This document shows positions 1 to 64,000 of a stretch of 64,000 nt of DNA, one piece after another (positions within the stretch are counted from its first letter, which is position 1; each line of letters starts with the position of its first letter). Below the pieces are notes generated by a model. It ran no database searches. It was not told where the DNA came from and worked only from the letters and a program-made list of their open reading frames with translations. The translations under genes and the position numbers were made by a program. This stretch comes from Branchinecta lynchi (taxonomy: Eukaryota > Arthropoda > Branchiopoda > Anostraca > Branchinectidae), in the NCBI GenBank assembly GCA_023053575.1, contig JAKZAP010000016.1, forward strand, positions 18,680,030 to 18,744,029, in the 5' to 3' direction.

Positions 1-95
1 GTTGACAGCCTGACAATGACCCTTGCCAAGAAGGGCCGAAATATCGCTGCCAAAGCATCGCAGCTGACGAATCTGTTGTATGCATTATTTGAAAA
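1..95 (+). repeat. Family I hairpin repeat, first copy
   Basis: This is a copy of a short interspersed repeat seen about ten times in the window. Its landmarks are a 'cagcctgac' lead-in, a hairpin (gacccTTgccaagAAgggcc), 'gaaatat' and then 'agctgacg.atc.gttgtatgcatta'. The window edge may cut its left end. Other copies: 17005-17165, 36110-36885, 55945-56075 and 57165-57690. No coding potential is visible. Confidence 0.6.
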
Positions 96-660
96 TAGAT
101 TAGTGAGGTGTCGTTGGTGGGTGTACAATGTGGCGTATGAAATTTGGGTCCCTGGGCTTAAGAATCAATTGATACAATTACGAAAGTAAGTTGCATTGTC
201 ATCATAGGTACGACAGGTCCTTTCCCTTTCCGACGAAGTGGTTCCTCGGTGAAACCACCTTTTCATAACTTTTTCCCATGAACCGTAGGTGGTTAAACTA
301 GGAAATCACTGGTCTAGCATATGCCTAGCAACGCTATCTGACGGGCGAAATTTTATGGGCAGCCTAAGTGACACCTAGCGAGGCATAGCTCAGTATTTTG
401 ATGGGTCAACGTGCTGTTTTTTAAGAAAAAGTAAGAAAGTTCAAAATACTTGGTAATTGTAATATTTTTAATGTTGTTTTCCTTTTATTCAAACAATGTT
501 TCAAAGTCAGCTTGGGCTCAAAGAATAGTTGTTTTCCTGCTAATTTGTTCTCTGTGTAGTAGAGTACGAGTTAATAGCATCACAGATTATGATATGAAGC
601 ACGATAAGGAGATATTGGACATGAGAGGCTGGTCATCCTCGATGACCACCTTGCAAAATA
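96..660. other. Mostly unassigned DNA with two repeat fragments
   Basis: No gene is visible. About 125-230 holds a fragment ending in 'ggtacgacaggtccttt' that recurs near 6840-6905, 55090-55195 and 62905-62930. About 487-530 is a 44-base block almost identical to 11756-11803; it matches the distal part of family I. The 106-codon open frame here overlaps this repeat and shows no protein features. Confidence 0.5.
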
Positions 661-664
661 TGCT

Positions 665-1708
665 AACAAGACCAAAGGTTTCGATGGGATCCCAAAAATT
701 CAATCACCTGAGAGAGTTCAGATTTGGATTCAGCATGTGTGTTTATCCTTGTAAGTCATATCTGTTTTGACGAAAACTTCCTGCCACTTCTGCCAATTTC
801 CCGGTTCCGGCCGAACTCCAGAACTACTTGTCCGGCGAAAAAAGAAAGCTCAAAGACGAAATCAGGGTATCTTCTTTCCTCAGTAATGAACATCTAATCA
901 ACTTCAAATAGAAATTTAGCTTATAACAAATTTTCCGATTCCAGCCGGATTCTGGTCGAACTATATGTCCGGGTAAAATATGATTGTCATACAGGGACTC
1001 AGCATCTCTTCTTACCCCTAAATCGCTTATCTAATCAACTAGAAATAAAACTTTGACTTCCAACAGATTTCCGGTTTTGGCCGGATTCCGGACGAACTAC
1101 ATGTCCGGGTAGAAAATGATTTTCACCATCGTGTTCAGCATGTCTTCCTACCTCTAAATCGAACATCTAATCAATTTCAAATAAAACTTTTACTTTCAAC
1201 AAATTTTCCGGTTTTGGCCGGCTTCCGGGCGAAATACTTGTCCGTCGAGAAAATAATTTTCACCATCGTCTTCAGCATGTCTTCCTACCCCTAAATCGAA
1301 CATCTAATCAACTTCAAATAAAACTTTTACTTTAAACAAACTTTCCGGTTTGGGCCGGATTCCGGGCGAACTACTTGTCCGATGACAAAATAGTTTTCAC
1401 CATCGTGTTCAGCATGTCTTCTTACCCCATAATCGACTATCACATTAGCTGTTTCAAAATATTTTGTTTGTCCCTTAATTTGAATCCCCTCCCCCACCCC
1501 TAAATGTAGAGCTACAAAGCCCATCTGCGAACTTGACTGGTCCGACGACCCAAAGAACCCTCACACCAAGTTTCATCAAAATATCTCATTCCCTTCGAGA
1601 GTTATCGTGCTTACAGACGGACGGACAGACGGACGGACGGACGGACAGACGGACAACTTTTGCGATGTCATAGGTATCCCTCCACTTACGTTTTGGGATC
1701 CCAAAAAG
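665..1708 (-). repeat. Family A interspersed repeat, complete copy
   Basis: Reverse-oriented copy of family A. It is bounded by 'caagaccaaaggtttcgatg' plus ggatcccaaaa on the left and by 'cacttacgttttgggatccc' on the right. Between lie subunits of about 137 bp (gttcgcccggaatccggccaaaac-type), then the conserved block 'gttatcgtgcttacagacgg' followed by a (GACGGAC)n microsatellite at about 1614-1650. The RTDGRTDG-type ORFs here are translations of that microsatellite. Other copies are at 18200, 19930, 20961, 43889, 52243, 60227 and 61615. Confidence 0.75.
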
Positions 1709-1714
1709 TTGCTT

Positions 1715-1852
1715 CTTGTTATGGCACTTGAGCTTACTCAAGTGCCATGTTGCGATGGTAATGTCTGTCGGTCTGTCCGCATTTTGCTAGTTTGGGCACT
1801 TCCATATGACGTAGTACGATAAAACGGGGCACGCATATCAGGGACCCAACCG
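1715..1852 (+). repeat. Family C repeat, left half, interrupted by the LINE
   Basis: It holds 'ggcacttgagcttactcaagtgcc' (an inverted pair), 'tgtctgtcggtctgtccg' and 'cgcatatcagggacccaacc'. The last block matches family C copies near 27220 and 27385, where it runs on into 'cctgg.cagaatcagtttcc.gatccgatcatc'. Here that continuation resumes only at about 6465, on the far side of the LINE, so the LINE inserted into this repeat. Confidence 0.65.
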
Positions 1853-1880
1853 GATTAGATTAGATTAGATTAGATTAGAT
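1853..1880 (-). repeat. LINE 3' terminal pentanucleotide tail
   Basis: On the plus strand this is GATTA repeated about five times, then 'aattttattttacacatg'. On the element's strand it is a (TCTAA)n tail directly after the 3' UTR. LINEs of several clades end in such short repeats rather than poly(A). The same tail and UTR start occur at 23664-23690. Confidence 0.8.
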
Positions 1881-2085
1881 TAAATTTTATTTTACACATG
1901 TATACAAAACATTTTACAGCACCTGCTAAGAAAGCCCCAGAGGGTTTGTTGGCCGCAGGTGGCAGTCTTCTCTATTCTACATAATGTGGTAACATTATTT
2001 TTACATTATTCTAAATGCCATTCATACACGGTTCACACATATACAACAAACATTCTGCTTACAAAAAACACTCACGCATCAATTA

Positions 2086-5000
2086 CTATTCTTTTGCAAG
2101 GAAAAATCTCTTCGCTGTAGCCTTGAAGGATGCCAGATGACTCGAGTTTCTAATTTCAACTGGAATTATATCCCATACAGAGGGGGCAAAATTTCTAATC
2201 ACGAAAGAAGCTCTAGTCGTGTTTCTAAATGGGTGTACCACATTTGATGCCCCTCGTGTATCATGACTATGGAGATCACTATTAATGGAGAAAAAATTTT
2301 CAAAAGAGGAGGGAAGTATATTATTGAGAAATTTATATGTGAAAATACTAACTTGATAATCTCTAGTTTTTGAAATATCAAGTAGTTGATTCTTAATGTA
2401 AAGTTCATTAATATTAGGAGTAACTAAAGTTTTAGGTGACAAAATTTTAACGGCTTTATTTTGGATTTTTTGGATTTTTTTATAACATGACACAAAATTA
2501 CTTGCCCATATAGAGCAACCATAGCAAATGTACGGGTAAAAAATAGCGAAATAAAGCAATCGAAGAATTTTCTGTGAGACTAGGTTTTTAACTCGGCGAA
2601 GCACTCCCAGGGTCCTTGACAATTTTGAAGCTATAATATTTGAATGTGTTTTCCATGATAGATTTTCATCAATCATAAAACCCAGGTACTTTGTTACCTT
2701 TACTCTTTTTATTTGATTTCCGTTTACTATTAATTCTAAATTAGTGTCAATACTAGATATCCGAGAAAATAAAATGTAATTAGTTTTGGTATAATTTAAT
2801 GTCAAAAGATTGAAATCTGCCCACTCAACGAACTCGGTCAATGCTTTTCTCATTTTATCAAAAAGTAGATCAGCTGATGGAGCAGCTACAAGTAAAAGAG
2901 TATCGTCTGCAAAAAGGATTATACCAGCCTCTGACAAATAATACTTAATCCGATCTATAAAAATTAAAAATAAAAGGGGACCTAGTATAGACCCCTGGGG
3001 AACTCCGCAAGTTATCTCACTAGCAACAGAAGTAAAACACCCATTCATCACAATTTGCTTCCGGTCACTCAAATAAGATTCAAACCATGACAAACTCTTT
3101 CCAGTCACACCGATTTTTTCCAGCTCAAGTAATAACTGTTTATGGTCAATCGTGTCAAACGCCTTCTTCAAATCCAGGAATAAAGCAGCTGGAATCAGAC
3201 CCGCTTCAAACGCCGTATTTACCCAGTCAACAAGTTTAATAGTCGCCATCTCAGTTGACATTTTTTTCCTGAAACCAAACTGAGTATTTATAAGAATTTT
3301 ATTATTTTCAACGTAATCAGTTAGCCTGGATCCTATCACCTTTTCATATATTTTTGAAAAAAAAGGGAGGATAGAAATGGGTCTTTTGTTTGAAGGGTCA
3401 TCTCTCTTACCTCCTTTATGCAATGGTATTATTTTAGCGACCTTCAAACCTTCTGGGAAAATCCCTTTTTCCATGGATTTATTAATCAATTTAGATAAAA
3501 TTGGTGTTATAACTGGTTTAACTGATTTAGCAATCTTAAGAGAAATCCCATCTACACCACTTGAATTTGATTGCATTCCACTGATAATTTTTCCAACTTC
3601 ATTTGTATCGCAAGCATTAAAAACCAACTGACAATCTACTGGAACTTCTGGCTGAACTATTTTGGGAGCCCGGTTAATTCTTTTCCGAGCATCATCACAT
3701 AGTTTCGCGCCCTCACTAGAAAAATATTCACATAAATAATTTGCGACATCCTTTGGGGTGGTCAAATTCCCCCTCTCTGTTTCTAATTTATTAATAACTT
3801 CTATTTTACCCTTTTGTCCCAGGAGTGAATTTACCGTTTTCCATGTTTTTTTCATATCACATTTATGCTTCATAAATTCATCTTGCAAATACATTTTTTC
3901 AGCTTTCCGTTTCAATCTGTTTAAAGTATTCCGGTAATTTTTAAATTGCTGAAAATTAATGACAGATGGTTCACCTAAGTATATTTTATACAATTCATTT
4001 TTCCGACTTATAGAATTTAGAATACCCTGAGTAATCCATGGTTTCTTTGGGAATTTCGTACTACCCCTTTTAAGTCTCCTAAGAGGGCACGTCTCATTCA
4101 ATACGTTTGTAAACATAGCGACAAAAACATCATACGCAACCGACGGGTTGTCTTCTTCAAATACCGGAGTAAAATCTGTGTCACCCATTTCTTTCTCAAA
4201 TTTTTTCAAATTATCTTTTCTTAAATCACGAAAGAATGTTTTATTTATTTGATCATCCTTATTTATAATCCCGTAAGATTTTTTTATTTTACTAAGAAGA
4301 AAAAAATGGTCAGATCCATCCGTAAGTAAAACATCAGCATATGAACATTCAAGCAGCTTTCCATCCACAAATATATTATCGATCAGCGTCGCAGACTTAT
4401 CAGTCACTCGTGTAGGAATTGTTACCAGGGGGTATTGGAAAGAAGAAATCATTGAATTAAGAAAATCTTGACGGCTTGAACTTTTAAGGAGGTCAATATT
4501 GAAATCCCCCATAACTACTTTATATTTATGATCATTATTCAATTTCTCCATTAAAGTCTCCATCTCCTCAATAAAAGTTTCCTCATTATATGACGGTGTT
4601 TTATATACTAAACCAACAACTATATTTTTATCAGATTTATCTTCTATTTCAATAAAAAGAGTCTCAAGCCTTCCTTCAAGCCACAGCGAGAGATCCTCCC
4701 TTACCCAATATGAAACTCCTTCCTTTACCAATAAAGCCAAACCGCCTCGCTCCATAACCTGTCGTTCTTTTCTTTCACTGATATATCCTGGAAACTGGAA
4801 ATCCCAGGCTGAATAATTATCCCTATTCGACACAAACGTCTCACATAGCCCTATTACTAACGGTGTTTCTTGCATATCACTTAATATGTTACACAGGGTA
4901 GGGTACGCTGTTCTAAGGCCTTGGCAGTTCCAAAATGCAAAAACAATATCATCTTTGCCTGACCATTTCTTCAGCGACTGATTATCAACATAATTACTTG

Positions 5001-5124
5001 CTTTCATAGCTTGCGTATTATTTCCTTCACTTAAATTATCGTTTGCAATGGGGGTAGATAACAACTGGTGAACAGACAGCCGATTACTTTCTAAATATGA
5101 GAGTCTGCTGGTCGAACTATTCAT
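2086..5124 (-). CDS. LINE ORF2: endonuclease-reverse transcriptase
   Basis: A 1012-aa open frame from a true ATG at 5124. The endonuclease/exonuclease/phosphatase-type domain spans about residues 58-280. Its catalytic landmarks are WNCQG (N66), CET (E95), GDFN (D207, N209), IDNIF (D249, N250) and SDH (D272, H273). A linker (about 290-480) follows, then the reverse transcriptase (about 545-800): RPISILPFFSKIYEKVI, FLDLKKAFDT (D651), GVPQGSILGPLLF and FADD (738-741). The tail (about 800-1012) matches the conserved C-terminal part of CR1/Jockey-like ORF2 proteins, with no obvious zinc knuckle. The enzyme nicks target DNA and primes cDNA synthesis from its own RNA. All catalytic residues are present with no frameshift. 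ORF1 ends 154 bases upstream, so both are presumably translated from one RNA. Confidence 0.95.
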   Translation of the reverse strand: MNSSTSRLSYLESNRLSVHQLLSTPIANDNLSEGNNTQAMKASNYVDNQSLKKWSGKDDIVFAFWNCQGLRTAYPTLCNILSDMQETPLVIGLCETFVSNRDNYSAWDFQFPGYISERKERQVMERGGLALLVKEGVSYWVREDLSLWLEGRLETLFIEIEDKSDKNIVVGLVYKTPSYNEETFIEEMETLMEKLNNDHKYKVVMGDFNIDLLKSSSRQDFLNSMISSFQYPLVTIPTRVTDKSATLIDNIFVDGKLLECSYADVLLTDGSDHFFLLSKIKKSYGIINKDDQINKTFFRDLRKDNLKKFEKEMGDTDFTPVFEEDNPSVAYDVFVAMFTNVLNETCPLRRLKRGSTKFPKKPWITQGILNSISRKNELYKIYLGEPSVINFQQFKNYRNTLNRLKRKAEKMYLQDEFMKHKCDMKKTWKTVNSLLGQKGKIEVINKLETERGNLTTPKDVANYLCEYFSSEGAKLCDDARKRINRAPKIVQPEVPVDCQLVFNACDTNEVGKIISGMQSNSSGVDGISLKIAKSVKPVITPILSKLINKSMEKGIFPEGLKVAKIIPLHKGGKRDDPSNKRPISILPFFSKIYEKVIGSRLTDYVENNKILINTQFGFRKKMSTEMATIKLVDWVNTAFEAGLIPAALFLDLKKAFDTIDHKQLLLELEKIGVTGKSLSWFESYLSDRKQIVMNGCFTSVASEITCGVPQGSILGPLLFLIFIDRIKYYLSEAGIILFADDTLLLVAAPSADLLFDKMRKALTEFVEWADFNLLTLNYTKTNYILFSRISSIDTNLELIVNGNQIKRVKVTKYLGFMIDENLSWKTHSNIIASKLSRTLGVLRRVKNLVSQKILRLLYFAIFYPYICYGCSIWASNFVSCYKKIQKIQNKAVKILSPKTLVTPNINELYIKNQLLDISKTRDYQVSIFTYKFLNNILPSSFENFFSINSDLHSHDTRGASNVVHPFRNTTRASFVIRNFAPSVWDIIPVEIRNSSHLASFKATAKRFFLAKE

Positions 5125-5278
5125 GATAACACTCTAATACACTCAAGAATGAGAACTCTTTGATATCTCAAGCACGAAACAAACAGAAAAATTAAGGACA
5201 AAAAATTAAGGAAACAAAACCGACAATTCCAAATAAGCAAAAAAAATGAAGATGAACTCAACGTATCATTAAAATGGT

Positions 5279-6298
5279 TTACTGTTCACTGATCAAGTCA
5301 TTCAGTGACCTAATTTTCAAGATGGCTGAGCTGTTTTCCGGTTTGGCTAGAATGCGGCCACCATCAGTCCACACATTCCTAACTCCAAATTTGTCACGTG
5401 CCATATTCAGCAGTTGTTTACGCTTTGGCGTTAAATATTCAGATATGAATACTTTCGATCGGGCCAGTTTCTTCTTGTTCGTGAACACGAGTTTTGCACA
5501 ATCGGATGAATGAAAAGTGACAAGAACAGGCGGGAGAAGAGTATCCGCTGGACTAACTCGAGTGCGTAAGCGCTCAGTTGACTTGATATCAGTAGCAAGC
5601 ATACTGATCCCCATCTTAGTACTGAAGAGCTCTAGGACGCTATTGGGCAGCGTTTCTCCACCTATCTGAGACAGTCCGTGGACTAGAAGAACATTCGATC
5701 TTCTTTCCTGTTCCAAATCGTCGTTGCGGTATTCCAGACTCTCGATGCGGTTTTCCAGCGCCGTAATTTGAGCGTGAAACCCCTTGAGCATTTTTTCCAC
5801 GCTTGCAAATTTTGCACTGTAGTCGAGGCTGATCGCATCATATATCTGAGTGACAATAGTGTTAATTGCTTGTTCATTGATCACGCTTTTGTCCCCTGCA
5901 CATTTCTCAATCACCTGTTTGTGAATATCCTGACGAAGATTTTCTTTCAATTTGGCAATTTCGCTCTGCGCGTTTACAAGGGTAGACGAGAGTGAAGATA
6001 CACTGCTTGTCGAGGCAGCACCAGCGATTCCCATTATTTCTTGATACACATCTGGGAATGTGGCAAGTTCAGTGAATGCACCTTGAACTCCTTTTGTTTT
6101 TTTCTTTGAAGCTTCGGCGAAATTCTCTTGGAAAGGCAAAATGAATCCCTCACTCAGTGATGCTTTTTCGTGTGATCCATAGCAAAATACTTGATAAGAT
6201 TTCCCCTTCTTCGATGCAGTTATACCAACTACTCGGACTGGCCATAAAGGATAGCCGTAGAATTTGCCAAACGCAACGTCATTAATACTGTAGGACAT
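5279..6298 (-). CDS. LINE ORF1 with N-terminal PWWP domain
   Basis: 339 aa from the first ATG (6298); the frame also extends upstream from a TTG at 6355, which is unlikely as a start. Residues about 5-78 read as a PWWP domain of HDGF/LEDGF type: FGKFYGYPLWPVRV (P17-L18-W19-P20), then SYQVFCYGSHE and ILPFQENFAE. PWWP domains of this group bind nucleosomes with H3K36 methylation. By comparison with LEDGF, two aromatic-cage positions are filled (F13, W19) while the third appears to be Cys39, so methyl-lysine binding may be altered. Residues about 159-200 form a coiled coil (ITALENRIESLE). Residues about 201-330 resemble the RNA-binding region of LINE ORF1 proteins (RRSNVLLVHGL, later VFISEYLTPKRKQLL and NVWTDGGRI). 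Expected role: RNA-binding nucleoprotein of the retrotransposon, possibly tethering it to chromatin. The PWWP assignment is by eye but extends over the whole domain. Confidence 0.88.
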   Translation of the reverse strand: MSYSINDVAFGKFYGYPLWPVRVVGITASKKGKSYQVFCYGSHEKASLSEGFILPFQENFAEASKKKTKGVQGAFTELATFPDVYQEIMGIAGAASTSSVSSLSSTLVNAQSEIAKLKENLRQDIHKQVIEKCAGDKSVINEQAINTIVTQIYDAISLDYSAKFASVEKMLKGFHAQITALENRIESLEYRNDDLEQERRSNVLLVHGLSQIGGETLPNSVLELFSTKMGISMLATDIKSTERLRTRVSPADTLLPPVLVTFHSSDCAKLVFTNKKKLARSKVFISEYLTPKRKQLLNMARDKFGVRNVWTDGGRILAKPENSSAILKIRSLNDLISEQ

Positions 6299-6304
6299 CG
6301 CAAG

Positions 6305-6413
6305 CTCGATAATGTCTAATTTCCTGACGCAAACAGGTTTTACACAGCACTGCAAACTCGATAATGTCTAATTTCCTGACGAGAACCCGTCAAACAAGTT
6401 TTACACAGCACGA
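6305..6413 (-). repeat. Tandem duplication in LINE 5' UTR
   Basis: Two copies of 'ctcgataatgtctaatttcc...ttttacacagcac' lie head to tail at 6305-6356 and 6357-6413, just upstream of the ORF1 ATG. The first overlaps the first codons of the TTG-extended frame. Tandem 5' units are known promoter-bearing structures in some LINEs; a promoter role here is only a guess. Confidence 0.6.
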
Positions 6414-6464
6414 TTTTAGTGACCTTCTCTCGTTGAGTGCCCGAGAATGACTGAATGACTGATT

Positions 6465-6620
6465 AACTAAGAAACAATCACTTCCCCGATCCGACCATCA
6501 ATGGGGGAGGGCAAGATGGGGAATCCGGAAATTAGTAACATTCATAACTTTGGAACGGATAATCGGGTGTGCATTAAACTTGACAGGTATCAAGAACAAG
6601 TGTCTTGGATGCCCCCTCCC
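6465..6620 (+). repeat. Family C repeat, right half
   Basis: Resumes with 'caatcacttccccgatccga', a G-rich tract, 'aactttggaacggataatcg' and 'cttgacaggtatcaagaaca', matching the downstream part of family C copies at 17185 and 27430. It is the other side of the LINE insertion at 1852. Confidence 0.6.
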
Positions 6621-6743
6621 CCGAAAGATACACAAATAATCATTTTTATAGGCTTTTTCCTCTGATCTTTGTGTTTTTTGTACTTTTTTGTCCGACCAGC
6701 AGGCACCCCCCCCCCCCCCGAAATAAATTCCTGAACGGGCCTG
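6621..6743 (-). mobile_element. Family E hAT-like MITE, truncated copy
   Basis: It carries the internal landmarks 'cccgaaagatacacaaataa', 'tgtacttttttgtccgacca', a poly-C run and the end 'aacgggcctg'. The left inverted end found in complete copies (8028, 15534, 34874) is missing. Confidence 0.6.
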
Positions 6744-8019
6744 AAGGCAACTTAGTGTATTTTATTTCATAAACCCATGATTTTTCCTGGAAAAACTGTG
6801 TCGTTAGAGGGATTAGAATGCACGGAACGAAATTGGGGTCTCCGGGTTCAGAAATACATGGAGTAAATTTACAGCTCGTACAGGTAAGACAGGTCCTTTA
6901 GGTGTGACTATAAAACTGTAAAAATATCACGCATTAACCAATTAGCATCCAGTTACATTAACAGACAACATCCGAAAAAGACTACAAACAAATAAGCCTA
7001 ACTTAGCCCACCAGCGATGTTAGAATACGCACCGCTGTCGCTAGAAAGTGCGATTTAAGGCAATTTGAGGTAAATCTAAAACTAAAACATTCACATGTTC
7101 ACTGGAGCTTGTCACTTCCCCACATCAAAACCTTTAGTTCTTCGTATTAGAACACATCGATCGAGTAAGTACCGGACCAAAATCCAAGCCCTATCCTCAA
7201 TACAGTTTTCTATTTTTTTTTTCTTTTTTTGTGATTTTCTCCTTCAAACATTCTTTCTTTCGTCATCCACTGAATCAACCACGCTTCACCTGCCATCTGC
7301 ATTCCCGAGACGCCGGCAGAAATAAACTCTAGGCTGTCCTCTAGTTTGCACGAGTCGTAACGCATGAAGAAAACTCTTAGTGTCCGCTTGAGAATTAGAG
7401 ATGGCGCTTTCTCCTACGGGATCGACCGGTAAAGCCTATTCAATATAATGCTGGAACTTATCCGAATAAAATAAAACCGAAATTTTGTTTTGATTTTGAA
7501 TAAGTGATACTTGTATTCTTCTGTAATGTGTCGTAGCATCATTTTCGCCTCTCTTACTGCTACTAAATGATTTTAAATGGCCGCGATTCATCTCAGCTCC
7601 AGTGGCACATTTGAGAAAACCTTTAGGGGGGGGGGGGCAAACGAGGTGTTCCCCACTCTCAATTCTGGTGAAAACCGAGTGCCCCTTGCTGGAGGTTGTC
7701 ACGTTTTACAATCAGCAGATTTATAAGTGTCGGAAGATGAATTGACTGAATTTATGGTCGGCACCGCTGGTTTTGGCTGGTGCTGGGTCGGTGCCGGGAA
7801 GGGTGTACAAAAAGACCCTGGGAGTGGGCAATCCCTCGGGATCAAAGATAAATTTTGGGCCCCATTCCCAGTTTTATTATATAAACTACAAATTAAATCT
7901 TGTAGGGTAAATTTAAATTAGTTTTGAACTCCTGCCATTCATGTAATGTCGCTGCTTTACATTTGGCTTTACCCGCTGGAAGTTAACACACAAATAACTA
8001 GAAAAAGAAAACTATGTCA
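6744..8019. other. No gene recognised
   Basis: About 6840-6905 matches the 'ggtacgacaggtccttt' repeat at 125-230 and 55090-55195. A poly-T tract lies at 7213-7230 and a poly-G tract at about 7625-7637. The open frames (60-90 codons) have no recognisable motif. I see no RNA gene. Confidence 0.5.
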
Positions 8020-8027
8020 CATCATGC

Positions 8028-8226
8028 CAAGGCCGTATCCAGGGGGGGTTGACCCCCCCCCCCCCCGAAACATACAAACATAATTACAGGCTTTTCCCTC
8101 TGATCTACGTCTTTTTTGTACTTTTTTGTCCGACCCACAGGCAAACCCTACCCCCCCCCCCCCCCCCCCCCCGAAAAGCACCCCCCCCCCCCCCCCCCCC
8201 GAAATAAATTCCTGGATACGGGCCTG
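8028..8226 (-). mobile_element. Family E hAT-like MITE, complete copy
   Basis: Terminal inverted repeats are CAAGGCCGTATCCAGG at the left and CCTGGATACGGGCCTG at the right. Flanks 8020-8027 (catcatgc) and 8227-8234 (catcgggc) match at 6 of 8 positions, consistent with an aged 8-bp target duplication. The interior is dominated by poly-C tracts, which create glycine-run ORFs with no real coding function. Confidence 0.75.
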
Positions 8227-8989
8227 CATCGGGCTCAGGCTCTATGATTTAAAACCTCGTTTAAAACCTTCATAAACTCAGATAGGCAAATTAGCTGTCA
8301 GTTCAGTATTGTTTAACCAAGCCAAAAGTGTCCTGAGTTGCTGAGATAGTCAAGGGCCTGTCGCAGAGCTTTCGAATATTCTTATGAGTCAATCCTGACG
8401 CATATTATTTACACCTATTGAGCTAAGTTGTGCGCTTTCTTTTCTTAGGGAGTGCTTTTTTTTGTCTTTGTTGTATACTCAACTTTTTCTTTTTCTTGTT
8501 AGAAGTGGGCAAAAGTAAATTGCTATTGTTATTATTCTCAATCGATCACAGGCAAACGGAGGTTTGACCCGAAACAAATTGCAACAGAAATGATTTTGAT
8601 ACTATCTTGTAGATAAAAAAAAGCTGAACAACATATACAAAGTTACATATTCTGGCTCGACACAAAATAAGCGTTTTTTGGCTTTTAATGCTATGTTTTT
8701 ACTTTTTTTCGAAAGAAAAATTAAAACTTTCGTGGTTGTCCGTTATTCTTGAACTTGAGTATGACTCTAAAGCAAAATGACAAGTTGAAACCGAAAATGA
8801 AGACAGATTTAGCGTATAAGGCACCAGAAAAAAATTAAAGTCATTTTTTCAACCTATTTTGCAAAAAAGTACAAATTTTCGGACTGGTCCGATTTTCTTG
8901 AACGAAAGTGCGATCCTGACATAGAATCCCGAGCTGAGATCGGAAATCGAATCAAACTGGGTGTCTGGTGTACCAGAAAGAAGTTTTAT

Positions 8990-10085
8990 AATCATCAACA
9001 TATGATCTCTGCGAATTTTAATAAAACAAGAAAATTATTAAGAAAAATCAATTACGAACCAAACTGGTTTTCAAGTACAATGTTTGAAATCGTGCTTAGC
9101 ACCCTTCGAACACCTCACAAATTGTTTTCAGAAAAGAAAATCAAATTGCAAATAGTGTTGACTAGTGTTCACAGATTCGTCATTTGGAAAGGATTAGGCT
9201 ACCGATTAAGCTTTTGGGTTTCCTGCATCATAGTACTTGTTAATTTTGTAGAGTTGGAAGGCATTGTTCCCCTTGCAGGTTCTGCATGCTCGAGTAGAAG
9301 CTAAATCGTTTTTTAAGGCACTATTGCAGTCGACACGAGCACTTGACGATGATTTTTAAGAGCAAGTGCGGAGCTTGGGGAAGGTCATTTGCTAACTGGT
9401 ACAAGAAGTTCTTGATTCTTCCATCCCCATTTCGTCGATTTTCAACTGTGGATCAGATTCTCCGGCTCATACCAAAACTTGAAAAAACAAAACAAAATCA
9501 AGTCATCCGTAGCTGTGTTATTTTGCTACATCAACCGTTGGTGGTGACTGTTCTGGGTGAACAAAACGAGCTTGTCGTTATCACTTTTTTTTTCGAAATC
9601 TTCCCTTTGGAGCTTATTCAGGTCTCCTCCTTTCGAAGCGTCATAAATCCTGAGCAGGTTGTCGTCACCAGAAGTTTTGACTTCCCATATTCCATATCAT
9701 TCACTTTTCTTATGAAGTTTCGTAGTATCGAAGCACCGCCAAGTACTGGAACCACAGCTTTGACATTCGATACTGAAGCAGTCATGGTCAATTCCTGTAT
9801 TTTTTCTAAGATTACCTTCTAAATCCTCAACATTTACTTCCTTGTTCATTAGCTTCGTTTACAAGCTATGAAGTTCCACAATTCCTTCAGATTGTAGTCT
9901 CGGAAATCAGAATAGCGTGTAGAGCAGCTTCAAGCAGTACATGACCACGTAGACTATCGTTCTGGCGATCGCTTTTCCGCAAAGAGGTGAGGGATATCTC
10001 AGATTCCTGACTCCATCTCCGAACATCTCAGAGTCCAGACATCTCGTCTCCGAGTCCGGACATCTCCGGACTGACTCCATCTCCG
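8990..10085. other. Interior of family H, no gene recognised
   Basis: Plus-strand frames at 9002-9304 and 9343-9822 and a minus-strand frame near 9400-9850 are open, but none shows motifs I recognise. Since this sits between the inverted arms, a decayed transposase is possible but unproven. About 9985-10085 is a short low-complexity tract of 'ctccgagtcc'-like units, which resumes at 10660-10695 beyond family F. Confidence 0.4.
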
Positions 10086-10089
10086 AATG

Positions 10090-10622
10090 AAATAGAAAAC
10101 CGTGATTTTCGGGTTTTTTTCTTGATCAGCTAATTATCCCTCTAGGATGATGTGCGAGAGATAAATATAAATTCGGATATTTCGGTTGCAATTCCGGCAA
10201 ACCGTCCTCAGCGAAAAACAACACAAAAAACTAAATCGTAAAATCCACCACAATCACAACAGGAGAACGATGCGGAACCAACAAACAATAAGACGAGATG
10301 TAAGTAAAATCCAGAAGAAAACGGTGCGGATGCAGATAAAAATAAAATAACGAAAGATAAAATGTGCGTGTTAAAAGTGTATATGTACAAATCTGTGATT
10401 ATTTACAATTCTGAGCTCTGTGTATATTTACAATTTACCATCCGTCTGGGAAAGCGCAGAAGCTTTCACCCAGAAAACGGCCCACTCGAAAAATCCATTA
10501 TCCGTTTGAACACTTTGGATAAAATCTTCCACAAAACTCAATCCCTCATATCCCTCGCACATCATCCTAGAGGGATAATTAGCTGATCAAGAAAAAACCC
10601 CGAAAATCACGGTTTTCTATTT
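10090..10622. mobile_element. Family F terminal-inverted-repeat element
   Basis: 533 bp with inverted ends of about 65 bp, starting AAATAGAAAACCGTGATTTT and including 'cttgatcagctaattatccc'. A closely similar copy, flanked by TA, is at 32428-32950. The interior has no transposase, so it is a non-autonomous element; the 60-75-codon frames inside recur in both copies only because the DNA is repeated. It splits a low-complexity 'ctccgaatatctccgagtcc' tract. Confidence 0.8.
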
Positions 10623-11504
10623 CTTTCGTAATGGATGGTCAGCTTGGCCTCAAACCTTATATCCATCTCCGAATATCTCCGAGTCCTGACTCCAGCATGT
10701 AGCACAATGTCCGAATAAGCTCATCGTGGTATGGAATCCTCGAAGTTTCAGGCCGAACTCTGAAAGCCCACTTTCTCGCCAATTTTCATGACTTTCACCA
10801 CAGGGGTTGGTCAAAGGTTGCATCGAGAGTAAATACATGTTGGCTCGCTTGGTCTGGGATAAAAAGCATAACCGAGTAAATAGATGTGTCGTGAATGACT
10901 CGAAGATCAATAATTAATAGGAAAAAAGTAAACCACTTCCCTGGGTGATTCCCGATCATAAATGATTGCTGTGTTCCATTCCAACCCGGGCTTGGGTATC
11001 AGGACTAAAGCCAGTGGATGTCAAGACAGGAGTAAAGAGTCAACGACTTGTTGAAATTCTCCAGGACTTCCAGATCGGATTTCCGATTTCGGATCGCGGG
11101 GTGTCGAATCATCTAGTTTATAACGCGTACACATTTTGTAAAAAAAATTATGTCATAGGCAGTGGATCAATCATGGCAATACGTTTGCTCGAGTAAGTTT
11201 AGTAGATTCCGATACGGCAGAAATATCGGATAAACTTCGGTGTAGGGTAGATAGGTCTCAGGATAGATGGCGAATAAAAAATATATTACCACTTTGATTA
11301 TCAGAACTAATTTTCTATCCGACTGCATTGACTTACTTGGGCCTTCTTCTAAGGATACGTTGTTATGTGGTCTTCGAGAAGGTTCTGCTATTACTGACCA
11401 GCTCAGGTATATATTTTTATTTGTAACAGTCTATAATTTTGATGGATAATAAACGTTGACTAAACTATCTTTACAAAAATAATAACGGCGCAAATTAATG
11501 ATAT
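10623..11504. other. Right interior of family H, no gene recognised
   Basis: 10630-10660 (ggtcagcttggcctcaaacc) recurs inverted at 32390-32417, next to the other family F copy. The rest shows only short frames without motifs. Confidence 0.4.
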
Positions 11505-12505
11505 TGAATCTTTTTTTTCTGGTGCAAGATCCACCAACTCTGACCTCTTTTTAAGTCTCAGCTTGTGCCCCCCCCCTCAAAAAAAAAAATATGGACGACC
11601 ACGAAAATTGTAATTTCTGTTCTTAAATGTAAGAAATGGCACTAAGAGCCGAAAAGGGTTTATTTTGCGTCAAAGGTTTAGAACTTTAGATGCGTTGTAT
11701 CTTTTTTGTAAATATTGTGCATAGAAAAGCAGTTTGATTCGTACTTTACTTATATTTACTCAAACAATGTTTCAAAGTCAGCTTGGGCTCAAAGAATATT
11801 TATCTACTTTACTTAATTGAAAATTTTCTTGTTTTTACTAAAAGATCTTAAAGATCACATATTTATGGTTACGAAATTTATTTCAGGCACACTAGACACT
11901 CAGTTTGATTCCATTTTCGGTCTCAGCTCGTGATTCTATGTCGGGATCGCACTTTCATTCAAGAAAATCGGGACACATAGAAAATTGCACTTTTTTCTGG
12001 TGCTTGGTATGCCAAAACTGACCTCATTTTCGGCTTCAGCTTAGGATTTTGCATTAGAACCGTACTTCATTTCAAGAATAACGGACGACCACGGGAATTC
12101 TATTTTTTTTTTTAATGGGAAAAAAGGCCAGTAAAAGTTAAAAAACGCTTATTTTGCGTCTAGCCAGGATATGCAACTTTGGATATGTTGTTCAGTTGAC
12201 GGTGATGGTGTAAAAATCATTTCTGTTGCAATTTCTTTCGGGTCGACCCCATTTTGGAGCTTATTTTCCTGTACTACTGGGGGACAGACAGGGATAGCTG
12301 TCAGGGATTAGGTCGGGCGAATAATCCTGCACTTAACTTTTAATAGATGTGATTTCTCCTATCCTTTTTTTTCTCATACCTATCAATACTCATGATTGCA
12401 CTTCCCTTATTTTTACACTCAACCAAAATTTTGGACTAGCTTGGCGTTTCGCCTCTAAAACACTCAAATGAAATTATAAACTGAAAACTTCATATCTGCT
12501 GGGAG

Positions 12506-12841
12506 CAGAGCAAAGTAACGGTAGGAAGTAGTGCCAAGACATATGCTTCCAATGCTTTGCAAACGGACCATACCAGTAATGCCGCCATCTACAGTTGCGG
12601 CATTTATAGAGAGACCAACTTGCGGGTTTAGAAATTTATAGTAAAGCAAAAGGTGCTGTCTCAACACAACAATATCCTTTTTTTGTTGCTGTGTTAAGCT
12701 ATCGGAGCCAGCGCTGGTGAATGACTAAGTGAGTTTCAGTAGGGACGTTCTCTATCGCTAGTGTTGCTAGTATCGCTGCCATTCGAGTGTGTGTCAGTTT
12801 TGTCAAGTCTTGGCGCTACTACCTAGTCTCATTTTGCTCCG
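12506..12841 (+). mobile_element. Family B hAT-like MITE with exact 8-bp TSD
   Basis: 336 bp. Left end CAGAGCAAAGTAACGGTAGG, right end rich in 'gtcttggcgctactacctag' and 'attttgctccg', forming ~33-bp imperfect inverted repeats. It is flanked by exact duplications gctgggag at 12498-12505 and 12842-12849. An 8-bp duplication with a CAG-starting end is typical of the hAT superfamily. It has no transposase. Confidence 0.9.
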
Positions 12842-12919
12842 GCTGGGAGCCAAATGTTCCAAGTTTCTTCTGTTCCAAATAAGATTTGTCTTATTTCGTC
12901 TGCCGTTTATTTTTGAAAG

Positions 12920-13430
12920 TTCTGTTTATTCTGTTTGGATACTTTGGACGATCAAGAAGGTAATGCAATTAAAAAAAAACATTTTCCATATTCTGCATTT
13001 TATAATGTCCTTATCAGTTCAATTTGTTTATTAACAGAAAGCAAATCATACACTGTAAACTTAATATACCCTAAGTGAGCACTGCCAGTAATGGGTGACA
13101 GTAAATACAAGGATAAAGAGAAGAAGAAGAAGAGAAAAGAGAAGAAAACAAACGTAAATTAATAATAAAATTAATAAGGTTCTGTTTATTCTGTTTGGAT
13201 ACTTTGGACGATCAAAGAGGTAATACAATTAAAGAACCCCTCTTCCATATTCTACATTTTATTATGTCCCTATCAGTTCAATTTGCTTATTAACAGAAAG
13301 CAAATCACACACTGTAAACTTACTATACCCTAAGTGACCACTGCCCGTAATGGGTGACAGTAAATACAAGCAGAAAGAGAAGAAGAAGGAAGAAAAAGAG
13401 AAGAAAACAAACGTAGATTAATAATAAAAG
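12920..13430. repeat. Tandem duplication, 260-bp unit, two copies
   Basis: Copies start at 12920 and 13180 with 'ttctgtttattctgtttgga' and share 'accctaagtgagcactgcc'/'accctaagtgaccactgccc' and a purine tract of AGAAGAAG type. They are nearly identical, so the duplication is recent. The second copy borders the LINE remnant at 13430-13690 and may be its 3' UTR. Confidence 0.85.
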
Positions 13431-13690
13431 ACATAGAGAACTATCTGTAGAAAAGTTAGGATCTAATTCAATATTTTCCAATAAGAAAGTTTTAATCAAA
13501 TTATTGAATTCTGGCATGCTATTAGCATTTTTCAAGGTATTTGGCGGATAATTCCACATTATCTCGCTAATGGAACTAATTTCTTCTGAAATCCCCGCCT
13601 CTCGCCATTATTTCTTTTGGTATCTACGACGTTGTAACGCTTTTTCGATTGAGGCGAATTTGCCTTTCACGGACCGGAAACTTCGCAGAA
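13430..13690 (-). pseudogene. LINE ORF2 C-terminal remnant
   Basis: The minus strand reads ISSISEIMWNYPPNTLKNA followed by SMPEFNNLIKTFLL. This matches the 'WN.LP..l....s...Fk..lk..ll' pattern at the end of many LINE ORF2 proteins. No upstream domains are seen in frame. Confidence 0.45.
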
Positions 13691-13737
13691 AGTTCAAGGT
13701 CCGCCGCTGAGTCCGCCTACATCTTTTTCACACATAC

Positions 13738-13757
13738 GTAAGTAAGTAAGTAAGTAT
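13738..13757. repeat. GTAA microsatellite
   Basis: Five consecutive GTAA units followed by AT-rich sequence. It may be the 3' tail of a minus-strand retroelement, like the other short-unit tails in this window. Confidence 0.5.
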
Positions 13758-13919
13758 ATTTATAGTATTCTATATATATTTGTAAGTATTATTTATTGTA
13801 AACTTAACAACGCGGGTATTTGTGGAAATGCACTAGCTAATAAAATCTTATTTGTCGGATAGAAAACAAGTAGTTATTCTAGATACTGACTCGTCTGATG
13901 ATTTATCGCAATCAAGAAC

Positions 13920-14900
13920 AGTAGGAGGTACTTGGTCGGTACTTGGACCATTACTGTTCTTGATATATATTAATGATTTGAGTGTTTGTACGGGTGAATC
14001 TTATTAAATACTCAGTTTGCCGATGACACCGCAGCAACGCTATCGGCTACGGACGAACATGCTATGGTATTAAATCTGAAGACTACATTTTGCCGACTAT
14101 TTGAATGGATGTCTGATAATAAATTAGCTTTAAACAAGAAAAAGACAAAATTTTTAATTTATAGTAGAACTGGATGTAAGTTTGACAGTGTGAGGAAAGT
14201 AGAAATAGAATCAGGTGAAGGTGTAATTGTTTTTGAGTGACCTGAATCTATTCGTTATTTGGGTGTCGTTTTCGACCAGAATCTGTCATGGAAAAAGCAC
14301 ATTAATTTGGTTAGGACTAAGGCTTCTCGTGGTATTGAACTTATGTTTAGACTTAAGCATCTTCTCCCGTATTCAGCTCTGAGATCCCTTTATTTTTCTT
14401 TGGTTCATTGGCATTTTGGCTATGCGTCAATAATATATCTTAATACTATAATAAGTCATATCATATAATAATAAGTCATATCAAACCTATTCAAATCATA
14501 CGGAATAAAGCGTTGCGCGTTTTGAAATTGTTTCTTCCAGCCCCGTCCAAGTTCCCCAATAAAACTTCAACCGAGACCCTGTTTACACTACATAATATTC
14601 TTCCAGTAAGAAGTGCAATGCAATATTTAGTAATACTTTTTAAAATTCGATCATTGCTACCCGAATACTTTTCGTCAATGAATCTTTTGTGTCTTTCTGA
14701 TTCTTCTCAGATTTAAACGAGATCCAAAAAAAAATTACGAATACCTCGAGTTGTTACCGAAAGGTCCAGGTTCTGCCTTCGGTATCTCATTCCTCTTCAC
14801 TGGGAGAGTGTCAAGTTAATATGGATTTAAAGGTAGGAATAGCTGCTATAAAATCACGGCTTAGAAGAATGCTGATCGAGAATTACAGAAGTTAGGTAAG
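13920..14900 (+). pseudogene. Degenerate LINE reverse transcriptase, C-terminal half
   Basis: RT fragments are readable across frames: VLGPLLFLIYINDL at about 13940, then after a stop and a frameshift QFADDTAAT, LALNKKKTKFLIY, SIRYLGVVFDQNLSWKKHI, PIQIIRNKALRVL and near 14745 LRIPRVVTERSRF. This order fits RT palm motifs B-C, thumb and C-terminal tail of CR1/L2-like ORF2. The endonuclease and the N-terminal half of the RT are absent, as in a 5'-truncated insertion. It has several stops and at least one frameshift and cannot be functional. Confidence 0.8.
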
Positions 14901-15533
14901 TGATTCTCACTTTCCGGTTTTCTCTCATTTTGTTATTTATATAAAGTCGATCGTTATTCCCATCTTTGTCTACTTTTATTTCTTATTTATATATTTATTT
15001 TTGTTTAATTGTGACTGTGCCTTGGCCTTGCTTACCGTGAGCTATATGATTATTTAGTGGATGGATGTTATTGGGTGGGATTCGTCATGTTTAAGTTAAT
15101 TTTTTTTTTTTTTTTTTCGTGTGCGCTCGAGCTCTGCTCTCAGCAGCGGAAAGTGATAATGATAGATTTTTTTTTTCAATCAATCAATCACATTATTTCG
15201 AATAGCTAAAGGCTAGAAAAGGAATACGAATTTACAAAATAAACAGACATACAAGAAACAAATTAATTAATACACTTACAAGAAATTACCAGAAATAAAT
15301 GATGGGATGAACCTACGTTAAAATTGGGTAGAAGAATCAGCGGGATATGGGGAAAACTGATTGCCAGTATTCCTCTCGGACCGACGCACCGAAGACGGGA
15401 GGGGAGGGGGGAATAGATGGGGCATCTGGGGACAATACGTTATCTTAGCTCCAAATTTGTTTGAAAATAAAGATACCCTTGAACCTTGAACCCACAAAAT
15501 GTTTTACAACAAAAGACAGTGGAGTAGAGATAA
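14901..15533. other. Retroelement 3' ends and low-complexity DNA
   Basis: 14901-15175 may be 3' UTR of the preceding LINE fossil; it ends in poly-T runs. (CAAT)n at about 15178-15191 followed by 'cacattatttcgaatagcta' looks like the 3' end of a minus-strand retroelement. No gene. Confidence 0.4.
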
Positions 15534-15706
15534 CAGGCCGGTATCCAGGAATTTATTTGGGGGGGGGGGGGGGTGCCTACGGGTCGGACAAAAAAGTACA
15601 AAAAAGACAGAGATCACAGGGAAAAGCCTAAAAAAAATGGTTACATTTGTATGTTTCGGGGGGGGGGGTGTTCAACCCCTAATCCCCCCCCCCGGATACG
15701 GTCTTG
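15534..15706 (+). mobile_element. Family E hAT-like MITE, complete copy
   Basis: Ends are CAGGCCGGTATCCAGG and CCCGGATACGGTCTTG. Flanks agagataa (15526-15533) and aaagataa (15707-15714) match at 7 of 8 positions, an 8-bp target duplication. Orientation is opposite to the 8028 copy. Internal poly-G tracts generate glycine-rich ORFs. Confidence 0.85.
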
Positions 15707-15714
15707 AAAGATAA

Positions 15715-17000
15715 GTAGAAAAAATAGAAGAACAAAAGACAACAGGAGAAAAACATACGAAGATACAATAACCCTCCAACTATCAATAAAAAAAAAAAGT
15801 CTAATCAGTCGGTGATGCGGCAATAGACGTAGACTAGATTTCTGACAGAAATCAATGTGCTATTCTTGCAGCCGTGACACAATGTTAGTAGCTCCGTAAG
15901 ATTTAATGATCTTAGCATTATTTATTCATTTTGAAAGACACGATGGGGCATCGGCTCTTTCTGGTTTAACTTGTTTTGTTTTGCTTATTTTCCCCACTTT
16001 TTAACCACGACGCGGTCACTTTTAAATTATTTTGTGTCCAGCCGCCGCGTCAGAGAGACGGAAGGACGGATAGAGTTGACTAACGGTAAAGAGAAAATCG
16101 TTAATTTAATGTGGAAAGTAATGGTATTTAAAAAAAAACGATATTTCTGAGCCATTTCATCGTGAAAAGATCATTTCTAGTAAGAGTTGTGCGTTAAGTA
16201 AACGTTTGGGGGTGCATAAGCAACTGAAGAAAAGATAAAAAAGTAAAGTGAATGGCTTTGTTTTCATTTTAGCTTACTTGAATTATTGTATACACGTTTA
16301 GTTTTGTTCCTTTGCTAGTTGTGAAATGCAATAAGGCTAAATCACGTAATAAATTCATTAATTCACCCAGTATTGTGTATGGATGTTTGTTTGTCAGGTG
16401 AAGTTAAAAGAACCATATCTCTTAAGATTAAAAAAAAGGGGATTAGATTTCCATGGAAGGTCCTTGAATGCGAAAAAAAGATCAAAGCGAAATACGATGT
16501 CGTTGCAAGTCGTGGCAACAACAATTATTTCTGGACAAAAACATGCAGGAGATTTGCAGTGGGCGTTTTAAGAATATTTAGCTTAGCGAGGATTGGTTAA
16601 TGACGAAGTTACGAGGCAATCGAAGATGGCTGCCGAGCTGCTATAGCAACTGATGAAGAAGGCAGCAATAAACGAGTACATTTACTTAACATTTACGCAA
16701 GTAACTTGCCCAAGTGACGCTATTTCAGTAAGCCTAGGGGGAGGACAAAGATCAATTTTCGGCGACAATCTCAAGTTTCACAGGGACTCAAAATTTAATT
16801 ACTGTTTTTGAGCTTAAAATATTTTTGAGTATACCATAATAATAAATTATTACAAGAAAACTCTCTGTCATCGCCCCAATCGTGCAGCAACAACAGCGGC
16901 CGTGTCAAAAATTAAATCTCAGGACTACTTTTTTCCCTACAGTGGTATTCAAAGTAATTTGCCCGAATAAGATATCTATAGTCGGTAGAAGCTTCAGTCA
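15715..17000. other. No gene recognised
   Basis: AT-rich sequence without a repeat I could match elsewhere. Overlapping plus-strand frames at 16373-16600 show no motif. About 16980-17000 leads into family I. Confidence 0.4.
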
Positions 17001-17004
17001 TTTA

Positions 17005-17165
17005 TTGCAGGTTTGTTTCCTTCCCCGACGTTGACCCTGAAGATTGACAGCCTGACGAGACGAGGACCCTTGCCAAGAAGGGCCAAAATATCCCTACTAA
17101 AGCATCGTAGCTGACGTATCCGTTATATGCATTATTTGAATATGAATTATTGTTTTGCAACTTAC
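17005..17165 (+). repeat. Family I hairpin repeat
   Basis: Reads 'gcaggtttgtttccttcccc', 'gattgacagcctgacgagac', hairpin acccTTgccaagAAgggcc, 'aaaatatc' and 'tagctgacgtatccgttata'. Family copies at 36117 and 55945 keep the same order. Confidence 0.7.
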
Positions 17166-17179
17166 ATTTAACTAACTTG

Positions 17180-17800
17180 GAAATAGCCAGTTTCCCGATC
17201 CGACCATCTGGAGGGGGTGGAGGGGGTGAAGGGAGGGGAAATCCGAAAAATTGGTTCATGCTAAACTTTCGAACAGGTGGTCGGATTCGAACGAAACTTA
17301 GTAACTGAACAGAAGACATGTCTCTGATGTTCCATTTTAAATCTGGACCGGATTCGACAGGTGGAGGGGAGTTGGGAGGACCAAAAATGTCGTGAGACGG
17401 TTAGATTGGAGGGTGAAACTAGGATCCGGACCAGACACTTGGGGCGGGAGTGGAGTGGGGGAGGGGGCCTGGACGGTGGTGGTGGTTTTGAGTGTTTTCA
17501 CAATGAAACATGGCAGGCATGTCAGGACCCGATCAAACTGACTTAGGAATATAAATTTTCTCGGTACAATCATCGTGGGAGAGTGGAGGGAGGGAATCCG
17601 GAATACTGAGTCATGCGTAACTTTCGATAGGGTGATCGGATCCAATCAAAATTAGTAATTGAATAGAGGAAATGTCTCTGATGTTCTTTTTCCTATCTCC
17701 GACTACAGTGTGTGTGGGGGGGGGGGGGTTGCATTCCTGACCCGCTTAGACTGGAGAGATCGGGATGGAACTTGGTGGGAAGAACAAACAAATACTCTAG
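17180..17800 (+). repeat. Family C repeat, two partial copies
   Basis: Two successive partial copies (17180-17530 and 17555-17800). Each has 'gatccgaccatc' or 'acaatcatcgtgggagagtg', a G-rich tract, 'aactttcga.aggtg.tcgg' and 'atgtctctgatgttc'. The GGGGG-rich frames are not genes. Confidence 0.6.
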
Positions 17801-17810
17801 ACCAGTGGTT

Positions 17811-18190
17811 CCCAACCTTTTCCGTACCGCGTACCCCTAATCAAGGTTCGAAAAGATTGCGTACCCCCTTTTTCAGAACGTGAAAATGACGACAGTTTAT
17901 CATAAATGATAAGGCATACATTTGTAAAAAAATATAAAAAAAATCAACGAGGCAATCACTATAGGCTACCTTGTAGCGAACACTTCGTTAAATCTCGGCT
18001 CGACGTCTTTAGCCGCGTTTTTTTTAGTCAGCCTGTGTCTGTGTTTGGTTTTGATGTTCTCCGTGCTTTCATCAAGCTGCATCGCAAACTTTTTCGTTAG
18101 CTTAATTTGCAACCTGAATGACAATATCACTTGCAATTTCTTCGATTCTTCTTAATGTTGTTGGACACAGGAACAGATTTTACGGCAGTA
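17811..18190 (-). pseudogene. hAT transposase remnant with terminal repeat
   Basis: The plus-strand left edge is CCAGTGGTTCCCAACCTTTT, the hallmark end of Charlie/ZBED5-like hAT elements, followed by 'gcgtacccctaatcaagg'. The minus strand reads TTLRRIEEIASDIVIQVA and, after a frameshift, LTKKFAMQLDESTE. The 'RRI..ia.DI' and 'faLQLDEST' motifs are those of ZBED5/Charlie-type hAT transposases. Only a short piece of the transposase survives, with large internal loss and stops. The other terminus is missing: family A begins at 18200. It is the only transposase trace recognised here and is not the source of families B or E, whose ends differ. Confidence 0.75.
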
Positions 18191-18199
18191 GGCTAGCTG

Positions 18200-18968
18200 T
18201 TTTTTGGGATCCCAAAACGTAAGTGGAGGGATACCTAAGACATCGCAAAAGTTGTCCGTCCGTCCGTCCGTCCGTGTGTAAGCACGATAACTCTAGAAGG
18301 GAATGAGATATTTTGATGAAACTTGGTGTGAGGATTCGTTGGGTCGTCGGACCAGTCAAGTTCGTAGATGGGCTTTGTAGCCCTACATTTAGGGGTGGGG
18401 GAGGGGGTTCAAATTAAGGGGCAAACAAAATATTTTGAAACAGCTAATGTGATAGTCGATTATGGGGTAAGAAGACATGCTGAACACGATGGTGAAAAAC
18501 ATTTTGTCATCGGACAAGTAGTTTGCCCGGAATCCGTCCGAAGCCGCAAAGTTTGTTAAAAGTAAAAGTTTTGTTTGAAGTTGATTAGATATTCGATTTA
18601 GGGGTAGGAAGATATGCTGAAGACGATGGTGAAAACCATTTTCTTGACGGACAAGTATTTCTCCCGGAATCCGGCCCAAACCGGAAAGTTTGTTAAAATT
18701 AAATTTTGTATTTGGAGTTGATTAGATGTTCGACTCAGGGCAAGAAGACGTGCTGAGCACTTATGTGAAAACAATTTTCTACCCGGACATGTAGTTCGCC
18801 CGGAATCCGGCCAAAACCGGAAAGTTGTTAGAAGTTAAAATTTTATTTCTGGTTGATTAGATAACCGATTTAGGGGTAAGAAGAGATGCTGAATCCGTGT
18901 GTAATAATCATGTTTTACCCGAACATATAGTTCGACCGGAATCCGGCTGGAGTCGGAAAATTATGCCA
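18200..18968 (+). repeat. Family A interspersed repeat, 3'-truncated
   Basis: Starts with TTTTTTGGGATCCCAAAACG, then 'acatcgcaaaagttgtccgt', a (CCGT)n run, 'agatgggctttgtagcccta' and four ~137-bp subunits. It lacks the 'ggtcttgtt' end and stops where family C begins at about 18970. The 60-codon frame here recurs at 44040 and, reversed, at 1327-1524, because of repeat identity. Confidence 0.75.
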
Positions 18969-18969
18969 A

Positions 18970-19400
18970 TCTGGTCCGTTCCCTGATACGACTGCCAAGT
19001 TTCATGGTCATAGATAAACTGGAAGTAGCCTAGGTCATGATCACCGACTTTCAGGGAAACCCCTCCAGCTCCACCCCCAATGCTCCAGTCCGATCCTGCT
19101 CTGTCAACTACGTTCCAGAGTGTTTGCTTACTGTCTCAACCAAGTTCCACCCGGATCCATTGGCACTACGAGTGTCACGATAATTCCGTGCTAACCTCCA
19201 GATTCCCCCACCAGTTAGCAGATCCGGTTCAGACTTGAAACTGACCATCTGAGAAAATTGTTCTTGAGTCTTACCCAGTCGCATTCGCATACAATCATCC
19301 GTACCAAGGTTAGGAATGTCACTAGATGGGAATCTGGAGAGGGAATCTGTAATTCCGTCTCCCTCCACGATGATCGAGTCGGGGAAGGGACTATTTCAAA
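18970..19400 (-). repeat. Family C repeat fragments
   Basis: Contains 'tctggtccgttccctgatac', 'tgccaagtttcatggtcata' and, near 19376-19425, a second 'gggactatttcaaagtcaat'/'gtccctaatatacg' unit: reverse-complement landmarks of family C. Confidence 0.55.
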
Positions 19401-19929
19401 GTCAATCTGGTCGTGTCCCTAATATACGTGCCAATTTTCGTCGTCTCAGAACATCTTGAAGTACCTTAACCAGTGCTTCCACTTGCTCCTCTTCGAAAAT
19501 CCTGCCGGGAACCCCAGAAATCCTTCTCGGAAATTCCGAAATCCTGCCAAGAAATCCTGCAAAAAAAATTTATTTCCATACTAGTTGAAGGATTGTTCGT
19601 TAAAACTATAGCTGGAAGGTTTGAAAAACGCAGCTGAATTTGTCTTCTCTATCGTTTGGGAGGACAAGGACGTTTTTGCCGTAAGAACTCAACGAATATT
19701 ACACGAATACATCATGAATAGTAAGACTACCATTAAAGAGGGAGTAACTAGACGGAACTTGAAAATAGACCGACAAAAGGCACAGTTGGCAACGATGGTA
19801 ACGACTGGTAATGACAAATTTTACTAAGCGCTGCAGGCATTTTTTTTAAATGCATCTTCTTCTAGCAAATTTAACTTAAATATCTTAGATATGTTTTCTT
19901 CGTCAGACTCCTTAAACACTTTTACTATT
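19401..19929. other. No gene recognised
   Basis: Near 19500-19560 'aatcctgcc' recurs a few times. The frame at 19621-19827 (68 codons) shows no recognisable domain. Confidence 0.35.
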
Positions 19930-20775
19930 AAAATTTAGAAACGGATCAAGGCCAATGGTTCGCTGAGAAAACCAAGTTCAGATACGGATTCAGCATTTGC
20001 GTTTACCCCTATACGTCATACCTTCTTTGACGAAACGGATCAAAACTCCGGATTCCGGTCGAGATTCCGGGCGAACTACTTGTCGGGCAAAAGCTAAAGC
20101 TCAAACACGATTTCAGCATATCTCCTTACCCCTACATCTAATCTTTAATCAACTTAAGAACACTTTTATGTCTAGGAAATTTTCCGGTTTTGGCAGGATT
20201 CCCAGGAGCTATATGTCCGGCAACAAAATAATTTTCATTTACGGATTCCGCATGCCACCTTACCACTACATCGAAACTCTAATCAACTTCAGATAAAACT
20301 TACTTATAAACAAATTTCCGGTTTCGGCAGGATTCTTGGCGAACTACATGTCCGGGTAGAAAATGATGGTCATATACGGGTTCAGCCTATCTTCTTGCCC
20401 CTGAAGTCAAACACCTAATCAGCTTCAAACAAAACTTTTAATTTTAAAAAATTTTCGGGTTTTGCGGATTCCGGGCGAACTATTCGTCCGGCGAGAAAAA
20501 CATTTCATATACGTGTTCGCAAGTCTTCTTAACCTTAAACCGATCATTTTATTAGCTGTTAAACAATATTTTATTCGCCCCTTAGTTTGAACCCCCTCCC
20601 CCACTCCTAAATTAGGGCTACAGAGCCCATCTACGAACTAGATCAGTCCCTTGACCCTCACACCAATTTTCATAAGAATATCTTATGCCCTTCGAGAGTT
20701 ATCGTGCTGACAGACGGACGGACAACTTTTGCGAAGTCATGGATATCACTCGACACGTTTTGGGATCCCCAAAAT
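19930..20775 (-). repeat. Family A interspersed repeat
   Basis: Reverse copy with at least four subunits ('ccggattccggtcgagattc', 'aactacatgtccgggtagaa'), the block 'cgagagttatcgtgctgaca', and the terminal palindrome TTTTGGGATCCCCAAAA at 20758-20774. The left terminus is eroded. Confidence 0.7.
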
Positions 20776-20960
20776 GGAAACATCAGCTGCACATGCTTTG
20801 GCAGTGACATTTCGGCCGTTCTTGGCAAGAGCCCTCGTGAGGCTGTCGAACGTCATGGACAACGCTGGGGAACGGATGAAACGAACCTCCAATACATAAC
20901 TGAAGCTTCTGCCAACTATAAATATCCTATTTGGGCAATAACTGTCGGAGATTGCTGTAT
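20776..20960 (-). repeat. Family I hairpin repeat, reverse and decayed
   Basis: 'acatttcggccgttcttggc' plus 'aagagccctcgtgaggctgt' is the reverse of the family I hairpin. It is squeezed between two family A copies. Confidence 0.5.
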
Positions 20961-22262
20961 AGAACAAGACCAAGGGTTTTGATGGATCCACAAAATTTAA
21001 CATTTGATCCAGACAATTTCCGACCTCGCCAGACTCCTTGAACATTTTTAACATTAATATTTAGAAACAGATTGAGTCTAATGACTAATCGTCTGAGAAA
21101 AAACAAGTTTGGATTTGGATTCAACATGTGTGTTTACCCGTCTACGTCATAACTACTTTGAGACGAAACTGATAAAACAAAAACTTCGGATTCCGGGCGA
21201 ACTACTTATCCGGGAAAACTAAAACTCAAACGTGAATCCAGCATATCTCCTTACCCGTATATTGAACTTCTAACCAACTAACCAATTTTCAAATACGGAT
21301 TCAGCATGCCTCCTTACTACTACATCGAACCTCTAACTAATTTCGGTTATGAAACTTTTACTTATATACAAATTTCCCAGTTTCAGCCAGATTCCTGACG
21401 AACTATATGTCCGGGTAGAAAATGATTGTCATATATGGATTCAGCATGTCTTCTTACCCATAAATCGAACATTTCATCATCTTCAGATAAAACTTTTACT
21501 TTTAGCAAATATTCCGGCTTTGGCCGGATTCCGGGTGAAATACTTCCCCGGCAAAAAAAAATGGTTTACATACTAGTGTTCAGCGTGTCTTCTTACACCT
21601 GAATCGAACATCTAATCAACTTAAAATAAAACTTTTACTTTTAACAAACTTTCCGGTTTTGGCCGGATTCCGGAAGAACTGCTTGTCAGGCGAGAAAATA
21701 GTTTTCATCGTGTTCAGCATGTCTTCTTACCCCTAAATCGACCATCTCATTAGCTGTTAGATGTTCGCCCCTTAGTCTGAACCCCCTCCCAGCCCCTCAA
21801 TGTAGAGCTACAGAGCCCATCTACGAACTCGATCTGTCCCTTGACCCAAAGACCTCTCACACCAAGTTTCATCAACATATCTCACTCTCTTCGAGAGTTA
21901 TCATGCTTACAGACGGACAGACAGACGGACGGACAGACGGACTACTTTTACGAAGTCCAGAGCAAAATAACTCTAGAGAGTACCGCGAAGACCTATCCTT
22001 CCCATGCACCGAAAATGGGCCTCCGTCGCTTTGCTCGCATGCAGTGGCGGGCGTAGATTCTACCCAGCGCTCGTTAACGATTGGCCAGAGCAAAATAATT
22101 CTGCTCTGCGATTGGTTGAGTTTCGGTAGGGATGTTCGTGTCCGCTAGTGGAGCTAGTGTTGCTGCGATTTGACTGTGTGTCACTTTTTCAAAGTTCGCG
22201 CAAATTCTTTTGCTCTGACGAAGTCATAGGTATCCCTCCACTTCCGTTTTGGGATCCAAAAA
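20961..22262 (-). repeat. Family A interspersed repeat carrying a nested MITE
   Basis: Left end 'agaacaagaccaagggtttt', six or so ~137-bp subunits, the 'gagagttatcatgcttacag' block and (GACGGACA)n. The sequence is split at 'ttacgaagtc' by the family B MITE (21958-22217), then resumes 'acgaagtcataggtatccct' and ends at the GGGATCC palindrome. Confidence 0.8.
21958..22217 (+). mobile_element. Family B hAT-like MITE nested in family A
   Basis: 260 bp. Ends are CAGAGCAAAATAACTC and 'ttcttttgctctg'. Exact 8-bp target duplication acgaagtc at 21950-21957 and 22218-22225. The internal sequence keeps 'gattggttgagtttcggtag' and 'gctagtgttgctgcgatttg' from family B. A second 'cagagcaaaataattctgct' block lies at 22086, so it may itself be rearranged. 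Confidence 0.9.
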
Positions 22263-22304
22263 AAACTAATACTGAGATTTAATTTTTGACACAGCTGCTG
22301 TTTT

Positions 22305-22455
22305 TGCTGCTCTTTTGGGGCGATGACTCCTTCGCCAAGAAGGAGCAAAATATCTTTGTCAAAAGTATATGTAGCTGAGTTTCCGTTTGTATCCACTGTA
22401 TGAATATATTTCGGCCCCCTTAGTAAGGGTCCTTGTCAGGCTGTAGACAGAAGAA
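22305..22455. repeat. Family I hairpin repeats, head to head
   Basis: A plus copy has gatgaCTCCTTcgccaagAAGGAGcaaaatatc, in which both sides of the hairpin differ from the usual CCCTT/AAGGG yet still pair. A minus copy follows directly ('atatttcggcccccttagta'). Confidence 0.6.
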
Positions 22456-23350
22456 ACGAAGGTGCAATCGCTGTCAGCTTGTGGACAAGTATTTCAACCG
22501 GAATCCAGCCAAAACCGGATACTTGACAGAAGCAGGGACCCATAAATTTCCTGTAACGACTCGCCTTTCAGGGGGTTTTTCATTTCCTATGCTTCTATGT
22601 TGCTATGTTGCCCGAGCCTCAACTAGTTTCCAAAATTCCGCTTGGTTCGAATCGACGTTCTTGCTCAGATAGACAAAATTGCCAGCATGCCACCAGGTAA
22701 CTAAGCTAGGACAAAAGACCAAGGATATTCTTCCATTACGGAGAAATATTCCTAGTTCAGCACAACAGCATCGAAAAATTTTGTCTATCTGGATAGTCGG
22801 GTATTTTATCGTCGTGGTTATTTCTCGAACTATCTGACGCTCGGTCAAGAGCGCATCAGAAATCTCTTATTGACAAGCCCCCTGAATTGCTTGACATTTA
22901 TCACTGATTGAAGTGAAATTTTATTCTGAAGTCGATTAGGGGTAAGAACATGCTGAACCATCTCCGAACTGTATTTTCCAACATAGAAAATAAAGAATAA
23001 AAGATAGGTCAGCTAAGATGTGTCCAAGCGATAATTCTCCCCTTCTTGGCAAGGGTCCTTCTAATGCAGTGGCTAGAAGAATCGAACCTGCAATCTCAAT
23101 CGGCTTGGGATGGACAAGTCTTTGTTTTCTGTTTCGACAAGTAGTTCGCCCGGATTTGCGGTGAGAAGTAAGAGTTTTGAATAAAATCCGTGAGCATGTC
23201 GACAAAACTGATCTTCACTTTTTCCATACCGTACTGATACACGGCCGGAATCCGGCAAAAACCAGATTCCGGTGGTAAAATATAATTCCTAGATAAAGTC
23301 GTTTAGAGTGTCGATAGTGGGATAAGCTGACATGCTGAATCGATCATTTG
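22456..23350. repeat. Family A fragments around a possible hAT-like element
   Basis: Subunit fragments ('aaccggaatccagccaaaac', 'cggccggaatccggcaaaaa') are scattered at 22480-22530 and 22905-23345. Between them, 22566-22876 has inverted edges 'tcagggggtttttca' and 'ttgacaagccccctga' and an inner inverted pair 'cagatagacaaaatt', suggesting a non-autonomous element. No target duplication was seen. Confidence 0.4.
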
Positions 23351-23663
23351 TTTTGGCTTACTGCTTGGCGATAAGAGCGGACGGATTTCGATGACAACCA
23401 GACATTCAACAGTCTTTATTGGATGTTTCAAGTTTCAGTCTAGCGACACGGAAATCGGATCTTCCGTCCTATCAAGTCAAGAGTTCCGCCGAAATCTTCG
23501 CGGGAAACTGAAAATTCGTTAGTCTAGTACTATCTTTTACTTGTTCATGTCGGTATTATACAACAACAAGACGACTGATTCATTTATCTGCGTCGCTTTC
23601 CTACCGGGTAAATGGTACGAACAATATCTGATATGAACTGGTAATACTGGAAAGAAAAAGAAT
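23351..23663. other. No gene or repeat recognised
   Basis: No open frame of interest and no repeat match was found before the truncated LINE copy. Confidence 0.35.
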
Positions 23664-24000
23664 TCTCTGATTAGATTAGATTAGATTTTTTTTAGATGAA
23701 ATTTTATTTTACACATGTACACGAAACATTTTGCAGCATCTGCTAAGAAAGCCCCAAAGGGCTTGTTGGCCGCAGGTGGCGTTCTTCTCTATTCTACATA
23801 TTGTGGTAAGACTATTTTTACATTATTCTACATGCCATTCGTTCACGGCTCATACATATACAACAAACATTCTGCTTACAAAAAACACTCGCGCATCATT
23901 ACTATCCTTTTGCAAGGAAAAATCTCTTCGCTGTAACCTTGAAGGATGACAGATGACTCGTGTTTCTAATTTCAACTGGAATTATATCAGATACAGAGGG
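23664..24000 (-). mobile_element. 5'-truncated copy of the PWWP LINE
   Basis: Begins with GATTA repeats (some changed to T-runs), then 3' UTR and the last ~35 codons of ORF2, aligned to 1853-2185. Shared landmarks are 'ttattttacacatgta', 'gccgcaggtggc' and 'aaggaaaaatctcttcgctg'. The match stops abruptly at 'atacagaggg' (24000). It differs from the full-length copy by scattered substitutions. It confirms the 3' end of the family. Confidence 0.9.
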
Positions 24001-24954
24001 CTATAATTCCCATACATTTATAAGGTGATGTGTTTCGAAATAAAGACCAAGAATTAATGGATGAATTAGTTTAGTAATCTGCCATGGAAGTGAGATTGAA
24101 GAAAGAATATAATTGGTTATTAAGGGAAAAATAGGATGTTTATGTGACCAGGAGAAGGTCAGCAAAACCCGATTGTCTCGACAAAGGAGTCCAATAAATG
24201 CTCGCGTTTGATATCCCATCGAACCTTTCGGCTTGACGTAGTCTTTGACAGTGACAGACAGACGGAAATTAGATAAAAGTAAAAGATTTTTCTTCAGCAA
24301 ATCAGATCTACTTAGAGAAGTAAATAGACATGCTGAAGCCAAATAAGAACTTTCTAATCTGGACAAGGGCAGACCGGACGTTTGGAAATGGATTGTTTGT
24401 CACGCTTTTAAACAGTCGTGGTTTTTGCATGGCCCTTTTTTCTGCTTTTGCTGTAATAATCGTAGTTTTTTCTGCAGTAATTGTTTTTGGGGTACAAAAA
24501 CGTGAGTGAGTAGTCAGGAAACATACTGAATTTTTTTTGAATAGTATTTCCTTACCGGAAAAATATTTCACCTGGAATACGGCTCAAAACGGATTCAGTA
24601 GAATGAAAGGTTTAAATCGACTTTTGACGAGATTCGATGTACCGTAAGGGTAAAAACACAGGGTTAATCCATATGGTGTGATAACCTGCCCGAGTCCATA
24701 CCTGAATTTGGTTTTCTTGCCGAACGAATAAGCCGCGGGGCTTATCTTAATCTGGGCATCTACAATAAATATTACCCTTGGGAGTTGGGATCCCATCGAA
24801 ACCTTGCTTTTAGATTTTAGAACTTTATTTTCTGGCCGGAAATTTGTTCGGCCGGAATCCCCCCAAACCGAAAATTCGAGTAAAGTGATAGTTTTTTCTT
24901 AAGTCAATAAGATGTAGGGTTAAAGAGACATGCTGAAGCATGGTTCCCGGCGAA
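24001..24954. repeat. Decayed family A fragments
   Basis: Partial landmarks: 'gatatcccatcgaacctttc' near 24210, 'gacatgctgaagcc' near 24330, 'ttgggatcccatcgaaacct' near 24785, and subunit pieces at 24835-24945. It is probably more than one decayed copy. The open frames are short and have no motifs. Confidence 0.45.
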
Positions 24955-25215
24955 AAAAAACCCAGCAGTATTGCAGCCAGGGACGTCTCGTATGAGGGGG
25001 GACGCCCCCTCCCCCAAAAGTTGTCGGCCAGTCGGTAAAAAATATAGTCGAATCGGCGCGAAGCGCAGCGATGTTTCAAAAGTAGTTTTTTTCTGAAATC
25101 AGTCGATTTTTCGTCAAACAGTTGTTTTCTGCAAAAAAGTCGATAAAAAAGACCAGCAAGTTGATGAAAATCTCCCCCCCCCCCCTCCCCCAGACATTTT
25201 GGCTAGTAACACGTC
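24955..25215 (-). repeat. Family D repeat
   Basis: Landmarks 'ttgtcggccagtcggtaaaa', 'tcggcgcgaagcgcagcgat', runs of 'agtcgatttttcgtcaaaca' and 'cagacattttggctagtaac'. Related copies at 26460-26965 and 53140-53435. Confidence 0.65.
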
Positions 25216-25415
25216 TGATTATAGCAGCGAAGCAGCTTTCCTTTTTCTCTTCATGTTCTTTCTCTTTTGGATACGAGTCTTTCTCCACTCACTGAGACAC
25301 CGTCCCCCCAAACATTACACCCTCCAAATATAAGAAATCTTCACTTTTCAAGCGTTATTTACATGGTCCCTTGTTGGTGTGCTATCATCCCTTGTTATAA
25401 TAACAAGGCTATCCC

Positions 25416-25629
25416 CCAGGATTGGTCACCAAGAACCAGGGTGTACGAGTTACTTCAGGATACTTTGGGTTACTCAAGGTTACTTTGGTTACATTGGGTT
25501 ACTTTGGGTTACATTGCACTGGGTTACATTGGGTTACTTTGGGTTACATTAGGTTACATTGGGTTACTTTGAGATACTTTTGGGTTACTTTCCAGGGTGT
25601 ACGAAGTTACTTTTGGTGACCAACCCTGG
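25416..25629. mobile_element. MITE with internal GGGTTAC minisatellite
   Basis: 214 bp with inverted ends CCAGGATTGGTCACCAA and TTGGTGACCAACCCTGG, flanked by exact 8-bp duplications gctatccc (25408-25415 and 25630-25637). The core is about a dozen 7-14-base GGGTTAC(TTT/ATT) units. The direct block 'ccagggtgtacga' occurs near both ends. A truncated copy is at 51580-51746. The 8-bp duplication suggests a hAT-like origin. It has no coding content. Confidence 0.85.
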
Positions 25630-25849
25630 GCTATCCCTCAACCCTCTCCTCCGGACCTAACCTTTTAGGGAGTCTTGACGCTTCCAGTAACGCTATGCCT
25701 GTGAATTCCTGCCCTTCATCATCCTACGCGTCATGCCATTGGATGCGATATCGGCGTCGCCCCCAATCGGCCTATCCGTCGTTCCGCCCGTCCGACAGCA
25801 CAGTAACTCTCGAAGAAGTTGACGTATTTTCTTCAAACTTATGGTGGGT

Positions 25850-26035
25850 TTACACACTGCGTAATCCAAGCGTATTTTGAAATCCGAGCGTATTTTGAAA
25901 TCCGAGCGTATTTTACGCACGTTTTGTGCTTGAAAACATTTCTAGCAATACGGACGTATTTGAGAAATCGGTCCGTTTTGTATTCAAATACGTCCGTATT
26001 GCTAGAAATCTTTCCAAACTTACACTTTGGTTGTG
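25850..26035. repeat. Palindromic fold-back element
   Basis: Arms 'gtattttacgcacgttttgt...tttctagcaatacggacgta' and the reverse 'tacgtccgtattgctagaaa' face each other. The left arm is preceded by three 'gcgtattttgaaatccgagc' units. A second copy lies at 63128-63300. Confidence 0.7.
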
Positions 26036-26459
26036 CACCGTAAAGATTTGGAAAAAACATATTTCACAATTTTTATCCTGAAAAGACCTTGAGGCCTGTT
26101 CTGTGCTCCAGAAGCCACACTTATCTTATCAATAAGGTCTCTGGCGTCTGGAATGAGAAGAGTATCAAGATTACTTTAAATTTCCGGAGAATCTTCTACC
26201 TCAATAAACATCTACAGCTATATTTCTTTTTTAACAAATCTCAAAAAGTTGGGGGGGGGGGGCTGCACCCATCCCCTTGCGACGCCCCTGGGTGTACTAA
26301 CAGGTCGTACTGTAATCTGAAGGCGTGTTATAAGATAATTTTTAGGCGTCTTATTCGTCTGCCGGCTCGAGTCAGGCAGTTGACCACAACCACTGCTGCA
26401 GTTTCGCCACACTTACCCGAAAAGTCCGGTCATCCTTGGAACTACGGTTATGTCGGTCG

Positions 26460-26965
26460 GAGCAGGGGCGTCACGACTACTGTCGGCCAGTCGGTAAAAA
26501 ATAACCGAGACGGCGCGAAGCGCCGTGATTTTTGGTAAAAACAGTTGACTTTTTTCACAAAAACAGTCGTTTTCTGAAAATTAGTCGATTTTTCTGAAAA
26601 TTGGTCGATTTTTCGTCAAAATAGTCGTTTTTTTCAGATTCAGATATTTTTAACTTCACAAAAAAACACAACTACCTTGTACAAAAAACTCGACAACCAT
26701 ATAAAAGACAAAAATCCTGTGGGTGGCTGTATCTTCTAACCACCTTTTAACTTGAAATTATTCAAAAATAATGACATAAAATCTAATCTAATATATTTTC
26801 AAAAAAAGAAAGAAAAAAGAGGTAATTTCTGAAAATCGGTAGAATTTTTTCAAAAATGCAATTTTTGTTGTTGAAAACAGTCGTTTTTCTTGCGGAAAAA
26901 GTCGGTAAAAATTAACAGCCAGTCGTTAAATGCCTCGTCCCCCCCAAAAAAAAATATTTTGGCTA
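26460..26965 (-). repeat. Family D repeat, longest copy
   Basis: Starts 'tgtcggccagtcggtaaaaa', has 'cggcgcgaagcgccgtgatt', then many 'cagtcgttttctgaaaatta'-like units, and ends 'aaatattttggctagtaacg'. It may contain an internal insertion (about 26650-26810). It sits beside 'gacgcccctgg'/'ggggcgtcacg' edges at 26280 and 26465. Confidence 0.65.
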
Positions 26966-27039
26966 GTAACGCCTCTGGGTCGGAGAACTATCTTATTCTC
27001 CTGGCAGCAAACACTTTTTCTGTATCCCACTAGTTTGAA

Positions 27040-27650
27040 ATCCCCTGTTGGAGGAACATGGACGTTGTACCATAGTGTTGGCACTTGCAGCCTCCAGCTC
27101 AAGTGCCAAATCCCCATGGCAACTCCGTATGTCGGTCTGTCCGTCGGTCCGTTTTTTTGTCACACTTTTTCGAGTTAGGGTACTTCCAGATCTGCTAGGA
27201 CGATGAAACTTGGCAGGCGTATTAAGAACCCAACCAACGTAGCCTGGAAAGAATCAGTTTCTCTATCCGATTATCTGTGCTGGAGTGGAGGGCGGGGGAA
27301 TTTAGAAAATTGAAGGCAGTTTGTCATACTTTTTCGAGTTAGGGTACTTCCAGATCTTCTAGGACGATGAAACTTGGCAGGCGTATCAGGGACCCGACCA
27401 ACCTAACCTGGACAGAATCAGTTTCCTGATCCGATCATCCGGGGGGGGGGGGGGAGTGCAGGGCGGTGAATGCGGAAAATTGAGTAGTGTGTAACTTTCG
27501 GACGGGGGATCGGATTGGAATGAAACTTGATAACTGAATTGATGATCTATCTCTGATGTCCCATTTGAAAACAGCTACGGGGGAGCTGTGGGGGGGGGGG
27601 GGGGCGGAAATCTCGAGAAACGGTTAGAATGGACGGATCGGATTGAAACT
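27040..27650 (+). repeat. Family C repeat, two copies in tandem
   Basis: 'gcacttgcagcctccagctc', 'gtcggtctgtccgtcggtcc', then two rounds of 'cgagttagggtacttccaga' plus 'gacgatgaaacttggcaggc' plus 'gtat.agg.acccaaccaac', a poly-G tract and 'atctctgatgtcccattt'. It is the best reference for the unbroken family C sequence at the LINE insertion site. Confidence 0.7.
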
Positions 27651-28310
27651 TGCTGGGAAGAAAAAGAACCTGATGTGCCGACGAGAATACCGACGCCCGA
27701 TAAAAACCATTCAGCATTTGACTTCTTCTGTGTTTGCCCGACTGGACTATAAAGAAGTTGATTCCTGGCGTCTAAAAATAACCCGTTGTACCGACGAGAC
27801 TTGAACTTCCCCGGTTCACGCCCGAATTTGCTTCCGTATAAATCTAACCCAATCTGCCAACGAGTCGACCGACGCCCAACAAAAGCCTGCAAAATTTTAT
27901 TTCTTCTGTATTCCTTAGGTATAAAAAAAAAACCAACATGCCAACGGCGATACCGAGGCCCGACAAAAGCATGAACTCGATTTCTTCTGTGTTTTGTCCG
28001 ACAGGTATTTGCAGGATTTTATTTCTTGCGTATAAAAAGAACTGAGGTGCTGACGAGTCGACGACATCCGACAAAAGCTTACAAATTTTAGTTCTTTTGC
28101 ATTCCTTCTGTGTAAAAGAAACCGATATGCCGAAGAGAATACCAAGGCCCGACAAAAAGCACGCAGAATTCGATTTCGTCTCTGTTTTGCCCGACAAATG
28201 TTTGCAGGATTTTGTTTCTTGCGTATAAAAAGAACTGGATGTTCCGACGAGTCGACCGACGCTCGACAAAAGCATACAAACTATATTTTGTCTGTGTTTG
28301 CCGCGCCTCC
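27650..28310. repeat. Dimeric higher-order satellite, ~193-bp period
   Basis: Type-1 monomers carry 'cgagtcgaccgacgcccaac' (starts near 27861, 28054, 28247: exactly 193 apart). Type-2 monomers carry 'taccgaggcccgacaaaagc' (near 27951 and 28140). The two ~95-bp types alternate. All share 'gcaggattttatttcttgcg' and 'gtataaaaagaac'. The overlapping minus frames of 76-158 codons are products of this periodicity. Confidence 0.75.
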
Positions 28311-28379
28311 GCGCCGGCAAACAAGAGAGCTTTCAGGGATTCCCCCCCCCCATAGTGACGTCCCTGGCCGCACCCCCCC

Positions 28380-29035
28380 CCCAACACTTGTCGGATCCGG
28401 TCCGGACATGAAAATTCCGCTGGAATCAGATCACCCCTTCCAAAGTTACACATGACTCAATATTCAGGATTCCCCTTCCGTCGACTACCCCGCGATGACC
28501 GGACCGAGAAAATTCTTATTTCCAAGTCAGTTTTGGTCGTGTCCCTGATATGCCTGTCAAGTTTCGTCGTTAAAATCCCCAAAGCCGCCATCATCAGAAT
28601 TCCGGGAAACCCCTTACATCCCCCCCCCCTCCAACCCCCTAAGTGACCAAATCCGGTCCGATTGTGTGAACGATTTATCTACAGCAGATGCTTGTTCTTT
28701 CCAGCACATTACACTCCGATCCCTCCAATATAACTTTTTCACGAGATCCCCCAGTTCCCCCATAGCTGTAGAATACAGTCCAGATTTTATTTGCGACATC
28801 AGAAACACGTCTTCTGTTAAGTTTGAATCGAATCCGACCACCCGTTCAAAAGTTACGGATTCCCCCTTCCTCCACCCCCCCCCCCCCAGATGGTAGGATC
28901 GGGGAAACGGATTCTTTCCAAGCTAGTTTGGTCGGGTCCCTGATATGCCTGCCAAGTTTCATCGTCCTAGCGCATCGGGAAGTACCGTAACTCGCGATCA
29001 CCCGACCGATGGAAAAGTGATGGGTATATGGCACC
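28380..29035 (-). repeat. Family C repeats, reverse orientation
   Basis: Two reverse copies: 28380-28600 and 28640-29035, with 'ggtcgtgtccctgatatgcc', 'tgccaagtttcatcgtccta' and 'tacagcagatgcttg'. Poly-C tracts mark each copy. Confidence 0.6.
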
Positions 29036-29157
29036 TGACCTGAAGGCAAGTGCAATAAAAACACAAAAGAAAACACAGAGAAAAACATCCACTGAGAATT
29101 CAATTGTTTTTAATGCACAATCCCTTCCCACTCACGGCCCCTCTGACTGCACTGATA

Positions 29158-29459
29158 CAGGGCTGCCACATCAAACATATTTAGAGAGTGACTTTTGGCC
29201 CAAAACAGAGAGTGAATCGGCAGTGAAATGTGTTGTGTTGTCATGAAGTGTCCACCTTTGGTCGGAATGGCCGCTGTGAAAATGACACATCTTAATTTTA
29301 CTTTCATGAAAAAAACTTGAAATAGTTCACTTCTGTTCGGAATCCCTGCTGCAAAAATGACACATTTGGTCATTTTCTGAAATAGAGTGATTTTTATGTC
29401 CTACGTAGGGACAAAATAGAGTGACAATTGACGCCATGGCGTAACATGTGGCAACCCTG
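29158..29459. mobile_element. hAT-like MITE, CAGGGYTGCCACAT ends
   Basis: 302 bp with inverted ends CAGGGCTGCCACAT and ATGTGGCAACCCTG. Flanks cactgata (29150-29157) and caccgata (29460-29467) match 7 of 8, an 8-bp target duplication. The internal 'aaaatgacacat' occurs twice. Only one copy is in this window. No transposase. Confidence 0.85.
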
Positions 29460-29467
29460 CACCGATA

Positions 29468-30235
29468 GAGCTCGTCGAAATTCCGGCTCACATCAACGAT
29501 ACCAAATTTCTGTGTCGCGGAGGTACTGCGCGTCCACGGAAGAAGACGAAGAAGGTATTTTGTGAAACAAATATTTCACTTTTGTATCCAATCGAAACAT
29601 TTGTCCTTCTCAAGAGTCATCGATCATACCCTCAACTATTTGGAGTTGTATTTTGCTCCTTTTTCCGCGATAACACGAGTTACGTAGAGACAGAACGGAA
29701 AGGTTTGCCGCACACATCAGCTAGTGCAGGATAATTGCGAACAATCATCAAATTATCCGACTGACAGAGGCGCGGGGCATATTGACGTGACACACGCGAT
29801 TCCCAAATCAGTCGCAAATATTAAACAATTAAACAAGATGGTGTCTCACGAATGATTAGACACAAATTGTTTCCAGTCTAGACTTGTGAGAGCCTCGGTA
29901 GGGCTCAAATACAAGACAACGAAGTTTACATGAGCAAAGATCAACCTAGCATTGCGTGTGCTCATAATCGTAGTGCCAAATTACTCTAGGCCCAATTATG
30001 CAGCGAACAGGCAGTTTCACCCATACCCAGACAGCCAGAGGCCCTTTGGGGGGGGGGGCTGGTTTCCAAGGGAGACCAAAGCTACAGATGAAAAATCATA
30101 AAATCTCTAGGAAACAAAGTGATTTGACAAAATTATGAAGTCTTCTCACCAAACTTGGACCTATTAGGCTCACGCAATGACCTGGAACGACGCCGCTGAT
30201 CCCGCCCCCACGTTTTCGCGAAATGACGCTCCTAC
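29468..30235. other. No gene recognised
   Basis: No repeat match and no motif-bearing frame. A poly-G run lies at 30049-30058. Confidence 0.35.
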
Positions 30236-30560
30236 AGTTATTCAATTCAATTCATTTATTCCCAAAATTCTGATAATACAAAATGCACGGGATTGTCAAA
30301 TTACAATTTGGTTTATTCACATTAAAATTGCGGATAAAATAAGGGGCAAATGAGATCAAATAGCGTTCACTGCTATGAGCGGCACTACAGTTTTTTCCCC
30401 TCATGAATGGCACAACACATTTCACGATACAATACAGGTTCGTAGAATCCCTGAAACATGGAAATCTAGGTAAGCATCTCTGGTTCACTTAAACAGGCTT
30501 GAAAACCAGACGAAAATGTGTTGTGGTCTATTGCTTCGCTATTGACAAATAACAACTTTT
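30236..30560 (-). mobile_element. Probable retroelement 3' end
   Basis: Plus strand 'ttattcaattcaattcattt' followed by 'attcccaaaattctgataat' looks like the tail end of a minus-strand retroelement with an (AATTG)n tail. The far part 'cacttaaacaggcttgaaaa' plus 'ccagacgaaaatgtg' recurs at about 52025-52060 and, more loosely, at 63335. Confidence 0.45.
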
Positions 30561-30849
30561 TGTTCGCATGAAAAGTCTTACAAGCCTGTTTGTTGAAACA
30601 GGGCTGGAGAAACATAGGCTAGTGTTATGGATGGAAGTCCAGTAAGTATTCGACTTTGGGATGTCATAGAGAGCTTTGGCCTCGATGAGTAACAGAAAAA
30701 GAAATAAGGCCTCTGGGGCAGGCTTTTGCAGATTTTGCTAACCCATTACGACCCCTTCTTTATCGCCTTCTCCTGTGAAAAATGATTGCTCAAGCCATTT
30801 TGAAACTCTACTGCCAAGAACCCCACTTAGAAATTCATTTGAGAGCAGC

Positions 30850-31930
30850 TAGGAGACCTTTGGCTACCCTCTACCCTTGGTCATTTGCAAGAGTGATAAG
30901 AATCCTAGGAGATCAACTTTATAATCCTGCGAATGTGACGAAGGAGAGAGCCCTTTGAGAGTTAGGATCTAGCCAACAAACCTCAGCAAAGGCTCATCCC
31001 GAACATAGCTTCATTGCTGGTCTCACGTCACTGTCCTACCCTAGATACAAGTCTTAGCGCCCCCGCGATTTTTCGCCACTGGGTCTTTTCGCCACTACTG
31101 GTCACGCAACACAGGTAAAGAGGGCAGAAATAGATTAAAGATAAGTGGCGGGATTAGCAAAAGATCCCAGAAGGATTTTCCAGTCCTCGCTACTAATTCT
31201 AAAGCTATCTCATTCTGTCTTCTGATAAAGATGGAACAAAATAAAACTACGAGCTGCAAAGAAAATACAATATACCACGTTTTTTTTTTACTGTATTGTA
31301 GTTTCTGTAAACACAAATTAAATGCTTATATTCAAGAAACTTTCTGGCATAAAATCATACGATTTTGTTTGTTTAATGGCTAGTCTAATTGGATCATTTC
31401 GCATTTGATGAGAGTGGCGAAAAATCCTAGGTCGGTAATCCCACTAAGCCTTCAGCTAAACTACACAAGGTTCAGCGCGTCATTAGGATATGGGTTGAAA
31501 CCCAGAGTGGTGATAAATACCCAGTGGCGAAATATCCGGTGGCGCTAAAACTCTGCTACGGTCTACCCTTGTTCATGGCCATTTACAAGAGCGATAAGAA
31601 TCATAGGAGACTAACTGTACAATCCCGCAAATGTGATCTAACCGACAGTCCCTAGCATAGGCTCATTGCTATTCAGTATGTTCTGTCACTACATGCCATC
31701 TACCTTGCAAGAGCGATACGAATCCCGTGAAATCAACTTTATAATCCAGTCAATGTAATCTAGCCGACAATCGCTAGCATAGGCTTAATGCCAGTTACAT
31801 CACTACCGGTATCCGGTATCTGCCTTTTACCCTTGGTTATTAGCAAGAGTGAATGTGATGAATTAGGGAACCTTTTGAGACGTAGGGGATTGTCGAAACT
31901 CCCAAGCATCGGTTCATTACCGGTCAGTCA
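30850..31930. repeat. Satellite of 'gctcattgc' units, interrupted
   Basis: At least four imperfect units begin 'ctacccttggtcatttgcaa' or similar (near 30870, 31563, 31692, 31835) and share 'gagcgataagaatc', 'aactttataatcc' and 'ctagcataggctcattgc'. Spacing varies. The array is split by the inverted-end element at 31051-31549. Confidence 0.6.
31051..31549. mobile_element. Inverted-repeat element inside satellite
   Basis: Left end caagtcTTAGCGCCCCCGCG and 'atttttcgccactgggtctt'; right end 'aaatacccagtggcgaaata' plus 'tccggtggcgctaaaactct'. These form ~40-bp imperfect inverted repeats. No clear target duplication. The interior is AT-rich without coding motifs. Confidence 0.6.
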
Positions 31931-32254
31931 CTATCCAATTAGACTTGAACAGCTAAGCAGCTAAGAACTGGATATCCGCAAGGCTAGCGGAAAGGTATTC
32001 GCAAGGTATTGCCCAACACCCTCGTTTTTGTTTTTCTTCTTTCTCGTTCCTGTTTCCCTTGGTTTTCTCTCTTTTTCATTTAAAGTTGAAACCATAGGTT
32101 ATATTTGTGTCCTCTCCTCCCTTTTCTTTATATAGGCTATTTGGTTGGTTGATTCTGTTTTTTTTATTAATATCGGTTAGTCCCCTGCCTTAGTCAAGCA
32201 CTCCTTTTGTGCTTTCCTGACAGGAAATATTATGTCAGTTTTGTATTTTTCTCT

Positions 32255-32417
32255 AAACAATGAATGAATGAATTTATTTCCAAAAAGCCTGTGGGGCAAT
32301 GACGAAACACAATATTTACACCAAAAGGAGGGAACTCTTACTAAGAAAAATGGTATAATATAGTCAAATAAAACTGAAACAGAACTTATATAAGGTTTGA
32401 AGCCAAGCTGACCATGC
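32255..32417 (-). mobile_element. Retroelement 3' end with (ATTC)n tail
   Basis: Plus strand 'caatgaatgaatgaatttat' then 'ttccaaaaagcctgtggggc' and 'aataaaactgaaacagaac'. This is the tail, 3' end and UTR of a minus-strand LINE or SINE. Its end 'ggtttgaagccaagctgacc' is shared, inverted, with 10630-10660. Confidence 0.5.
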
Positions 32418-32427
32418 ATTTCAAATA

Positions 32428-32950
32428 AAATAGAAAAAACGAGATTTTCGGGTTTTTTTCTTGATCAGCTAGTTACCCCTCCAAGAGGATGTGCGAGGGA
32501 TAAATAAATTTCGGATATTTCGGTTGCACTTCCGGAAAAACCGTCCTCAGCGAAAAAAACAAAACCAAATCATAAAATCCACCACAATCACAACAGGAAA
32601 ACGATGCGGAACCAACAGACAATCAGACGACATGTAACTAAAAACCAGACGAACGGTGCGGACTGAACGACATGCAGATAAAAATAAAATAACAAAAGAT
32701 AAAATGTGCGTGTTAAATATGTATATGTACAAATCTGTGATTATTTACAATTCTGATTTTTGTGTATATTTACAATTTACCATCCGTCTGGGAAAGCGCA
32801 GAAGCTTTCACCCAGAAAACGGCCCACTCCAAAAATCCATAATACGTTTGACCACTTTAAATAAAAACTTCCACAGAACTCTGGCATATCATCTAGGAGG
32901 GGTAACTAGATGATCAAGAAAAAAACCCGAAAATCTCCTTTTTTCTATTT
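32428..32950. mobile_element. Family F element with TA target duplication
   Basis: 523 bp; ends AAATAGAAAAAACGAGATTT and its near-inverse; TA flanks at 32426-32427 and 32951-32952. The interior is closely similar to the 10090 copy ('ccgtctgggaaagcgcagaa'). TA duplication suggests the Tc1/mariner group or a similar TA-targeting group, but no transposase is present to prove it. Confidence 0.8.
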
Positions 32951-32952
32951 TA

Positions 32953-33827
32953 TATGAAACATAACTATACAGAATACTGTTGACGCTGACAAAGAAATAG
33001 ATCAGATCTTCAAAACTACTTCAACAACAGTTAAAATTCTCTGGATGTTACAAAAGCCTACTGTGTATGCTTCTTTATACGCTTATTTTTGAGACCACCT
33101 TGATTTTGCTGTTGCCCCTAAACCACTCGAATGGAAATGACAAATTAGGATCTTAATTAGCGAACAGCCAAGTGTTTCAGCTGTCTTTCGACGTAAAGAA
33201 CGAAATAAAATTTCTTTGATGCGATTTGTTGTTTACTTTTGTATACTATTATTCCTCTGTTCGGATACATCGAACGGCCAAGATTGTAATACAAAATGAC
33301 GGACGTCGTAACACAACAGTTCCGAGCATATAAGCTGATGGTCGCTTGGTTTGCCTGCTGCTCAACTATCGATTAGTTGAAATAGAAGCTTGCAACAAAC
33401 AGTACTAGTAAAGTTCGGTTTCAAAGGCTACCTGTGATTTTACAAGTTTTCACTTGACAATTATTATTTCCTACACGTTCTCGCTAGACAATTTTCTCGA
33501 TAGCCAACTTGTTACAAGACAAGTCCATTACGAAACATGTTTTTTATTGACAAGTTAGGCATGACCCAAGTAGCAGATGTAACAAATTATATCAGATTAT
33601 CCAGTGCCTAATTTTCTTGCGCGCAGGATTACCGCGAATGCGATTTTTTTCCGCAATTATTTTAAAGTTGATTGATTATTCTGTTGTGGGGTCTGGTCCT
33701 TGCTTTTGTTCGATTTTCAAGGGGAGGGTATTCTTCATATTAGTGAGTCGCTGCCTAGAGGTTTCAAAATCCAAAGTTTCTAAGCCAGGTTTCACCTTCC
33801 AGATTTCTCTTCGGATTCAAAACATCC
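32953..33827. other. No gene recognised
   Basis: No repeat or motif was recognised. 33781-33835 runs into the family B insertion site. Confidence 0.35.
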
Positions 33828-33835
33828 GTTTTCGT

Positions 33836-34182
33836 CAGAGCAAAATAACACTAGAGAGTAGCGCCAAGATTTGAAAAAATTTACACGGACTCGAATAGCA
33901 GCGACACTAGCACAACTAGTGGCCTAAAATGTCCCTACTGAAACTCAATCAGTCGAGCAGCAGCGCTGGCTCCAATAACTTAAAATTCTGAAAACAGCAA
34001 AAAGAAGATACAACTTCCCCTGTTTCTTTGATGTGTTAAGACCGGGTCTTAGCTTTACTAGAACTTTCCAAACCCCCAAGCTTGTCTCGCTTTAAGTAGT
34101 GGGCGGTGCTACAAGTACGGCCCGATTGTGAAGCATGGAAAGCGTAGGTCTTGGTGCTACTCCCTAGTGTTATTTTGCTCTG
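33836..34182 (-). mobile_element. Family B hAT-like MITE with exact 8-bp TSD
   Basis: 347 bp. CAGAGCAAAATAACACTAGA at the left and 'ccctagtgttattttgctct' plus g at the right; about 33-bp inverted repeats. Exact duplication gttttcgt at 33828-33835 and 34183-34190. Internal order is reversed relative to the 12506 copy. Confidence 0.92.
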
Positions 34183-34371
34183 GTTTTCGTAAAGATGGAT
34201 AGAAGATGAAGCCATGCCAAAGCGTCTCGAAATCCGGGGTGACAACCCACAGTCTGGGAATCTAGAAAGAGGTCACAGAGTCAACGTGTTTGTGAGACAC
34301 CAGAAAACACGGGATCGACTAAAAAGAGGCACGGAAGATGCACAGGAGGCAGGAGTAATAAAAAGAGATCA
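34183..34371 (+). other. Weak candidate host exon
   Basis: Open frame through 'atgccaaagcgtctcgaaat' and reading RVNVFVRHQKTRDRLKRG, ending at a good splice donor (agatca|GTAAGTAC, 34371/34372). I recognise no domain. The family B MITE lies directly upstream, in what would be the same frame or an adjacent intron. It may be chance. Confidence 0.15.
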
Positions 34372-34439
34372 GTAAGTACTAGAAGTAGATAATTAAGTGA
34401 GAGTTCGTAACTCCAGACCTAAATGAAGGCACGTTCGAA

Positions 34440-34640
34440 CATTATTATTATTATTATTATTTATTTGAATCCTTCAAAACTGAAGAGTAATGTATACAAA
34501 GGAACAACAACATGTCTGTCAAACTGACACACACTTACATACTAATAAACAGCTGACCGTTAAAGACAAATTAGCCTACTAAATATACAACCAAATACAT
34601 GAAAAAAAGGGTCGTTTTGGTTTTCCTGGCTCTTTTTAGT
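34440..34640 (-). mobile_element. Retroelement 3' end with (ATT)n tail
   Basis: (ATT)7 at 34441-34462 followed by 'tatttgaatccttcaaaact' and 'gtatacaaaggaac', the layout of a minus-strand LINE or SINE terminus. No coding part is visible. Confidence 0.35.
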
Positions 34641-34873
34641 ACCTACACTATGTCGTGCCGTTCCTCTTTTCAGTCGATCCCAGAAAATACAAATCCATGG
34701 AGTAGGAGGGAAGGAAGGAATGATTGACAGTTGTAGTTAAGAGGCAAACTTTATTTAAATGGGGCATCTAGAAACGTAGAAGGTCAGAAAAAGTAGCTAT
34801 CATCATTATCCGGAAATCCGGAAGGGTTGGCTTGGCTGTGCGGAAACCCTTAGATAGCTGGAAGTAACGAAGG

Positions 34874-34992
34874 CATTGCCGTATCCAGGGGGGGGGGTTA
34901 GGGGGTTGAAACCCCCACCGAAACATACACAAATAATCATTTTTATAGGCTTTTCCCTCTGATCTATGTCTTTTTGTCCGACCAGCAGGCAA

Positions 34993-35026
<34 letters not shown>

Positions 35027-35076
35027 AAAAAAAGGCACCTCCCCCCACCAGAAATAACTTCCTGGATACGGGCCTG
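34874..35076 (-). mobile_element. Family E hAT-like MITE, complete copy
   Basis: Ends CATTGCCGTATCCAGG and CCTGGATACGGGCCTG. Flanks aacgaagg (34866-34873) and atcgaagg (35077-35084) match 7 of 8. It contains one of the longest poly-C runs in the window (about 34997-35022). Confidence 0.85.
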
Positions 35077-35206
35077 ATCGAAGGTGAAGCCTGGCTTAAA
35101 TTTTGATAACCTTCGTCGGTTTCTCGAGCGGACTGGGAAGCATAGGGAGAGTTTTTGAGTAAGGAGCAGAGATTCAGTGCTTTTTTTGTGTTTTCAATAT
35201 TATCAT

Positions 35207-35663
35207 TAGAAGAAGTGAGTCTTTTTTTTAGGCTTTGTTTTCTTTCTACATTTTCTGCGATCGCTCAATACTCAGTCTTTCTGCCACTTTTATTCTATTA
35301 AAAAACAGTGACATATGTAAACGACGTAGATAATTGTAGATACTGTAAATACATGCTTTATTTGGCCTCAGCCTTATTGGCCTTAATGGCCTTATCAATC
35401 GGAGACTATCGAAAACATAAAGCTCATGACTAGAAGAAGTGAGTCTTTTTTTTAGGCTTTGTTTTCTTTCTACATTTTCTGCGATCGCTCAATACTCAGT
35501 CTTTCTGCCACTTTTATTCTATTAAAAAAACAGTGACATATGTAAACGACGTAGATCATTGTAGATACTGTAAATACATGCTATATTTGGCCTCAGCCTT
35601 ATTGGCCTTAATGGCCTTGGCCTTATCGAAATCGGAGACTATCGAAAACATAAAGCTCATGAC
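35207..35663. repeat. Recent tandem duplication, 224-bp unit
   Basis: Copies 35207-35430 and 35431-35663 start 'tagaagaagtgagtcttttt' and end 'aaacataaagctcatgac'. They are nearly identical; the second has a short extra 'ggccttggcctta' expansion. The 'ggcctcagccttattggcct' part is a small internal repeat. Confidence 0.9.
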
Positions 35664-35734
35664 ATGAGAGCGAAACTCCAGGAGGGTCATGGCAAAGTAT
35701 TTCTTCGAATTTGACCTTTCAAATATTTATCTGT

Positions 35735-35951
35735 TCAAGCATAGATAAGATAAGATAAGATCAGATTTATTCCGTAAAAGCACAGAGGGCCATCGAAACA
35801 ACAAAACAACACCAATACGAACCGTAACCTCAACAACATAACTAACTACAATAAAACTTTCCCTGTGGACTATAGCCACCCCAAGGAATCTTCCTAAATT
35901 TCTAACATATCTAAAGCTTCTACTTTTCAGGTTTTTTTTTAAATCTTTCAT
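35735..35951 (-). mobile_element. LINE-like 3' end with (AAGAT)n tail
   Basis: 'gataagataagataagatca' followed by 'gatttattccgtaaaagcac' and 'agagggccatcga' parallels the layout of the PWWP LINE 3' end (pentamer tail, 'ttattt...', 'cc...agagggt'). The sequence differs, so it is a related or separate family. Confidence 0.5.
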
Positions 35952-36109
35952 TAAATGTTCATAGACAAACGCTTTCTCTCTGTCACGGTCTAATCCGTCT
36001 GTACTGTTGCTTGTGGTCTATTCTGTTGTAAGTATTTTTCTGTTATGTTTACTTTTCTTTATTTTTCTTTATACTTCACTTTCTTCAAAATGTTGTATTC
36101 AGACTATGG

Positions 36110-36885
36110 CTAAGAACGTAGGCTGGTTTCTTCCACTCCCCGACGTTGTCCCTGAGGTTCAGCAGCCTGACAAGGATCCTTGGCAAGAAGGGCCACAATA
36201 ACGTCAATAACGCCAAGCCACTTTCACACTGACGCGTTGGCCTTGACGCGTCGGCGTCGACGCAACATGCGTCGCACTTGTGGCGACGCAACGCAGAGCT
36301 TACGCAGACAAATAAAACGCAACGCAAGATTGCACAAGGAGATCGGGAAATGGTGTTTCAGGAATCGTGTAGCTGCTCACTGGAATAGCCCTTCTGGAGT
36401 AAACGGCCAATTGCCAGTCAATCAACATGTTCAAGAGTCATCTCGACAGAATGTTTCAGGAAGAAATGTTTAAACTTAACAGCTTTAAATCGAATTTTGT
36501 AGAGGCATTGTGGCCTGATTTTCAGCAGTATATTATATTATTAATAGAACCAAGTTGTATTCTTGCGTTGCGTCGACGCGTACGCATCAGATTTTTCAGT
36601 GAAAGAAAAACTTTGAAGAAAAACTGGAGAAAAACTCACTAATGGGGAAGAAAAACTTAGTAATGATCAAAGAACTAAATTCAGTAGAAGAAACCGAGAA
36701 AGTAAAATGTAAATACGCATCCCGCGTGAAAGCTCCTCGCGCAGGTGTGGGAGGTACGCTACGCAACCTGTACGGAATGCAAGACAAACGCATACGCAAG
36801 AAATCACAACGGCTCGTAAAAAAAGCGGCTTCATATCTGACGTATCCGTTTTTAGTAATTGTTTGAATATAAGTTTCCCAGTCGG
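36110..36885 (+). repeat. Family I hairpin repeat, split by a 0.6-kb insertion
   Basis: The left part (36117-36200) has 'cagcagcctgacaaggatcc' and 'ttggcaagaagggccacaat'. The right part (36828-36885) has 'atatctgacgtatccgtttt' and 'aattgtttgaatata'. The material between (about 36200-36827) is rich in 'gacgcgt' and 'cgcaacgcaag' inverted pairs and encloses a LINE fragment. Confidence 0.6.
36328..36530 (+). pseudogene. LINE ORF2 C-terminal fragment inside an inverted repeat
   Basis: Reads KWCFRNRVAAHWNSPSG and, in the next frame, NMFKSHLDRMFQEEMFKLN. This fits the typical LINE end 'fF.qRvv..WNsLP..v....svn.FKs.LD..f' with a frameshift. It is flanked by 'cgcaacgcaag' on the left and the inverse 'cttgcgttgcg' on the right, so it lies in the loop of an inverted repeat. 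Confidence 0.6.
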
Positions 36886-37449
36886 CTGGAGCTCAAGTAT
36901 TTTCTTCACAATGTTCAGGTTCAGTGGGTACATTTTTTGTTTCCAAAAATTTAATATCAGTATTACATTTTGTTTTTCCTGCGACGATACCTCGAGCTTT
37001 TTGGGATATATGTCAATTCTTGTGGGGTCGTGTCTGCTAGATATTGTCAATTGGGGCTTGCCTAATGGAACTCATTTGCTCCCTGTTTCAACTCGTCGTT
37101 GGCAATAATAATTATATTCCGGTTGACTAAATTATTTCAGCGTTCCCATAAAAGTCTGACGGGTCTCAACCCGTCGGAGCTATTAGTATAGCGCCGACCC
37201 AAAGTCACGAAACACACCGGCCTCAGCGACGCCTGCGCAAATGATAGAAATTACTATTTTCCTACGAGCCCGTACCTACAATTAGTGAATGGTTGTAGGC
37301 TATGTGTCGTCACTCACTGTTGCACCAGTCCCGAAGCAGCAGTGATATTGATCAGTTCAACCGGCTCCAACAGTCGTCATTTGTGTTTATATTGACACAT
37401 ATGAAGTGCTGATTTATGTAAGACGGTGACGAGTGTATTATGTGACTTC

Positions 37450-37510
37450 ATGACTGGACTGAATATTCAAGAGCAACGTGAGGATGCTGGAGAGTTTGAA
37501 TTTTCTGAAG
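37450..37510 (+). other. Candidate first coding exon of a host gene
   Basis: ATG at 37450 opens MTGLNIQEQREDAGEFEFSE and ends at a good donor (ctgaag|GTACGA). Upstream 37140-37450 has an unusually CpG-containing stretch ('acccgtcggag', 'ctcagcgacgcctgcgc'), as a promoter might. It does not match repeats found elsewhere in the window. No downstream exon was found. A chance frame is possible. Confidence 0.22.
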
Positions 37511-37634
37511 GTACGACGCCCCTCGGCTTGATTCATCCTAGATTGCAAAAATGTTCTATAAAATCACGAACAGAAAAAATGTGAATACATAACATGTGAC
37601 GGTAAAACAAAAATGTACCAAACCAAAAATGTCT

Positions 37635-37845
37635 AGCCTCTGTCCATGTCCCTTGCCTTAGATGATGAACGTGGCAAAATTTGCATAACCGGTATGCTTA
37701 CGAATAAGCTTCTCGGAAACAATGATCGGGAGCCTGATAAGTCACGTAAAGAGAACACACGTGGCGAGCGTGATAATCAGTGTAATGCCAATAGATGAGA
37801 TAGGATAAACTTATGTAGTGCAGAATCTCCGGAACGAGGACGGAT
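37635..37845 (+). repeat. Interspersed repeat shared with 59090-59310
   Basis: Shared landmarks in order: 'ctgtccatgtccc', 'gcaaaatttgcataaccggt', 'acgaataagct', 'tcggaaacaa', 'acacacgtgg', 'gataggataaacttat'. The other copy keeps the order with substitutions. Confidence 0.7.
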
Positions 37846-38329
37846 GGATACTGAAGTAGAATGAATTACCGACTGAAAAACTTTCAGAAGTACAACATGT
37901 CATTTAAAGTTTAGTTGACTGATACGGCAGTCTAGTTACCCATCACTCCTTCCCTTAAGAGCGTCGAAGACCCGAAGAAAATGCATGACTTCAATGTACC
38001 ACTATTCATACAACCGATTTTCATCGAATGAACGTTTTCTTTCGGATTTGTGGTAGCTCTATGTGCTTGTACCTTTACGCTTCAACTATTCATTAATTAC
38101 AACGTTAAACGATTGCGGAAAAACTAACCTATTTTTAGTCACACGCAATAGCGGTTTTTCTACTGAAGTGAAATAACAATCTGGAACTGATCATTTTTTT
38201 AGCTTCCGGTAGCCATTAAAATGCAAGCTTTTGTTGAAATTCAAATTTTCTGAGTCGGGTGAACTTTGTCTTGTCGGCCAACAGCGCATACGCTGAACGC
38301 TGCTTGAACCCAGGGTGAAAAAACAATAC
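37846..38329. other. No gene recognised
   Basis: About 37975-38090 resembles 63340-63470 ('gaagacccgaagaaaatgca', 'ctctatgtgcttgtaccttt'), a short repeat fragment. Confidence 0.4.
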
Positions 38330-38520
38330 CTTGCAGAGTCAAAGTATTTTAGAAGTAGTGAACTGGAAGACAAAATGCTCCTGAGCCGGGATTTGAACCC
38401 AGGACCCTCTACTTGATTTATAATTAATTAAATTCGAAAAAAACTGTTTCTGGTTTATTGGTCACGGTACAAGTCCCTTGTGTAAATTGCCATCTATGTT
38501 TCCTTAGAGTCAAAGTAATG
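38330..38520 (-). mobile_element. tRNA-derived SINE, internally deleted
   Basis: The reverse strand reads 'gtcctgggttcaaatcccgg' (Pol III B box), 'ctcaggagcattttgtcttc' and 'cagttcactacttctaaa'. Upstream it shares 'acacaagggacttgtaccgt' plus 'gaccaata' with 40270-40340. The A-box part present in the 40439 copy is missing. Confidence 0.65.
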
Positions 38521-38784
38521 TAACAAAACAAAATAAAATACAGAAGAAAAGTACAGCTAGCTGCCCCCCACCTATTTCTTTTTGTCCTGTTCATCATCTT
38601 TATTTTATTTTAATGAATCTCACTGGTATTTGTAAAAAGAGTTTTAGGGTATTTTCAGTTTTGAACTATTTCTTCTTAGTGACCCTCCTTTGCCTATTTA
38701 TTTGACTTGTAAATTTTAATCAATATGTCCTAGCTCTGTGACCGTCGAACGGCTACAAAGTCTTTTTTCCTCTGTGTTAATATC

Positions 38785-38910
38785 TGCGTTTTTGCAGATA
38801 TCATGGTATCTGTTACCACGATAACTGGCTCTGCAATTAGTCGTTTTTGCAGTTACCGTGGTATCTGATATACGGTTGCTCTGCAAAAACGACAATTGTG
38901 CTTTTAGAAA
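38785..38910. repeat. Fold-back repeat of GGTATCTG units
   Basis: Repeated, self-complementary units of 'tgcgtttttgcagatatcat', 'ggtatctgttaccacgataa' and 'ctctgcaaaaacgac'. Related copies at 39005-39195 and 47640-47790. Confidence 0.65.
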
Positions 38911-39004
38911 TCATCCGAAAATAAATACTGATAACCACTTACAGCTATTGTAACATGACTTCTTTCCCAACAATTTGACAGAAAACTAGACTATTTGAGA
39001 TGAA

Positions 39005-39195
39005 TTTTCAGATACCGAGATCAGTTATCATGGTCGGACTGTGGTATCTGAATATCATTTACCACGGCAACTGGCCAGATACTACGATAACTGCAAAAAC
39101 ACCTTTTGACCGTGGTATCAGATACCACGGTAACTGCGAAACGACTTTAGACCATGGTATCAAATACCATTGTATGTGCAAAAACGCAACTAATG
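39005..39195. repeat. Fold-back repeat of GGTATCTG units
   Basis: Same family: 'gtggtatctgaatatcattt', 'accgtggtatcagataccac' and 'gtatgtgcaaaaacgcaac'. Multiple internal palindromes. Confidence 0.65.
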
Positions 39196-39239
39196 TTATC
39201 GCTCTTAATCAACGTTATTCTTTCATGTTTGTTTATTTT

Positions 39240-39330
39240 TAATGTTTTTTGTACTTTTTTGAAACTCCATCTTTAGGGCGTCTGCTGAGAAGGGTAAAAT
39301 AAAATGAATTAAATTAAACTGAAACTGCGA
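39240..39330 (-). repeat. Short repeat 'ctccatttttagggcgtctg'
   Basis: Matches 40160-40250: 'actccatctttagggcgtct', then 'aattaaactgaaactg'. Possibly a retroelement 3' UTR piece. Confidence 0.45.
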
Positions 39331-39479
39331 GAATCGACAAAGCGATGAACCTGAACTGAACCAAAGCGACAGTTCAAAAAATGGAATGTATGTACCGAAA
39401 GGTGTATGAATTAATAGATAAGTTGTTTTCCTACCCATAATTAACGATACCCATAATATACGAAAGTTCGAAAAGCGTA

Positions 39480-39940
39480 TGGTACGCTCTGTCGGATTAA
39501 GGTGAAACTTACCCGGTTGATTCGAGGACGCCTTTATACCGCTCTGGTTATCTCGCACATTCTCGCTCTGTCGCCTTTTTGGATACTTTTCACACTGAAG
39601 GAAAAGAAAGCAATAAGAGTTGTTTACTTCAAGTTTGCGAAGTTTTTGCTTGGAGTACCTCTTTGGACGAGAAATGCTTCACTAATTGTTAAATACGGTG
39701 TTTTGGTCCCAATGGATGTCATCAACATCCGTAGAGAAAAGTTTCTTCAATTCCTGGATCCCCTGCACAGCTTGTACCAGGCATTTCTAAAGTAGGCTAG
39801 TTGTGCTAGTTCTTTGTTTATTTGTTAGTTTAGTGTGATTCATTTTTCTTTTTTTTTTCTTCTATTTTCTTCCCTTCGTATACTCCATTTGTCACATCTT
39901 GTGTTTAGAATGGGTTAATAAAATCATCATTTATTCTTTC
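39480..39940 (+). pseudogene. Probable LINE ORF2 C-terminal remnant and 3' end
   Basis: The frame reads LIRGRLYTALVISHILALSP, KKAIRVVYFKFAKFLLGVPL and VINIRREKFLQFL, then stop at 39795. The 'Y.alv..hi' and 'f.kf.LgvP.wtrN' pattern resembles the tail of LINE ORF2. AATAAA at 39917 and a possible 'catcatttattc' tail follow. No RT palm is present upstream. Confidence 0.45.
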
Positions 39941-40269
39941 ACTATTTGGTATGCGGATAGATAGAATGGATAGCAATAAGAAAAGAGAACAGGTACTACA
40001 TAATTTCAAATTAAATAACCATAGGTACCCAACTCGAAACCAAGCATCAACACATACATACAAAAATCACCTTTCCCGTCATTCCGACTCAATTTGATTA
40101 CTGTTTGTTTTTCGAATGATAGTCTACTTATCTTGTTTCTTTTTCTCCATTTCTTTGTATGTTACTCCATTTTTAGGGCGTCTGACCCTCCTTTAGTTGA
40201 AACGAGTCAAAAATAATGGAAACTAAACTGAAACTGAAAATGTGAATTGAACGAAATGAAAAAGTACTA

Positions 40270-40545
40270 ATAATATAGATGGCACTTCACACAAGGGACT
40301 TGTACCGTGACCAATACCATAAAGAATTTTTTCGAATATAATTTAGAAGTCTAGGGCTCCCTTGTCGGAGCCACTTAGACAAACCAGAAGGCCGGCTTCT
40401 ACCAGACTATTGTAGTGGTTTGCGAACTCGGTTCACAAGCCCCTCGGTAGCTCAGTTGGTAGAGCGTCTGTCTTGTAAACAGAGAGCCTTGGTTCAAATC
40501 CCGGCTGAGGAGCATTTTTGTCTATCAGTTCACTACTTATAAATA
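40270..40545 (+). mobile_element. tRNA-derived SINE, longest copy
   Basis: The tRNA-like part is 40439-40514, with A box TAGCTCAGTTGGTAGAGC, anticodon loop CTTGTAA (TGT, threonine-like) and B box GGTTCAAATCC. The acceptor and T stems carry mismatches, and the conserved tail 'gagcatttttgtctatcagt' plus 'tcactacttataaa' follows, as in copies at 38330, 56205 and 59715, so this is a SINE rather than a working tRNA gene. The upstream part (40270-40438) is shared with 38440-38520. The 'PGFEPRL'-like reverse frame is the usual translation of a B box. Confidence 0.8.
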
Positions 40546-41302
40546 AAGTACTAATAATGCACAAACAAAGACACAACGAATTTAAGGCAAAGGGTTCAAG
40601 CGAGGTTAGGAATATAGCCAACCAATTAATCTGAAGTGGCGCCAATCGCTCCAGTTTAAAATGATCTTCGCTTTATATCTTTATGAATGTCCGGTGGCTA
40701 CCAGTAATATATAAAGTTATTCGGTAATAAGTTGTTATAACTAAACATATATATATACTCTTTAAAGGGGAACTCCAGAATTAGACCTAAAATTCGTCAG
40801 AGACCCACAATGGGTCAAGGGAATCCATTGCCGAAGTCCCGTGCTGGCGCATCAATTATTACCGGAGAAAACGGCGAAAAAAATAGTCTTGGTCGGCAAC
40901 CCTGCTAGGTCCACTTGGCAGTCTTGCGGGAACGATTTTGGCGACAAATTTGAAGTTCGACAACGTGTGATGTTTGCTGATAATTAGAAGTCGTATTGGT
41001 ATTCTCACTACCAAGGTAATCAAACAACCGGACTGAGTGAATCCCCAGATGAGCTGACTTCACCTTGACTTCTGTCACCCTCCTCATTGTTCTGGCACCT
41101 TTTTTACAAGGTTGTTTGAGACTCTGTGTTTATATTTATTTCACTGTAGTCACTCTCAAACTTGTGGTTAAGGCCCAACATTCAGCGCTCCATACCTACC
41201 CTTTGCCTATCCTATTCATCGGTGTTGATTGCCCCCAGCACCGAGGGGGTAGCTGCCAGTGGAAACACTGGAAATTATGGTAAGCAGTTTTGGTCTCTCA
41301 CC
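40546..41302. other. Repeat edge and unassigned DNA
   Basis: 40764 'aaaggggaactccagaatta' is the inverse of 'taattctggagttcaccttt' at 49388-49408, suggesting one terminal-repeat family with ends at both places. 41085-41120 ('tggcacctttttt'/'acaaggttg') recurs near 42647. No gene recognised. Confidence 0.4.
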
Positions 41303-41304
41303 TA

Positions 41305-41459
41305 CACCGTAAAAAGTTTCTGTGAATAAGGATCCAGTATTTGCTACTGGGAATAATCTTATCTCTATTGTGATAAAATCAATCCGAATTAGGGATGATC
41401 TTATATCAATAAAGGCAAGATTGATCCTAGTATCAAATACTGCAATTTTTTTTACAGTG
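41305..41459. mobile_element. TA-flanked MITE, CACYGTAAAAA ends
   Basis: 155 bp; ends CACCGTAAAAAG and 'ttttttttacagtg'; TA at 41303-41304 and 41460-41461. Internal inverted pairs 'ggatccagtatttgctact' and 'tcctagtatcaaatact'. Size and TA duplication fit a Tc1/mariner-type MITE. Confidence 0.7.
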
Positions 41460-41869
41460 TACTCTCTCGAAACTTTGATCTTTTAAGCAGCTGATGACCT
41501 GAAATGACACCTCTGCTCTCTAAAAGTGAAGCCCCTGATCACATTAAGAATGAAAAAATTGATTCCCGAAAAGCCTGGAAGGAAAACAAAATAGATAACC
41601 CTTGAAAACACAATATAAAACACCAAAAGGAGTCTCTTTTCAAAAAAAACACTCCCGATGCTACATAGCCTACCTGAAGGAACCTCCCATACCTACAAAG
41701 GACAGGAATGTTTTTTTTTTCCTCGAGAAACAAATCAGATCGTTTGCTCCCGTTGATTCTCACCAAAAGTTAGGGTTTTAAAAAAATTTCAAATCTTTCA
41801 GCTTAAAATATCAACCCACTAAATGAAACACATCCTCCCCGTGTGAACCACACATATGCCGAAACTAAG

Positions 41870-42065
41870 GACCAGAATGTAACTTAATTTTCTTGTTTCC
41901 CAACCTACTCCCAAACTTACCATCCGTTTCAGTTCCTCTGGTCTAAGCCCCTCTTTACAAAAGCAGTTCCCGACCAGAATGTAACTTGATTTCCTTATTT
42001 CCCAATCCACTCCCAAACTTACCATCCATTTACTCTGGACTAAGCCCCACTTTGAAAAAACAGTC
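41870..42065. repeat. Tandem duplication, ~104-bp unit
   Basis: Two units starting 'gaccagaatgtaactt' at 41870 and 41974, each with 'ccactcccaaacttaccatc' or its variant and 'ctaagcccc'. Moderately diverged. Confidence 0.7.
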
Positions 42066-42307
42066 CCCCCGTGCCTTTTTGTCTAAGATGTACCACTTCA
42101 AAGAAGATGAATTCAGTTCTCTACAGTTGAATCTCATGATCTTTTACCATCTGGGGCAAATCATACTGACCAGTAACCCTCTGAGAATGGGACCAAGTCT
42201 ATCTAGCTGTGTAGCAGAGATTTAATAGTCTCTTTCTTGATCATTAGGAACGTTTAGTCCTCTTTAGCTACTAGTACACTGTAGTCATCAAACATTCTGT
42301 TGTGCTT

Positions 42308-42611
42308 CTCGATGAAAAATTTGTAGCCTGCGTAGTAGTATGGTAGTAGTACGAAAACGTTGCATGTGATACTATGTAATAGCAAAGAATACTATCAACT
42401 AATGTGCCTCAGACTGGTCCAATCTTATGTAGTAGTATCCAGTAGCATCCTGTCTAGACATAGTAGTATCCGGTCTTGCTAATAGTAGCATATATAAGTA
42501 TGCAGTAACACGGTAGCCTTGAAGTAGAAGCATGTAGTAGCATCGATAGTACTGCATGCTACTTTTTCGTACTACTTCATAGTACTTTTTTGAGGTAAAT
42601 TTTTCATCGGG
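42308..42611. mobile_element. MITE rich in TAGTAGTA, copy 1
   Basis: 304 bp with ends CTCGATGAAAAATTTG and 'aaatttttcatcggg'. Closely matches 57241-57536 ('tagcctgcgtagtagtatgg', 'cacggtagccttgaagtaga'). Target duplication not preserved here. Confidence 0.8.
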
Positions 42612-43888
42612 TTTGAACCTACCACATGGTACCCATAGGAATGTTTTGGCACCTTTGTTACAAGTTTGGGTGTAGAATTGGGGTTTTATTTACGTTGCTG
42701 GTCTCCCTAAACACTGTAGACGAACAACATTTGACAGAGCTTACCTCATCATTTACAGACCATAGCGACCTAATACTTATAAGAGGAAAATCATTGCAAA
42801 TAGTAATTCTCTAAGAATACAATCAGTAACGACACAATCAGTAACGACAACAATGGACCCTAGCCTGATGCCCTAAAAACTAGGCGACAGTTTGTGAATG
42901 ATGAGCCCTTGGTGGTATTAGCATTGTGGCTCCTTGCCTCACTCTACCGGGTTTAGTTGAGCTCCGACAAACATCAAGAGCTCAAAAACTGTATTAGTCG
43001 ACAAATTACATTTACAGAGAAGTAGGCTTTCTGATTATGTTACACTGCTTTAGTAACACAGCAGCATACAATAAAGACCTGACTGACTGCTTACAAAGAC
43101 ATAAGATGGCAAGGAATATACTTTAATTTATGCTATAGCATACAATGAAGCATTGGAAGGAAAACTGTATTATTCTTTACTTAATCAGTTTTGAACATTC
43201 TCAACCACTAAACACTAAATGTTGTTCATTCCGGTGCATACTTGACTGATGATGACCCAATCAGCTCTTTCATTGTAACTGGCGTCCAAGGGAATATGAG
43301 ACACACTTCTAAGTCTGACGAAGGTCAGGCGTTCATTATCCTGCAATTAAAAACTTCAATTAGTACGTAAATTAATGGCTGAATATAGTTGGTTGATGAT
43401 GTTGTTTCCCTATAGCAAACCCATCCTCTATTTCAAGTTCACACCTCATTAAGCTTTCTTTTCTTATTAAGCTGTGGATCATTGACGCACGAAGATATGA
43501 CCGTTTTATTGACACTTAGCACACTTTGTATCTGAACTCAGTCACATCCATATTTTCATCACAACAAAAACTTTTCGAGAAAAAAAATGCATTTTTCACT
43601 GTCTAAATTTCACATTTCCAAACATGGTTAAGCCAAGCGCAAGTCACAAACTTGGGATGTGAGCACTCAACTCATAACATCTACTGTACTTTTTTAGGCT
43701 ACTTGTACTTCTGCATTAAACATTTCTTATATGGGACCATTTTGTCACACCCAGCATCCCACCAGCTAAAGCTTCATATGAATCTATCCTCTGTTCCCAT
43801 CCAATACTCTGTAGCTATGTTTGTTATGTGTTTAGTGTAAAGTTTTGCTACGTGCATTGTCTTTTTTCTTGTTGTTGTTTTTCTTTTC
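42612..43888. other. No gene recognised
   Basis: 'caataaagacctgactgact' near 43070 may be the 3' tail of a plus-strand retroelement. The open frames at 42626-42814 and 43652-43840 are short and motif-free. Confidence 0.35.
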
Positions 43889-45049
43889 TTTTTGGGATCC
43901 AAAAACGTAACCTATGACATCGCAAAAGTTGTCCGTCTGTCCGTCCGTCCGTCTGTAAGCACGATAACTCTCGAAGGAAATGAGATATTTTGTTGAATTT
44001 TGGTGTGAGGTTGGGTCGTCGGACCAGTCGAGTTCGTAGATGGGCTTTGTAGCCCTACATTTAGGGGTGGGGGAGGGGGTTCAAATTAAGGGGCAAACAA
44101 AATCTTTTGAAACAGCTAATGTGATGGTCGATTATGGGGTAAGAAGACAAGCTGAGCACGATGGTGAAAACCATTTTGTCATCGGAAGAGTAGTTCGCCC
44201 GGAATCCGGCCAAAACCGGAAAGTTTGTTAAAAGTAAAAGTTTTATTTGAAGTTGATTAGATGTTCGATTTAAGGGTAGGAAGACATGCTGAAGACGATG
44301 GTGAAAACCATTTTCTCGACGGACAAGTAGTTCGCCCGGAATCCGGCCGAACCCGGAAAGTTTGTTAAAATTAAAAGTTTTATTTCGAGTTGGTTAGATG
44401 TTCGATTTAGGGTAAGAAGACATGCTGAACACTTATGTGAAAACAATTTTCTACCCGGACATGTAGTTCGCCCGGAATCCGGCGAAAACCGGAAAGTTGG
44501 TTAAAAGTAAAAGTTTAATTTGAAGTTGATTAAATGTGTGATTTATGGGTAAATAGACATGCCGAAAACGATGGTGAAAATCATTTTCTCGCCGGAAAAC
44601 TAGTTCGCCCGGAATCCGGCCAAACCAGGAAAATTTGTTCAAGCAAAAGTTCGATTAGATGACAGATTAAGGGGTAAGAAGAGAGGCTGAGTCGGTATAT
44701 GACAATGGTTTTTTACCCGGACATATAATTATTCCGGAATCAGGTTGTAACCGGATTTTTTTTCAAGTCAAACTTTTATTCAAAGTTTATTAGATATTCT
44801 TTATAGGGATAAGGAGATACGCTGGTTTTGTTTCTGTATTTTTGTTTGTTTGCTGGACTAGTAGTTCGCTCGGAAATCGGCAGGAAGTCTCGGTCACTAT
44901 CGTCAAAATAGATGTGGCTTATAGAGGTATATCTGAACTTGGTTTTCTCTGATGATTAGCCTGTCCAAGACTGGATCTGGCGAAGACAAGACTCGATTGT
45001 CTGAATCTAATATTAGATTTTGGGATCCCATCGACACCTTTGGTCTTGT
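43889..45049 (+). repeat. Family A interspersed repeat, complete copy
   Basis: Best copy in plus orientation: TTTTTGGGATCC..AAACG, 'catcgcaaaagttgtccgtc' with (CCGT)n, 'agcacgataactctcgaagg', 'agatgggctttgtagcccta', then subunits whose 'cgcccggaatccggc' blocks start at 44196, 44333, 44469 and 44606 (137-bp period), and the end 'ttgggatcccatcgacacct' plus 'ttggtcttgtt'. No ORF spans it, so it is non-coding. Confidence 0.85.
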
Positions 45050-45054
45050 TTTTG

Positions 45055-45121
45055 TACTCGGTCACTAGGGCTACATGCCCTTCATTGTTTTTCTTGATGG
45101 GTAATAAATATATTGATTGAT
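45055..45121 (+). mobile_element. Retroelement 3' end with (ATTG)n tail
   Basis: 'cactagggctacatgccctt' ... 'gggtaataaatatattgatt' plus gattg: an AATAAA followed by a short-unit tail, as at LINE 3' ends. Confidence 0.45.
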
Positions 45122-45857
45122 TGTTCTAATCCATGGCCAAGGCAAGAAAAGATGTAGGTATTGAACATTTCCATCCTAAGTAGCAATGACTTTCGAATAA
45201 GAAAGGTCATAAAAGTGAAAGAAGGCATTCAAACAGTTTCTAAAGAGGACTCATTTTTAACTGATATCCGAAAAAAAATTAACTCGGTCCAAAATAGCAA
45301 CTGCTTCTGAGCAAGAACGGTAATCAAAATTAAAGAAGGCATTATAGATTTTAAGCGAACCTGTACACGTCAAAACGGATCATATAAATCCACATTTTGT
45401 TCTAATCCATGGCCAAGGCAAGAAAAGATTTCAGTATCGAAAATAAATAGCAGCTAGCTTCGAACAAGGAAGGTAATACAAATTTAAGAAGGCAGTAGAA
45501 ATGTGTATGCGGATGAAGCGAACCTGGCCACATCAAAGCGACTCATATAAATCCATATTCTGTTTTAATGAATGGCCAAGGCAAGAAAATATTTCAATAT
45601 TGAATATTTCCATCTTAAATAGCAACTACTTTCGAACAAGAAAGGTCATAAGATTTCAATATTGAATATTTCCATCTTAAATAGCAACTACTTTCGAACA
45701 AGAAAGGTCATAAAAATGAAAGAAGACACTCATGTAAGGAGGACGAACTTTCTAACTGCTATCCGTAACAAATTAAATACTTTCATCCAAAATAGCAACT
45801 ACCTCTGAGCAAGAAAGGTAATAAAAATTAAAGAAGGACTGAAAGTTGTGTGCGGAT
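45122..45857. repeat. Satellite of 'ccatggccaaggcaagaaaa' units
   Basis: The landmark occurs near 45130 and 45405, with variants near 45565 and 46925. Sub-blocks 'aaatagcaactactttcgaa' and 'caagaaaggtaata' repeat more often, so units are compound and irregular. The array continues at 46130-46247 and 46857-47155, separated by family B sequence. Confidence 0.7.
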
Positions 45858-46848
45858 CAGAGCAAAATAACGCTAGGGAGTAGCGCCAAGACCTATGCTT
45901 TATAAAACGGGCCATACTCGTAACGCCACCAACTACACTAACGACATTTAAAGCGAGACAAACTTGCGGGTTAAGAAATTTCTAGTAAATAGATGTTCCT
46001 TCAGCCCAAGCTAACTGTGAATCATATTTGACGGTGCAAAACGGATAAATCAGCTACATTTTCTAGTAAGCAAAGGTGCGGTCTCCACACACCGAGGAAA
46101 ACGTTGACACAATTTTTTTGCAATGTAATGAGAACGAATTTTGTAACTGATGACCGTAAGAAATTAAATACTCTCATCCAAATAGCAACTGCCTCTGAGC
46201 AAGAAAGGTAGTAAAAATGAAACAAGAGACTGAAAATTTGTAAGTAAATAACACTAGGGAGCAGCGCCAAGACCTATGCTTTCCATGCTTTGCAAATGGT
46301 CCATACTTGTAGCGCCGCCCACTATGCTTGCAGCACTTGAAGTGAGACAAACTTGCGGGTTAAGGAATTTCTAGTAAAGCAAAGGTGCGGTCTGCACACA
46401 CGAGGAAACAACTGAGGCTACATCACTTTTTTGCAATTTTCAGAATATGAAGTTATCGGAGCCAGCGTTAGTGAAAACTGAATAAGTTTCAGTAGGGTCA
46501 TTCTCTACCGTTAGGGGCGGTGGTATCGCTGCTATTCGAGTATCTTTCAATTTTGTCAAGTCTTGCTGCTACTCCCTAGTGTTATTTTCGCAAACGGGCC
46601 ATAGTCGTTAGAGCCGCCCACTACACTTGCGGCATTTAAAGCGAGACAAACTTGCGGATTAAGAAATTTATGCAAAGGTGGGATCTGCAAACACCAAGGA
46701 AACAATGGAAGCTGTATCATTTTTGCAATGTTGCAAAAAGTTTTAGTAGGGACATTCTCTACCACTAATGCTGCTAGTATCGCTGCTATTTGAATGTTTG
46801 TCAATTTGGTAAAGTCTTGGTGGTACTTCCTAGTGTTATTTTGCTCTG
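45858..46848 (+). mobile_element. Compound cluster of family B MITEs in satellite
   Basis: The left edge CAGAGCAAAATAACGCTAGG has flank gtgcggat (45850-45857); the right edge 'tagtgttattttgctctg' has flank gtgtggat (46849-46856), 7 of 8 matching. Inside are a left half-copy (45858-46125), a satellite segment (46130-46247), one nearly complete copy starting 'aataacactagggagcagcg' (46249) to about 46588, and a further partial copy to 46848. The satellite segment between copies suggests that satellite plus MITE duplicated together. Confidence 0.75.
45999..46068 (-). mobile_element. Small family I fragment nested in family B
   Basis: 'ccttcagcccaagctaactg' and 'gacggtgcaaaacggataaa' match the distal end of family I (57170-57225). 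It is bracketed by 'ttctagtaa' on both sides within family B sequence, which may be a target duplication. Confidence 0.5.
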
Positions 46849-46856
46849 GTGTGGAT

Positions 46857-47155
46857 GAAAAAAAATTTAAACATCAAAACAAATCAAATCTCTAGCTTAT
46901 GCTTCTCACAAACAGATCCACTGTTCTAGTCCAGGATCAGGGCAAGAAAAATTTCAGGTACTGAATATTCCATCTTAAGTAGCAACAAGTAACGAGCAAG
47001 AAAGGCAATACGAATTAAAGCCACTCAAATGTTTACAGGGAGGACGCATTTGTAAACTGATATCCAAAATGTTGAACATATTCCCATCCTAAACAGCAAC
47101 TACTTTCAAGCAGGAAAGATAATACAAAATTAAACTCTTATCATTAACTACAGGC
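46857..47155. repeat. Satellite array, continuation
   Basis: Resumes the 45122 satellite: 'gtccaggatcagggcaagaa', 'agtagcaacaagtaacgagc', 'aaacagcaactactttcaag'. The start 'gtgtggatgaa' matches the unbroken unit 'gtatgcggatgaagcgaacc' near 45510, showing the MITE hit a satellite unit. Confidence 0.6.
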
Positions 47156-47639
47156 AAAATATTTACAGCCACCAGTTACTTGGATGCAGTAAGGTTTCTA
47201 TTGATGTCATGGGTCCTTTGGATAGAAAACCATTGAAGCCCTTGTAAGTTACGTTTTGAGTTAAAAACTTACCTAATGTGATTGTCTTCCAAGCCATGCT
47301 GATTCCTGTTATTGTTATGATGGCAGAGCCTCTATAGATGCACAAAGTTCCATGGGTACATACGTCTGTGTCCTTTGCTTTATGGATGGTACTGACTATG
47401 GGTTGATCTCGGCTGACCGTATTCTAAATTTCAGAAGGCTTGACTGCACTTCAATCTAAAAGAGAAACCATTATCAATGATTGAATTTGCTCGTCAATTA
47501 TTTAGTTATCAGAATTACCTCAAAATTTGATTGTGACCGCACCAAGAAGTATGACAAGATAGTTTCTTAGAAGTCCCTGACCACATTTTTTAGATGCTAC
47601 CTGAATGGTTCAGTCAGTAAGAAAATGCTTTGGCCTAGA
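47156..47639. other. No gene recognised
   Basis: Minus frame 47163-47345 and others are short. No repeat match was seen. Confidence 0.3.
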
Positions 47640-47790
47640 ATACCGTGACCAGTTCTTATGGTCGGACCATGGTATCTGAATATCTGATACCACAATAACT
47701 GGCCAGATACCACAATAAGTGCAAAAACGACTTTAGACTGTGGTATCAGATACCATGGTATCTGCAAAAATGCAACTATTGTATAACACT
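47640..47790. repeat. Fold-back repeat of GGTATCTG units
   Basis: Third copy: 'ggaccatggtatctgaatat', 'taccacaataactggccaga' and 'ggtatctgcaaaaatgcaac'. Confidence 0.65.
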
Positions 47791-48318
47791 TCAGGAATAA
47801 GTATATGGTATCTGAGCCTTTAAAACCCGGTTCCATCACAAAGTTTGGAGTCAGAGCTTTTAATAAGCTGTTTATTTCTGGGTCTTCAACCAGCTCTGTT
47901 TGCTGGTTGGTTAACCTGCCGAGGACTGAGGTGGGAGCTCCTTCCAACAGACCTATGTTCTTGGCGGGGCGCGAAAATCAAAATCATCATTGGAGAGATG
48001 TTGCTGGCAACAGGAAGATGCCAGATGCCTTTTTTTCTTATTATTTTGTAGAACTCATTCAAACTGACCAATGAGATCAATAAACAATCAATAGCGACAA
48101 ATAGGTCGGTTGACCGACTTACAGAGAAAAGTAACAAAAATGCAGCTAGCGTAAATTTCAAGTTTCTAAGTTGAAAGATGCCACTTTTAAGGTAAATCAA
48201 AGATTTTTGTTGGACAACTAGTCCTGTGACCCTACTTCTTCCAGCGACCCCTGAAGCATTTCCTGGGAAAAAAAATTTGGCAGACCTTGATCGCTCACAT
48301 TTTCAGGACAAAAATTAC

Positions 48319-48680
48319 CTGCAAAAACCATTTGGCTTACCAGATCTCGCGAGAATCCTCTGCTCCATGGGATGAAACTGAAACTTCCTTGACAGCAGCA
48401 TCACAGAGAAGTAATCATGGTCACTCAAGTGGCACGACGCTGAGAGGCACTCGTAGGTTGTTGAATTGAACGAAGCACTTGGGCAAGGGATGTCCTGACT
48501 GTCCTGGGCCTGATCTATTACAGCAGGAGTTACACCAAGACTTGACTCATGCCTATCTGGAGGAGCAGCTGACACTGAATTTGAAACTGGATGCCTGAGA
48601 ACCTGATGAATTGTGCATGGTTGGCACTGCATGCTCATCAAGTCTTTTAATACTGTCCTCCTGTATAATCCTGACAGGAA
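48319..48680 (-). other. Candidate host exon, minus strand
   Basis: A 362-base open stretch between a possible acceptor (ttttctgag|TTCCTG) and donor (tttgcag|GTAATT). It reads FLSGLYRRTVLKDLMSMQCQ through HPVSNSVSAAPPDRHESS to KPNGFCR. Composition is serine- and cysteine-rich, and I recognise no domain. It does not match other repeats in the window. The neighbouring tandem duplication (48808-49085) does not overlap it. Confidence 0.22.
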
Positions 48681-48807
48681 CTCAGAAAATCAGGTTCAAA
48701 GGAATGTTCACACAAAAATCTGAAGCCTCCAATTGTTGGGAGACAGAAAGCTGGTGTTGTGCTCTTGACAAAATTTTCCAAGCACTGTACTTAGAAAACT
48801 TATTCTC

Positions 48808-49085
48808 CTCACTACTTAGCCAAGAAAAGAAAGCTATTCCAACAGTGGGCTTACGACCAGGGTAGCAACACATCTGGTCTTGGACATTTCCATTTCACTC
48901 AGTTCAGCTGACTTTTTTTGTGTGTTGTTTAATGGAGCTTCCAGAATTTCTTCTCTATGCTCCCTATTCTCACTACTTGGCCAAGAAAAGAAAGCTATTC
49001 CAACAGTGGGCGTACAACCAGGGTAGCAACACACTCTGGTCTTGGACATTCCCTTTTCACTCAGTTCTGCTGTCTTTTTTTGTTT
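48808..49085. repeat. Tandem duplication, ~161-bp spacing
   Basis: 'ctcactacttagccaagaaa' ... 'ctggtcttggacatttccat' ... 'ttttttgt' at 48808-48925 and again at 48969-49085. Close match; a duplicated segment with a 43-base spacer. Confidence 0.8.
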
Positions 49086-49417
49086 GTTTGTTGTTTGTGT
49101 TTTGTCTGGAATTCCGTCACAATTTAGTCAACACCTCCAGAATTCTTCTATGGGTCACTTTTGTAAACAACGTTGATGTTGTGTTACGAGTTTTGGCGTC
49201 GGTGCCATTCCCGCAAGACTACAGCATCAACATGACGGAACGAATGAGGGGTCTCATCAAAGGAGCCAATGGAATTAGACTTTATGAGGTATCTCTGCTT
49301 GGAGTTGACCCACTCGAATGCTTCTTACGTCAAAAAATTCAAAAAAAAATCAGGTATCGAACTCAGTCACCCGGAACCCTTATTTTTTAATTCTGGAGTT
49401 CACCTTTAATCCGGAAA
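49086..49417. other. Repeat edge; open frame without motif
   Basis: A plus frame (48920-49390) runs through without a recognisable domain. It ends at 'taattctggagttcaccttt', the terminal-repeat edge matching 40764 in reverse, so the region may be the interior of that element. Confidence 0.35.
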
Positions 49418-49489
49418 AAGAAATTCCATATTGATTAGCCTAATACAGAAATACAAACAAAACAATAACAGTAACAGAACGAATATCAC

Positions 49490-51112
49490 CTACCCACCTG
49501 GGAAACCAAAAAGATTGGAATTGATCTTATCCCAGATGGGTAATGATAACTGCATAAATGGGGTACTCACTCCCTCGATAAGACTATTACCGCAATAATT
49601 ATGTACAACCCGAAGTCTAATGGATTCCCGGCTCCTGCGAACTACCTCCGCAAAATCAGGCAGTGTAGCGTAGTGTTGGGCGATATTTGGATTTTTCGAT
49701 ATATCGATATTTTCACTTTCGATATATCGATATTTTCACTTTCGATATTCGATAATCGATATATCGATATCGATATTTCTTTAGTATGTTTCGCTATAGG
49801 ATACGTCTCGTTTCGCCAAAATTTACTAACGAAATTGTCGTTAAATACCATCTTGCATCATCTCAAACTCTGAATAAATAAGAACTGAATTACGAAAACA
49901 TATTGCTCCAATTTCGGATATATAAATGTAGGTTATGTTGGATTATTACAATAATTATGAATGAAAAAATATCGTTTTCGATATCGATATTTACTTTTCC
50001 ATATTCGATATCGATATTTGGTCCGATAGATCGATATATCGTTATCGATATCGAATATCGCCCAACACTAGTGTAGCGTCAGAAAACATTTCTGTTGCGC
50101 TACACCAAGATGGCAGCGAATTTAGGAGACGGAACGAATTATTGTAACACACACATATTGTAGTCAATGCATTGACTGTATGTGACGAGATCATTCCAAC
50201 ACCGTACAGACAAGTACAGTAACTTCGAAACAGAAGATTCTTAACCTCAGTAGAGCTCGTCTGCACTGAGATCTGTACAAGTGTTTAAGGTGACAATCAT
50301 CACTAAGATCGCTTGAGAATATGAACCCTAGGTACATAAATTTATCCACAAAACTAACAACATTTCCTGACAAAAATACCTGGGGCGGTTTTATTTTCCG
50401 CAGACTTTTCGGGCGAAATAACATGCAGAAAGTTGTTGACGTATTATAAATAATATCATACTGATGGGCGAATTCATCACAAATCGCTAGCAGTTTAGTT
50501 AAAGCTGACACACTTGTGGCTAGTAGAACTAGATCATCTGAAAAACTTAGGTTATTGTAACAAACTCGTCCAATATGGCAACCAAATCCTGACGCTTTTA
50601 GACGAAGGTTTAGCTCATCTATATAAAATGTATACAAGTACGCAGACAATACACCTCCCTGACGTACTCCGTTTTGCATGGAAAAAAGACTCACTGTAAA
50701 TATCTCCCCAACGAATCTTGAATTTTTGGGTTGTGAACCAATGAATAAGAAGATTCACATAATGATAGGGGACACCTCTTGCCAACAATTTCTTTATCAA
50801 AATTTCATGGTTAACTCTGTCGAAAGCTTTTCGGGAGTCAATGAAACACGCAAATACATAAGTATTCAAATTCCAGTAATATTCTATGACACACTTCATG
50901 ATGAAGATAGGAAATTCAACGGAAAGTCGACGTTTATAAGCAAACTGATGCTCGGACGTTTTTAAAAATTCCCTCAACCGAAAAAGTAAACAAGACTCTA
51001 ATACCTTGGAGAGTGTGGACGCCAGCGATCGGTCGGTAATTATCTGAAGACGTAGAATTCCCATTTTTACTTTTACAAATAGGGACTAGGATAACTTCCA
51101 TTAGCGACTCCG
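49490..51112 (-). pseudogene. Decayed LINE ORF2 split by a hAT-like MITE
   Basis: From 51112 down: VILVPICKSKNGNSTSSDNYR, (shift) LASTLSKVLESCL, FIDSRKAFDRVNHEILIKKLL (catalytic D), (shift) NGVRQGGVLSAYLYTFYIDEL, NNLSFSDDLVLLA (FSDD in place of the usual YADD/FADD), (shift) VKNLLFRSYCTCLYG and YNNSFRLLNSLPS to MFSDAT. After the MITE (49671-50070) the frame resumes PDFAEVVRRSRESIRLR and ends ...LPIWDKINSNLFGF, stop 49490. At least three frameshifts, no endonuclease. It is a different LINE clade from the PWWP element. Confidence 0.85.
49671..50070. mobile_element. hAT-like MITE with GATATC-rich ends
   Basis: 400 bp, ends TAGTGTTGGGCGATATTTGG and 'cgaatatcgcccaacacta', many 'atcgatatcgatat' palindromes near both ends. 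Exact 8-bp duplication gtgtagcg at 49663-49670 and 50071-50078. It sits in the C-terminal coding part of the LINE fossil. No transposase. Confidence 0.92.
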
Positions 51113-51477
51113 GACGCTAAACAACAAGACGTGGTCCTTTACTTTGTAAGTTTGCTTAGTGTCCTTTCGCCCTACAGTTGTCCTTTATTAGCTGAACTTA
51201 TCTCTACTTATTTTTGTCTTATACCCACCGAATCGATTTTTTCCAGACTTTAAACTAGACTAGACTAACTAAGAATTTAAACTAGATACCAGCTTGATGC
51301 AGCGACCCCTCATTCCTGGATGACATTAAATCCTATCTTACAGTAATATTTCCTTATTGGTGTCATCCATAGGCTACTAATTTTAATTTTAAAATTGTTT
51401 GTTAAATTTAATGAAAATTATTATAATACCTAACAACTTCAATCTAACAACAGCAATCTTTAAAAACATTAATAATT

Positions 51478-51515
51478 TTTTGGGATCCCAAAACGTGAGT
51501 GGTGGGATACCAGTA
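51478..51515 (+). repeat. Family A terminal fragment
   Basis: 'ttttttgggatcccaaaacg' followed by 'tgagtggtgggatacc', only the first ~35 bases of family A. Confidence 0.55.
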
Positions 51516-51579
51516 CTTTTCCCGCAACAGCAACAAACCCCCGGGTATTTTGGACTTCAATTTCGACGTCAGCAATAAC

Positions 51580-51746
51580 AAAATATACTTTGGGTTACTC
51601 AGGGTTACTTTTGGTTACATTGGGTTACTTTGGGTTACATTGCATTGGGTTACATTGGGTTACATTAGGTTACATTGGGTTACTTTGAGATACTTTTGGG
51701 TTACTTTCCAGGGTGTACGAAGTTTATTTTGGTGACCAACCCTTGC
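51580..51746. mobile_element. GGGTTAC minisatellite MITE, left-truncated
   Basis: Same internal units as 25416-25629 and right end 'ttttggtgaccaacccttg'. The left inverted end is absent. Confidence 0.75.
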
Positions 51747-52242
51747 ATAAGAAGTGATACAAATGGATACATGTTGGTGTCCATTGTAGAGAGATATCCT
51801 GAGCTTTAGAACCTTGGAATCTATTGCCACATGACAGTACTCTCCCTTGAAAAATACCCTGGTACCAAGTGAACACTTGTCCCTCTCGTGGCCGGGAGAA
51901 AATACCGCCGTGTAAATGAACCTTGATGGGAGAACTGTGATACGTGCTTTTATAATAACTTAAGTAATTAAAGTTTAACCGAACAGGGGTGAGATTCGAC
52001 GGACCGGTTACAGATCCCTTATTCACTTAAATAGGCCTGAAATCCCGATAAAAATGCGTTAATTCTTTAGTCTGCTATCCTAAGATAATCGACTTTTATC
52101 GAATGAAGATATATCTGGGTGGATATTTGGTTATTTTGCAAGCAAAGGGCCTTCTGAACATTATTACTAGAGACTCGAGTGGGAAACACAAATCACTTAG
52201 ATGAGTCAAAATAATTCAGCGTATATTTACATACCAGATGTA
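51747..52242. other. No gene recognised
   Basis: 52020-52060 resembles 30480-30515 ('cacttaaataggcctgaaat'). The minus frame 51724-52026 has no motif. Confidence 0.35.
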
Positions 52243-52950
52243 ACGAGACCAAAGGTGTCGATGGGACCCCAACAATCTAATATCTGATTCAGAGAATAGT
52301 CTTGTCTTCGCCAGATCCAGTCTTCGCCAGGCTATCAGAGAAAGCCAAGTTTCTGGTTTCGCCCGAATTTCGAGCAAACTACTAGTCCAGCAAAATAAGA
52401 AAATTTAGAAACAAATCTAGCGTCAAATCCCTATAAAGAACATATAATCAATTTTGAATAAAAGTTTGAATTAAAAAAAATCCGGTTACAACCGGATTCC
52501 GGACTAATTATATGTCAAGGTAAAGAAGGATTGTCATATACCGGCTCAGCCTCTCTTCTTACCCCTTAATCTGTCATCTAATCAAACTTTTGCTTTTAAC
52601 AAACTTTCCGGTTTTGGCAGGATTTCGGGCGAACTAGTTGTCCGGCGAGAAAATGGTTTTCACTATCGTGTTCAGCATGTCTTCTTACACCATAATCGAC
52701 TATCACATTAGCTGTTTAAAAATATTTTGTTTGTCCCTTAACTTGACCCCCTCCCCACCCCTAAATACAGGGCTACAAAGCCCATCTACGAACTTGACCT
52801 TACCCTTGACCCAAATAATCCTCACACCAAGCACCGCATATTTCATTCCCTTCGAGAGTTATAGCGCGCACCAACGGACAGACGGACAGACGGACAACGT
52901 TTGCGATGTCATCGGTATCCCTCCACTTATGTTTTAGGATCCCAAAAAGA
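52243..52950 (-). repeat. Family A interspersed repeat
   Basis: 'gagaccaaaggtgtcgatgg' start, two to three subunits, 'gcccatctacgaacttgacc', 'gagagttatagcgcgcacca' with a (GACGGACA)n run, and 'gttttaggatcccaaaaag' end. Confidence 0.8.
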
Positions 52951-53139
52951 AGTCGCGTTTTCAGTTTCAACTTTAAGGCTTGCTCAGTAAATGAACAATG
53001 GTTTGCTTACTAGGGAGTACTTTAGAACCAGAAAATAACAGGAGGCTCACTGTGTGTGATTGGTTACTGGCCTGGAACCCCACCTGGAACTGGTATGGTG
53101 GGTATCGTTTTTAAATGGGAGTGTTGTTGTCAAGGCCAG

Positions 53140-53435
53140 CCCCCCCCCCTCAATGTTGTCGGCCAGTCGGTAAAAAATGACCGAGTCGGCGCGAAGCAAC
53201 GCGATTTTTCGTCAAAACAGTTGATTTTTCTTATGAAAAAAGGCGGTGTTTCTGAAAATCTGTTGATTTTTTGTCAGAACAGTTGGTTTTTTGAAAATCG
53301 CTCGACTTCTTTTTCAAAACTGTCCTTTTTTTTCTTGAAAACAGTCGTTTTTTCTGCGAAAACAGTCGATAAAAATCACCAGCCAGTCGGAAATGCCTTG
53401 TCCCCCCCCCTCCAAACAGTTTGGCTAGTAACGCA
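53140..53435 (-). repeat. Family D repeat
   Basis: 'tgttgtcggccagtcggtaa', 'gagtcggcgcgaagcaacgc', 'cagtcgttttttctgcgaaa', ends 'acagtttggctagtaacgca'. Confidence 0.65.
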
Positions 53436-53544
53436 ACTGGTCAAGGCATAAGAACAATCAATGCCTTTCGATCCTGATAGCTTTCAAATTTATACTTGAG
53501 TATGGAGCATCAGGTACTTCCAGATTCTAAGGTAACTTTTGAAG

Positions 53545-54080
53545 AAAGTCGACTAATAAGTAAGTCAGTAAGTAATTTATTGTTGACCCGCCATTTTGGA
53601 AAGGCGGAGTAAATGAAGAAAATAAACAAAACACATACAAACACAAACACAGAAAAAGATGTGCGTGATACCCAAAAGACCGAATTTTCGGCAATCATTT
53701 ACTGTTGTAGTTGCTAAATATTTCAAGCATAAAGGTACAAGGAAATAAATGTACCACCGATCCGAAAGAAAATGTCCCTGCAGAGCCAGGAAGTGGGACG
53801 AGGAGTGGATGTTCGATGAACACCGATTATATGAATAGCAGATTAACGAAGTAAAGCATTTTATCAGGTCTTCAACCTATTTAAAGGGAACAGGTGCTCG
53901 GTAACTAGATGATTTCGATGATAATGAAGTGTATTAAATACTAGAGAAGAAAAGAGTAGCATCTTTATTTTCGTCATTTACTCCACCTTTTCAAAATGGC
54001 GGACATACTTACTAGAGGTAAAAGCAAATAAAGGTCAAAGGTACCACCAATCCGAAAGAAAACAGTCTACAGAGCCAAGA
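53545..54080. repeat. Repeat pair 'tccgaaagaaaa...cagagcca' with inverted core
   Basis: A (GTAA/GTCA) tail at 53560-53576 precedes 'tgacccgccattttggaaag'. The inverse 'caccttttcaaaatggcgga' is at 53982. 'ccgatccgaaagaaaatgtc' (53757) and 'ccaatccgaaagaaaacagt' (54045) are direct copies. Probably two retroelement ends in opposite orientation. Confidence 0.5.
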
Positions 54081-54825
54081 ATCACCTGTTCCTTTTGTAT
54101 GTTTTGATCAAAATTTCTGTTTGTACTTTAAGGAATTCACTTGGAAGCACAACCTTTAAGGCAAAAACGATCATGGGCTCATGGGGACGATGAATATGTA
54201 TCGTTTGGTTAAAAGTATTTTTTTGACTTTTCGGTTAAGATACGGTTAAGATACGCACTTTAAGGGTGCTAAAAATTAATTCATGGGGCTCATCATGGGC
54301 TCATGGGTATGTTGAAAATGTGCATTTTGCTTAAACGTATTTTTCGGGCGTAATTTGCTATGGGGCCGGGGGGGCAACTGCCCCTCCCCCACCCCAAGAC
54401 CCCAGTTCCTCCCCCCCTCCAGCTTGAACCTGAAAAAGCCCTATCCAACCTGGAAAAGCGAAGAAGCTTGACGTCAATCGCTCAGTGGACAGTTTCGCGA
54501 ATTTGAAGAAGCGTCTTTTCGCCTTGATCGATTATTAAAATATCTCTTTGTTTCTTTGTTTTTATTAAATTTTTCTTCTTGGAATAAGACTGCTAATTTT
54601 CACTTGAATTGGGAAAATCCCCACAGTGCCCAAAACCGATCCGGTTCTATCACTGATGTATCTAATTCTTGTGCTTGTACTTCCTACAAGTTTCATCCCA
54701 ATCGTTCCACTCTAAGCATGTCACAAGATTCATGGTCCCCCCCTCCGACCCCCCCCCCATCCATCGTATCCGGTCTGGACTTAAAATGGGAAATCTTGAT
54801 TTTTTATTTTAGAGCCTGTTAAAGG
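54081..54825. repeat. Low-complexity DNA and a family C fragment
   Basis: 54165-54330 repeats 'gatcatgggctcatgggg'-type units. A C/G-rich palindromic stretch is at 54362-54422. 54640-54790 carries family C landmarks ('ctacaagtttcatcccaatc', 'gtatccggtctggac'). Confidence 0.45.
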
Positions 54826-55200
54826 ACACGTTGAACTTTTTAGCGTTTATGTTTCAGTATTCTAAAATGTATTAAGGGATAAGACTTGGCCCCGTTCTTA
54901 ACAAACTACACAGGGTTCTGGCTCTTATAAAACTTCCTCCAGGTCCATTGATTTCTAGCAAAATAACGGACAAAAAATATCAGATAGCCGTTTTTTTGAC
55001 AAGTAAGCTTCTTGCAAATATTCGTCGTGTGCACACGCATCGAAAAATAGCGAAACAAGCATGAGTGCAAATTATTGAGTAATCGTCAGAGGTTTAAAAT
55101 ATACCGTACTGAGTTCGGTTCTCCGGGTTTCAGACCGTATTGAGCGATTACGAAAGTAGGCTTAGGAATTAAAGGTACGAGGGGTCCTTTAAGTACTGGC
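54826..55200. mobile_element. Possible element with TTAAAGGAC ends
   Basis: Left 'ttaaaggacacgttgaactt' and right 'gtacgaggggtcctttaa' are near-inverse. The right part (55090-55195) recurs at 125-230 and 6840-6905. TTAA at both edges is compatible with piggyBac-like insertion, but the ends do not match that group well. Confidence 0.35.
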
Positions 55201-55944
55201 ATGCAGAGCCACCCAGCATCAGCCTACAACCTCTTTAATCTTCTGGGACAAAGAAATACATTGACAATACTGAAACTGGTAATGGGAGGGGGGTGTAGAA
55301 AGTAGGGAGCTGATGGGGGGGGGTGCGCACACTACAGAGATAGTTTGGCTTGGATAAAAGAACTCACTCACCCGTGTTGACTCAGTAGAATCCTCATTTA
55401 TTTTCTCGTGAATTTTTACTGCTGGAATTAGAAACGAAAATTGGCTCAACGAAGGTTTAAACTTCACGGGGGTTCAAAAAATCATAAACAGTGGTTAAAT
55501 CTGATTGCTCTTTTCACTAGCAGGTTCTAATGAGTTAATGGATGAAATATATTACCCATTTTTTAAGACAAAAGTCACAAACGGAGTATATAAAAAAGAA
55601 GAAAAAGGAAAGAACACACAACAGATAACACATAGATCTTATTAATCTAATTTACACACGGGGCAGCATAGCCCTTATACAAAGTGTGGCTAGCATCATG
55701 GGAACGAATAAAACGTGCAATCCGCTCAGATACTGCAGTAAACGGATAAGTGACATTATACTTTGCCGATAATCTAGATTCAGATAATCTAGATACGGCC
55801 CACGGAGGTAGTCCGTAGTCCTAGAAGATATTTGCAGTATATAGAATGTGGAACGGATGCATTTTTTATCTTAGTCAATAGCGACCCAAAATGACGACAG
55901 CGCTAGTATAATAATAATAATAAACACACCTGTAATGATTACAG
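55201..55944. other. No gene recognised
   Basis: G-rich tracts at 55290-55324 and an (ATA)n run near 55906-55921. No repeat assignment. Confidence 0.35.
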
Positions 55945-56075
55945 GTTTGTTTCCTTCCCCGAAGTTGAACCAGAGGATTGACAGCCTGACGAGGGCCCTT
56001 GCAAAGAAGGGCCGAAATATCGGTGATGAAGAATCGTAGCTGACGTATCCGTTGTAAACATTGTTCGAATAAAGG
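55945..56075 (+). repeat. Family I hairpin repeat, best copy
   Basis: 'caggtttgtttccttccccg', 'gattgacagcctgacgaggg', perfect 7-bp hairpin GGCCCTT-gcaaag-AAGGGCC, 'gaaatatcgg', 'gtagctgacgtatccgttgt'. Confidence 0.75.
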
Positions 56076-56204
56076 AATAACAGATGATACTGATACTTGA
56101 TTTCAAACTTGTCACCAAAACAGATCATTGTTCAGAATTTCTCGGTTCAAGGGATTACAAATGCAAACTTTATTGCCAGCTTTTTATGTATGAATGAGTC
56201 GCGT

Positions 56205-56290
56205 GCTTTACGTTTATAGGTAATGATCTGAAAAATAAAAGTGCTCCTCTGATGGGATTTGAACCCGTGAACTGATCCAATTATTTGTAC
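56205..56290 (-). mobile_element. tRNA-derived SINE fragment
   Basis: Reverse strand 'cacgggttcaaatcccatca' (B box), 'gaggagcacttttatttttc' and 'agatcattacctataaac'. It matches the B box and tail of the 40270 SINE; the A box is not preserved. Confidence 0.6.
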
Positions 56291-57164
56291 TACTAGTCCC
56301 GTTTTTTCTTCGAGAAAAAAAAATAAAGAAAAGAAGAAGTATATTCATATGCCGGTAGCCACGAAATGCCTGATAGAAATCTGTTAAAGCGGGCCACAAA
56401 AAATGGTATTTCTAAACCATCCCTACTGTCACTTGAATGTTTAAAACTACTAAAAACACCGTAAAACAATTAGCAAATTAAAAAAAAACCACCAAATTTC
56501 CTAGGTTTGAAATAACTCTGTCTGGACTAAATCTCAGCCGATTATCCCGGACAGCTGTATGGGGTCAAAATAAGGGTCAAAATAATTTTCCAACTGCTTG
56601 TTACAAATACAAATAAATTAAAAAACCAAGACCAGTGTGGTACCTCTGAAGACAATTATCAATTAGGTCTTATAATTCTTTGATAATCAATCCTGGAAAA
56701 TCTCGTCATCTAGAAAAGAAGACTTTCGGCGTGGTTTTTTTCTCGAGCCGAAACAGCAACCCGGCAATCGCGTTCAATTCAAAATAAACCTCTGGCATGC
56801 GATAACTAAGAAAAGGTAAACGGAATGTTGGGATTAGGACCTTAAGTATTTTATTACCATTTATTTTCTTTAGGGATAAGGTAAAATAAATTGTGTCCGT
56901 TAATACCCCAGGAGGCACAACAGTAGGCAACGGAGACAAGAGGAGTTATGATACACTACCTACGAAGTTATCGCGTTGAAACTACCAATTATAAACGAAC
57001 AAAGTATCGTCAGTGTCAAGAGCCAAAATGAAACAAGCAGGTTGTCTTGCAAGTGAGCTGCTAGCTAACACCCGCCACTCATCAAAATGCCAGTTTCCCC
57101 TGTAGCTATCACCAATATTTGATACGAAAACCTAAACCAAAAGATAAATAAGTTATTTAAATAT
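56291..57164. other. No gene recognised
   Basis: AT-rich. No repeat or motif identified. Confidence 0.35.
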
Positions 57165-57690
57165 TCCTTCAGTCCAAGCTGACTGCGAATCAAGTTTGAT
57201 AGTGCAAAACCGATACGTCTGCTGAATTTTATTGGAGCTACCCGATGAAAAATTTGTAGCCTGCGTAGTAGTATGGTAGCAGTACGAAAACGTTGCATGT
57301 AATACTATGTAATAGCAAAGAATACTATTAACCTCAGACTGGTCCAATCTTATGTAGTAGTATCCAGTAGCATCCTGTCTTGCCATATTAACATCCAGTC
57401 TTGCTAGTAGTAGCATATAGTAGTATGCAGTAACACGGTAGCCTTGAAGTAGAAGCATGTAGTAGCATCGTTAGTACTGCATGCAACTTTTTCGTACTAC
57501 TTCATAGTACTATTTTGATATAAATTTTTCATCGGGTATATTTCGGCCCTTTTTGGCAAGGGCCCTCTTCAGGCTCAAAACTGCTCAAGTTGGAAAAACG
57601 AACTTGTGAGAAAAACCAAGAAGGGCCGAAATAGAGCTCCAATAAAATTCAGCTGACGTATCCATTTTGCACTATAAACATAAATAAGTT
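57165..57690. repeat. Family I inverted pair carrying a MITE
   Basis: A reverse copy (57165-57240 plus 57537-57595) is split by the TA-flanked MITE 57241-57536. A plus copy (57603-57690) follows ('aagaagggccgaaatagagc', 'tccaataaaattcagctgac'). Together they show the fuller family sequence, from the hairpin through 'tgacgtatcc.ttttgcacta' to 'agtcagcttggactgaagga'. Confidence 0.7.
57241..57536. mobile_element. MITE rich in TAGTAGTA, copy 2, TA-flanked
   Basis: 296 bp, ends CCCGATGAAAAATTT and AAATTTTTCATCGGG (15-bp inverted repeats). TA at 57239-57240 and 57537-57538; removing the element restores family I. A Tc1/mariner-type MITE is likely. Confidence 0.85.
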
Positions 57691-58497
57691 GTTTAAAAAT
57701 TTTGGCGACAATTGTAAATAACGACGTCAAACGGAACAAAAAAAAAAATCAAATCTAAGAAATGTAAGCTACTGTCAGATTCCACTGAACAAACGGCGTC
57801 AGTGTCTTAATACTCTATATGACTAAGTCCAAAACACGCCACTGATCCTCAGGAAGAAGGAGTAAGCGTCTCCGTAACGACTCAAACTCAACGACTCAAA
57901 TCCTGTGTTAACCAATCACGGCGATCTTTGGGAGCAGATGTGATACCATTTCTGCCTTTATTCCGCTAGGTACCCGGAGAGGCCAGAGATTTTGCATCGG
58001 CAAGGAGAAATAGTTATCAAGAGTATTACCGAATGAACATTAATGGCACAGGGTATTGGGTAAGGTAAGATAATAAGCTCATGTATGTATGTATGTATCT
58101 AGGCATGCATTATACACGGGAAGCCCAACGAGCCAAGGTACAAAAATGAAGTGAATAGCAAATGCTATAAATGTGATAAGAACACTCTGTGAAGTACAAA
58201 ACAAAAATTAAATACAATTCGAGAATGAAGCCATGTCTTAGTCCCACCTGGACAAACACTGACGGATTCTTCATAATATCTATTGCTGAGCAGCCCGTTT
58301 GACCACTCCTCATCTCCTATACGAAGCAACTCCAACCTTAAATAGCTAAGCTCCTGGAAATCTGACAAGAAGTGGCCCAAACTCCCCTCAGGATTACCAC
58401 AAATAGGGAATGACTAAAGATAATTTGTACAACATACTCTGTCCCTAGACATTTCCTTTTTCTTCCCAATGGCAACGAATTTCCTTTTAATCCATAT
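57691..58497. other. No gene recognised
   Basis: A (GTAT)n microsatellite lies at 58083-58098. Frames at 58110-58380 are motif-free. Confidence 0.4.
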
Positions 58498-58805
58498 AGA
58501 ATAGTGTTTATTTAGCCTCAATAGGCCATACACAGATTTTTACACACACGGCATACAAATATATTAATACACTGAAAACATAATGCTCCTAGGACACATA
58601 CATAAACTACCTTCTATTTAAATTTCCACTCACATGATCTACCACCGTTTTAATAAAGTTGTCTTTAGTCGATGTCAATATACCAGGGAAGAGCAACCCT
58701 CCCCCAAACTGATTCGGTAGAGGAGACTCCTGGCACTGCCCTAGGAGGTGGGCAACAGTGTCCTCTCCAACAAGCCAAATCGGACACCTGTAATTATCAA
58801 TTATT
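58498..58805 (-). pseudogene. LINE ORF2 C-terminal zinc-knuckle remnant and 3' end
   Basis: The minus strand reads DNYRCPIWLVGEDTVAHLLG then QCQES and continues open through TSTKDNFIKTVVDHV to a stop near 58619. The 'C..C...EDT..HLL..C' pattern is the C-terminal zinc-binding motif of LINE ORF2 proteins; here the second Cys is Trp. AATAAA precedes the end near 58505. Confidence 0.65.
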
Positions 58806-59089
58806 CAGTCCCGCTATAAAGTAAACTTCTTCGCCCCACACTCTCTTTCACTGCGAACACGACTTAAGATACAGCGACGTCCAGACCTCACGCGTCGAAA
58901 CTGGAGAAAACATGGACTATGCTCCCGAATGTCTTGAAAAACACTAACTATAGTTATAGAAGCTTTGGACTACTTCGTGTATCAATTAAAGTACAACTCG
59001 CACTATATGTTGTTTCTGCTCAGATGTTTCAAATATTTGATCACTTTATAACTAAGCTATATGCTTACAGAAAACTATGCAGGGCTTCG

Positions 59090-59310
59090 GCTGTTTTTAG
59101 CCTCTTTCCATGTCCCCTCTCGTGTATGAGAAACCTTGGCAAAAATTTGCATAACCGGTGTCTGGACGAATAAGCTCTTCGGAAACAAGGAACAGGAGCA
59201 TGGTACGTCTCGTGAGAGGACACACGTGGGACGCGTGATATCAGTGTATTCCTAATAGAGGAGATAGGAGACACTTATACAGTGAAAAATCTTGGGTACG
59301 ACGTGTCCTT
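59090..59310 (+). repeat. Interspersed repeat shared with 37635-37845
   Basis: 'ctctttccatgtcccctctc', 'ggcaaaaatttgcataaccg', 'gacgaataagctcttcggaa', 'acacacgtgggacgcgtgat', ending 'gtacgacgtgtcctttaaa'. Confidence 0.65.
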
Positions 59311-59714
59311 TAAAAACTTATTTGTAAGAAGGACTCGAATAAATAATGATAGTAATTACATTTCAGACAACCGGAAGAGATCTTCAAGCGTCCTACATTA
59401 GAAGCTTGTCCCGTAACCTACCCTGTATTTCCGGGCTTATGTTATAATAAATCAGAAGCTCGTCTGTACAGGTATCTTATGGACAGCTGTTTTCAACAGA
59501 CAACTTCATCCGTACAGGCCATCAGAAAGGACTCGGAAGACTCTCTTTCGAAGAAGGTCTAAGCAGCATGACTAATTGACGATTTTTCTGCAACTGAGTC
59601 CGTCGCGGGAGACCCCGAGACTTCCCGATCTGGCAAGTTTAATCAGCGGTCAAATACAGATGTTCAATAGGACAAATGTGGACTGTATTACGAAGTGAGT
59701 AGTTAGGTAAGTTT
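59311..59714. other. No gene recognised
   Basis: No repeat or motif identified. Confidence 0.3.
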
Positions 59715-59822
59715 TATAAGTAGCGAATTCTGAAAGACAAAAGTGCTCTTCCGGCGGGATTTGAACCCACGACCTTTGGCGTAAAAGGTCACTGCTCTAA
59801 CACTGAGCTACGGAAGGGCTTA
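59715..59822 (-). mobile_element. tRNA-derived SINE
   Basis: The reverse strand begins 'agcccttccgtagctcagtg' (A box), has B box GGTTCAAATCC, then 'gccggaagagcacttttgtc' and 'tttcagaattcgctacttat'. The anticodon arm does not form a normal 5-bp stem with a 7-base loop, so it is not a functional tRNA gene. Confidence 0.75.
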
Positions 59823-60226
59823 TGAATGAGACCACAATAATAGTCAGATAGAAGTAAAGTAACAGTGATTCCCGCGGAAGGCGAATTCATTGAGGCAGTT
59901 CACATCCCCATTTATATTCAACATTCTATCTTTACGTGATATCAGGTAAGCTTATCAGTTCATGGTACTAGTAAACTATGTGATAAATGTGACCTACAGT
60001 TGCAGTTAAAGGAAGACCACAAGGGTCTGTACTGCAACCGATCAACAGAGTTATCCTCGCGACAAGAGCTACCCGTCTTCAGAATGCTAGAGCCGGGATA
60101 AACGGACCTTTTCTTATTTGCCAGTTTGTAGCCCCCTAAAGACTATCTACACAACAGTATTGATGGTTCTCGAACGCGCAACGCAAGTGAAGCTTTTAGT
60201 AGACATGAAGCTGAAGGTCTGAACTT
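59823..60226. other. No gene recognised
   Basis: No repeat or motif identified. Confidence 0.3.
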
Positions 60227-61180
60227 GTTCCCAAAACGTGAGTGAAGAGATACCTATGACATCGCAAGAAATGTCCGTCTGTCCGTCTGTCTGTGAGCAC
60301 GATAACTCTCGAAGGGAAAGAGATATTTTAATGAAACTTGGTGTGAGGATTTATTTGTTCAAGGGTAAGGTCAAGTTCGTAGATGGGCTCTGTAACCCTA
60401 CATTTAGGGGTGGGGATGGATTTCAAATTAAGGGACACACAAATATTTTTTAAAAGCTATTGAGATAGTTGATTTTGGGGTAAAGAGACATGTTGAATCC
60501 GAATATGACAGTTATTTTCTTTCTGGATAAGTAGTTCACCCGGAATCCGGTGAAAACCGGACACAAAATTCGTCGACCAGTTTTCGGCTTTAGCAGTCCT
60601 ACCCCTTGATCTACAAACTAGGATAGCTCTGCGCGTGGATGTCGGCATTCATTTGTTTATTCTATGTGACGTTGGAGAGATCTAGTGTAATCGAAGGTTG
60701 AATGGGGTTGATAAATAATGTTTAAACGAGGAAATATCAAGCGAGGATGTTGTTCAATGAGGATTCACTGGTAAAGTACAGGTCAAGTTCGTAGATGGGT
60801 CCTTTAGTCCTAGAGGATGGGTTTGGAATTTACGGTGAAAACATGTATGATTTAAGCTAATAAGATATTCATTTAGGGATAAGGAGGTCCGCCGAATCCA
60901 TATGTGAACTTAGGTTTCTTGCTGGACAAAAGGTTCATCACGAATTCGGCTGAAACTGGAAATTTGGTTGAAGCTTACAGTTGTTTCTGAAATCGATTAG
61001 AGGTTCGGTATCGGGCCAAGGAGACATGCTGAATACATTGATTAACTTAAATTTAATAGTAAAAATATTCAAGGAATATGACGAAGACTGAATGGCGAAG
61101 ACTGAATGGCGAAGACATGACCCAACTGTTTGACGCAAATGTTAGATTTTTGGGACCCAATCGAAACCTTTGGTCTTGTT
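60227..61180 (+). repeat. Family A interspersed repeat, diverged
   Basis: 'ttcccaaaacgtgagtgaag', 'gcacgataactctcgaaggg', 'agatgggctctgtaacccta', subunits, an extra internal 'aggtcaagttcgtagatggg' near 60780, and the end 'tgggacccaatcgaaacctt' plus 'tggtcttgtt'. Confidence 0.75.
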
Positions 61181-61614
61181 CATTTATCGGTATATTACCG
61201 TCAGATGTTAGAATATCTTTAACCAGTGACTCTAAAAAGCGGATCGGTTCCTTGATGTCATTGTCGCTATGTCGTTGGTTTTTCTAAAAAGTTTGTTAAA
61301 ACCGACTAAATTACGGAACAGTGCGAATATTATGCTTCTTTCTCGGGTTTTCGAGATGTTTGACATTTTGTTTTCCGTACTGGTTGGGATTTTCTAAAAG
61401 TTATGATTTTTTTTCTTTTTATGGTTTTTAGAGGATCGTAACATCAAGCTGTGATAAGTTTGCCTCAGAAATCTAAATGCAGTCCAGAATGAACAATTCT
61501 ACGCCTAAAAGCTCGTAAATATTATTAGACCTATATTTCGGCCCTTCTTTGGCAAAGTTCGGAATTTTTATTTCTTTCTAGTATTTCCTAGAAGTTCAAC
61601 AATTTTTCGTTTTC
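61181..61614. other. No gene recognised; short family I scrap
   Basis: 'tatttcggcccttctttggc' at 61536-61555 is a reverse family I hairpin piece. Nothing else recognised. Confidence 0.4.
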
Positions 61615-62266
61615 TTCTTCCTCTATATCGAACATCTAATCAACTTCAAATAAAAATTTAACTAATAACAAATTTTTCGGTTCCAGACGGATTCCGGACG
61701 AACTATATGTCCAGGTAAAAAATGGGTGTCACATACGGATTCAGCTCGTCTTACCCTAAAGCGGGAACGTACTAAAAAACAAAACAAAAAACTTTTACTT
61801 TTAACAAACTTTCCGGTTTGGCCGGATTCCGGAAGAACTACTAGTCCGGGTAGAAAATGATTTTCACAAAAGTGTTCAGCATTTTCTAACCCCTAAATCG
61901 AACAGCTAATAAACATCAAATACAAATTTTACTTTTAACAAACTTTCCGATTTTTGCCGGAATCCGGACGAACTACTTGTCCGGCGAGAAAAGGGTTTTC
62001 ATCATCGTGTTCAGCATGTCTCCTTACCCCATAATCGACTATCAGATTAGCTATTTAAAAATATGTTGTTTGCCCTTAATTTGAACCCCCACCCCTAAAT
62101 CTAGGGGTACAGAGCCCATCTACGATCTCGACCTTTCACTTGACCCAAACGATCCTTCCACCAACCTTGATCCAAATATCTCATTACCTTCGAGAGTTAT
62201 CGTGCTTACAGACGGACAACTTTTGCGATGCCATAGGTATCCACTTACGTTTTGGGATCCCAAAAA
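61615..62266 (-). repeat. Family A interspersed repeat, left-truncated
   Basis: Four subunits ('ccggattccggacgaactat' etc.), 'gagcccatctacgatctcga', 'gagagttatcgtgcttacag' and the end 'ttacgttttgggatccc'. Confidence 0.8.
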
Positions 62267-62360
62267 CCAGACAGCAATACCCAAACTGAATAAAGGTAGT
62301 CAATTTAATGATTGTTGATGTAACTGGTGGTCGGGGGATTTACTGACTCACTGACAGGAG

Positions 62361-62432
62361 ACAAACTGGTTATAACTTTAGCGCCACAGTTATGGAGACA
62401 AACAGTTTATAACTTTAGGGCCACAGTTATAG
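62361..62432. repeat. Short tandem duplication, ~39-bp unit
   Basis: 'acaaactggttataacttta' plus gcgccacagttatgg and 'acaaacagtttataacttta' plus gggccacagttatag. Confidence 0.7.
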
Positions 62433-62690
62433 TTTCGTTTATGAGTGTCAAATTATTCGAATATATGAACTGGAAGTGGAGTTATAAAAATCACACTTTT
62501 GACGGAAAAACAAATATTGGGGTCAGGCCTAAAACTTCTTTCAATACTACGTGGAAAGTTGTTAAAAAGAAAGGTTGATTGACTGAATAAGAAAATATTT
62601 TTGGACTACCACACGCTTGGCCAGAAAGCGGTGAGACCAAATGAGCCACTTGTTGCATGTTTAAAGTTTGTTGGCTATTCTCTCCCCCGC

Positions 62691-62883
62691 AGAGCGGATT
62701 GTATCATCACACAACCGGCAAAAAATGTTGTCCGTTGATTGACGGCTGGAAAAATTTGACGCGGCCATGTCATTCTTGGCAGAATGTCGTCTGGGAGATG
62801 TATGTCACCTCCACCAAAATGATGCGGACTAGAAGCAGTTTTGAAAGTGATCTGGTGAACGTGGAATTAAGCCTGAGGCAAGT
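62691..62883 (+). other. Weak candidate host exon
   Basis: Possible acceptor 'ctctcccccgcag' (ends 62693), open frame SGLYHHTTGKKCCPLIDGW ... VNVELSLRQ, possible donor 'ggcaa|GTATAT' near 62882. No domain recognised. Confidence 0.18.
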
Positions 62884-63127
62884 ATATTCAGTATTTCTTC
62901 GGCTGAAGTAAATAGTGCGAGGGGTCCTTTAAATGAGTTACGCGGATCAAGTCAGTCATAACAACAGACTCAATTATAAATTCAAGTTCTTTACAAAAAT
63001 ATATTCGTATACCGATTACAGAAAAACACAGAACAAAAAAACATTTGATGGAGCTGGATGGGCTTGTCCGCTGAGATCTGTTCCAGCGATATTTCCGCCC
63101 TTATTAGCAAGGGTCCTCTTCCAGCTA

Positions 63128-63300
63128 CAGTCTAAATGGTATTTTACGCACGTTTTGAGCTTGAAAAGATTTCTAGCAATACGGACGTATTTAGATAAAA
63201 AACGGACCGATTTCTCAAATATTTCCGTATTGCTAGAAACATTTTCTAGCTCGAAACGTGCTTAAAATACGCTCGGATTTCAAAATACGCTGAATCCTTT
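63128..63300. repeat. Palindromic fold-back element
   Basis: Left arm 'tattttacgcacgttttgag...tttctagcaatacggacgta' (about 63132-63192), right arm 'tccgtattgctagaaacatt...cgaaacgtgcttaaaatacg' (about 63224-63280). Relative of 25850-26035. Confidence 0.75.
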
Positions 63301-63620
63301 TTGCTGCCGTTTTTGAACCAGCTCAATTGCCCAGTGGTTAAAGCTTGAAGACCCGATGAAAATGCGTTACTTAGTTGCTGCGCTATTCACGACAACTCGA
63401 CGTTCCCATTGTGGACTTTCCCTGTCGGATCTGCGATATCTCTGTGCGCTTGTACCTGTATACGCCCCTCATAAAATTGGCCATATTCCTCTTCAGCGCT
63501 TCCAAGCGGACTAGTTTCTGTTAATCCCCCCATGCTTCACCGTCATTATTTGGATCAGACATGGTAAAATAGATCCACAGGTTAGTAAGTGGAAAACCTG
63601 TCATCTGTGTCCCAGGTATT
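63301..63620. other. Short repeat fragment, otherwise unassigned
   Basis: 63335-63470 resembles 37975-38090 ('gaagacccgatgaaaatgcg', 'tctgtgcgcttgtacctgta'). No gene recognised. Confidence 0.4.
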
Positions 63621-63793
63621 GGAGGTTTTGCATATGTTTCAGCAGCAGAAAGTGGAAGTGACCCACTACCCTACGGATACGACTTTTTACAATGTCTACG
63701 CAAGTGTTGTGAGCCTCATAAGTAGGCATAGTAAAAAGTCTAATCGCATAGGGGAACGGATCACTTTCACTTTCTGCTGCTGAAACACCTCCA
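63621..63793. repeat. Long imperfect palindrome
   Basis: Arms 'gtttcagcagcagaaagtgg' (63636) and 'ctttctgctgctgaaacacc' (63770), with further pairing 'ggatacgacttttta' against 'taaaaagtctaatcg'. About 65 bp per arm around a ~40-base centre. No second copy in the window. Open frames of 64 and 95 codons lie on opposite strands of the palindrome. Confidence 0.75.
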
Positions 63794-64000
63794 GGAATTT
63801 TTTGGCCGCTAGGTGCGCTATCGTAAAGAAAATAATGACACGTTACTTCTTCGTGTACGTTCCTCCAGGTTTGATGGGCTATTTTCAATTCCTCTTATGC
63901 CTAGCCATGTTTAAAACTGTTTAAAATGCCTCTTCCTCTCTTTTTGCTTTCCCCAACTCTGTTCTGTCAAGCGTCATCAAGTTTGTCATTTCTGGCTTCC

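Follow-up and report, generated by a model that had tools for sequence, protein, structure and literature searches.

Chromatin readers serve integrating elements in settings that are already familiar: LEDGF tethers lentiviral integrase, and LTR retrotransposons with chromodomains exist. Among LINEs, L1-type ORF1 proteins (ORF1p) form trimers that coat RNA, and the known LINE systems contain ORF1p in abundance; L1 is not known to carry a PWWP domain. The nearest described counterparts of the element reported here are the type IIC ORF1s, which bear a PHD domain at the N-terminus of a coiled coil-RRM-CTD (CC-RRM-CTD) protein and occur in L2 subgroup 6 and CR1 subgroup 5 (PMC4120745). Metcalfe and Casane (2014) described the PHD as possibly involved in targeting and the evolution of ORF1 as reticulate (PMC4120745); the term "PWWP" has no occurrence in the main text of this survey of 448 elements. 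The LINE of Branchinecta lynchi shares with type IIC an N-terminal reader on an L1-like CC-RRM-CTD ORF1, the APE-RT type of LINE, and a reticulate ORF1 history, but it has a PWWP domain where type IIC has a PHD zinc finger.

The element is located in a 64,000-nucleotide stretch of contig JAKZAP010000016.1 (assembly GCA_023053575.1), which was analyzed at its full length and is called the window below. The parts of this copy, which belongs to a family designated A, are listed in Table 1. A plus-strand reading of 5279..6298 was ruled out by its many stops. Within the 5' UTR, a stretch of 35 nt is imperfectly repeated in direct orientation (6300-6334 and 6352-6386). At the end of the 3' UTR (minus strand), two short hairpins directly precede the (TAATC)n tail, with a minimum free energy of -14.9 kcal/mol, calculated without a shuffled control; comparable hairpins occur in LINEs for which their own 3' end is required.

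Table 1. Parts of the LINE copy in the window (positions of the window) and location of the family J copy elsewhere in the genome
Feature	Position	Strand	Basis
Full-length LINE copy, family A, about 4.6 kb	1852..6455	-	Pairwise alignment with 6 other copies
5' UTR, ~155 nt	6299..6455	-	
ORF1, 339 aa	5279..6298	-	
PWWP domain, ORF1 residues 1-86	6041..6298	-	Pfam, PDB, fold, alignment
Coiled coil, ORF1 residues 100-199	5702..6001	-	Predicted model: long helices 100-133 and 142-199
RRM-like region, ORF1 residues ~201-288	5435..5698	-	Fold match to L1 ORF1p 2yko
CTD, ORF1 residues ~289-336	5291..5434	-	Pfam Baculo_FP_2nd 290-335, E 8e-7, and fold
ORF1-ORF2 spacer, 154 nt	5125..5278	-	
ORF2, 1012 aa, apurinic-type endonuclease and reverse transcriptase	2086..5124	-	Pfam
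3' UTR with terminal (TAATC)n tail	1852..2085	-	
LINE family J copy L027	G000:C20:12165900-12175800		

Several other features were recorded in the window. Five tandem arrays with units of 135 to 139 bp (888-1436, 18451-18947, 21440-21750, 44123-44651, and 61623-62021) appear, from inspection of their consensus, to form one minisatellite family, and the distance between one of them and the LINE copy, at its 3' end, is approximately 400 bp. A short 3' piece of ORF2 at 23908-24000 (minus strand) derives from the same LINE family or a close one (87% identity over 31 residues), and the pieces at 13840-14812 (plus strand) and 50194-51085 (minus strand) are broken reverse transcriptases from other LINE families, with roughly 24 to 46% identity to the ORF2s studied here. 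Genes for tRNA-Thr(tgt) and tRNA-Lys(ttt) are located at 40441-40513 (plus strand) and 59745-59817 (minus strand), respectively. Two stretches at about 41 to 44 kb and 47 to 49 kb have CpG o/e values of 0.29 to 0.58, compared with a window median of 0.90, and are possibly methylated gene stretches.

The first-pass annotation, made from the letters of the window, had described an HDGF/LEDGF-type PWWP domain at the start of ORF1, a coiled coil and a LINE-type RNA-binding region behind it, and an intact endonuclease-reverse transcriptase ORF2 154 bases downstream, and each of these assignments was borne out. The N-terminus of ORF1 scores 30 bits against the Pfam PWWP profile (PF00855; curated cut-off, 25.6), and the assignment agrees across profile, sequence match to PDB entries, and predicted fold, a five-stranded barrel with helices resembling HDGF and HRP in the model; profile and structure searches, either of which might have come back without a PWWP hit, thus both returned one. 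In the alignment, the family A protein has F13, Y16, W19, and C39 at the cage positions and a basic loop, KKKTKG, at residues 65 to 70. When further ORF1 families of the same genome were scanned, five of six (L050, L056, L054, L024, and L021) exceeded the PWWP cut-off, and L028 came to lie just under it (24.0 bits). The model of residues 156 to 339 matches the fold of human L1 ORF1p (type II; PDB 2yko, 2ykq) with coiled coil, RRM, and CTD all present, while sequence identity is only about 12%. From this modeled fold, trimer formation and RNA chaperone activity would be expected, as in type II proteins. The architecture is thus that of an HDGF-type PWWP domain joined in frame to the N-terminus of an L1-like CC-RRM-CTD ORF1, with the CC-RRM-CTD part recognized by model and by the Pfam CTD match.

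ORF2 combines an APE endonuclease (PF03372, exonuclease/endonuclease/phosphatase type; E 8.7e-10) with a reverse transcriptase (PF00078; E 9.3e-32). Elements of the CR1/L2 lineages end in short tandem units in place of poly(A), and such units were found here as well, i.e., (TAATC)n in families A and B and AATTG units in families C and J; poly(A) is absent from the 3' end of the family A copy. No clear target-site duplication was seen in the seven family A copies inspected. These seven copies, including that of the window, are mutually 98.8 to 99.9% identical in pairwise alignments, and for the six others both the start and the end of the alignment agree to a few bases, with an internal deletion in one copy. 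Both ORFs are present in a single open frame in 11 of 21 copies examined, which together with the near-identity of the copies indicates recent activity of the family. We regard the element as a recently active LINE of the APE type, which within the Jockey superfamily probably belongs to the CR1/L2 side.

The fusion is widespread in the genome. At least 134 matches to ORF1 were obtained in the 576-Mb assembly, with 119 of 544 candidates scored, and 44 sequences, drawn from public proteins as well as this genome, were reduced to 32 LINE PWWP types with less than 85% mutual identity, 19 of which belong to this genome, a few of them being fragments. Of 46 ORF2 matches, 45 were checked and 40 have a near-complete 5' end; using 54 of the 134 ORF1 rows, an ORF1 match was located no more than 1.5 kb upstream in 31 of these 40, and in 25 of the 31 it begins within residues 1 to 14 and thus covers the PWWP domain. 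The remaining nine lack an ORF1 row within this distance on the same 54 rows; one of them (C6:12469791) has such a row about 1.7 kb away, and another (C9:4729100) has a short ORF1 piece. A genome search with PF00855 yielded 115 matches, and 20 of them, chosen as unlike the known copies, were fetched and judged by translation to comprise 15 LINE ORF1s and 5 host-type exons. Since 11 of the 21 copies have both ORFs open and the family A copies are nearly identical, the fusion resides in mobile elements and does not represent one lucky join. Mean pairwise identity among 11 families (55 pairs) is 45% for the PWWP domain, 44% for the CTD, 40% for the RRM, and 38% for the coiled coil. Between families A and B, pN amounts to 0.21 for the PWWP domain and 0.27 for the remaining ORF1 at a saturated pS of 0.85 to 0.86; within family A, the changes are too few to judge selection. 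Judged from these alignments, the PWWP domain is under purifying selection.

The pocket of the domain was compared with characterized PWWP proteins, HRP3 positions being placed on the LINE alignment by motif and residue numbering. HDGF, the HRPs, LEDGF, and Drosophila JASPer have the PWWP fold, sequence, N-terminal position, and cage Tyr/Trp in common with the LINE proteins, but they are host genes, and LEDGF and JASPer contain an IBD. The Drosophila protein of PDB entry 6kco, LD23804p ("Shuguo"), is presumably JASPer. The cage of HRP3 is formed by Tyr22, Trp25, and Phe48 together with Met19, and dsDNA is contacted via Lys18 and a basic loop (PMC6547440); in JASPer, Y23 and W26 are required for specific binding of H3K36me3, which is abolished by Y23A combined with W26A (PMC6877644). 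By our placing, Y23 and W26 of JASPer would correspond to Tyr16 and Trp19 of the LINE protein, and Lys18 of HRP3 to Lys12. Residue 19 is Trp in all 32 LINE types and residue 16 is Tyr in 30, otherwise Phe. Residue 39, at the place of HRP3 Phe48, is Cys in 29 types and Trp, Thr, and Met in one each, hence never Phe and non-aromatic in 31 of 32, the lone Trp being that of an Artemia protein; Phe occupies this position in HDGF, the Drosophila chain, and three host exons. Residue 13, the Met place of HRP3 and HDGF, is Phe in 30 of the 32 types. At these two pocket places, HDGF therefore has Met and Phe and the 6kco chain Val and Phe, as opposed to Phe and Cys in the LINEs. Residue 12 is basic in 23 of 32 types (Lys in 18, Arg in 5), and in the related types I_L026, P0005, P0008, and P0010 the basic loop is mostly missing.

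The canonical HDGF cage is consequently incomplete in the LINEs, because none of the 32 types examined has a complete aromatic cage that includes the Phe48 equivalent, while Tyr and Trp are kept. As the two most needed residues are conserved, another residue forms one of the walls, and an aromatic one occupies the Met position, we read the pocket as re-tuned; a weakened pocket is equally possible from the residues seen. The exchange of Met for Phe and of Phe for Cys may have changed the strength or the specificity of the pocket.

Regarding the origin of the domain, a tree calculated with the linker included places the LINE PWWPs in one group with support of 97/93, which joins HDGF and the Drosophila chain 6kco at 92/77; this tree contained only seven non-LINE rows, was midpoint rooted, and left out four near-copies or fragments. 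With the PWWP domain alone and host rows L042 and L044 left out, the group is recovered at 94/90, and when the cage columns F13 and C39 are also dropped, it appears in only 36% of bootstrap trees. A single origin of the LINE PWWP is thus likely but not secure, one capture from an HDGF-like gene would be the simplest reading, and the most divergent rows, L050 and L051, could have a separate origin.

A connection to the PHD-bearing proteins was provided by P0028, an ORF1 from a public contig, which we assigned to type IIC from its domain content alone. It has an N-terminal PHD-like finger at residues 7 to 59 (E 6.1e-5, 23.4 bits; cut-off, 24), and its C-terminal half aligns with the A1 profile over 174 columns (hhalign probability 97.8, E 9.9e-13), by which the C-terminal half of the PWWP ORF1 is homologous to that of a PHD-bearing ORF1. 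Because this C-terminal half is already known from an ORF1 type in which it follows a PHD, we regard the PWWP element as the result of a reader swap and not as a new kind of element, a wording that sets no direction, as PHD to PWWP and PWWP to PHD both fit. The Pfam scan, in which most matches above E 0.1 were filtered, listed no PHD in the ORF1 of the window, which has the PWWP instead. A search of this genome with P0028 (130 of 343 candidates scored) gave at least 64 matches and no PHD version among them, all 64 starting at residue 109 or later. Exchange between ORF1 and ORF2 was indicated by family J, whose ORF2 (L027) is 81% identical to that of family C (L018), whereas its ORF1 groups with those of K and H (53% and 50% identity) and is only 40% identical to that of C. 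An assembly fault is an unlikely cause of this pairing, because a second J copy, L049, repeats the junction with 98.7% identity over 853 nt spanning ORF1 and ORF2. The two ORFs can change partners, which fits the reticulate evolution described in PMC4120745.

Relatives were also found outside this genome. The Artemia franciscana protein P0013 (NCBI, 200 aa), annotated as "PC4 and SFRS1-interacting protein-like," matches one LINE ORF1 of this genome at 67% identity over 127 residues and is likely a transposon fragment annotated as a host protein; a second A. franciscana entry, P0029 (NCBI), holds a related LINE ORF1 piece. At least one "PSIP1-like" protein at NCBI, namely P0013, thus looks like a piece of a PWWP-LINE, which calls for caution by annotators. 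Among 37 pattern matches in viral contigs, no relatives were present.

As the most likely explanation, which we hold with moderate confidence, the PWWP domain would tether the ribonucleoprotein particle (RNP) to chromatin before the ORF2 nick and target-primed reverse transcription. Because trimers of ORF1p would coat the element RNA, many PWWP heads would be displayed on each RNP, and they would bind nucleosomes with a basic DNA-binding face and the Tyr/Trp pocket. In favor of this explanation are the near-invariant Tyr16 and Trp19, the mostly basic residue 12, and the PHD that type IIC ORF1s and P0028 carry in the equivalent slot. Against it stand the incomplete cage, the reduced basic loop of one related group, the lack of enrichment in CpG-poor flanks, and the description of PWWP domains as weak binders of methyl-lysine (PMC3119473); on the RNP, weak single contacts would add up. 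The target mark would most likely be a methylated lysine, e.g., H3K36me2/3, and the tether function would be the likely reason for retention of the domain. Mark-specific reading of H3K36 methylation by the LINE PWWP is less certain than tethering, and in view of the altered pocket we consider it possible but doubtful.

The main rival explanation holds that the domain is a general binder of nucleic acids (minor-groove DNA or RNA, nuclear retention) without preference for a histone mark. Binding of dsDNA by the HRP3 PWWP (PMC6547440), the title of the 6kco entry, which names a PWWP complex with ssDNA, and the loss of the cage Phe all speak in its favor; against it, Tyr16 and Trp19 are steadier than the basic loop, which is mostly lost in one related group, and on balance we think it rather unlikely. 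More improbable is a role in which the domain contacts other proteins or interferes with chromatin factors of the host, i.e., the kin of HDGF, LEDGF, and JASPer, such as keeping element chromatin transcribed, with no choice of site. The abundance of ORF1p would suit such a role. Moreover, telomeric non-LTR retrotransposons of Drosophila are expressed with the support of the JASPer-JIL-1 complex, which binds via the PWWP of JASPer (PMC6877644), but the models display no LEDGF/IBD-like part, the remaining ORF1 being CC-RRM-CTD. A host exon or single chance fusion beside an unrelated ORF1, the artifact against which the first-pass annotation had warned, has nothing in its favor save the possible separate origin of L050 and L051, and it is ruled out by the genome matches, the open-frame copies, the 19 types of this genome, and the relatives outside it.

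With respect to site choice under the tethering explanation, the first-pass annotation had inferred a chromatin reader, of a kind that binds H3K36-methylated nucleosomes, that could steer the RNP to transcribed chromatin. CpG content was compared between the 42 flanks of 21 copies and 96 background windows of 1 kb, of which 20 fixed positions supplied 40 and the window supplied 56. Each flank was placed at a set distance from the ORFs, the end being estimated for copies with broken ORF2. Median CpG o/e was 0.89 for the flanks, 0.79 for the random positions, and 0.92 for the window, with no significant difference in this weak proxy (Mann-Whitney p 0.12 for flanks against random and 0.65 against both backgrounds). 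Values below 0.6, which indicate methylated gene bodies only weakly, were found in 2 of 42 flanks and 11 of 96 background windows (5/40 and 6/56; Fisher p 0.34). The inference thus found no confirmation, either in the pocket, with Cys for Phe48 in most types, or in an enrichment of CpG-poor flanks for the 21 copies; steering to transcribed chromatin is a plausible hypothesis.

No report of a LINE ORF1 with a PWWP domain was found among the open journal papers listed in the searches; a Dnmt3c paper mentioning PWWP and ORF1p was judged unrelated from its title and the start of its abstract. The idea shared with LEDGF in lentiviruses and with chromodomain LTR retrotransposons is that a chromatin reader guides integration, but in those systems either the host supplies the reader as a protein of its own or integrase contains it, while in the LINE it is part of the RNA-binding protein and guidance is proposed. 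The description of the locus as an undescribed system was too strong, given that PHD-bearing type IIC ORF1s are known and targeting has been suggested for them (PMC4120745); what stands is the PWWP in the N-terminal slot of ORF1, and the novelty is its presence where known relatives carry a PHD.

In its fullest form, our tentative scenario is that a long-lived active LINE group, shared by this animal and the brine shrimp Artemia, once swapped the PHD of its ORF1 for an HDGF-type PWWP and rebuilt the pocket (Phe-Tyr-Trp-Cys), and that the heads of trimeric ORF1p tether the RNP to chosen chromatin, which would amount to a self-contained LEDGF-like tethering and to one instance of a general rule of exchangeable chromatin-reader modules in LINE ORF1s. 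The choice of chromatin by APE-type LINEs is a largely open question, which a nucleosome reader within the RNA-binding protein makes testable. Retained by many separate families, the PWWP domain may help these LINEs to choose or hold landing sites, and the PWWP- and PHD-bearing ORF1s together suggest that chromatin readers can be swapped at the N-terminus of ORF1.
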